The notes under the pieces: generated by a model
The model's input: the letters and a program-made list of their open reading frames with translations, nothing else
The model's database searches: none
What the model was told of the DNA's origin: nothing
Shown here: in pieces, positions 1 through 25,442 of the stretch
How positions within the stretch are numbered: the first letter of the stretch is position 1
How the letters are laid out: each line of letters begins with the position of its first letter
Program-made: the position numbers and the translations under genes
Virus record (IMG/VR): IMGVR_UViG_3300018426_000141
Span: 1 to 25,442 of that record
DNA: 25,442 nucleotides
Strand: one strand, 5' to 3'
Origin: a virus

Positions 1-303
1 GAACTTACGCTGACTGATACCTTTGTGAATCCATTGCCAACCTTCAGGCTCAACTTCGCCTTCTGGATTGTGTTCAATTGTAAGCACACCGTCCGCTACA
101 GTGATTTCCAAATCTTCTTTGGCGATACCTGCTAGTGCGATTTCAATTTGAAACTTGTCGCCATCCTTTACAATGTTGTATGGAGGATAGCCTGTGCTGT
201 TGGCATTGTGTTGTACATACTTGAACATGTCGTCAAATACTCTATCAAAGCCTACAGCATAAGGGGTGAGTTTGTTGATATCTAGAGTTGTCAATCTATT
301 CAT
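1..303 (-). CDS. hsp20: Small heat shock protein Hsp20/IbpA-like (3' end cut by window)
   Basis: The first 101 codons are present; the C-terminus lies outside the window. The N-terminus has the IbpA-type segment YAVGFDRVFDDMF (residues 16-28), followed by the start of the alpha-crystallin domain, with YNIVKDGDKFQIEIALAG at about 43-60 and EDLEITVADGVLTI after it. Hsp20 proteins are ATP-independent holdases that bind unfolding proteins, and T4-like marine phages often carry one, probably to help fold virion proteins late in infection. The ATG has a clear Shine-Dalgarno (AAGGAG) about 8 nt upstream and lies 11 bp after the preceding gene, so the two are probably co-transcribed from the late box at 569-576. 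Family assignment is secure; the role in infection is inferred. Confidence 0.9.
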   Translation of the reverse strand, partial: MNRLTTLDINKLTPYAVGFDRVFDDMFKYVQHNANSTGYPPYNIVKDGDKFQIEIALAGIAKEDLEITVADGVLTIEHNPEGEVEPEGWQWIHKGISQRKF

Positions 304-314
304 AGGTACTCTCC

Positions 315-512
315 TTATGCTTTCATGGCTGCTGTATAATCAGCAGTCATTTTTTCTGTTGCACTGGCCCAAGTTTTGGCAAATTCAGTGTTTGCATCAG
401 CCATAGCTCGTACAGGTTTTGTGTACTGTTCGCTTGGGTCAATTGTGTTTAGGAAAGTTTTTGTTTGTGTGTGGATTTGATCCACAAGGTTTGTAAAAAA
501 TTGTGCTTGCAT
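315..512 (-). CDS. Small phasin-like protein, 65 aa
   Basis: A short, helical, Ala/Thr-rich protein with FFTNLVDQIHTQTKTFLNT near the N-terminus and TWASATEKMTADYTAAMKA at the C-terminus. The spacing of aromatic and small residues recalls phasins, which coat polyhydroxyalkanoate granules, but it is much shorter than typical phasins (over 100 aa), so the likeness may be only compositional. The start is well supported by AAAAGGAG about 7 nt before ATG. It lies directly upstream of hsp20 and downstream of a T4-type late box at 569-576, with a leader of about 50 nt. Phasins and small heat shock proteins both bind hydrophobic surfaces, so a shared chaperone-like role is conceivable but unproven. 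Confidence 0.65.
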   Translation of the reverse strand: MQAQFFTNLVDQIHTQTKTFLNTIDPSEQYTKPVRAMADANTEFAKTWASATEKMTADYTAAMKA

Positions 513-568
513 GTTAATCTCCTTTTAAGCAAGATTGTTTGTGTAGACCCTATTGGCATCTACGTGTT

Positions 569-576
569 TATTTATA
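569..576 (-). promoter_or_regulatory. T4-type late promoter box TATAAATA
   Basis: Perfect match to the T4 late promoter element on the minus strand. The expected start is about 6 nt downstream (near 563), giving a leader of about 50 nt before the phasin-like gene and hsp20. A GC-rich hairpin (581-600) sits immediately upstream. Confidence 0.7.
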
Positions 577-909
577 ATCTGAGGGCTAACCGTGGCCCTC
601 AACGTGCTTATTACGTAGCAACCCTTCTATCTGTTTTTCTAGTTGTCCTGCTATAATTCTTATCTAGCAGGTCTCCTTTCTTTTTACAGTTAGGTAATGT
701 GATAGGTGGGACTAAGGATTACCCACAACCGCCTCAACAGATCCTGTCTAAATTCAGCGGAACCTCACAATAGAATGGTAAGTTCTATTTTTTCTGCAAC
801 TCCCAGTCTCCTGAGTCTTACAGCGCCACCACAGCGTGTGAGTCAAGTTAATGCCTCTGCGAAGCATCGTTTCCTTGCACTATCTATAACTACACCGTCG
901 TGTTGTTAT
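577..909 (-). ncRNA. Structured non-coding stretch: candidate ncRNA or long 5' leader
   Basis: This 437-bp gap (513-949) is the only long gene-free stretch in an otherwise packed window. It begins just after a near-perfect sigma70 promoter (916-944). The minus-strand transcript can form several hairpins: ATGCTTC/GAGGCAT with a 3-nt loop near 846-867, AATAGAA/TTCTATT (769-775 with 783-789), CCGC/GCGG enclosing ACAG/CTGT near 730-760, GTGGG/CCCAC near 705-726, CCTGCTA/TAGCAGG (647-653 with 665-671) and GAGGGC/GCCCTC (581-600). I found no tRNA T-loop motif or known riboswitch signature. It may be a free RNA or the 5' leader of the phasin-hsp20 transcript. The plus strand is possible too: TGCTATAAT (649-657) resembles an extended -10, and the hairpin at 769-789 is followed there by a T run. 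Confidence 0.35.
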
Positions 910-915
910 GTTCTT

Positions 916-944
916 AATATAGTACTTGATCAACTGTTTGTCAA
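916..944 (-). promoter_or_regulatory. Sigma70-like promoter TTGACA-17-TATATT
   Basis: TTGACA at 944-939 and TATATT at 921-916 with a 17-bp spacer; expected start near 909. It lies just beyond the bS21 stop and fires into the non-coding stretch and then the phasin-like and hsp20 genes. Confidence 0.75.
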
Positions 945-949
945 GTACT

Positions 950-1195
950 TTATTCCAAAATTCCTTGATTTTTTAATTTTTCTACTTGTTTGAGCCACCG
1001 CTTGCGGGCTTGCGCCTTTTCACGCTTGCGTTTTAAACTGGGCTTTTCATAGTATTCATGTTTGCGCATGTCTTTGACCATGCCTTCATTGTTCATCATT
1101 TTTTTGAGTTTGCGCATTGCACGACCTACATCGTTGTTGCGTACCTCTACATAAAGACCCTGTTTGTCATGCTCTGGTTTGAAGTTCCTGTTCAT
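950..1195 (-). CDS. rpsU: Ribosomal protein bS21, phage-encoded
   Basis: An 81-residue basic protein with the bS21 core: a VEVRNND strand near residues 16-22, the helix GRAMRKLKKMMNNEG, then RKHEYYEKPSLKRKREKAQA and a Lys/Arg-rich tail. Length and order match bacterial bS21 (about 70 aa). bS21 sits on the 30S platform beside the 3' end of 16S rRNA, near the anti-Shine-Dalgarno, and aids mRNA engagement. Phage bS21 homologues are known from marine and other phages. The start is the ATG at 1195, which overlaps the IF3 stop as ATGA and has GAGGA 5 nt upstream; an in-frame ATG at 1255 would run deep into IF3. Translational coupling to IF3 implies joint production. The replacement of host bS21 on ribosomes is inferred. 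Confidence 0.93.
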   Translation of the reverse strand: MNRNFKPEHDKQGLYVEVRNNDVGRAMRKLKKMMNNEGMVKDMRKHEYYEKPSLKRKREKAQARKRWLKQVEKLKNQGILE

Positions 1196-1719
1196 TCTTT
1201 CCTCGTGAGTATTCCAATTAGCCTGTTGCCATTCAGACTTGGTTTGGTATCCCAATCTGTATTGTCAATACAATCAACTATACGCTCCATGATACCAAAC
1301 CCTTGTTGTTTGTTGGCATTTTCTCTACCTCTGTATCTAATAACACACTTTACTTTGTTGCCTTTGCTTAAAAACTTTTCAATGTTTTTGATCTTGGTTT
1401 CAAAATCGTGTTGGTCGATACCTAGTCTAAATTGCATCTCTTTGATAACAATTTTATTTTCTCTTTGACGCTTGGCTGCTTCTTTTTCCTTGCGTTTTTG
1501 TTCGTAGAAATATTTATTAGCATCCAATAGTTTTGCCACAGGAGGATCACTTTTTTCGCTGATCACCACTAGATCTGTGTTCTGTTGTTTGGCTATGTTC
1601 AATGCTTGTTGCAAGCTCATTACACCAAACTGTTCTTGATCGCCTACTACTCTCAGTGTGGAGTATTTGATGTTTTCGTTTATGGGTTGTTTTGGAGCAG
1701 GTTTTTGAAACTTACGCAT
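1192..1719 (-). CDS. infC: Translation initiation factor IF3, phage-encoded
   Basis: At 175 aa this is a full-length IF3 with both domains. The N-domain has PINENIKYSTLRVVGD (12-27), LQQALNIA and DLVVISEKSDPPVAKLLD (49-66). A Lys/Arg/Glu-rich linker helix follows (73-90), then the C-domain with IKEMQFRLGIDQHDFETK (92-109), IEKFLSKGNKVKCVIRYRGRE and the GIMERI segment. In bacteria IF3 binds the 30S platform, keeps 50S away, and proofreads the initiator tRNA and start codon, rejecting non-AUG starts and leaderless mRNAs. It is TAATG-coupled to the gene upstream and ATGA-coupled to bS21 downstream. All domains look intact, so I infer it is functional. An IF3 in a phage is unusual. Confidence 0.95.
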   Translation of the reverse strand: MRKFQKPAPKQPINENIKYSTLRVVGDQEQFGVMSLQQALNIAKQQNTDLVVISEKSDPPVAKLLDANKYFYEQKRKEKEAAKRQRENKIVIKEMQFRLGIDQHDFETKIKNIEKFLSKGNKVKCVIRYRGRENANKQQGFGIMERIVDCIDNTDWDTKPSLNGNRLIGILTRKE

Positions 1720-2147
1720 TATACACCCAGTCCTTCTAAAACAACTTCACTATACTCTTCGATACTGTCTACCACAGTAAAGCTGGTTGTGTTTTGTGTG
1801 CTATTCAACAGTTTGGTCAATCCTTTCTTTCGATTGCTTTGATTTACAAACACTGTGTTTTTGCAGTTCAAAAGCACAATGGCCAAAGCCAGTTCATTGA
1901 GATCATCCATGTCCACATAAACTGTGTCACTGAACCTAATCATACTTATCAACCAAGCCATGTTGGCTTCATTAACTTTACCGCTGGGGTGATAGATTGT
2001 GACGCTTACACTTTTGAAAATATGTTCATACAGTGTTTCAACTTGTTGAATAAATTCTTGTTTACTGCTAACAATTGTCACTATCGGTCCACTCTCTGGC
2101 AATAGCATGTCAGGTGGAGTCACAGTGTAAATGGCATTTTCCCTCAT
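1719..2147 (-). CDS. Unknown protein, 142 aa, in the IF3-bS21 operon
   Basis: Not recognised. It is probably a mixed alpha/beta soluble protein: beta-like strands such as PIVTIVSS (21-28), VSVTIYHPSG and TVYVDMDDLNELALAIVLLNC (about 75-95), with no membrane segment or signal peptide. The alternation of short hydrophobic strands and helices recalls a Rossmann-like or receiver-like fold, but no catalytic motif is evident. It lies 6 bp after the large coiled-coil gene and its stop overlaps the IF3 start as TAATG, so it is co-translated with IF3. No strong Shine-Dalgarno precedes its ATG, which suggests translation by coupling from the gene upstream. Confidence 0.8.
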   Translation of the reverse strand: MRENAIYTVTPPDMLLPESGPIVTIVSSKQEFIQQVETLYEHIFKSVSVTIYHPSGKVNEANMAWLISMIRFSDTVYVDMDDLNELALAIVLLNCKNTVFVNQSNRKKGLTKLLNSTQNTTSFTVVDSIEEYSEVVLEGLGV

Positions 2148-2153
2148 ATGGGT

Positions 2154-4142
2154 TTATTGATCCTTTGTTTGTTTAATAGTAATCTTTTTAATAGTTTTAC
2201 CAGTGCCTGCTAAACGTCCGTCTGGCGAATACAGTTTCATGTTGTGTCGCTGACTTAGTTCTTGTGCGGTTAGTTCGCTATCTTCACGTGTATCATTATA
2301 AGGGTCATATGGCTCTGTGTCAAGCTCTTTTTCTTCCTCTTGTGGCTCCGGCTCTGGTGTTGGCTCAGGCTCTACATGTTCTGATAAATCATATTCTTCA
2401 ACCTCAGGTTCTTCTTCAATGGGTTCAACCTGTGGTTCGATCTTTTTTGCTTGAGGTTTCCTGTTCCATTCAAAAGTGTATTGCGCTGCAATCAACAGCA
2501 TAACTGCCAGTGGATCAAATACAAATATAATTGTGACAATAACCCAACGTACTGCTTCTTCCAATATATCTCTGTCAGCTTCGCCGTATACAAATTCTGC
2601 AATGTATTTGACAGGACCAACTTCTGCTTCTAACTTACGTGCTTCTGCTTGTAGTGCAAACTTTTGCGCAATAATGTTGTCAATTTCATCATTGGCAGCT
2701 TTGATACGTGCTGTTTGTTCATCTACTATTGCATCTAAATCAGCATCATCTCCCACTGTGATTTCTGCTCTTAGACGTTCAATCACTACCTGTGCTTGTG
2801 CAATTTCATCGTCTGCTAGAGCACGTATTCTTGCAATTTCAGCACGAGCAGCTTCTACTTTGGGGTCTGGCTGATTGCGCAGTTCAGTGATTTGTTGCTG
2901 TGCTACTCTACGTGCATCTCTGTTATCAGGTATATCTGTGTTCAACACTGTGTCTATTTTTGTTTGTATTGCAGCTCGCTGACCGTCTAGTCCGCTGGCA
3001 GCATCTTCACGTATACGCTGTATTGTGTTCAACAGTGATTGTTTGCGCTCGTTGATTCTGTCTGTTTGTGCGCCTCTGATATCTGCAATAACACCTGACA
3101 GTCTAGTGCGTTCTACTTCTACACGATCCTGTGCATTTTGTCTCAGTGTTCCTGCTTGTGATTGCAGTTCAGTGATGCGATTTCTCTGTGCTTCTACCCA
3201 TTTAGCAAGTGCTGTTCTAGTGTTGCTGCCAAACAAACCATCGCTGGTCACACCAATAATTGCTTGTCCTGCTCTAACCTGTTGTTGTTCGTTGCTGTTG
3301 ATTTGATTGGTCACACGAATAATTTCTTGCTCAATGGCATCAATTTGTGCTAGTATTTCTTCCAATCCAGCATTGTCTGGTTGTAGATTGGTGATGCGTT
3401 CTTCGTATTCGTTGGCTTGTGTGTTCAGTCTAGCAAGTTCTGTGTCCAACTGAGCAATCTGATCTAGATAAGGTTGTACCTGTGCTTCTGTACTGGCAAC
3501 ACCTGTGTTAGCTAGTTCTGTTCTGTATTGATCAACCAGACCATTCAGTCTAGTTAATTCGGTATCCAAACTGTCTATTTCATCTTCATACACTGCAACA
3601 CGATTGTCCAATGCAGTTTGTTGTGCAGTGATAATCGCTTGTTGTTCATCGATACTGGGCTGTCTACGACTGTATGCAGTGTTGATACGATCTTGTTCTC
3701 TGTCTATTTTTTCTTGAATGCCTGTGTCTTGATTGCTGGCATCAGTTTCTGCTTTGACAATACGTGCTTCTGCTCTATCAATCAATTCACGTTGTCGAGC
3801 AATCTCGTCTTCAAATCTCTCTAACTGTGCCACTTGTTCTTGTGCGGCGCTGGTTTGTTCAATGTGTGCCTTGCTCAAGAAACCAAAGATACCCATGCTG
3901 GTAATAAACATAAGCACAAGAACTGCTATGCCGAGATAGGTTCTCATCCACCAAGCAGCTTTGTTCCAATAACGGTGCAGCCACACAGCGGTGACCAATT
4001 TACCAACTTCCAGCACACCACCCATTATAATAATAGGTATTGCTGCCGCAGCAAAAATAGCCACAAGTCCTGCAACACTGTAGTAGATTGCCACTGCACT
4101 GATACACAGTGCGATAAACATTGTAAAGATACCAAATATCAT
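2154..4142 (-). CDS. Large membrane-anchored coiled-coil protein with a peptidoglycan-binding-like motif
   Basis: 662 aa. Hydrophobic segments at about 1-20, 24-45 and 73-93 form an N-terminal membrane anchor. They are followed by roughly 400 residues of heptad-rich coiled coil, a further membrane segment (about VIVTIIFVFDPLAVMLLIAA, near 545-565) and a Pro/Glu-rich acidic tail with runs of EPEPTPEPEP. Within the coiled coil, near residues 295-315, TSDGLFGSNTRTALAKW matches the signature of PG_binding_1 domains (DGxFGxxT..A). I infer a protein that spans or bridges the host envelope, perhaps for lysis, envelope remodelling or superinfection exclusion. A virion role is possible too. It follows the SNase-like gene by 3 bp. 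The start is ATG at 4142, and no nearby alternative fits the membrane anchor. Confidence 0.85.
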   Translation of the reverse strand: MIFGIFTMFIALCISAVAIYYSVAGLVAIFAAAAIPIIIMGGVLEVGKLVTAVWLHRYWNKAAWWMRTYLGIAVLVLMFITSMGIFGFLSKAHIEQTSAAQEQVAQLERFEDEIARQRELIDRAEARIVKAETDASNQDTGIQEKIDREQDRINTAYSRRQPSIDEQQAIITAQQTALDNRVAVYEDEIDSLDTELTRLNGLVDQYRTELANTGVASTEAQVQPYLDQIAQLDTELARLNTQANEYEERITNLQPDNAGLEEILAQIDAIEQEIIRVTNQINSNEQQQVRAGQAIIGVTSDGLFGSNTRTALAKWVEAQRNRITELQSQAGTLRQNAQDRVEVERTRLSGVIADIRGAQTDRINERKQSLLNTIQRIREDAASGLDGQRAAIQTKIDTVLNTDIPDNRDARRVAQQQITELRNQPDPKVEAARAEIARIRALADDEIAQAQVVIERLRAEITVGDDADLDAIVDEQTARIKAANDEIDNIIAQKFALQAEARKLEAEVGPVKYIAEFVYGEADRDILEEAVRWVIVTIIFVFDPLAVMLLIAAQYTFEWNRKPQAKKIEPQVEPIEEEPEVEEYDLSEHVEPEPTPEPEPQEEEKELDTEPYDPYNDTREDSELTAQELSQRHNMKLYSPDGRLAGTGKTIKKITIKQTKDQ

Positions 4143-4145
4143 GTG

Positions 4146-4493
4146 TTAGTCTCCAAACTTTTCAGCATAACCTTCGTCGATCAACTGTTGATTTATATCG
4201 ACTTTGCTGCCTGTGCTGTTTAAAGTAAACACTTTTCCCATGGTGCGTCCAGCTTTGCCTCTTTTGTTCATGATTGTTTCACAAATAAATTCTTGTCCTA
4301 GTAATTCTGCTAATTTGTTTTTACTGGCAATTGCGTTGTTTCTTGCTGTTTCATCATTACTTCGAATATCTGCTACGTTTACACCGTACAGCTTTATTCT
4401 TTGTCTTATGGTGACATTGAAACCCAAGTCGATTTCTGCATCAACTGTATTTCCATCTATCACTCTTATTGTTGTGCATTGATACGTGTACAT
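4146..4493 (-). CDS. Staphylococcal-nuclease-like (SNase) protein with altered active site
   Basis: 115 aa, the core of an SNase fold: VIDGNTVDAEIDLGF (11-25), QRIKLYGVNVADIRS (31-45), a helix AIASKNKLAELLG, GKAGRTMGKVF (about 79-89) and a closing helix INQQLIDEGYAEKF. Thermonucleases cut DNA and RNA using a Ca2+-binding Asp, Arg35, Glu43 and Arg87 (S. aureus numbering). Here the DGDT aspartate is Asn15, the Arg35 equivalent is Lys34 and the Glu43 position is Asp42, while the Arg87 equivalent is retained. It may therefore be weak, altered in specificity or a binding-only protein. There is no signal peptide. AAGGA lies about 8 nt before ATG. It is the first gene of the operon that ends with IF3 and bS21. 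Confidence 0.85.
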   Translation of the reverse strand: MYTYQCTTIRVIDGNTVDAEIDLGFNVTIRQRIKLYGVNVADIRSNDETARNNAIASKNKLAELLGQEFICETIMNKRGKAGRTMGKVFTLNSTGSKVDINQQLIDEGYAEKFGD

Positions 4494-4515
4494 AACAAAA
4501 TCCTTAATTAATGTA

Positions 4516-5202
4516 CTATTTAGCGGATTTTGCTTGTGCTAGCCATTGTTTTGCTTGTGGCATACGTGGGGGTGTATCTAAAAATCTGTGTAAATCTTTT
4601 TCAACTTCACGGAAGTTTGCCGCACGTTCTGGATCTTCTAAGCCGCCGCTGTTGTCTACTACAATAAAGTTGCCAGTACCAAAAACCTGTTGGAATGCCA
4701 TGATGTTTTGCTGTACAGCATTCCACATTTTTTCAACTTCTTTTGGATCTAAACTTCTAGGACGTTGTTGATTGCGTTGTTGTGCAACATCTAAGCTGGT
4801 GTTAACAAAGATCATCATTGTTTCATAGCCTAGGCTACGCAATGCTTCACTGGCACGTTTAATCTTGGTCACATCTTTGCCTGTACCGTCGATTACCAAA
4901 CCAAGGCGTCCGTCAATATGGCTGGCTTGTTTGCGCTGTGTAATTGCTTTGGCTTTGTTGCGAATCTCTTGTCCTTGTGGACTAAAGATTGTTTCAGGAT
5001 CAAGCGGCAAATTTTCTTTGCCCATCATGTATTCATAAATGTCGTCACTGTTAATCGTGCGAAGACCGGTGCCCTTGAGTAGTTTTCCAGACACAAAGGA
5101 CTTTCCACTACCAGGACCACCAGCCATGAATACTGCTTTAAAAATGTGAGGGTCATTTGGACCCTCACTCAAAGTTGATGATATTATTTCATTTACTAGC
5201 AT
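4516..5202 (-). CDS. P-loop kinase, zeta-toxin/AAA_33-like, with a capsid-targeting-like N-terminus
   Basis: 228 aa. A beta strand (FKAVFMA) leads into Walker A GGPGSGKS (28-35). INSDDIYEYMM follows, then a LVIDGTGKD strand resembling Walker B, and RNQQRPRS as a likely lid arginine segment. This is the layout of zeta-toxin-type and polynucleotide-kinase-type small-molecule or nucleic acid kinases; the substrate cannot be read. The N-terminal extension ends in LSE at 11-13 before Gly, resembling a T4 prohead protease site. The ATG has no Shine-Dalgarno; instead a late box (CATAAATA, 5208-5215) lies exactly 5 nt upstream, predicting a leaderless transcript. The first in-frame ATG downstream would remove the beta strand before Walker A. 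Confidence 0.85.
   Translation of the reverse strand: MLVNEIISSTLSEGPNDPHIFKAVFMAGGPGSGKSFVSGKLLKGTGLRTINSDDIYEYMMGKENLPLDPETIFSPQGQEIRNKAKAITQRKQASHIDGRLGLVIDGTGKDVTKIKRASEALRSLGYETMMIFVNTSLDVAQQRNQQRPRSLDPKEVEKMWNAVQQNIMAFQQVFGTGNFIVVDNSGGLEDPERAANFREVEKDLHRFLDTPPRMPQAKQWLAQAKSAK
4517..4524 (-). promoter_or_regulatory. Possible late promoter box GCTAAATA
   Basis: Two mismatches to TATAAATA. It overlaps the stop of the kinase gene, with an expected start near 4511 and an 18-nt leader containing the AAGGA of the SNase-like gene. If used, it would drive the operon that ends in IF3 and bS21. Confidence 0.35.
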
Positions 5203-5207
5203 ACAGT

Positions 5208-5215
5208 TATTTATG
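5208..5215 (-). promoter_or_regulatory. T4-type late promoter box CATAAATA, 5 nt before ATG
   Basis: One mismatch to the T4 late box. The spacer to the kinase ATG at 5202 is exactly 5 nt (ACTGT), so by T4 geometry transcription would start at the A of the start codon. Confidence 0.55.
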
Positions 5216-5226
5216 CTAGATTGATA

Positions 5227-5724
5227 CTATTCCCATCGGTAAAAAATGTGTACACCGATGCGTCCTACAAGCTGTAAATCACGAGCCCATTCAGGTCCGA
5301 CATAGTGAGCATGATAGTGAGTTGAACCTTCAGTAAGTCCGCGGCCATCGTTGTGTACAATCATCATATATGCAATTTGCTGTGCATCAACCCAAGCATC
5401 TAGATCTCGTGGCCAATCGCTCTTGCCATCACAGTACCAACTGAATTGGCATGCATTTCGAATCATACTGCCATCAGCATGTCGACGTCCTTGATGCACC
5501 ACTTCACAAATACTGTCAGGATAGCGTGTATCCTGCACACGATTTAGCACTACATCTGCAACTGCAATGCGGTCTGCTCGATTGCTACCTCGTGCTTCAT
5601 AATAAACATTCTGTGCTAGGCACCATGCTTCAGGTTCGTTTTCTGCTGTGTACAACCCGTGTGCATTTGCATTTGCCACTGTTGCTGAAACCAGCATCAT
5701 AAATGCCGCTACGTAAATTTTCAT
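5227..5724 (-). CDS. Secreted cell wall hydrolase, SleB/Hydrolase_2 type
   Basis: 165 aa from the ATG at 5724, which has GAGGTGA about 7 nt upstream; a GTG at 5736 in frame is a weaker start. An Sec-type signal peptide (MKIYVAAFMMLVSATVANANA) ends near residue 21. The mature part has the SleB signature NVYYEARGS (39-47, Glu43 the probable catalytic acid), AVADVVLNRVQD, YPDSICEVV and ACQFSWYCDG (91-100), ending with FYRWE. SleB enzymes are lytic transglycosylase-like peptidoglycan hydrolases. With a signal peptide it would reach the periplasm without a holin, so it is a good candidate for the lysis enzyme. It has its own late-type box at 5746-5753. Confidence 0.93.
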   Translation of the reverse strand: MKIYVAAFMMLVSATVANANAHGLYTAENEPEAWCLAQNVYYEARGSNRADRIAVADVVLNRVQDTRYPDSICEVVHQGRRHADGSMIRNACQFSWYCDGKSDWPRDLDAWVDAQQIAYMMIVHNDGRGLTEGSTHYHAHYVGPEWARDLQLVGRIGVHIFYRWE

Positions 5725-5745
5725 GTCTACTCTCACCTCTGTGTA

Positions 5746-5753
5746 TATTTACT
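5746..5753 (-). promoter_or_regulatory. Possible late promoter box AGTAAATA
   Basis: Two mismatches to TATAAATA. The expected start is near 5740, giving a 16-nt leader that holds the Shine-Dalgarno of the SleB-like hydrolase. It overlaps the stop of the gene upstream. Confidence 0.45.
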
Positions 5754-5977
5754 TAAAGTTCGCCAAGATTGATTTGCTCACGGACTTTACCTGCTTCGTC
5801 CACAAAAGCAACACTGCCATCTTGGACATTACCCTGTTTGGTAAAACCTTGACGACTCTTGACCAACTGTTTCATGTGTTTCATTGCCTGGTTTTTGTTG
5901 TTGAACAAATCGTAATTTTTGGTTCTGATGCCACCATGACTGTTGTAAAACACTGTTTCGACTTCGTAGGTTGTCAT
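5753..5977 (-). CDS. Unknown small protein, 74 aa
   Basis: Starts MTTYEVETVFYNSHGG and continues with NYDLFNNKNQAMKHMKQLVKSRQG and a DGSVAFVDEAGKVREQINL end. The pattern strand-helix-strand, with hydrophobic residues on alternate positions, looks like a compact globular domain, but I do not recognise the family. The start at 5977 is chosen over an in-frame ATG at 6061 because AAAGGAG lies about 9 nt upstream and the longer form would swallow the promoter at 6000-6028. It has its own sigma70-like promoter, so early expression is likely. Confidence 0.8.
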   Translation of the reverse strand: MTTYEVETVFYNSHGGIRTKNYDLFNNKNQAMKHMKQLVKSRQGFTKQGNVQDGSVAFVDEAGKVREQINLGEL

Positions 5978-5999
5978 TGTATTACGCTCCTTTGTAAAC

Positions 6000-6028
6000 A
6001 ATATAGTATACCCTACATCAAATGTCAA
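6000..6028 (-). promoter_or_regulatory. Sigma70-like promoter TTGACA-17-TATATT
   Basis: TTGACA at 6028-6023 and TATATT at 6005-6000, with a 17-bp spacer. The expected start is near 5993, 15 nt before the ATG at 5977, leaving room for the AAAGGAG Shine-Dalgarno. The -35 overlaps the end of the upstream gene. Confidence 0.8.
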
Positions 6029-6200
6029 GTTTAAACTGATAACCTGGAGCCTGTTTTTCAAACTCCTCTACAATTGCTTGCTTGCGAGCAATCATGTTTT
6101 GCAAACTAGAGATAGCCATACGCTTCTCATCGCTAGCGCCTTCTTGAAATGCAATGATTGCATCTTCCAGTGTTTGGATGTCTTGAAGTTCTTCTACCAT
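6018..6200 (-). CDS. Unknown small helical protein, 60 aa
   Basis: Starts MVEELQDIQTLEDAIIAFQ and is predicted almost wholly helical, acidic at the N-terminus, with SSLQNMIARKQAIVEEFEKQ later. No known domain. The ATG at 6200 has AGGAG about 7 nt upstream; an in-frame ATG at 6239 lacks such a site and lies within the preceding gene. It follows that gene after a 10-bp gap, and the two encode similar short helical proteins, so they probably form one early unit with the next two genes. Confidence 0.8.
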   Translation of the reverse strand: MVEELQDIQTLEDAIIAFQEGASDEKRMAISSLQNMIARKQAIVEEFEKQAPGYQFKLDI

Positions 6201-6210
6201 ATTTGGTCTC

Positions 6211-6384
6211 CTAATTAAAGTCTGCAGGACGAAGCTCAACTGCTTCTTCTAGTTCAGCATACATGGTATATAGGTGTGCTGTCAACTGTTTTTTTACACT
6301 GTTTTGCAGTGGTAAACTCATGATCAGCTCATCTACTTCATCAAGTTTGCTGTCAACGATTTCCATAATTTCTTCTACGCTCAT
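6211..6384 (-). CDS. Unknown small acidic helical protein, 57 aa
   Basis: Starts MSVEEIMEIVDSKLDEVDEL, with a second helix SVKKQLTAHLYTMYAELEEAVEL. It is acidic and without motifs I recognise. The start at 6384 overlaps the stop of the upstream 51-aa gene as ATGA, which argues for translational coupling. Two earlier in-frame ATGs (6399, 6441) lie within that gene and lack ribosome binding sites. Confidence 0.75.
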   Translation of the reverse strand: MSVEEIMEIVDSKLDEVDELIMSLPLQNSVKKQLTAHLYTMYAELEEAVELRPADFN

Positions 6385-6536
6385 ACCGGAGACACCCATT
6401 TTAGAATTTTGAAAGGATTGTTTTTTTTGTAAATCACACACTGGAAACCAGTTTTCTTAGCGGCTTGTACAGCCTGTTCCAATGTACTGTGATTACTTTT
6501 GGTATAACCAAAATTAACTAGAAAAACTTCAAACAT
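6381..6536 (-). CDS. Unknown small protein, 51 aa
   Basis: Reads MFEVFLVNFGYTKSNHSTLE then QAVQAAKKTGFQCVIY and ends FKILKWVSPV. The layout is beta strand, a helix (about 18-30), then a second strand with aromatic residues. It is supported by a strong AGAGGAG 5 nt before its ATG, by a sigma70-like promoter whose start would lie near 6561, and by ATGA coupling to the next gene. The function is unknown. The length and the fold suggestion recall small phage host-takeover proteins, but that is only a guess from position. Confidence 0.75.
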   Translation of the reverse strand: MFEVFLVNFGYTKSNHSTLEQAVQAAKKTGFQCVIYKKNNPFKILKWVSPV

Positions 6537-6567
6537 TTGAACTCCTCTATTTCTAACTTACACTTAT

Positions 6568-6596
6568 AATATAGCACCAAGACATCTTATAGTCAA
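6568..6596 (-). promoter_or_regulatory. Sigma70-like promoter TTGACT-17-TATATT
   Basis: TTGACT at 6596-6591 and TATATT at 6573-6568; start near 6561, about 25 nt before the 51-aa gene. The spacer holds GATGTCTTGGTG, a sequence shared in similar form by three other early promoters here. Confidence 0.75.
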
Positions 6597-6627
6597 GAAA
6601 AAAGTGCAAGAAAGAATCCTGCACTTT
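6595..6627 (-). terminator. Rho-independent terminator
   Basis: On the minus strand AAAGTGCA (6627-6620) pairs perfectly with TGCACTTT (6608-6601) across an 11-nt loop, and the run of six T follows. It lies 17 bp after the stop of the membrane protein gene and directly before the next promoter, separating two units. Confidence 0.75.
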
Positions 6628-6643
6628 CAATGGTTTGTAATTT

Positions 6644-6904
6644 TTATGAAAAATCAATATCTGGATATTTCTCTTTCATACGAGCACGGTGTGTTGCCAT
6701 ATCAATCATACAATACAATGAACCCAATACAAAGTACAGTATCATACCACCAAACATCGAACTGTCAGCGTCCCATGTCATGATATAGCGGAAAAATGCC
6801 ATGCATGCTACTAGTGCAGTTGCACTAACTGCAAGAATTTTTGTAGCATTGAATGCAATCTTACCAAATTCGATTGCTGTTTGTTTACGAAATTTATTAC
6901 TCAT
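6644..6904 (-). CDS. Small membrane protein with two transmembrane segments, 86 aa
   Basis: A basic N-terminus (MSNKFRKQ) is followed by hydrophobic segments at about 22-40 (TKILAVSATALVACMAFF) and 52-70 (FGGMILYFVLGSLYCMIDMA), then a charged tail ATHRARMKEKYPDID. Both ends are probably cytoplasmic. No family recognised. Its size and layout would allow a holin or an inner-membrane exclusion protein, but neither is shown. AAAGGAA lies about 7 nt before ATG. The gene has a structured leader (6918-6976) and is followed by a good terminator, so it can be a single-gene unit. Confidence 0.8.
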   Translation of the reverse strand: MSNKFRKQTAIEFGKIAFNATKILAVSATALVACMAFFRYIMTWDADSSMFGGMILYFVLGSLYCMIDMATHRARMKEKYPDIDFS

Positions 6905-6917
6905 TTGAGGTTTCCTT

Positions 6918-6978
6918 TTCTTGCTGAGTAGTTAGGTGGGCATCATTGCCCGGTTAAATTGTCCTCCCTAAGTACTGC
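6918..6978 (-). promoter_or_regulatory. Structured 5' leader of the membrane protein gene
   Basis: On the minus strand AGTACTTAGG (6974-6965) can pair with CCTAACTACT (near 6936-6927) with one mismatch, enclosing a perfect hairpin GGGCA-ATGA-TGCCC (about 6950-6937). A TATAAT lies just upstream at 6990-6985 without a good -35. It could be a regulatory leader; no known riboswitch was recognised. Confidence 0.35.
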
Positions 6979-6985
6979 TCCCGTA

Positions 6986-7315
6986 TTATACTGCCTCAAA
7001 GCCAAACATGGCTACTTTATATTTTTTATTGCCAACCAACATCTGGTCACCCATTGATGTTGAGCGGAGACCCATTCCACCTTCGTGCAACGGAGCCATT
7101 ACTGTGACGGCATCATTGTAATCGCCGTTTTCCATTGTTTCACCATTGGAAAGTTCTAGTGTTTTTTCTTTGATTGACCAACTGCCCATAACGTTGTTGG
7201 TCCAACGATATGCGTATTCGCAAGCATCCATTGCATCGGTTCCGTCTGGAACATCAACAAATGCTACTGTACGTGGTGTATCTTCGAACGCTGTGTGGAT
7301 TACTGCTACTTGCAT
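6986..7315 (-). CDS. Conserved unknown protein of marine T4-like phages, 109 aa
   Basis: Starts MQVAVIHTAFEDTPRTVAFV and contains ACEYAYRWTNNVMGSWSIKE, NGDYNDAVTVMAPLHEGGMG and LRSTSMGDQM. I recall very similar small proteins in marine T4-like cyanophages, where no function is assigned; this is from memory, not a search. The composition suggests a compact beta-rich soluble domain. GAAGGA lies about 7 nt before ATG. It has its own sigma70-like promoter (7349-7377), so it is probably made early. The stop TAA lies within the TATAAT that precedes the next gene. Confidence 0.85.
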   Translation of the reverse strand: MQVAVIHTAFEDTPRTVAFVDVPDGTDAMDACEYAYRWTNNVMGSWSIKEKTLELSNGETMENGDYNDAVTVMAPLHEGGMGLRSTSMGDQMLVGNKKYKVAMFGFEAV

Positions 7316-7348
7316 ATCTAAGTCCTTCTTTTTTCAACTTACATATAC

Positions 7349-7377
7349 ATATTACACTCAAGATGTCTTACTGTCAA
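7349..7377 (-). promoter_or_regulatory. Sigma70-like promoter TTGACA-17-TAATAT
   Basis: TTGACA at 7377-7372 and TAATAT at 7354-7349; start near 7342, leader about 26 nt. The spacer contains AAGACATCTTGAGTG, the element shared with other early promoters. Confidence 0.75.
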
Positions 7378-7392
7378 CCTTTTTCTGCATCT

Positions 7393-7677
7393 TTATTCGA
7401 AAATTTTTGGATCATATTCAACTGTGACAGTTGTGTTTCCAGTTTCATTCCACAATTTGATATCACGCATTAGGTTATCGATTGCTTCGTCTGTCCAATT
7501 GTGTTCAAGCTCTGCATGAATCCCGCCCTCAAAATGTTTCCAATTGTAGTAGTTGCTAACTTCAACAGGATCACAAGGATCATAGCCTTCATCGATGATA
7601 TCTCGAATCAATTGTTTGTCACGAATGCCGCTTTTGCGCACAGCTCGTTCTACTTGAAAATCTATTAGATTGCTCAT
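7393..7677 (-). CDS. Unknown acidic protein, 94 aa
   Basis: Starts MSNLIDFQVERAVRKSGIRD, continues with KQLIRDIIDEGYDPCDPVEV and an Asn/Trp-rich middle (NYYNWKHFEGG), and ends TTVTVEYDPKIFE. It seems to be mostly helical with a C-terminal strand. No family recognised. The ATG at 7677 overlaps the upstream stop as TGATG and has GGAG 8 nt upstream; a GTG at 7686 in frame is less likely. It is co-translated with the 96-aa gene before it. Confidence 0.8.
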   Translation of the reverse strand: MSNLIDFQVERAVRKSGIRDKQLIRDIIDEGYDPCDPVEVSNYYNWKHFEGGIHAELEHNWTDEAIDNLMRDIKLWNETGNTTVTVEYDPKIFE

Positions 7678-7967
7678 CAGTCGCACTCCGGAAATTTCAA
7701 TCGAACCACTTGTTCAATTGGTTTAAAATGACCATTCATGTTTTGGGCAATATAGATTCGGGGTTCTTCTGTTCCCCAACGGAATATGGCACTTTTGGCC
7801 ATATTAAAAATTTCTCTTTTGTTGCTGTTGATCAATGTGTCTTTGGGATCATCATCACCAACTTCATCTAGATACCGCAATGCATATGTTGCGATATCTT
7901 CTACGCTTAATGGGACCTCTACTTTTGCCAGTATCCTTCTTCCATTGCCAGTGTCTTTAGACCTCAT
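7677..7967 (-). CDS. Unknown small protein, 96 aa
   Basis: Starts MRSKDTGNGRRILAKVEVPL, with SVEDIATYALRYLDEVGDDD, a helix KREIFNMAKSAIFRWG and a closing strand RIYIAQNMNG..VVRLKFPE. Probably a small alpha/beta protein; not recognised. The leader is unusual: a sigma70-like promoter (8045-8073) and a late box (8114-8121) both lie upstream, and a hairpin (8004-8021) sits before the weak Shine-Dalgarno (AAAGG). It is the first gene of a two-gene unit. Confidence 0.8.
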   Translation of the reverse strand: MRSKDTGNGRRILAKVEVPLSVEDIATYALRYLDEVGDDDPKDTLINSNKREIFNMAKSAIFRWGTEEPRIYIAQNMNGHFKPIEQVVRLKFPECD

Positions 7968-8003
7968 TAGTTTGCCTTTCGTTGCCTATACATAGTATTA
8001 CAC

Positions 8004-8021
8004 AGATGTGCCATGACATCT
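8004..8021 (-). repeat. Leader hairpin, 6-bp perfect stem
   Basis: AGATGT pairs with ACATCT across a 6-nt loop in the leader of the 96-aa gene. It lies about 37 nt before the start codon. There is no T run, so it is not a standard terminator. Confidence 0.4.
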
Positions 8022-8044
8022 CTCCATAACTTCTTATTAGTAAG

Positions 8045-8073
8045 AGTTTATGGCAAGACGACTCGAATGTCAA
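8045..8073 (-). promoter_or_regulatory. Sigma70-like promoter TTGACA-17-TAAACT
   Basis: Perfect -35 at 8073-8068 and a weaker -10 (TAAACT, 8050-8045). The expected start near 8038 gives a leader of about 70 nt. The -35 lies in the arm of the inverted repeat at 8068-8110. Confidence 0.55.
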
Positions 8074-8110
8074 CAAAAAAGATTCAAAAAATGCAATTTT
8101 TTTGTTGACA
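8068..8110. repeat. 13-bp perfect inverted repeat TGTCAACAAAAAA / TTTTTTGTTGACA
   Basis: Arms 8068-8080 and 8098-8110 with a 17-bp A/T-rich centre, directly after the fibre gene. It may act as a bidirectional hairpin or weak terminator; each arm also carries a TTGACA. Confidence 0.6.
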
Positions 8111-8113
8111 CAG

Positions 8114-8121
8114 TATTTATA
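8114..8121 (-). promoter_or_regulatory. T4-type late promoter box TATAAATA
   Basis: Perfect match, overlapping the TAA stop of the fibre-like gene. The expected start is near 8108, upstream of the inverted repeat and the 96-aa gene. Confidence 0.55.
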
Positions 8122-10597
8122 CTTCTAGGAAAGTAAATCTGACGTTCCAATCCACTGCGGCAGTGACATCACCCTTGACTTTGACACGAAATGCTCCGCT
8201 GTCAATTTCAGCAGTGAAGTTCCAACCTGTGTAGGTCACAGTCCAATCACTGTTGGAATCTGGACTTGCAGCACCTGGACTTATGTTGGTGTTGGCTTCG
8301 TATAGGTTGCCATCATATTCAACAGCATCTGTGGCATTATAACTGGCCATCGGATCCCACAGTGCAGTTGCAATGTCTGCTGTACTGCGCTGGTAATCTG
8401 TTTTCATAATACTGTTGCCCACAATGGTTGGTGTTCCTGTTTGGTTATCAACCAAACCTTCAATTTTAAAACTCTGTACCTGACCAGTGCTGGCACGACC
8501 CAGTGCAAATGCTGTAAAAAACCAAGTCTTGCCACTAGCAGGTTCTGGATATGCACCATTTACTTGTATAGCAGTAGCAGTTCCTGATGTTGTTTGCACA
8601 GATGTTTTACGTACATTTGGATCGCCGCTGATGTCCACTGTGTCAGCATTTTGTGTAAATGATATGCTAGCATCACTGCTGATCAATGTTTTGAATTCAA
8701 AGTTATTAGCATTTCTCTGTTTGAATACTTCAACACCACCGCCTATATTGCTGCTGGTAATGGTATCGCTGATCTGTATATCGTCGCTGTTTTGGGTAAT
8801 AGAAATACCGCCAGCCTGTGTAAAACTGCGCAGTTCATTTTGGTCACCTGTGAGTTGTTTGAATACTTGTGCGCCGCTGCCAACATTAACCACAGTTGTT
8901 TGTGATTGAGTAATGTCACTGAGTGTGGCAATGCTTTTCCAAGTACTGGTGTCTCCAAAGTATCCTTCAATTCTATCAGTATCACTGTTGTAGCGTATTT
9001 CACCTATTTCTGTGTTGGGTCTCTGTGAAGTATTACCAACTGGAATTTTAACTGCGGCTGTACCAGGAATACGTGTGTTTTCAGCTAGTTCAACTCTGAT
9101 GTTTCCTGCTTTGCCGTCGCCGTTAACAACCTGTGTTTCGCCTGACTTTCCTTCAACTGTGCGAGCTCTACTAACTCCACTGTCTTTGACAATTACACCA
9201 TCGCCTTGTTCAACATTCAAGTTGTTCAAAAATGTAAACAGTGTGCTGGTTGCTTGTTCATAATCACTGAGTGTTCCAGTGTTAAACTGTGTGGTGTCTT
9301 TGCGTACAAATATAGTTAGGATATCAGTTCTAACAACAATGTCATCTGTATTGGGAGTTAGAGCCAATTGTGCAGCTTCACTGTTTACAATATACAGTGT
9401 AGTACCGCCACCATTGAAGTTGTTGATAATGGTTGTGTCGCCCACTGTGCTGCTGGTACCAACAATGTTGCTAGTATCTGTGGTTAATCCGCCGGCTGCA
9501 TAACCTGGGCTGTTTGGTACTGTTGGTGTTGTACCTGCACTTTTTTGTTGTTCTTGTTGACTGTATGTTGCAGTGTATCCAATGATATTTCCACAATAAT
9601 CAAACACTGGTGTTTGTGCATCCACTGGAGGCTGTGGGTTATCAATGTTGTTGAGTAGGTTTAAGAATTCATCTTCCAGTAATAGATGGAAAATATTTGG
9701 ATATTCAATTGCTTCGCCTGTACCGTCATACTTGTATTGTACAGGATAAGCAGCAAGGTTATCATACACACTTTTTAGTTGGCTAGCAAGTCTAGCATTG
9801 CCTGCAATGCCTCCACTGTTTGGATTGTGCAGTACACCTACTTCGCTGTTGCATCCTCCGTCCGGTGTTCCAAATTGGCTACCACCTTGGCTGTAAGATC
9901 CGCTGATGTTGTTTTCAAAGTTGATTAGGTTTGTGATTCTATCAGAAATTCCTGTGATGTCATTTTTGATAGCATCCAATTCGCTTTGTATCAAACTACC
10001 GCTGGTGATTGCACCTATGTTGTTTGCAATACGTCCAAGTACACCGCCGTTGAACACATTGGCATTGAAGCCGCCTGTGCCCAAACAAGCACAGACTTGA
10101 TCTGGGAATATACTGCCAATGTCATCTACAATGGCTTTGCCTGTGCCTAGGAAACTACCAAATGCTCTTTCCAACATATTGGGGATAGCAATCGGATCCA
10201 CAGGTTGCGCACAGAAGTTGATTAGATTTGCCACCTGTTGTGCTTCTGCTAGGACACCATTCAATCTACCCAATACTTCATCAAACTTGGTGTGATCCAT
10301 AAAATCTTCAAGAGCACCATTGAGTTGATTGAGTGCATCGTATAATTCTGCTTGAAGATTTGGAATACCCAACAGTGCATTGATGTTGGCATGCAAACAA
10401 ATTTGTAGGTTTGGCATTTTCAAACCATTGCCGCTGAGAACACCACACAACAGTTCTCTGAGTGTAAAGCTATACTGCGCACTGGCAACAACTCTTAGTG
10501 CATCATCGCCTGCAGCGGCAGTGCCGCTTATGTGATGTCTAGCATCAAGATAGTCATTTACATCTTGTAAACCTGCTTTAAAATCTGTATAGCTCAT
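8117..10597 (-). CDS. Large tail-fibre/virion structural protein with carbohydrate-binding-like C-terminus
   Basis: 826 aa. The N-terminal 250 residues are helical with several Cys. A Gly/Thr/Asn-rich beta region follows. Two copies of a repeat of about 39 residues (near 570-608 and 617-655) share the pattern N(V/I)GxGxxVFKQ...F(K/R)(T/S)...SI(T/S)(Q/F)TQN.D..(Q/D)IS. Close to the C-terminus (about 745-785) YNATDAVEYDGNLYEAN and a following W resemble a chitin-binding CBM5/12-type module, and the protein ends in strands. These are marks of phage fibres or receptor-binding proteins. The ATG overlaps the PAAR gene stop as ATGA, so it is co-translated with the spike tip. I infer a baseplate- or tail-associated fibre; a different structural position is possible. 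Confidence 0.85.
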   Translation of the reverse strand: MSYTDFKAGLQDVNDYLDARHHISGTAAAGDDALRVVASAQYSFTLRELLCGVLSGNGLKMPNLQICLHANINALLGIPNLQAELYDALNQLNGALEDFMDHTKFDEVLGRLNGVLAEAQQVANLINFCAQPVDPIAIPNMLERAFGSFLGTGKAIVDDIGSIFPDQVCACLGTGGFNANVFNGGVLGRIANNIGAITSGSLIQSELDAIKNDITGISDRITNLINFENNISGSYSQGGSQFGTPDGGCNSEVGVLHNPNSGGIAGNARLASQLKSVYDNLAAYPVQYKYDGTGEAIEYPNIFHLLLEDEFLNLLNNIDNPQPPVDAQTPVFDYCGNIIGYTATYSQQEQQKSAGTTPTVPNSPGYAAGGLTTDTSNIVGTSSTVGDTTIINNFNGGGTTLYIVNSEAAQLALTPNTDDIVVRTDILTIFVRKDTTQFNTGTLSDYEQATSTLFTFLNNLNVEQGDGVIVKDSGVSRARTVEGKSGETQVVNGDGKAGNIRVELAENTRIPGTAAVKIPVGNTSQRPNTEIGEIRYNSDTDRIEGYFGDTSTWKSIATLSDITQSQTTVVNVGSGAQVFKQLTGDQNELRSFTQAGGISITQNSDDIQISDTITSSNIGGGVEVFKQRNANNFEFKTLISSDASISFTQNADTVDISGDPNVRKTSVQTTSGTATAIQVNGAYPEPASGKTWFFTAFALGRASTGQVQSFKIEGLVDNQTGTPTIVGNSIMKTDYQRSTADIATALWDPMASYNATDAVEYDGNLYEANTNISPGAASPDSNSDWTVTYTGWNFTAEIDSGAFRVKVKGDVTAAVDWNVRFTFLEV

Positions 10598-10896
10598 GAA
10601 CCGTTTCCTGCTCTAACATTTGGACTTGCACTGGCTGCGCTAGGAGCACAATGGGCGCCACCCAATGGGGGACACAGTTTATCTGCATCTGCACCGTCAC
10701 CGTTGAGTATAACAGGAATACCACCAGCACGTACTCGACCAACTGTTTCACTGGCTTTGAGAGCACCTCCGCCATGTGTGTTGGGGTCACCATCAGTGCT
10801 GATGTTTCTGTTGTTTACTCTAACATTAGATATCTGTGTGACAGTGGTAGCACCACAAGTTCTACTATCACCTTGTCTATGTACAAATCTCGCCAT
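10594..10896 (-). CDS. PAAR-domain tail spike tip protein (gp5.4-like)
   Basis: 100 aa, the usual size of a single PAAR domain. It opens MARFVHRQGDSRTCGATTVT, then NVRVNNRNISTDGDPNTHGG, VRAGGIPVILNGDGADADKL and CPPLGGAHC. The paired GD..CG motifs, the DxxxHG histidine and the final Cys/His residues are the pattern that folds into a metal-capped cone on the tip of the VgrG/gp5 spike. It would sharpen the central tail spike that pierces the outer membrane. The start is ATG at 10896. There is no Shine-Dalgarno; the late box AATAAATA ends exactly 5 nt before the ATG, predicting a leaderless mRNA. ATGA coupling links it to the fibre-like gene. Confidence 0.92.
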   Translation of the reverse strand: MARFVHRQGDSRTCGATTVTQISNVRVNNRNISTDGDPNTHGGGALKASETVGRVRAGGIPVILNGDGADADKLCPPLGGAHCAPSAASASPNVRAGNGS

Positions 10897-10901
10897 ACAA
10901 C

Positions 10902-10909
10902 TATTTATT
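10902..10909 (-). promoter_or_regulatory. T4-type late promoter box AATAAATA, 5 nt before ATG
   Basis: One mismatch to the late box; spacer GTTGT is exactly 5 nt to the PAAR ATG at 10896. It overlaps the TAA stop of the preceding gene. Confidence 0.55.
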
Positions 10910-11234
10910 TGAGTTGCAAGCCCTCAAGACTGCTGGCAGGTGTAATACCACTGGTGTTCTGAATGTAGTTGTCTGCAAGTCCTTTGATAGTGTGTGCAGT
11001 TGCTACAACTTGTGCACCTTTGACACTAACAGGATCACTACTGTGTGCGTCAATACTCATCAACCAAGGAATAAGCATTGCTTGTCCATTTTGAGGATTT
11101 AGTGTAAGCACAGTGGGTTTGACAATCTTTAGATCGTCTGCACTAGCGCCATTGTATCTAGCAACCAGTTCTTCGCCTGTGCTTAATTTTACGGTGATTA
11201 CATCACCAACTTTAAAGTTTGAAATCACCAACAT
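10905..11234 (-). CDS. Unknown protein with Sm-like N-terminus, 109 aa
   Basis: Starts MLVISNFKVGDVITVKLSTG, then EELVARYNGASADDLKIVKP and TVLTLNPQNGQAMLIPWL. The sequence G..V.VKL.TGEE.V.RY with a later short strand is like the Sm1/Sm2 arrangement of Lsm/Hfq-type small barrels, though the likeness is loose. The C-terminal 45 residues look disordered (SSDPVSVKGAQ...ITPASSLEGLQLK). A good AGGAG lies 6 nt before ATG, and the gene overlaps the end of the glutaredoxin gene by 23 nt. Its job is unknown; the context is the nucleotide metabolism operon. Confidence 0.8.
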   Translation of the reverse strand: MLVISNFKVGDVITVKLSTGEELVARYNGASADDLKIVKPTVLTLNPQNGQAMLIPWLMSIDAHSSDPVSVKGAQVVATAHTIKGLADNYIQNTSGITPASSLEGLQLK

Positions 11235-11484
11235 TGACTTCTCCTATGAGTTCTCTTACATGATCTGGATTCATACGCATAAGTGCTTGCCCGCCGCCAG
11301 CAACCAACAGTTTACCTTTGTAATAAATCTGTGGCATGGTTCTATGACCTTCATTGATCAAAAACTCACGTGCTTCTGGATTGGTATCCACTCTGATTTC
11401 TTCGTATTCGAATCCGTGTTTGTTTAGGTATTGCTTTGCCATATCACAGTAGGGACACAGTGGCTTACTGTATACTGTGATCAT
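11212..11484 (-). CDS. Glutaredoxin
   Basis: 90 aa, typical glutaredoxin length. It has the active site CPYC at residues 10-13 in MITVYSKPLCPYCDMAKQYL, the cis-proline segment RTMPQIYYKGKLLVAGGG (about 48-65) and a C-terminal helix. Glutaredoxins reduce the C-terminal cysteines of ribonucleotide reductase, so it is the natural electron donor for the NrdAB encoded just upstream; T4 has the similar gene nrdC. The ATG overlaps the nrdB stop as ATGA. It probably relies on host glutathione. Confidence 0.95.
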   Translation of the reverse strand: MITVYSKPLCPYCDMAKQYLNKHGFEYEEIRVDTNPEAREFLINEGHRTMPQIYYKGKLLVAGGGQALMRMNPDHVRELIGEVNVGDFKL

Positions 11485-12608
11485 AGTTTCATACCTTGGA
11501 AAGTGCTACCATTAACATCTTGTTTGGTACCACCAATTACATAACTGCTAATCTCTGTTTCTTGTGGAGCAACTTGTACTTCAGCACCAGCGATCCATTT
11601 TTGTGTCCAAGGCAGTGGGTTGCTGCCGCCTTTGTAAGGGCTGGGCAGTCCTACCGCTGTCATACGCTTGTTAGCAGTCCATTCTACATATTCATTGAGC
11701 AGTTGTGTGTTCAGACCAATCATTGATCCATCTTTGAACAAATACTCTGCCCATGCTTTTTCTTGATCCACTGCATCTACAAACAGTTGTACCATTTCTG
11801 CTTCTGTTTCTTTTTGAATTTTAGCAAAGTCTGGATCATCTTTTGGCATGAGTTTGAGCAGTGTTTGTGTGCTACCCAAGTGTACATTTTCATCACGGCA
11901 AATAAGTTTGATAATTTTTGCATTGCCTTCCATCTTTTTGAGTTCAGCAAATGCCCAACTACATGCAAAGCTCACATAAAAACGAACACCTTCTAGGATG
12001 TTCACACTCATCATGGCTTTCCAAATCAACTTTTTGAGTTCATACAAATCAACTGTGATCTTTTTACCGTTCACAGTGTGTGTGCCTTCACCCAATAGAT
12101 TATACCACATGCCCATTTCAATCAAGTCATCATAGTGCTTGCTGATATCTGTAGCACAATCCACAATTTCTTGAATGTCCATCATTTCGTCAAAAATAAC
12201 ACTGGGATTGCTGTACACGTTTCTAATAATGTGTGTATAACTGCGGCTGTGAATAGTTTCGTTGAATGTCCATGTGGTGACCCAATTTTCTAGTTCTGGC
12301 AAACTCACCAATGGATTAAAACTGTCAGCAGGTGCACGGCCCTGCACACTGTCCAACAAAATCTGACGTTTTAGATTGCTTGTAAAGATATGCTTTTCGT
12401 GTTCTGTTAGATTTTTAAAGTCTGCTGCATCACGCAACACATCAACTTCTTCTGGTCGCCAAAAGAAGCCCAGCTGTTTGTCAGTGAGTTTGTCAAACTG
12501 TTTGTACTTGAGTGTGTCATAACGCTGGATATCAACACCTCCATTGGGATCCAAAAACATCAAACTTTCGAGGTGCTTGTTCCGTTGATTCTTGTTTAGT
12601 ACTGCCAT
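11481..12608 (-). CDS. nrdB: Ribonucleotide reductase beta subunit, class Ia
   Basis: 375 aa, complete. The diiron ligands are present: Asp86 in LLDSVQGR, Glu117 and His120 in FNETIHSRSYTHIIRN, and the later pair in ILEGVRFYVSFACSWAFAE and CRDENVHLG. Tyr124 is the radical tyrosine. The subunit generates the tyrosyl radical and passes it to NrdA to turn ribonucleoside diphosphates into deoxyribonucleotides for phage DNA synthesis. The C-terminus (STFQGMKL) would dock on NrdA. AAGGA overlapping the nrdA stop, 6 nt before ATG, supports the start. Confidence 0.98.
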   Translation of the reverse strand: MAVLNKNQRNKHLESLMFLDPNGGVDIQRYDTLKYKQFDKLTDKQLGFFWRPEEVDVLRDAADFKNLTEHEKHIFTSNLKRQILLDSVQGRAPADSFNPLVSLPELENWVTTWTFNETIHSRSYTHIIRNVYSNPSVIFDEMMDIQEIVDCATDISKHYDDLIEMGMWYNLLGEGTHTVNGKKITVDLYELKKLIWKAMMSVNILEGVRFYVSFACSWAFAELKKMEGNAKIIKLICRDENVHLGSTQTLLKLMPKDDPDFAKIQKETEAEMVQLFVDAVDQEKAWAEYLFKDGSMIGLNTQLLNEYVEWTANKRMTAVGLPSPYKGGSNPLPWTQKWIAGAEVQVAPQETEISSYVIGGTKQDVNGSTFQGMKL

Positions 12609-12617
12609 TTGTTTTCC

Positions 12618-14927
12618 TTAAATTGTGCAACTATCGCAGGCTTCTTCTTCGCCTATTTCATATTCGTCTGTGATTTCTATATTAGCTGGTTCTGTGAGTT
12701 TGTCAATATCTATTTCTCCCTGTCCATCATAGGTATTGAAATAGTACAACTGTTTACCACCGTACTTGTAGAAAATCATCAAGTGTCTTAGCATCTCGCT
12801 CATGCTGATCTTTTCATCTTCGTAAAACACAGGATTGTAGCTGGTGTTTACACTAATGCCTTGATCGATGTATTTTTGCAGTATTGCCATAATAGTCATA
12901 TAGCCTTCTGGGCTACGTTGATCCCACAGCAATTCATACTTGTTTTTAAGATGATGGATACCAGGTACAACTTGTTTTAGAACACCGTGTTTGCTTTGTT
13001 TTACACTTACCAAACTGCGTGGAGGTTCAATGCCGTTTGTGGCATTACTGATCTGCGCACTGGTTTCTGCTGGCATCAGTGCCATCAGTGTGCTGTTGCG
13101 AATACCAGTTTCACGCAACTGCGCACGTAGTTCATTCCATGGCATGCGTTCTTGATGCGGCACTAGTTCATCAACATCCTGTTTGTATGTTTGGTTAGGT
13201 GTTAGTCCATCACTGTATTTGGTTTGGTCATTCCACAAACATGCACCTTGTTCTGCTGCTAGGTCTGCACTGGCTTTGATCAAATAATAACTCCAGCTTT
13301 CAGCAAACTCATCAATCATTGCCAAGTCTGGATTGCTGTAGGTCATGCCGTTTTTGGCCATCCAATAAGCCAAGTTAATAATACCAACACCAAGAGGACG
13401 TCTGCCCATTGTAGCATTGTATGCTGCTTTGACTGGATAATCTTGATATGTCAACAGTGCATCAAGACCTCTTACTGCTAGTTCACAAGGCTTTGCAAAA
13501 TCTTCTGGACGTTTGATGTTGCCCCAATTGATAGCACTCAGTGTACACAGTGCAATCTCTCCGTTCTCATCGTTGAAGTCGTTGAGTGGTTTGGTTGGCA
13601 AATCAATTTCACAGCATAGATTACTTTGACGCACAGGTGCCAGTTCTGGCTTAAATGAACCATGTGTGTTTGCATGATCCACATTCATCAAGTAAATGCG
13701 TCCTGTGTTTTTGCGTTCTTCCATAAACTGACTAAACAGTTCTGTGGCACTGATTACTTTTTTGCGTAATCTTGTGTTGCGTTCTGCTGTTTCATACAGT
13801 TCACGAAACTTGTCTTGATCTGCAAAGAATGCTTCATACAAGCCAGGCACATCGCTGGGCGAGAACAGTGTGATGTTTCCGTTGCTGATCAATCTTTCAT
13901 AGAACAGTTTAGAGAATTGAACTCCGTAGTCCATGTGTCGTACTCTGTTGTCGTCTGTGCCTTTGTTGTTTTTAAGCACGAGCAAATCTTCGACTTCAAG
14001 ATGCCAGATAGGATAATACAGTGTAGCGGCTCCGTTTCGCACACCGCCTTGACTACAGCTTCTTGTAGCGGATTGAAACATTTTGTAAAAGGGGATGACT
14101 CCGGTATGATAGGCATCTCCTCGACGTATTGGTGATCCCAATGCTCTGATGCTGCCTGCTCCGATGCCAATGCCAGCTTTTTGACTAACATACTTGACAA
14201 TACTACTAGTAGTAGCGTTAATGCTGTCCAAGCTATCGTCTGTCTCAATAAGAACGCAACTTGAGAACTGTCTTTGTGGTGTTCTAACACCTGCCATAAC
14301 AGGAGTAGGCAAGCTGATATCAAAATTACTAACAGCGTCATAGTAGTCCTTGACCCAGCGCATGCGTGTTTCTTGGGGATAATTTTGGAAAAGTGTAGCC
14401 GCAATTAGCATATACGCTACCTGCGGTGTTTCTTTGATTTCTCCAGTGACACGATTTTGTACTAGGTATTTGCCACGAAACTGTTCCATGGCAGCATATG
14501 TGAAATTCTCGTCTCTTTCGTGACGAATATAATTGTTGAGTTCGTCCCACTCCTGTTCACTGTAGTTATTTAACAAATCTTGGTCATAAAAACCTTCGTC
14601 TACATTCTTTTTGATAATATCAATCAACGGCCAAGGTTCATAGTTGTCGTACACCATTTTGCGTAGGTGATACACTATCAACCTTCCTGCTACCCATTGA
14701 TAGTTGGGTGTCTCTTCGCTGATCAAATCAGCAGCACTTTTGATTAGTGTTTCTTGAATCTCTGTGCTGTTGATACCATTGTAAAATTGTAAACTGCTTT
14801 TAATTTCGACTTCACTAGCACTAACGCCTTTGATACCTTCTGTTGCATAAAACACCACTTTGTGTAGCTTTTCTAAATCGATTGGTTCTCTTGTACCATT
14901 GCGTTTTGTCACTTGAATTTCAGTCAT
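12618..14927 (-). CDS. nrdA: Ribonucleotide reductase alpha subunit, class Ia
   Basis: 769 aa. An ATP-cone domain occupies about 1-95 (IQVTKRNGTREPIDLEKLHK onward) and suggests dATP inhibition is retained. The active site is complete: Cys224 (FSSCVLIETDD), Asn436/Cys438/Glu440 (SNLCCEIDLPTKP), Cys461 (IALCTLSAIN) and the radical-transfer pair Tyr728-Tyr729 (LYYFNTYDG). The C-terminal CDSC (764-767) is the thiol pair re-reduced by glutaredoxin. It makes dNDPs for phage replication. GAGAGGAA lies about 8 nt before ATG, and a sigma70-like promoter (14978-15007) gives early transcription of nrdA-nrdB-glutaredoxin. Confidence 0.98.
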   Translation of the reverse strand: MTEIQVTKRNGTREPIDLEKLHKVVFYATEGIKGVSASEVEIKSSLQFYNGINSTEIQETLIKSAADLISEETPNYQWVAGRLIVYHLRKMVYDNYEPWPLIDIIKKNVDEGFYDQDLLNNYSEQEWDELNNYIRHERDENFTYAAMEQFRGKYLVQNRVTGEIKETPQVAYMLIAATLFQNYPQETRMRWVKDYYDAVSNFDISLPTPVMAGVRTPQRQFSSCVLIETDDSLDSINATTSSIVKYVSQKAGIGIGAGSIRALGSPIRRGDAYHTGVIPFYKMFQSATRSCSQGGVRNGAATLYYPIWHLEVEDLLVLKNNKGTDDNRVRHMDYGVQFSKLFYERLISNGNITLFSPSDVPGLYEAFFADQDKFRELYETAERNTRLRKKVISATELFSQFMEERKNTGRIYLMNVDHANTHGSFKPELAPVRQSNLCCEIDLPTKPLNDFNDENGEIALCTLSAINWGNIKRPEDFAKPCELAVRGLDALLTYQDYPVKAAYNATMGRRPLGVGIINLAYWMAKNGMTYSNPDLAMIDEFAESWSYYLIKASADLAAEQGACLWNDQTKYSDGLTPNQTYKQDVDELVPHQERMPWNELRAQLRETGIRNSTLMALMPAETSAQISNATNGIEPPRSLVSVKQSKHGVLKQVVPGIHHLKNKYELLWDQRSPEGYMTIMAILQKYIDQGISVNTSYNPVFYEDEKISMSEMLRHLMIFYKYGGKQLYYFNTYDGQGEIDIDKLTEPANIEITDEYEIGEEEACDSCTI

Positions 14928-14977
14928 GCTAGTGTTCCTCTCATCATATATTTTGTACTTATTATGCTGATAGCTTG

Positions 14978-15007
14978 ATTATAGTTTGCGTTTAACCAAT
15001 TTGTCTA
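14978..15007 (-). promoter_or_regulatory. Sigma70-like promoter TAGACA-18-TATAAT before nrdA
   Basis: TAGACA at 15007-15002 and a perfect TATAAT at 14983-14978; start near 14971 and a leader of about 44 nt to nrdA. The -10 overlaps the stop of the preceding gene. Confidence 0.65.
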
Positions 15008-15437
15008 CCGACACACGATAACCAATCATCGAACTTGGTCCCGGTTTTTTACTTATTACGCCGTGTTCGTAATTAAGCAAGTACTTTTGGTCAATCAGCG
15101 CACATAATTTTTGTTTGCTATCTTTTGTATTTGTAATGTACAACAGCTCGTTGGGTATCGAACTGTTGGTGTAATAAATTGTATATGCCATACCAAGAGC
15201 TAGACTGTTGTCGCAGAAATCTCCGCTGTACAGCATCTCCCAAGGAGTAGGCCAATTGGTGCTTTCCACAGGATCAATAGTAAGACTCACAGTTGGTGCT
15301 GATCGCCACCATTCTACGACGGTCTCGCATACCTGTAGTGTATTATCGGTGTCAAGGCTGTGTCTAAACTGTCTCCACATCTTCAAGCGATTTATGGGAC
15401 TTTCAAACCAAGCTCTATGTTTTAATTGCTGTTCCAA
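14979..15437 (-). CDS. Conserved unknown phage protein, 152 aa, TTG start
   Basis: Contains ESPINRLKMWRQFRHSLD, VSLTIDPVESTNWPTPWEML, YSGDFCDNSLALGMAYTIYY and a C-terminal IGYRVSVDKLVKRKL. The conserved-looking Trp, Pro, Cys and Asp residues suggest an enzyme or a structural adaptor, but I cannot name it. I recall similar proteins in marine T4-like phages without function. The reading frame is open only back to a stop just upstream, and the sole usable start that keeps this N-terminus is TTG at 15437; an ATG at 15380 would remove 19 residues. It overlaps the structural gene upstream by 16 nt and has no clear Shine-Dalgarno, so coupling is likely. Confidence 0.75.
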   Translation of the reverse strand: MEQQLKHRAWFESPINRLKMWRQFRHSLDTDNTLQVCETVVEWWRSAPTVSLTIDPVESTNWPTPWEMLYSGDFCDNSLALGMAYTIYYTNSSIPNELLYITNTKDSKQKLCALIDQKYLLNYEHGVISKKPGPSSMIGYRVSVDKLVKRKL

Positions 15438-16081
15438 AGTTGATACGTGTATTTGAATTTACTGATAAGGTTGTCGTTGTCTGTGTATTGCAATTTCATA
15501 GTGTCAGCTGTAGCAATGTCTACATTGAACACCACATCAACTGCCGCAGTTTCTGTGTAGTTGTCGTCCAGTGTGGTGGTGCTAGCACTGGTATCTGTAG
15601 CAAAGCGCATTTGCCCTACTCTCACACCATTGGTGCTTTCCAGTGTGTAGTCCATTATCACTACATTGTGTTGTGTTGTATCAACTTGAAATCCTGTGTC
15701 ACTGGCTGCACCATTTGCTGCCAATTGAATTTCACTTGGTCTAGTCACAGTTCTTTCAATTTCAACTTCACTGTTGTATCCAACTGTGATAGCACCAGTA
15801 GGAGCACTGGCAAAAGTAAGTGTGGTTCCAACCAAACTATAGTTGGCTGCATTTACTGCAACACCTGCTTCAAATACTGTGATAACATTTGGGTTGCTCA
15901 ATTCAATAGGCACTGTGAACTGTGTTAGTACACCATTGCCCGTGCCAACATTAATTGTGTCATTGCCAATGAAAAGACGATGAACGTCTTTGGCGTATCC
16001 AAACTCGCCTGGATCTAGTACAGGCAAATCTGCATAGTTGCCTTGATTAACTTGGATTTTACTGATTCTTGTATCTGCCAT
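15422..16081 (-). CDS. Virion structural/fibre-like protein with Mtd-type N-terminus, 219 aa
   Basis: The N-terminal 45 residues (ISKIQVNQGNYADLPVLDPG, then EFGYAKDVHRLFIGND) follow the short motif found at the start of many phage fibre and tropism-determinant proteins, where it forms an attachment fold. The rest is Thr/Val/Asp-rich beta structure with the strand-turn pattern of fibre-like proteins. The ATG has AGGAG about 8 nt upstream, and a late box (16100-16107) gives a 13-nt leader. It is probably part of a tail or head fibre. The exact location in the virion is inferred from composition. Confidence 0.82.
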   Translation of the reverse strand: MADTRISKIQVNQGNYADLPVLDPGEFGYAKDVHRLFIGNDTINVGTGNGVLTQFTVPIELSNPNVITVFEAGVAVNAANYSLVGTTLTFASAPTGAITVGYNSEVEIERTVTRPSEIQLAANGAASDTGFQVDTTQHNVVIMDYTLESTNGVRVGQMRFATDTSASTTTLDDNYTETAAVDVVFNVDIATADTMKLQYTDNDNLISKFKYTYQLWNSN

Positions 16082-16099
16082 TTCGTGCTCCTGATACAG

Positions 16100-16107
16100 T
16101 ATTTATG
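16100..16107 (-). promoter_or_regulatory. T4-type late promoter box CATAAATA
   Basis: One mismatch to the T4 box. The spacer to ATG is 18 nt and the expected leader of 13 nt includes AGGAG. Here, unlike four other late genes, the leader has room for a Shine-Dalgarno. Confidence 0.6.
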
Positions 16108-16777
16108 ACAGGTTGTAGAACTCTGCGACTCTCTGAGCCCATTTTTCTGTCCACATTTCAAATTCTTCTGGTCCTACTTCAAACAATTGCCATTGTAAAT
16201 CTCTGCTACACATAAAGATAGCAGCCCGTTCTATTTTAGTGCCAAACACTTCATTGTGTGCCATGCCATAAGCTGCGGCTTGCATAAAGTAGTCGTCAAT
16301 CCATTCACGCTTCTTGGGCTTGTTGGTTTGTTTAAAGTCCATGATGTGTGGTTCGCCTTTGTATACTCCTACTAGATCTGTAGTACCTGCATACAATTGT
16401 GGATAGCAAAGATTCACTTCGCTACCCCACACTTCATCTAAGTCATCTTCGATGTTTTGCTTTACTGTGTCAGCCATCATTTTGGCTTGCAGTATAGTTT
16501 CACCTGTGTATTCTTCGTTCTTTACCCAATGCTCCAGTATGTTGTGCATGATAGTGCCAACATTGGCAGCTTCGGTGACTATTTTTTGTGCTTGTTCTTC
16601 CCCTACACGTTTCTTCCAGTTAGCCAGTGCTTCTCTTTTTTCTTTAGGCTTGGTCTTGTCCAAAATAGTGGTGACGCTGGGCACAGGATCACCATAGGGA
16701 TTTTCGTACAAACGTTTGCCGTTTACACTTTTGCGTTTGAATTCTTTATACGGGTAGGGGGAAGTGATGTTTAACAT
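16103..16777 (-). CDS. PD-(D/E)XK exonuclease, RecB/Cas4-like
   Basis: 224 aa from ATG 16777. Motifs in order: VGTIMHNILEHW (73-84, with His78), Glu120 in WGSEVNL, GTTDLVGVY (131-139, with Asp134), IMDFKQT (145-151, with Asp147 and Lys149) and QAAAYG (166-171). These are the active-site elements of RecB-family nucleases, which degrade or trim DNA from ends with Mg2+ and are used in phage recombination or host DNA breakdown. An upstream in-frame ATG (16858) lies inside the preceding gene and past its promoter; I reject it. A sigma70-like promoter at 16784-16813 places the likely transcript start at or next to the ATG at 16777, and no Shine-Dalgarno is visible. Confidence 0.88.
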   Translation of the reverse strand: MLNITSPYPYKEFKRKSVNGKRLYENPYGDPVPSVTTILDKTKPKEKREALANWKKRVGEEQAQKIVTEAANVGTIMHNILEHWVKNEEYTGETILQAKMMADTVKQNIEDDLDEVWGSEVNLCYPQLYAGTTDLVGVYKGEPHIMDFKQTNKPKKREWIDDYFMQAAAYGMAHNEVFGTKIERAAIFMCSRDLQWQLFEVGPEEFEMWTEKWAQRVAEFYNLS

Positions 16778-16783
16778 TTTATT

Positions 16784-16813
16784 ACTATAGCATACCCGTG
16801 TATTACTTGTCAA
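16784..16813 (-). promoter_or_regulatory. Sigma70-like promoter TTGACA-18-TATAGT
   Basis: TTGACA at 16813-16808, TATAGT at 16789-16784. The usual start 6-8 nt past the -10 falls at about 16777, the nuclease start codon itself, so its early transcript may be leaderless. Confidence 0.65.
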
Positions 16814-17237
16814 GAATATAAGGCGCAAATTGTTCTGGATTTTTTTGCACATGGTCACGTAGGTTAAGTGCAGGAAGTGGAAACTCCGGTGTGTTGTTGT
16901 AGTAAACTATATCTGAATCTTCTTCCCATGGATCCTCATCATAACACTGCCAAATCTCTCCCCAAGTAAACCAAAATCCGGTACACACAAGTTCAATTTT
17001 ATTGATAGGAACATCGATTCCGTAATCCTGTTTCCAATGTTTCCGACAATCACGTAGTACATTTATTGTGCGAGCTGGATGAGCACTAGACGAAAATCCC
17101 CAAGGAACACTGTACTCTTTTGGTGCATAGCAATCGTAGAACAATTCCGGATCCTCATTCGGATAGCGAGCAATAAGGTCAAATTGTTCCTTGGGTGTGA
17201 GTGAAATTTTCTGTGAAATTGGCATTACTACAGGCAT
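16803..17237 (-). CDS. Unknown protein, 144 aa
   Basis: Contains SLTPKEQFDLIARYPNEDPE, LFYDCYAPKEYSVPWGFSS, HPARTINVLRDCRKHWKQDY and GFWFTWGEIWQCYDEDPWEE. It is rich in aromatic residues and Asp/Glu, with a helix-turn-like middle. No domain recognised. I place the start at 17237 rather than two codons earlier because AAAAGGAG is then 7 nt away. Transcription would come from the sigma70-like promoter at 17269-17297, whose leader is nearly identical to that of the next gene upstream. Early expression is likely. Confidence 0.78.
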   Translation of the reverse strand: MPVVMPISQKISLTPKEQFDLIARYPNEDPELFYDCYAPKEYSVPWGFSSSAHPARTINVLRDCRKHWKQDYGIDVPINKIELVCTGFWFTWGEIWQCYDEDPWEEDSDIVYYNNTPEFPLPALNLRDHVQKNPEQFAPYILDK

Positions 17238-17268
17238 GAACATACTCCTTTTATTTGTCTGCTAAAAC

Positions 17269-17297
17269 AATATACACTAAGATGTATTGGTTGTCAA
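17269..17297 (-). promoter_or_regulatory. Sigma70-like promoter TTGACA-17-TATATT
   Basis: TTGACA at 17297-17292 and TATATT at 17274-17269; start near 17262. The spacer ends in CATCTTAGTG, and the following leader TTAGCAGACAAATAAAAGG repeats the leader at 17662-17683. Confidence 0.8.
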
Positions 17298-17301
17298 TAC
17301 A

Positions 17302-17655
17302 TCACTGTACTTTTTCACCTTTTTTGTTGATGAACTTGATGTGCATGTGTTTGAAGTTTGGATTTTTAGTATAGGTCACACGATGGTCATACAGCGTTTG
17401 AAAACGCTTGACTGAAGAAACAAAACGATCCATGCTATAACCCTGACGCTTCCAAAATTCTATTTTGCGGTCACAAATAGTAAGTTCCTTGGTGGCTTGA
17501 TGACGCTCTACTAGGTCGTCGGTTTGGGTTTGTATAAAACGCAAGTAAAACCAGTTTTCCAAGTGCTTGCTTATTTGAACATCCGCATCGTAATCTGAGG
17601 CACGAAACGGTTTGTTGCTGCGAAATGGCTGATTGTCTGAATAGAAAAAGTGCAT
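17302..17655 (-). CDS. Unknown basic protein, 117 aa
   Basis: Starts MHFFYSDNQPFRSNKPFRAS, with KHLENWFYLRFIQTQTDDLV, ATKELTICDRKIEFWKRQGY and a basic end HMHIKFINKKGEKVQ. Net positive, mostly helical in the middle, which would fit nucleic acid binding, but no motif shows it. AAAAGGAG about 8 nt before ATG supports the start. The promoter-leader upstream is a near copy of that of the following gene, so both are probably switched on together early. Confidence 0.8.
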   Translation of the reverse strand: MHFFYSDNQPFRSNKPFRASDYDADVQISKHLENWFYLRFIQTQTDDLVERHQATKELTICDRKIEFWKRQGYSMDRFVSSVKRFQTLYDHRVTYTKNPNFKHMHIKFINKKGEKVQ

Positions 17656-17661
17656 TACAAT

Positions 17662-17698
17662 ACTCCTTTTATTTGTCTGCTAAGACAGCATACACTAA
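17662..17698 (-). repeat. Promoter-leader cassette, copy 1 of 2
   Basis: CTTAGTGTATGCTGTCTTAG followed by CAGACAAATAAAAGGAGTAT matches the segment at 17243-17281 with only a few differences. It spans the -10, the leader and the Shine-Dalgarno, so two adjacent early genes share one control cassette. Confidence 0.7.
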
Positions 17699-17715
17699 GA
17701 AGTCTTGCTTGTCAA
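17687..17715 (-). promoter_or_regulatory. Sigma70-like promoter TTGACA-17-TATGCT
   Basis: TTGACA at 17715-17710 and TATGCT at 17692-17687; spacer contains AAGACTTCTTAGTG. It begins 2 bp after the stop of the structural gene upstream; start near 17680. Confidence 0.7.
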
Positions 17716-17716
17716 G

Positions 17717-18337
17717 TTAATAACTGATAACCCATTTGAAATTTTTGTTTGTGGAAGTATTTTTCAAACGCTGTATGGTATATCCAAGGTTTTCAAAGTA
17801 CAGTATCACTTGATTCATTTGATCAGTTTGTGGTCTGTCTGTAGTAGTACCTTGCCAAACATTGTAGTAGCTCACGCTGCTTGGATTGGTTGCTGTGTAT
17901 GTAGCGGCTGTTAATCCAAGATCAGCATTGGCTGTGCCTGCGCCAACAACAACATTCCAACTGGTTGCGGCAGGTGCAGTGTAGGTCAATACCAAACGGT
18001 TGCTGGAGTCTTTGCTGGCAACCAATCCACTCACTGCCGCATCGTTGATATCAGCAATAATACTGTTTAGATTTGTACCAGTGGTGCCCAGTGTAATGGT
18101 ACTTCCTGCAATGATCAATGTTGGTGTAGCAGTGATAGTTGGATTGGCAGTGCTGCCGGTTATAGTAATTTCAGGAGTGCATTCTGTCATTGTAGTACCA
18201 TCACTGATTGTAGTCTCATACAATCCGTTGCCCGCATCTGTGATGACCTGCTTCATTAATGCTGTGACCTCATTGTAGATAGTAAGGTCTGCTCTAGCTA
18301 TTGTTCTAGCTTGTGTCTTATTAATGTAGTATGTCAT
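17717..18337 (-). CDS. Probable virion structural protein, 206 aa
   Basis: The N-terminus is helical (NKTQARTIARADLTIYNEVT). A long Thr/Ala/Gly/Ile-rich beta region follows, including TPTLIIAGSTITLGTTGTNL and ASKDSSNRLVLTYTAPAATS, whose beta-strand and I-A-D-I-N-D-A elements recall insert domains of fibre and hook-associated proteins. The C-terminus YYNVWQGTTTDRPQTDQMNQ...FKWVISY resembles that of structural proteins of marine T4-like phages as I remember them. Its ATG overlaps the gene before as ATGA. It shares a late unit with the acidic coiled-coil gene. Confidence 0.72.
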   Translation of the reverse strand: MTYYINKTQARTIARADLTIYNEVTALMKQVITDAGNGLYETTISDGTTMTECTPEITITGSTANPTITATPTLIIAGSTITLGTTGTNLNSIIADINDAAVSGLVASKDSSNRLVLTYTAPAATSWNVVVGAGTANADLGLTAATYTATNPSSVSYYNVWQGTTTDRPQTDQMNQVILYFENLGYTIQRLKNTSTNKNFKWVISY

Positions 18338-18645
18338 TTCATATCCTTCTTGAGTTGCTTGGCTGCCATCTTGCTCACAGTGTCATCTTGTGGATCTGCC
18401 TTGGAATGGGGCAAGGCAATGTCCAATGTGATTGTGTCTTGATTGGCACCAGCAACTGTGGTAATTGTTTTTAGCAAATCAATCATTGCATCCATTGAGA
18501 TACTATAACCCATGTTGTGAAGTTTTGCAAGTGTCATTTGAGATGAGATTTTGCTCTTGCGGTTGGCAAGTGCTCGTGTCACAATCTCTTCGAGATCGTT
18601 TAATACCTCGTCTTGGCTCTCACTTATAACTTCACAGATTAACAT
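18334..18645 (-). CDS. Unknown protein with capsid-targeting-like N-terminus, 103 aa
   Basis: Starts MLICEVISESQDEVLNDLEE and continues TRALANRKSKISSQMTLAKL, then HNMGYSISMDAMIDLLKTIT, ending in a basic DDTVSKMAAKQLKKDMK. The first ten residues, closing with ISE before Ser, fit the form of T4 capsid-targeting peptides cut by the prohead protease after (L/I)xE. I therefore infer a possible internal head protein; the evidence is only the short motif. The start at 18645 follows the upstream stop by one base and has GAGGA about 9 nt away; a longer in-frame start at 18702 lies inside that gene. Confidence 0.72.
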   Translation of the reverse strand: MLICEVISESQDEVLNDLEEIVTRALANRKSKISSQMTLAKLHNMGYSISMDAMIDLLKTITTVAGANQDTITLDIALPHSKADPQDDTVSKMAAKQLKKDMK

Positions 18646-18646
18646 T

Positions 18647-19753
18647 TTACTTTCGTCCTCTAGAAGTCCAATCGCCTGTTCCATCTGGACGAATACCACC
18701 ACCGCCGTATCTTTTATCCATATGTCTCATCAGAGCTTGTGTAGATCCTTTTTTATCCAAATCACCAATTCTTTCACCGCCTTGAATACGATCAAACGCA
18801 CCTTTGTACTGTTTTCCAATCATATCTTGTGCTGGTTCTGGCATACTATTTGTAGGATTACCTGCTGGCACTGCTGGGCCACGTTTTCTAAATGGATTTA
18901 ATCTACCTAAATCCAATTCATTGATGACATTGATGAATTGTTCCTGTGTCATTTTGCCACTCTCAACCATTTTAAAGAGCTTGTCTTTACTCTCTAGAAA
19001 CTTTTTTTCGGCTAAAGCATGACCTTCCATGTCTGCGATTGCGCTTTCACCTTTGAGTTCTCTGCCAATTGGATTTTCATCGCCTGCGGCTGCATCATCA
19101 CCTTCAAAGTCATCGCCCATGTCTGTATCAACTTCCATGTCCATGTCCATGTCTGCTGGTGCTGCCATGTCAGTTGGTGCAGGACCGTTTACTGGCTTGC
19201 CTTGTGCTTGCAGTGTAGCATTTTCCATTGCTTCTTTGGCACTTTTCATTTGGTCAAGTAGCGCACCTAGTGCAGCATCTGCCGCTGCATTGTATGCTTC
19301 CGCAGTTTCAAAACTGACTTGTTCTTTCATTGCGTCTACAATTGGCATCAATTTCTGTACTTGCATTTCTGCTACATCTTCTACCATGCCTTGTAGTTCG
19401 TCGACCAATTCTTGTGCGGCTAGTAATACTTCTGCTTGCTCTAGTTCATCTTCCATTACAACGCTTTCTTTGGTCTTCATGCGCTTGCCGTCTGTGCGAG
19501 TAGGCGCAACTTCGTTGATGTAGGTTTTTAGTTGGTGATGAATCAATCCCAGTTTGTTGTACTGTGGATTTTCCCAATACTTGAGATCACTTTCTTTGAT
19601 AGCCATCATCTTGGCTTCTGTTGTTGTAAGCATGCGCTTCAAACTGTCAGTGGTCATTTCTGATAGATCAACATTGTGGTTGAACGTATCAGCTAGAACA
19701 CGGTTCAGCTTTTGTACGCTGTGCTGTGCTGATTGTAAATCGTTTAAATACAT
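18647..19753 (-). CDS. Acidic coiled-coil protein, probable virion or prohead component, 368 aa
   Basis: Long helices from residue 1 to about 190 include DDLEQAEVLLAAQELVDELQ-like heptads. Residues about 190-225 are an acidic Pro/Ala/Asp/Met-rich tract (MDMDMEVDTDMGDDFEGDD) encoded by short GACATG repeats. A third part (about 245-290) holds KFLESKDKLFKMVESGKMTQ, and the C-terminus is Gly/Arg-rich (RYGGGGIRPDGTGDWTSRG). The acidic, helical, low-complexity character is like scaffold or head-core proteins, but no family match can be claimed. A perfect late box (19772-19779) with AAGGA in a 13-nt leader supports late expression. Confidence 0.8.
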   Translation of the reverse strand: MYLNDLQSAQHSVQKLNRVLADTFNHNVDLSEMTTDSLKRMLTTTEAKMMAIKESDLKYWENPQYNKLGLIHHQLKTYINEVAPTRTDGKRMKTKESVVMEDELEQAEVLLAAQELVDELQGMVEDVAEMQVQKLMPIVDAMKEQVSFETAEAYNAAADAALGALLDQMKSAKEAMENATLQAQGKPVNGPAPTDMAAPADMDMDMEVDTDMGDDFEGDDAAAGDENPIGRELKGESAIADMEGHALAEKKFLESKDKLFKMVESGKMTQEQFINVINELDLGRLNPFRKRGPAVPAGNPTNSMPEPAQDMIGKQYKGAFDRIQGGERIGDLDKKGSTQALMRHMDKRYGGGGIRPDGTGDWTSRGRK

Positions 19754-19771
19754 TTTCCCATTCCTTTAGTG

Positions 19772-19779
19772 TATTTATA
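19772..19779 (-). promoter_or_regulatory. T4-type late promoter box TATAAATA
   Basis: Perfect match; spacer to ATG 18 nt, expected leader 13 nt with AAGGA. It overlaps the end of the gene upstream. Confidence 0.75.
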
Positions 19780-20257
19780 GTTTTCTTAATATTTTAGATT
19801 TGGCTTCTGCCATCTTGCTTTTGGCATTGCTGAGCTTTGCCATGGTAATATCTTCATTGACTGTGCCACGTTTGATACGTGTGTTGTGCATGTAGACTTC
19901 GTATAAGTTGTTTACATAGTCAGTGTCATACTTGACCAAGTCTTGTACTTTGCTGGGCTTGCCCAACATATAGTTTTTAACAATACCCATGGCAGTCTCA
20001 AACAGTCCTAGTTCTCTGTGAACTATACGATCACCATCTACAACATTATAAAAACGTTTTTGTGTGCCTGCAAATTCTTGTAGCACAATATCAATTCTAT
20101 AATTTTGTACACTGACACTGTTTTCATTGACTTTTTGAGACAGTGCCATTTTTAATTCAACATCCTGTTGTGCATGTTCTGCAACCATTTTGGTGGTTGT
20201 GTCAACAGTGTTGAGTTTGTTTAGTATTTCGTACATGGCTTTGGTATCATTATCCAT
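19775..20257 (-). CDS. Unknown helical protein, 160 aa
   Basis: Starts MDNDTKAMYEILNKLNTVDT, continues TTKMVAEHAQQDVELKMALS and has a middle IDIVLQEFAGTQKRFYNVVD that looks like two strands. The basic, helical C-terminus (AKLSNAKSKMAEAKSKILRK) could contact nucleic acid or a capsid. No known domain. The start overlaps the stop before it as TAATG and has GGGAG 6 nt upstream. It is the last gene of a four-gene coupled late unit starting at 21325. Confidence 0.78.
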   Translation of the reverse strand: MDNDTKAMYEILNKLNTVDTTTKMVAEHAQQDVELKMALSQKVNENSVSVQNYRIDIVLQEFAGTQKRFYNVVDGDRIVHRELGLFETAMGIVKNYMLGKPSKVQDLVKYDTDYVNNLYEVYMHNTRIKRGTVNEDITMAKLSNAKSKMAEAKSKILRKL

Positions 20258-20484
20258 TAGTTTCTCCCAAACTTGTTTATGTTCAATTTATAACTAACGT
20301 CTTGTTGATCAACGTTCTTGTCAAGAACTCCTCTGCCCACCAAAGTTTGCGCTATGTACTGTTCTCTTTCACTGAGTGTGCTGCGCTCCAGCAGCGTGTC
20401 TTCCTTGAAATATTTTTCAATGAAGGCATTTTCTCTGGTGTTGATCCAAGTGTAAATTCCGCCTTTGGTGACTATACTTCTCAT
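20257..20484 (-). CDS. Unknown small protein, 75 aa
   Basis: Starts MRSIVTKGGIYTWINTRENA, then FIEKYFKEDTLLERSTLSER and EQYIAQTLVGRGVLDKNVDQ. The central segment with LSEREQYIAQTLVGRGVL resembles a helix-turn-helix or winged-helix core, with the following polar tail. I recall similar small proteins in T4-like marine phages, without known function. It is coupled on both sides: ATGA with the gene before and TAATG with the gene after. Confidence 0.78.
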   Translation of the reverse strand: MRSIVTKGGIYTWINTRENAFIEKYFKEDTLLERSTLSEREQYIAQTLVGRGVLDKNVDQQDVSYKLNINKFGRN

Positions 20485-21035
20485 CTTTGCTCTTCCGGTG
20501 CTTGTGATTGTTGTGGATTCAATATTCTGCTGGGTATTCCTGTTGGTATTTTTGCACTCATTCTAGTTGCACGTCTGTTGGATGCATTTGCAGCAATGTT
20601 CATTTCTCTGTTGGCATCAGCAGCTTGTGCATTGGTACGTCTAGTCTGATTGGCAACATTGCTGGTCTGTTGACGCATATTTGCTTTGCTGATGCCAGGT
20701 CCTGGTTCATCTCTCATGCCATAACCTGTGGGGCTTTCAGTGACGCCCGGTCTTGGTTTGAAGTTTTTCTGCATCAGTGTAGGGTTTTTGCCATCATCGT
20801 CCAGTTCGTATAAATCAAAAGAATCTTCTGGGACATTGTATTTTTTAGCCAATGCACGTATAAATGCATCCACACTATCAAAACTTTTTCCATCTAATTC
20901 AAATTCTGCGCCGCTGGCAACTGTTTTACCATTGATAACAACTTGATGTTTCCAAACATCATCTGTGTAATCATCTGGTAAACCCATGTAAATCATGTTG
21001 TTAGACTGTTCACTGATAACTTCAAATATTTTCAT
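20481..21035 (-). CDS. Probable internal virion protein with capsid-targeting-like N-terminus, 184 aa
   Basis: Residues 1-10 (MKIFEVISEQ) closely follow the T4 capsid-targeting form MKTYQEFIxE, with ISE as the cleavage motif. A small folded part follows (QVVINGKTVASGAEFELDGK, SFDSVDAFIRALAKKYNVPE). From about residue 90 the chain is disordered, rich in Arg, Asn, Ala and Pro (ANQTRRTNAQAADANREMN). Such a basic tail suits DNA contact inside the head. This is an inference from sequence form; no homology was tested. Coupled as ATGA to the genes on both sides. Confidence 0.76.
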   Translation of the reverse strand: MKIFEVISEQSNNMIYMGLPDDYTDDVWKHQVVINGKTVASGAEFELDGKSFDSVDAFIRALAKKYNVPEDSFDLYELDDDGKNPTLMQKNFKPRPGVTESPTGYGMRDEPGPGISKANMRQQTSNVANQTRRTNAQAADANREMNIAANASNRRATRMSAKIPTGIPSRILNPQQSQAPEEQR

Positions 21036-21325
21036 TTTCTTCTCGTCACTTTATTGAGTCTTTGCAATGCTCTACTTGCAGGATTAAACTTTTTAGTACG
21101 CTGTGCTTTTTTCTGCAAACGCTTGCCCATTTTGGCCTTGGTGCGTTTGAGTGTCATGCGCTTTTTGATATCAATTGGTGCACTGCACTGACTGGGACTG
21201 CTTACCAATCTACCAGCACGTTTGCCTACACTGCAACGATATTTGCGTGTTAGACTTTTGCCTTTGCGGGCCCACACCAATTGCGCTTCAACCACATTAC
21301 AATTATGTAATTCATTTAAGTTCAT
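21032..21325 (-). CDS. Very basic conserved phage protein, 97 aa
   Basis: Starts MNLNELHNCNVVEAQLVWAR, with RKYRCSVGKRAGRLVSSPSQ, CSAPIDIKKRMTLKRTKAKM and an Arg/Lys-rich end KFNPASRALQRLNKVTRRK. About a third of the residues are Lys or Arg. I recall the same motif order in marine T4-like cyanophages, where it is of unknown function. It may bind DNA or RNA or neutralise packaged DNA. The ATG has no Shine-Dalgarno and lies exactly 5 nt after a perfect late box (21331-21338), predicting a leaderless mRNA. ATGA-coupled to the next gene. Confidence 0.83.
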   Translation of the reverse strand: MNLNELHNCNVVEAQLVWARKGKSLTRKYRCSVGKRAGRLVSSPSQCSAPIDIKKRMTLKRTKAKMGKRLQKKAQRTKKFNPASRALQRLNKVTRRK

Positions 21326-21330
21326 ATGTG

Positions 21331-21338
21331 TATTTATA
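21331..21338 (-). promoter_or_regulatory. T4-type late promoter box TATAAATA, 5 nt before ATG
   Basis: Perfect match with spacer CACAT of exactly 5 nt to the ATG at 21325. It is the clearest of the four cases that predict a leaderless late transcript. Confidence 0.72.
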
Positions 21339-21350
21339 CAGGGGAAAGAG

Positions 21351-21605
21351 TTATTGCATCAACAGTACGATGATGGTGGATAACACGCCAGCTACTACAG
21401 TTGCAGCGGCGCCTAGCAATATTTTATTGCTGTTTTGGTGCATTTTGAGATTTTCTTCTCTCATCTCTTGAATATCTTTGCGCACGTCTTTGATTTCTTT
21501 TTCAACACGGTCCAGTCGTGATTCCAATCCTTTGTACCTTTCTGCACACAGGTCCACATGAGCTTCTAAGTTGGTGCGCTCTAATGATGTTGTCTCGGTT
21601 GACAT
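21351..21605 (-). CDS. Coiled-coil tail-anchored protein, XhlA/holin-associated-like, 84 aa
   Basis: The N-terminal 60 residues are a charged coiled coil (ESRLDRVEKEIKDVRKDIQE followed by MREENLKMHQNSN) and the C-terminal 22 residues a membrane segment (ILLGAAATVVAGVLSTIIVL). This layout matches XhlA and related holin-associated proteins that sit in the inner membrane at lysis. It could equally be a spanin-like or other tail-anchored protein. AGGAA lies 9 nt before ATG, behind a small hairpin, and a late-type box (ACTAAATA) is found about 97 nt upstream. Confidence 0.75.
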   Translation of the reverse strand: MSTETTSLERTNLEAHVDLCAERYKGLESRLDRVEKEIKDVRKDIQEMREENLKMHQNSNKILLGAAATVVAGVLSTIIVLLMQ

Positions 21606-21619
21606 AGTTCAGCTTTCCT

Positions 21620-21634
21620 GTCACTTCTTGTGAC
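21620..21634 (-). repeat. Leader hairpin GTCAC-AAGAA-GTGAC
   Basis: A perfect 5-bp stem with a 5-nt loop ends directly at the Shine-Dalgarno AGGAA of the XhlA-like gene. It could modulate access of the ribosome. Confidence 0.4.
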
Positions 21635-21701
21635 TTAGTTAAAACAGGGTGCCTCTATTGTATGTTTGCCTTAATTTGTGCCTTGATTTTTGCCTACGTT
21701 A

Positions 21702-21709
21702 TATTTAGT
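21702..21709 (-). promoter_or_regulatory. Possible late promoter box ACTAAATA
   Basis: Two mismatches to TATAAATA; it overlaps the stop of the gene upstream. The expected start near 21696 gives a leader of about 90 nt to the XhlA-like gene. Confidence 0.35.
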
Positions 21710-22133
21710 GAATCGACGGGTTAATTATAAAGTATAAGTTAATACTATTGGGGTCTACAGTTTCAAAACTTTTGGTTTTTATCTCACAGGTTTCTTCCAA
21801 TTTGGTTAGTATAGCAATACCATTGCAGTCATAAATCAAATTATGAATAGGATTGTTGTTTTTGTTGTAAACTTCACCATGCTCACTACTAAAGTCTAAT
21901 CTCCATACTGTATGTAGTCCTTGATACTGTTTTCCAAAGCCATAATCAGCTACATCTTGTGTCATGTAAGTGGATATCTTTGGTTCCAAGGGCTGACTGC
22001 GCAAGCTGATACACTGTAGCAGTGTGTTTAAATTCTGTTGCTGATAGTATTGTGTGCTGTCAATATTGCTGCTTTTGGTTTCGCCGCTTTGTGTGATGTC
22101 TACCAGTGTGTATGCTGTGTAGTTTTGTGTCAT
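21705..22133 (-). CDS. Unknown protein, 142 aa
   Basis: Contains YTAYTLVDITQSGETKSSNI, QQQNLNTLLQCISLRSQPLE, FGKQYQGLHTVWRLDFSSEH and DPNSINLYFIINPSIH at the end. A beta-rich, neutral protein without signal peptide or membrane segment. No family with a known function. The phrasing of VDITQSG and a hydrophobic C-terminus is similar, from memory, to hypothetical proteins of marine T4-like phages. ATGA overlap with the gene before shows coupling. Confidence 0.8.
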   Translation of the reverse strand: MTQNYTAYTLVDITQSGETKSSNIDSTQYYQQQNLNTLLQCISLRSQPLEPKISTYMTQDVADYGFGKQYQGLHTVWRLDFSSEHGEVYNKNNNPIHNLIYDCNGIAILTKLEETCEIKTKSFETVDPNSINLYFIINPSIH

Positions 22134-22918
22134 ACTAGGCTACGTCCAAAAGCTCTACCCAATTGAAAACTTCCAACAGTTGCAGCACCCAGTGCGGCAG
22201 CTTTGGCTAGTGTATCAACTCCTCTGGCTTTTGGTTGTTCAGCATTGTGAGCATTGCGTATTTCCAGTCCTTGTGATCTAGCCATGTCTCTGATGAAACT
22301 GTACAGTTCACTGCGCAAGGCTTTGGTTCTGAAAAATTGCAGCATGCGAGTAATCAACAGTTGTTTTTGCATACTGTTGAGTTTTTTCCAATCTTGTGCC
22401 AGTCTGCGCACACTGCGATAGTTTGAATTTTGAATATCCAATCCTCGCTCCAGTGTTAGGAAAAATGTTTGTGGACTGACAATTGGTCTACCAAATGCAA
22501 TTTGCTGCAAGAACTGTCTAATCTTCATTTCTGGCAAATTGATTTTGGCTTGTTGTACTTGATCTTTGTCTGTAGCAGTACTGGTACCTTGTTTGAGGCT
22601 GTTGAGTGCCATGTATAGATCAGTACCGCTTTGTCTATAGTTATTGAAATTGCCGTACATCATGGTACGCTTGGCATAGCCTTGTGCTGCTGGAGCAAAG
22701 TCATATTCTTGACTTAGGATATACAGTGCCATCATGTTCATAAATGCAAAGTCAGCCATGTCTCTGTTGCTGGTTCCCTCAACACGATTTTTGGTTCTAA
22801 ACATTTTGCTTTCAGTGATCTCAGTTCCAATAAAACCAAGATTCAGACCTTTTTTGTCCTCGGTCATGCTGTGACCTCCGTACATTTCTGCGTATTGTTT
22901 TGCTGTATACTTTTCCAT
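22130..22918 (-). CDS. Unknown helical protein, 262 aa
   Basis: Starts MEKYTAKQYAEMYGGHSMTE, with DMADFAFMNMMALYILSQEY, YRQSGTDLYMALNSLKQGTS, KLNSMQKQLLITRMLQFFRT and a Gly/Ala-rich C-terminus (LAKAAALGAATVGSFQLGRA) that may insert into or lie on a membrane. No known domain. An in-frame ATG at 23092 would overlap the ligase-like gene by over 150 nt, and its extra 58 residues look unlike the rest, so I use 22918. There the late box GGTAAATA ends exactly 5 nt before ATG, which supports this start. Confidence 0.8.
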   Translation of the reverse strand: MEKYTAKQYAEMYGGHSMTEDKKGLNLGFIGTEITESKMFRTKNRVEGTSNRDMADFAFMNMMALYILSQEYDFAPAAQGYAKRTMMYGNFNNYRQSGTDLYMALNSLKQGTSTATDKDQVQQAKINLPEMKIRQFLQQIAFGRPIVSPQTFFLTLERGLDIQNSNYRSVRRLAQDWKKLNSMQKQLLITRMLQFFRTKALRSELYSFIRDMARSQGLEIRNAHNAEQPKARGVDTLAKAAALGAATVGSFQLGRAFGRSLV

Positions 22919-22923
22919 ACTAG

Positions 22924-22931
22924 TATTTACC
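22924..22931 (-). promoter_or_regulatory. Late-type promoter box GGTAAATA, 5 nt before ATG
   Basis: Two mismatches to TATAAATA in the left half. The spacer CTAGT is 5 nt to the ATG at 22918, as in three other genes. Confidence 0.45.
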
Positions 22932-24005
22932 TTAGTTGGGTGTCCAGCGATGACGTGGCACCAATTTGATTTTGTCTCTGGTGGCAACGTATCCTTCGCC
23001 ACCTTGTTCACCTTTGGTTGTTGCTTTAACATCAGCACCGGCACTGTCCAATTGATCAATGATGTCGTTTTTGGCTGTTTGTATTTTAACAATCAATTCC
23101 AATATAGCATTCAATCCTTGTGTGTCACTGGCCATCAGTTTGGCTTGCTGTCCTTGACTGACTTTGCTTTGCTTGAGCCAATCAAAGAAACCCGATTGTA
23201 GTTGAGCCAACTTGCCCATTTTGGTCATTTGGTTAACATAGTTGTACAGTATTGCACTTTTGTTGCTGAGACCTTTTTCAGGTGCTAGCCAAGCATCTAT
23301 TTTTTGTGCATTTGCATTTGCAGTGTTGACAATGTCCTGCACTACACCTGTGTCAACTTTGGGTTGATGTGTCACATAAGTTTGACCTAATACAACCAAG
23401 TCATTGCTGTTCAAACTTTTTGTGTCTTTGATTGGAGTTCCTTGCTTGTCTCCAAATGCATCGTGATAGGTGTGTACTACTACACCCACTTTACTGCCCG
23501 CTATACGCTTGCCTAGCGGGCTGTTAGGGTCAACTGTGTATGTGACTTTGTTGGGTGTAAACTGTAGCCCTGCTGATGTACTAGCAACAGGTTTGCGTGG
23601 TGTGTACAGCAAATCTCCATACACATATCCTCGCATGTCTGCTGGTGTGTTGGCTTCTAGTATGTCAAACACACCTGCCATTTCACCTGCGAAATCTTTG
23701 CGCCACTCTTCGCCTTGCCCCGTGTTCATAATAAAATCTGCAAGTGCTCCACTGCTGGTTGTTTTATTTTTGCCCCAACCATTTTTGCCTGTCATTACAA
23801 ATGTACCGTCTGGCTCTCTGCCCCAGAATATTGTGGGGTTACCATCCCATTTGATGCTGACATCTTTTGAATCTTGTCCCAGTCTTTGCAGTATACTTGC
23901 CGCTTGGAGTGCGCCTTTGCTGCCGTCAAAACTAACAAGGTCTTCAAGATGGTTATAATCTCTACCTTTTTGTGCAGCTTCAGTTAAAAAATGACGGGCT
24001 CTCAT
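22932..24005 (-). CDS. KxDG nucleotidyltransferase, ATP-dependent RNA/DNA-ligase-like, capsid-targeting-like N-terminus
   Basis: 357 aa. Motif I KWDG at 52-55 (IKWDGNPTIFWG, Lys52 the likely adenylated residue), a FVMTGKNGWGK loop, motif III-like YVYGDLLYT (128-135), motif IV EGYV at 337-340 and motif V KIKLV at 345-349. These are the elements of covalent nucleotidyltransferases: ligases and capping enzymes. The wide gap between III and IV holds an extra helical insert of about 190 residues. Position 10 (MRARHFLTEA) has the LTE-A form of T4 capsid-targeting peptides. The ATG overlaps the nucleotidyltransferase stop as TAATG. The substrate is unknown; the assignment rests on motifs read by eye. 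Confidence 0.82.
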   Translation of the reverse strand: MRARHFLTEAAQKGRDYNHLEDLVSFDGSKGALQAASILQRLGQDSKDVSIKWDGNPTIFWGREPDGTFVMTGKNGWGKNKTTSSGALADFIMNTGQGEEWRKDFAGEMAGVFDILEANTPADMRGYVYGDLLYTPRKPVASTSAGLQFTPNKVTYTVDPNSPLGKRIAGSKVGVVVHTYHDAFGDKQGTPIKDTKSLNSNDLVVLGQTYVTHQPKVDTGVVQDIVNTANANAQKIDAWLAPEKGLSNKSAILYNYVNQMTKMGKLAQLQSGFFDWLKQSKVSQGQQAKLMASDTQGLNAILELIVKIQTAKNDIIDQLDSAGADVKATTKGEQGGEGYVATRDKIKLVPRHRWTPN

Positions 24006-24781
24006 TAGTCAAGTTCTTTCCAATTTGGATCGTTGCGAAGATCAGCAAGTAGTGCATCACCTGCTTCTTTGCCCAACGCTGCCAGTATCTGTTCAACGCT
24101 GCCAATATCTTTTCCTGTGGCATTTGGGCCTAGTAGTGTACGTGCTACTTCGTCAATGTTATTGGTAATAAGATCAGCTTTCTTACCGTTAGCATCTCTG
24201 CTGAACAATCCTTGGTAAGGACTCCACAGCATGTTTTTGCTTTTAGCAATGTTTGCTAGTGCGATTTGTTTGTTCACACCTTTCCATTTACTGCCAGCTG
24301 GTATGCTGTGTGTATGGAATTTTGCTGCATTTTCTGCATTGGGTACACCCATGATATCCACTTGATGTGTGTGATCACCCATTGGTTCTTCCACATGCAC
24401 ACTGGTTCCACTTTGTGCAGTGTTCAGTCCTGCTAGGTCAAACACTTGACGCAGTTTTTGTCTAATAACTTTGTCTGGTTGATCCTGCATGTTGAAGTGT
24501 TGTTTGAGTTGATCCACATCAACAATCATATCCAAGTCTCCGCTGACTTTGCCTGGAGTTGGTGTTGCACCACTGCCAATGGGGATTGCTTTGCTGCTGG
24601 TTTTTGCCAGCACACTATTGATAGTTTTCATGATGTCAGGGATCATCTTGTGATCAAAACTCACACTATTGGGAAATATGTTGCCGCCCTCTTTGAATAG
24701 GCTGCGTCCTCTGATTCTGTCTATGCGGCTACCACGTTTTCTACGTCTTTTAGTCCCGCCCAGTATGTCTGCTATCTTCAA
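24005..24781 (-). CDS. Pol-beta-type nucleotidyltransferase, TTG start
   Basis: 258 aa. After a very basic N-terminus (TKRRRKRGSRIDRIRG), the motif IPIGSGATPTPGKVSGDLDM (67-86) gives the GS...DxD of Pol-beta-fold nucleotidyltransferases, with Asp82 and Asp84 as metal ligands and Asp142 (HQVDIMG) as the third. HTHSIPAGSKWKGVNKQIAL comes later. These enzymes add nucleotides to RNA, proteins or small molecules. The start is TTG at 24781, with GAGGG 10 nt upstream; no ATG fits before the basic N-terminus. It overlaps the gene before by 32 nt and is TAATG-coupled to the ligase-like gene, so the two probably act in one pathway of nucleic acid end repair or modification. Confidence 0.8.
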   Translation of the reverse strand: MKIADILGGTKRRRKRGSRIDRIRGRSLFKEGGNIFPNSVSFDHKMIPDIMKTINSVLAKTSSKAIPIGSGATPTPGKVSGDLDMIVDVDQLKQHFNMQDQPDKVIRQKLRQVFDLAGLNTAQSGTSVHVEEPMGDHTHQVDIMGVPNAENAAKFHTHSIPAGSKWKGVNKQIALANIAKSKNMLWSPYQGLFSRDANGKKADLITNNIDEVARTLLGPNATGKDIGSVEQILAALGKEAGDALLADLRNDPNWKELD

Positions 24782-25013
24782 CTTTACTAATCCCTCTTTG
24801 AAACTTGCGTGGATCTTTGGTACGTATGCTGTTGATCAAACGCTTGTTTAAGTCAGCGGCTGTTTCAACATCAAAACTTTCGTTAATCAAATTGATCAAG
24901 TTTATTGCTGTCACAATCACTTGTTGCGCATTTGATTCCACAATATGCTTTTTGTCACGCTTGGGTGACATAGCATTAATTTCTTCCAATAATGATCTTG
25001 TTTTACGCTTCAT
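24750..25013 (-). CDS. Small conserved phage protein, 87 aa
   Basis: Starts MKRKTRSLLEEINAMSPKRD and continues KKHIVESNAQQVIVTAINLI, NESFDVETAADLNKRLINSI and RTKDPRKFQRGISKVED. All helical and basic. I recall near-identical layouts in marine T4-like cyanophages, always unnamed. It is the first gene of the unit with the nucleotidyltransferase and the ligase-like protein, which suggests a partner or RNA-binding helper. Start 25013 is chosen over an upstream in-frame ATG at 25049 because a late-type box (25022-25029) lies just before it. Confidence 0.82.
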   Translation of the reverse strand: MKRKTRSLLEEINAMSPKRDKKHIVESNAQQVIVTAINLINLINESFDVETAADLNKRLINSIRTKDPRKFQRGISKVEDSRHTGRD

Positions 25014-25021
25014 CTTAGTAG

Positions 25022-25029
25022 TATTTAGT
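25022..25029 (-). promoter_or_regulatory. Possible late promoter box ACTAAATA
   Basis: Two mismatches to TATAAATA. The spacer to ATG is 8 nt and the expected leader about 3 nt, so this transcript would be almost leaderless. It would drive the trio ending in the ligase-like gene. Confidence 0.35.
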
Positions 25030-25255
25030 AAATATTGTTGCTGGAGCATTGGTGATCAGCACTTATGGCAGTTGCAGAGGTTTTGATTCTCAACATAGGA
25101 CCCGTTAACAATAAGAGCATATAATCATCAATGGCAATGCAAACACACAGTACAGGCTCAACATAGGCTCATATTAATGACTCATTTATATCAGTGTTTG
25201 TGGTTCAGAATCATATATAGATATAGATAAGGTAAATGACACCTTTGCTTCAGCA
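25030..25255. other. Non-coding gap with direct repeats
   Basis: No ORF with a ribosome binding site was found on either strand. CTCAACATAGG occurs twice (25089-25099 and 25157-25167), the second flanked by two GGCTCA copies. A TATAAATG box (25193-25200) and an A/T-rich tract (near 25212-25230) follow. It may be a regulatory region or a decayed gene. Confidence 0.4.
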
Positions 25256-25442
25256 TCATAAAAAGTACTCAAAGTTTTGACAATCACTGTGTTTTGCTAT
25301 AAATTTTGCACCGTTGCTGATGTGAAACTTACGTGCCATGTCTGTTAGAGGACTCAGCGTCACATATCGTTTGATCCAAGGTCTGGTCTTTTTGATGTGT
25401 GCTGCTACACCATTTACTATTTCCCTCCCTGCTCCTCGGTCA
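25256..25442 (-). CDS. C-terminal part of an unknown protein (5' end outside window), possibly GNAT-like
   Basis: The last 61 codons are present, reading DRGAGREIVNGVAAHIKKTR, PWIKRYVTLSPLTDMARKFH, ISNGAKFIAKHSDCQNFEYF and ending in Leu with TGA. The pattern YVTLSP..xMA..FH..NGA with a final NFEY strand is like the C-terminal half of GNAT acetyltransferases as seen in phage proteins, where F(H)xxNGA forms the last helix and strand of the acetyl-CoA site. This rests on a small fragment. The next gene downstream begins 243 bp later, so it ends its own unit. Confidence 0.7.
   Translation of the reverse strand, partial: DRGAGREIVNGVAAHIKKTRPWIKRYVTLSPLTDMARKFHISNGAKFIAKHSDCQNFEYFL

Follow-up and report, generated by a model that had tools for sequence, protein, structure and literature searches.

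The stretch of DNA analyzed here (hereafter the window) comprises 25,442 nt and is the IMG/VR virus record IMGVR_UViG_3300018426_000141, whose virus is known from environmental DNA alone. Its annotation revealed a cassette of three overlapping genes, designated 'up', infC and rpsU, followed by a manA RNA. The distinguished features are:

1719..2147 (-), 'up', first gene of the cassette, 142 aa; its TAA stop codon overlaps the infC ATG (TAATG)
1192..1719 (-), infC, complete two-domain translation initiation factor IF3, 175 aa (Pfam, PHROG, AlphaFold)
1201..1204 (-), GAGG, Shine-Dalgarno motif of rpsU, within the last infC codons (from the sequence)
1192..1195 (-), ATGA, overlap of the infC stop and rpsU start codons (from the sequence)
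950..1195 (-), rpsU, ribosomal protein bS21, 81 aa (Pfam Ribosomal_S21)
696..908 (-), manA RNA (Rfam RF01745), ~40 nt 3′ of the rpsU stop codon; 56.0 bits against a gathering threshold of 55.2, E = 5e-12
manA RNA 3′ of rpsU in relatives: L003, 5799-6002; L005, 5813-6014; L006, 5813-6021; L010, 5782-5985; L016, 6560-6763

Elsewhere in the window, matches to ribonucleotide reductase genes, an exonuclease, an endolysin-like hydrolase and head proteins were found. G001, a viral contig of 172 kb with genes for head proteins and a phage DNA polymerase, contains most of the predicted genes in the order seen in the window. On the basis of the virus record and this common gene order, the window was recognized as phage DNA, as the first-pass annotation had presumed; contamination with host sequences was rejected, since the synteny with G001 extends across most of the window. 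Neither the window nor G001 yielded any tRNA genes.

The manA RNA is encoded on the same strand as rpsU and lies ~40-50 nt past its stop codon in five of the six cases (the window, L003, L005, L006, L010 and L016); it was not found in six other relatives. The genes that follow in G001 include a 65-aa ORF and a gene of the IMP dehydrogenase/GMP reductase family (PF00478), and this fits the described association between manA RNA and genes for nucleotide synthesis (PMC2864571). The 65-aa ORF is also present in the window (315-512, minus strand, 3′ of the manA RNA; 85% identity in G001). Its product has no Pfam or PHROG match, and a guess that it is a phasin received no backing from Pfam. A sub-threshold match to the ROSE_3 RNA thermometer (35.3 bits; gathering threshold 43) was noted 3′ of the cassette in L018 (6168-6232).

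IF3 and bS21 encoded by the cassette

The first-pass annotation had predicted a complete two-domain IF3, adjacent to bS21 and overlapping with it as ATGA. Searches for IF3 similarity confirmed the first part of this prediction. Both Pfam domains were matched over their full length (IF3_N, E = 5.7e-24, 70/70 positions; IF3_C, E = 1e-24, 86/86 positions), as was PHROG 9787 (phrog_9787, "translation initiation factor"; E = 3e-48), and the AlphaFold model fits IF3 structures, including IF3 bound to the 30S subunit (5lmn_X; TM 0.81/0.84). In this model (pLDDT 86, pTM 0.52) the relative placement of the two domains is uncertain. In Escherichia coli IF3, the C-terminal domain binds the 30S subunit through nine basic residues, R99, K110, R112, R116, R129, R131, R133, R147 and R168. 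The window protein is basic at eight of them (R99, K110, R112, R116, R129, R131, R133 and R147; E. coli numbering), and at the position of R168 it has an Asn adjoining an Arg.

The window bS21 was identified by Pfam Ribosomal_S21 (E = 1e-18; 67.1 bits against a cut-off of 27). It has an N-terminal extension and, in the C-terminal arm, the signature ARKRWLK, common to the phage bS21 proteins of this clade with few exceptions. The Trp of this signature is absent from all 17 bacterial bS21 sequences recovered. In pairs with unsaturated dS, dN/dS was 0.07-0.20 for bS21 and 0.07-0.24 for IF3; the coding sequences indicate that IF3 is under strong purifying selection.

The predicted overlap was also borne out, the infC stop and the rpsU start sharing the ATGA at 1195-1192. 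The junction takes this form in 31 of 60 relatives, whereas most of the rest have the rpsU ATG a few bases farther into infC. The context GAGGAAAGA-ATGA recurs across relatives; the GAGGAAAGA preceding the rpsU start is at the same time infC coding sequence.

An AUU-type start codon, of the kind discriminated by IF3, was not met with in infC: the gene starts with ATG in the window and with ATG, TTG or GTG in relatives. These codons are described as canonical and as escaping discrimination by IF3 (PMC4611024), and autoregulation through a non-canonical AUU start was rejected. TTG or GTG starts occur in L044, L047, L065, L066, L082, L084, L091, L096, L097 and L100, and also in Vibrio phage 2.275.O, Atu_ph07 and Phosso. 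Unlike infC in these lineages, 45 of the 46 annotated neighbor genes checked start with ATG. Parsimony on a quick tree gave at least five changes of the infC start codon.

Distribution and variants of the cassette

When viral contigs, several of which are near-copies, were scanned with a profile, 64 viral IF3 loci were obtained. In 60 of these bS21 is encoded directly 3′ of IF3; the exceptions are L097-L099, which represent one phage type, and L102, where the contig ends. The 'up' gene is located directly 5′ of infC in 60 of the 64 loci as well (exceptions: L097-L099, and L055 at a contig end). On the 146-kb record of L098 no bS21 was found. Neither bS21 nor 'up' was found near infC in any of 109 bacterial loci (about 3 kb or less on each side). 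Comparison of the viral with the bacterial loci shows that the pairing of IF3 and bS21 is not due to chance.

Among 60 Pseudomonadota genomes, infC adjoins rpsU only in the gammaproteobacterial MAG MED685, on a contig with the phage cassette (up-infC-rpsU at 3001-3489 of L103), and this is the only IF3 found in the bin. L103 is probably a phage contig placed in the wrong bin, whose infC could be taken for that of the bacterium, and the presence of this contig in MED685 is no proof of a host.

In a scan based on 'up', IF3 is encoded in all 53 loci and bS21 in 52, the sole exception being a short piece. The order up-infC-rpsU, with overlapping genes and embedded signals, is kept at IF3 identities of 36-79%. 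A nucleotide search with the cassette against GenBank phages returned no match.

The second arrangement of these genes lacks infC. Of the 80 loci obtained with a bS21 profile, 56 have IF3 nearby; in 15 of the remaining 24, which lack it, a homologue of 'up' directly overlaps rpsU (L297, L299-L305, L312, L313, L320, L322, L325, L331 and L337). IF3 was not found on the five up-rpsU records searched, including contigs of 275 kb and 357 kb. It follows that infC was either gained by or lost from an up-rpsU operon.

The 'up' protein has no Pfam or PHROG match. Its AlphaFold model (pLDDT 85) matched one viral model well in Foldseek (BFVD A0A6J5TA11; E = 8e-9, TM 0.85), and matches in the PDB were weak (best E = 2e-3). 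These matches suggest a Rossmann-type fold resembling that of nucleoside 2-deoxyribosyltransferases. Since 'up' stays with rpsU in both forms of the operon, its product probably contributes to the same function.

Phage IF3 lineages and described systems

The relationship of the window IF3 to bacterial IF3 was examined in trees. In the quick tree, in which the window group comprised 43 distinct IF3 sequences, the 32 window-clade IF3s were set apart together by a branch with an SH-aLRT of 92, the bacteria lying in other parts of the tree. In a careful tree with fewer rows the base was not resolved, Verrucomicrobiota were placed near the window clade with weak support, and just 26% of the bootstrap trees kept the clade on one side. 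Placement of all phage-lineage IF3s on one side was neither shown nor rejected (AU p = 0.28). Nesting of the window IF3 within one of the sampled bacterial phyla has no support, the window clade being placed outside the sampled bacteria, and on these results the window-clade IF3 can be described as old and divergent; a recent capture of a host infC is not supported. The IF3s of the records MT121966 (SC_8_H2H8_2017) and MK672802 (Va_90-11-286_p16) fall among Pseudomonadota. In MK672802 the gene follows thrS and precedes the genes for L35 and L20 (thrS-infC-L35-L20), as in the usual bacterial operon, and this record therefore probably includes host sequence.

The assumption of the first-pass annotation that a full IF3 is rare in phages holds only loosely, as dozens of jumbo phages have an annotated IF3 and tblastn with the window IF3 matched 61 GenBank phage records, some of them bacterial-type sequences or unannotated fragments. 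As presented in the part of the 2020 study of Al-Shayeb et al. considered here (PMC7162821), huge phages encode IF1, IF3, S1, S4, S21 and L7/L12, the S21 being N-terminally extended, and a takeover model proposes that phage IF3 and bS21 intercept host initiation. Phage-encoded IF3 and S21, which belong to that interception set, are both present in the window. Two differences were noted: a coupled IF3/bS21 operon is not described in that part of the paper, and the long contig closest to the window, G001, is 172 kb in length, below the 200-kb limit for huge phages, although it lacks end repeats and is possibly incomplete, the window itself being a 25-kb fragment.

Vibrio phage 2.275.O (MG592671) resembles the window in that an annotated IF3 is followed, 10 bp apart, by bS21 (gene order IF3-RpsU3-L7/L12-ClpS-like). 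However, its IF3 groups with those of RaK2-like jumbo phages, outside the window clade, its bS21 is only remotely similar (HMM E = 4e-9), and no 'up' was detected. The RaK2-like and Atu_ph07-like jumbo phages (121Q, GAP32, Munch, Phosso and AP-J-162) also encode an IF3 of PHROG 9787, and such phages (Phosso, Atu_ph07, GAP32 and RaK2; 43-49% identity) are the nearest GenBank relatives of the G001 DNA polymerase. In contrast to the window, their IF3 genes adjoin ClpS or Clp ATPase genes in the loci examined, not bS21. Phage AP-J-162 has IF3, S21 and L7/L12, with bS21 located ~15 genes away from IF3 (PMC11242549).

The bS21 proteins of Pelagibacter phage HTVC008M and Methylophilales phage Melnitz share 41-49% identity with that of the window over the aligned part; tblastn of GenBank phages gave no IF3 match in either record. 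Incorporation into ribosomes has been shown for the HTVC008M protein (PMC6375957). Pelagiphage bS21 enters E. coli ribosomes, which gave ~5% of product in a commercial in vitro translation kit, and missing viral or host factors were suggested as the reason (PMC6375957). Many phages have bS21 but no IF3 (PMC9723584), as was also the case for many of those searched in this study.

The window phage is thus neither the first with an IF3 nor the first carrying both genes. What the compared sequences add is the coupled up-infC-rpsU cassette, kept across many phages; no description of an IF3-bS21 operon was found in the open-access papers searched.

Possible role in translation initiation

The genes of G001 have ordinary Shine-Dalgarno sites. 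A match of at least 4 nt was found for 57% of first ATGs versus 18% of internal ATGs, and one of at least 5 nt for 29% versus 4%, which speaks against a need for different start rules. A takeover independent of Shine-Dalgarno sequences, or a wholesale change of the rules of initiation, is not supported.

The first-pass annotation had also assigned to IF3 and bS21 a shared role in initiation, and conservation of the cassette, the rpsU signals embedded in infC and purifying selection all back this view. The most likely explanation, which we hold with moderate confidence, is that IF3 and bS21 of the phage are functional, are produced together and act on the host 30S subunit, keeping initiation going or biasing it towards phage mRNAs. 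The eight of nine 30S-contact residues, the fold match to 30S-bound IF3, the low dN/dS, the adjacency in 60 of 64 viral loci and the embedded rpsU signal were counted in favor of this reading. So was the ~5% activity of pelagiphage-bS21 ribosomes (PMC6375957), as a phage IF3 produced together with bS21 is a candidate for a missing factor, although the pelagiphage itself gave no IF3 match; plain incompatibility with E. coli may explain that result equally well. The up-rpsU operons without infC on the 275-kb and 357-kb contigs were counted against this reading, as were the many phages with bS21 but no IF3, which indicate that phage bS21 does not generally require IF3. With ordinary start sites in G001, moreover, nothing shows that phage mRNAs need special ribosomes.

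According to the proposed mechanism, one translationally coupled operon, up-infC-rpsU, would supply the phage with its own working IF3 and bS21, which would act at the platform of the host 30S subunit. There, host bS21, which is exchangeable, would give way to the phage protein, and the resulting 30S subunits would initiate with phage IF3. Initiation would be kept going, or biased to phage mRNAs, while the host protein supply falls. Ribosome binding by the pair, cooperation of its members and a preference for phage mRNAs are inferred; the pair may influence the choice of mRNAs on which host ribosomes initiate.

It is also possible, with a lower probability, that phage IF3 and bS21 only top up factors lost in host shut-off and leave the choice of mRNAs unchanged. 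None of the conserved IF3 contacts, the strong purifying selection or the normal Shine-Dalgarno sites in G001 needs an altered specificity. However, IF3 and bS21 are specifically components of initiation, and the phage bS21 has a clade-specific N-terminal extension and a C-terminal-arm Trp not seen in the bacterial bS21 proteins recovered.

More tentatively, phage IF3 could be the cognate factor for ribosomes with phage bS21, creating a phage-specific 30S platform that favors phage mRNAs; the near-inactivity of pelagiphage-bS21 ribosomes (PMC6375957) would then reflect the lack of a partner of this kind.

A chance insertion of infC into an older up-rpsU operon, with no specific link to bS21, appears unlikely. 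The operons lacking infC agree with it, as do L097-L099, in which IF3 has neither neighbor, but the gene order kept among divergent IF3s, with its overlaps and embedded signals, argues against it, as does the IF3-bS21 adjacency in the distant Vibrio phage 2.275.O. Least probable of all is that phage bS21, or the pair, poisons host initiation, e.g. late in infection: E. coli ribosomes with pelagiphage bS21 are ~95% inactive (PMC6375957) and Bacteroidetes phages express their bS21 late (PMC9723584), but the IF3 retains active-factor residues under purifying selection, and a poison would also hit phage mRNAs, whose start sites are ordinary.

For the mode of action of phage ribosomal proteins, known since 2019, the conserved pairing of bS21 and a full initiation factor in one operon points to a concrete partner and allows a direct test, for which the natural up-rpsU and up-infC-rpsU variants provide a ready comparison. 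A second candidate phage translation protein is the product of 'up', a gene that is coupled to rpsU whether infC is present or not.

What the first reader, a model, noticed from the sequence alone, without database searches (positions are those of the whole stretch)
22932..25013. Coupled ligase-like and nucleotidyltransferase pair with a small helical partner
A KxDG ligase-like protein with motifs I, III, IV and V, a Pol-beta-type GS..DxD nucleotidyltransferase and an 87-aa basic protein are translationally coupled. The ligase has a long insert between motifs III and IV. This combination suggests an end-joining or end-extension pathway on RNA or DNA, possibly repair of host-cleaved tRNA or labelling of injected DNA ends.
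Basis: partly seen in the sequence, partly recalled or inferred. Interest (0 to 1): 0.72.

Follow-up and report, generated by a model that had tools for sequence, protein, structure and literature searches.

The report
Phage polymerase-X and ligase gene pair
A marine phage carries two side-by-side enzymes, one shaped like a gap-filling DNA polymerase and one like a strand-sealing ligase, in a gene cluster also found in giant phages, and together they look like a small uncharacterised nucleic-acid repair kit.

Summary
P0001 (22932-24005) belongs to Pfam DUF6267. It has invariant ligase motifs (K52xDG, GDLLY, EG, K347), a helical insert of about 110 residues, and a confident model whose 50 listed VIA rows are all RNA or DNA ligases. 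It has no OB domain and a variant motif V. P0002 (24005-24781) matches no curated family, but its model matches family X DNA polymerases (Pol lambda E 4e-8; Pol beta Z 12.4); D82, D84 and D142 are invariant. The 87-aa gene belongs to a jumbo-phage virion-protein family and is probably a syntenic neighbour.

The NTase recurs near other KxDG ligase-like proteins in jumbo phages (Phosso, Atu_ph07, PA5oct), close to the replicative helicase and among virion genes. DUF6267 recurs in cyanophages beside a HIGH-type nucleotidylyltransferase instead. One-ORF fusions occur for both pairings.

Best reading: a gap-filling or end-extending polymerase plus a sealing ligase, more likely on DNA than on tRNA, because Atu_ph07 and Lak-A2 carry a separate RlaP. 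Ligase plus Pol-beta NTase pairs (RlaP) are already described in jumbo phages; the family X type and the DUF6267 assignment look new. Substrate and activity are untested.

The parts
24750..25013 (-). P3: 87-aa protein of phrog_11854 ('virion structural protein'); 99 aa if started at 25049
   Evidence: E 8.2e-18; 45 phage records
24005..24781 (-). P0002: family X polymerase-like nucleotidyltransferase, 258 aa, TTG start
24530..24544 (-). NTase motif S80-G-D82-L-D84 (two catalytic Asp)
   Evidence: D82 and D84 38/38 and 25/25
24350..24364 (-). NTase Q140-V-D142-I-M144 (third acid)
   Evidence: D142 38/38 and 25/25
22932..24005 (-). P0001: DUF6267 ligase-like protein, 357 aa
   Evidence: (PF19782 E 6.5e-29)
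23841..23852 (-). motif I K52-W-D-G55
   Evidence: K52, D54, G55 73/73
23604..23618 (-). motif III-like G130-D-L-L-Y134
   Evidence: G130 72/73, D131 73/73
23031..23360 (-). helical insert (about residues 216-325) between motifs III/IIIa and IV
   Evidence: secondary structure
22953..22997 (-). motif IV E337-G-x-V340 and variant motif V K347-x-V-x-R351
22130..22918 (-). P4: 262-aa gene of the conserved cluster, homologous to Phosso 448 and Atu_ph07 gp064; function unknown
   Evidence: HMM of Phosso 448 plus Atu gp064 hits it at E 8e-36

Best explanation
The core is a two-enzyme polynucleotide end-processing module. P0002 is a minimal family X-type polymerase (palm plus thumb) that adds nucleotides to a 3' end or fills a short gap. 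P0001 (DUF6267) is a minimal covalent-nucleotidyltransferase ligase that forms Lys52-AMP and seals the strand. The preferred substrate is the phage's own DNA (gaps, nicks or ends during replication, or on the incoming genome), since the genes sit beside replication and virion genes. Shown: folds (predicted), motifs, conservation, genomic linkage. Inferred: catalysis, order of steps, DNA as substrate.
For: The NTase model (pLDDT 87.4) matches family X polymerases: all 50 listed Foldseek rows and all 50 listed VIA rows (Z up to 12.4, 183 residues, spanning Pol beta palm and thumb). Among viral models, named family X enzymes (Pithovirus E 2.7e-6) rank well above LicD (0.007), a poly(A)-polymerase head (0.039) and a RelA/SpoT protein (0.056). 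The ligase model (pLDDT 90.5) has only RNA/DNA ligases in its 50 listed VIA rows. Linkage: of 79 new DUF6267 loci, 28 carry the NTase, 36 a HIGH-type NTase, 8 only P3, 7 neither, 0 both; L097 fuses NTase and DUF6267 in one ORF. In Phosso, Atu_ph07 and PA5oct the same NTase family lies near another KxDG ligase-like protein, downstream of the helicase and P3. DNA over tRNA: Atu_ph07 and Lak-A2 have a separate RlaP; Atu_ph07 also has a tRNA nucleotidyltransferase and a tRNA-His guanylyltransferase (PMC6102473, passages); 4 of 5 DUF6267 cyanophages show no PF01068, PF01653 or PF09414 ligase.
Against: The ligase has no OB domain, its motif V lacks the second lysine, and its best folds are RNA ligases (Z 6.5 against about 5.5 for DNA ligases, within or near a tie; all under Z 8). 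Foldseek gave no E<=0.001 for it. No sequence search links either protein to a solved ligase or polymerase, and Pfam DNA_pol_B_palm does not hit. Cyanophage DUF6267 pairs with a HIGH-type NTase, which is not expected on DNA ends. The four jumbo phages with the NTase already have a DNA ligase. No Ku in 16 records.
Confidence: 0.5

Rival explanations
1. RNA (tRNA) repair: the NTase restores a lost nucleotide at a cleaved RNA end and DUF6267 seals it, as proposed for RlaP plus RNA ligase in jumbo phages.
For: Best VIA matches of DUF6267 are RNA ligases; RlaP plus ligase pairs are described in jumbo phages (PMC7824862 section 21, read); EG[YF]V to K spacing resembles T4 Rnl1 (recalled).
Against: The NTase fold is family X-like and none of 38 members hits RlaP in Pfam; Atu_ph07 and Lak-A2 carry RlaP elsewhere; no tRNA gene in the window; position beside helicase and virion genes.
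Confidence: 0.25
2. A nucleotidylation pathway not concerned with nucleic-acid ends: either NTase activates a small molecule or protein and the ligase-like enzyme uses its Lys-NMP on the same pathway, so that Pol-X-type and HIGH-type NTases are interchangeable.
For: DUF6267 is near a HIGH-type NTase in 36 of 79 loci and is fused to it in L111, L114 and phrog_455; motif V is unusual.
Against: A full family X palm-thumb match is unusual for a small-molecule NTase; the jumbo-phage ligase-like proteins beside the NTase are a different KxDG family with weak RNA_ligase hits.
Confidence: 0.15
3. The proteins are mainly virion components whose enzyme folds are retained for packaging or structural roles.
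For: PA5oct NTase gp253 is annotated structural protein, ESI-MS/MS; Atu_ph07 gp064-068 lie by number in the virion-protein cluster CDS 31-76; window neighbours hit virion families phrog_14154 and phrog_16215.
Against: Catalytic residues are invariant, which a structural role does not require.
Confidence: 0.1

Closest known systems
RlaP (PF10127) plus RNA ligase pairs of jumbo phages (Iyer et al. 2021, PMC7824862)
   Same: A Pol-beta-superfamily NTase working with a KxDG-type ligase in large phages.
   Different: This NTase matches no RlaP model, coexists with RlaP in Atu_ph07 and Lak-A2 and folds like family X; the ligase is DUF6267, not a recognised Rnl1 or Rnl2.
African swine fever virus Pol X plus DNA ligase (recalled)
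   Same: A small palm-plus-thumb family X polymerase with a viral ligase; virion packaging is recalled for ASFV and hinted at here.
   Different: ASFV ligase has DNA-ligase domains (recalled); DUF6267 lacks an OB fold. ASFV O174L is only a weak structural match (E 0.022).
DUF6267 (PF19782) / phrog_455 of marine cyanophages
   Same: P0001 is a member; same motifs across 73 sequences.
   Different: Cyanophage members pair with a HIGH-type cytidyltransferase instead of the family X-like NTase.
T4 RNA ligases 1 and 2, Naegleria RNA ligase, ATP-dependent DNA ligases
   Same: Nucleotidyltransferase-domain fold, KxDG, EG, motif V lysine.
   Different: Helical insert inside the domain, no C-terminal or OB domain, motif V KxV..R.

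Membership tests
DUF6267 (PF19782) | Pfam gathering score | tested here: met
   101.9 bits against a cut-off of 27; 18 of 18 members of A2 match
Covalent nucleotidyltransferase (ligase/capping) superfamily | Motif I KxDG | tested here: met
   73/73, partly ascertained by the scan pattern
Covalent nucleotidyltransferase (ligase/capping) superfamily | Motif V with two lysines (KxK; recalled definition) | tested here: not met
   K347 73/73 but V349 72/73; R or K at 351
Covalent nucleotidyltransferase (ligase/capping) superfamily | Fold of the nucleotidyltransferase domain | tested here: met
   50 of 50 listed VIA rows are RNA/DNA ligases, Z 5.0-6.5, 152-188 residues; below Z 8, and Foldseek E>0.001
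ATP-dependent DNA ligase | OB domain after motif V; PF01068 | tested here: not met
   the chain ends 10 residues after K347; no PF01068 hit
Rnl1/Rnl2 RNA ligase | Pfam RNA-ligase models such as PF09414 | tested here: not met
   0 of 18 A2 members at E<=1
Family X DNA polymerase | Palm plus thumb fold | tested here: met
   all 50 listed rows of each; Pol beta Z 12.4, rmsd 4.3, 183 residues
Family X DNA polymerase | Three catalytic Asp | tested here: met
   D82, D84, D142 invariant in 38 and 25 sequences; equivalence to Pol beta D190, D192, D256 is inferred, numbers recalled
Family X DNA polymerase | Pfam palm model PF14792 | tested here: not met
   no match in the window or six phage records; in the control genomes the model rang in 3 of 14, none over its cut-off
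Family X DNA polymerase | DNA polymerase activity | not testable with these tools
   needs a primer-extension assay
RlaP (PF10127) | Pfam model | tested here: not met
   0 of 38 A4 members; no match in the window
Bacterial NHEJ (Ku-LigD) | Ku present | tested here: not met
   0 of 16 records, four of them fragments

The most novel reading that the evidence does not exclude
Tailed phages carry a previously unrecognised family X DNA polymerase which, with a minimal ligase (DUF6267 or another KxDG protein), forms a virion-borne repair kit that mends the injected genome, convergent with African swine fever virus; and DUF6267 is the missing DNA ligase of marine T4-like cyanophages that lack gp30.
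Probability: 0.2. Interest if true: 0.85.

Novelty: new variant of a known kind. Interest (0 to 1): 0.6.

Why it matters
DUF6267 is widespread in marine phages and has no assigned function. Reading it as a ligase-type enzyme makes it testable and could explain how cyanophages without a recognisable ligase seal their DNA. A family X polymerase would be unusual for phages: a 2022 review of phage DNA polymerases lists only African swine fever virus under viruses for family X (PMC8775771, passages). Pairing of one ligase family with two unrelated nucleotidyltransferases, each fused to it at least once, is a natural experiment on what the pathway does.

Tried and rejected
Sequence-only routes gave little. 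Profiles of both proteins against PDB sequences found no credible relative (the hits are helical chance matches, for example to spike and ribosomal proteins). tblastn of the NTase found nothing in 50,697 phage records, even at E<=10. The genome-contig scan confirmed no relative. The Phosso gene directly after P3 (445) was first taken for the NTase and rejected; 446 and 447 are the pair. DUF6267 against the Phosso/Atu/PA5oct ligase-like family: HMM no hit, profile-profile probability 54, so common descent there is not shown. RlaP, CCA-adding and Ku-based NHEJ were considered and set aside. NCBIfam and PADLOC gave no informative hit. Papers: 'DUF6267' 0 papers; family X plus jumbo phage searches returned one paper each, which from its listing is not on this subject; 'family x dna polymerase' with phage, ligase and virion 0. 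The library is open-access PMC only, so absence there is weak.

Weaknesses of my own counts: one search kept the best 80 of 425 relatives, so partner counts are not a census; many loci are near-copies (23 distinct full-length DUF6267 and 26 distinct NTases of the window type). The tree is the quick one, with long-branch warnings. In the 8 P3-only loci no NTase was found; of the 7 loci with neither partner several end within or just after the gene. One search's P4 profile included a window sequence read one base out of frame; one search repeats it without that sequence, and only one search is used for P4.

Full report
What is in the sequence. Three minus-strand ORFs lie at 24750-25013 (P3, 87 aa; 99 aa from an upstream ATG), 24005-24781 (P0002, 258 aa, TTG start) and 22932-24005 (P0001, 357 aa). 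The last two overlap as TAATG and the first two by 32 nt. A fourth gene, P4 (22130-22918, 262 aa), follows and belongs to the same conserved cluster. The window is a 25,442-base virus record.

Ligase-like protein. P0001 is Pfam DUF6267 (E 6.5e-29). Across 73 homologues K52, D54, G55, P57, D131, P151, Y156, E337, G338 and K347 are invariant; K52-P57 and E337-G338 are partly ascertained by the scan patterns. V349 stands where a second lysine is usual (recalled). The AlphaFold2 model has pLDDT 90.5; residues 219-321 form six helices inserted between motifs III/IIIa and IV, and the chain ends 10 residues after K347, so there is no OB domain. Foldseek ranks ligases first but with no E below 0.001; in VIA-align all 50 listed rows are RNA or DNA ligases, Z 5.0-6.5. 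The score alone is modest; the uniformity of the list together with the motifs carries the assignment.

Nucleotidyltransferase. P0002 and 37 homologues match nothing informative in Pfam, nor does P0002 in PHROGs or NCBIfam. D82, D84 and D142 are invariant in 38 and in a second set of 25 that reaches further. The model (pLDDT 87.4) matches DNA polymerase lambda (E 4.3e-8) and DNA polymerase beta (Z 12.4, 183 residues), covering palm and thumb. All 50 listed rows in both lists are family X. In the viral library the nearest are uncharacterised phage proteins, then family X enzymes of giant viruses (for example Pithovirus, 2.7e-6); a LicD protein (0.007), ASFV O174L (0.022), a poly(A)-polymerase head (0.039) and a RelA/SpoT protein (0.056) rank lower. 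The fold is therefore well supported; membership by sequence model is not.

Conservation of the cluster. The trio is together in 52 of 54 IMG/VR loci fetched with P0002, the other two being cut. An independent fetch with DUF6267 gave 79 new loci: 28 with the NTase, 36 with a HIGH-type cytidyltransferase, 8 with P3 only, 7 with neither, none with both. On a quick tree of 73 DUF6267 sequences the two partners fall on opposite sides of one branch. L097 is one 660-residue open frame holding NTase and DUF6267; L111 and L114 are single open frames holding DUF6267 and the HIGH-type NTase, and phrog_455 itself spans both.

Jumbo phages. P3 relatives occur in 45 phage records, many of them jumbo phages, next to or one gene from the replicative helicase in the four read. 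In Sinorhizobium phage Phosso and Agrobacterium phage Atu_ph07 the order is helicase, one gene, P3, one gene, KxDG ligase-like protein, NTase, P4 homologue; in PA5oct the ligase-like gene gp256 and the NTase gp253 have two genes between them. In the window the NTase precedes the ligase. A profile of the 38 NTases hits the Phosso, Atu_ph07, Lak-A2 and PA5oct proteins at E 8e-19 to 1e-11, and a profile of Phosso and Atu_ph07 genes hits window P4 at 8e-36. The ligase-like proteins there are not detectably DUF6267 by HMM, only weakly by profile comparison (probability 54).

DNA or RNA. Iyer et al. 2021 (PMC7824862; passages and section 21 read) describe RlaP NTases acting with RNA ligases in jumbo phages. 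Atu_ph07 and Lak-A2 carry an RlaP elsewhere in the genome as well as this NTase, and Atu_ph07 has a tRNA nucleotidyltransferase and a tRNA-His guanylyltransferase (PMC6102473, passages), so this NTase probably has another job. Of five DUF6267 cyanophages, four have no PF01068, PF01653 or PF09414 match and S-CRM01 has one PF01068 match; Petrov et al. (PMC2993671, one passage) list gp30 ligase in a group many of whose genes are absent in one or more marine cyanophages. Against DNA: RNA ligases are the top folds, there is no OB domain, and the four jumbo phages with the NTase already have a DNA ligase.

Virion link. PA5oct gp253 is annotated structural protein by ESI-MS/MS. Atu_ph07 gp064-068 fall by number in CDS 31-76, a cluster in which 29 virion proteins were found (PMC6102473 section 29); whether these individual proteins were seen could not be checked. 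Two window neighbours hit virion families. This supports, without proving, packaging.

Verdict. The pair is a real, conserved enzyme module. I put about 0.5 on gap filling or end extension plus sealing with DNA as the preferred substrate, 0.25 on RNA repair, and the rest on other nucleotidylation or structural roles. The HIGH-type partner in cyanophages is the observation that no explanation here fully accounts for.

Noticed in passing
window 1192-1719 (-): Full translation initiation factor IF-3 gene (IF3_N and IF3_C) in a phage.
   Followed up: no
window 4516-5202 (-): Zeta-toxin/AAA_33-like kinase; nearby an SNase-like protein (4146-4493) and a cell wall hydrolase (5227-5736).
   Followed up: no
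L111, L114, phrog_455: DUF6267 fused to a HIGH-type cytidyltransferase in cyanophage-type loci.
   Followed up: partly
L096 1898-5110: DUF6267 at the end of a 1071-residue open frame (stop to stop) with a long, partly low-complexity N-terminal part; no NTase found.
   Followed up: no
L156 3740-4633 (Phosso 118239-119132): Second, divergent copy of the NTase family in Phosso, without a ligase nearby by annotation.
   Followed up: partly
L155 4276-5451 (Vibrio phage 2.275.O): DUF6267 in a jumbo phage far from P3 and with no NTase of this family found in the genome.
   Followed up: partly
BFVD A0A6J5T1K8 (718 aa), A0A6J5TD12 (1096 aa): Long uncultured-phage proteins containing this NTase fold, the second named ParB/Sulfiredoxin: possible further fusions.
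   Followed up: no
window 16103-16858 (-): Exonuclease-like protein (phrog_298) in the same gene run.
   Followed up: no
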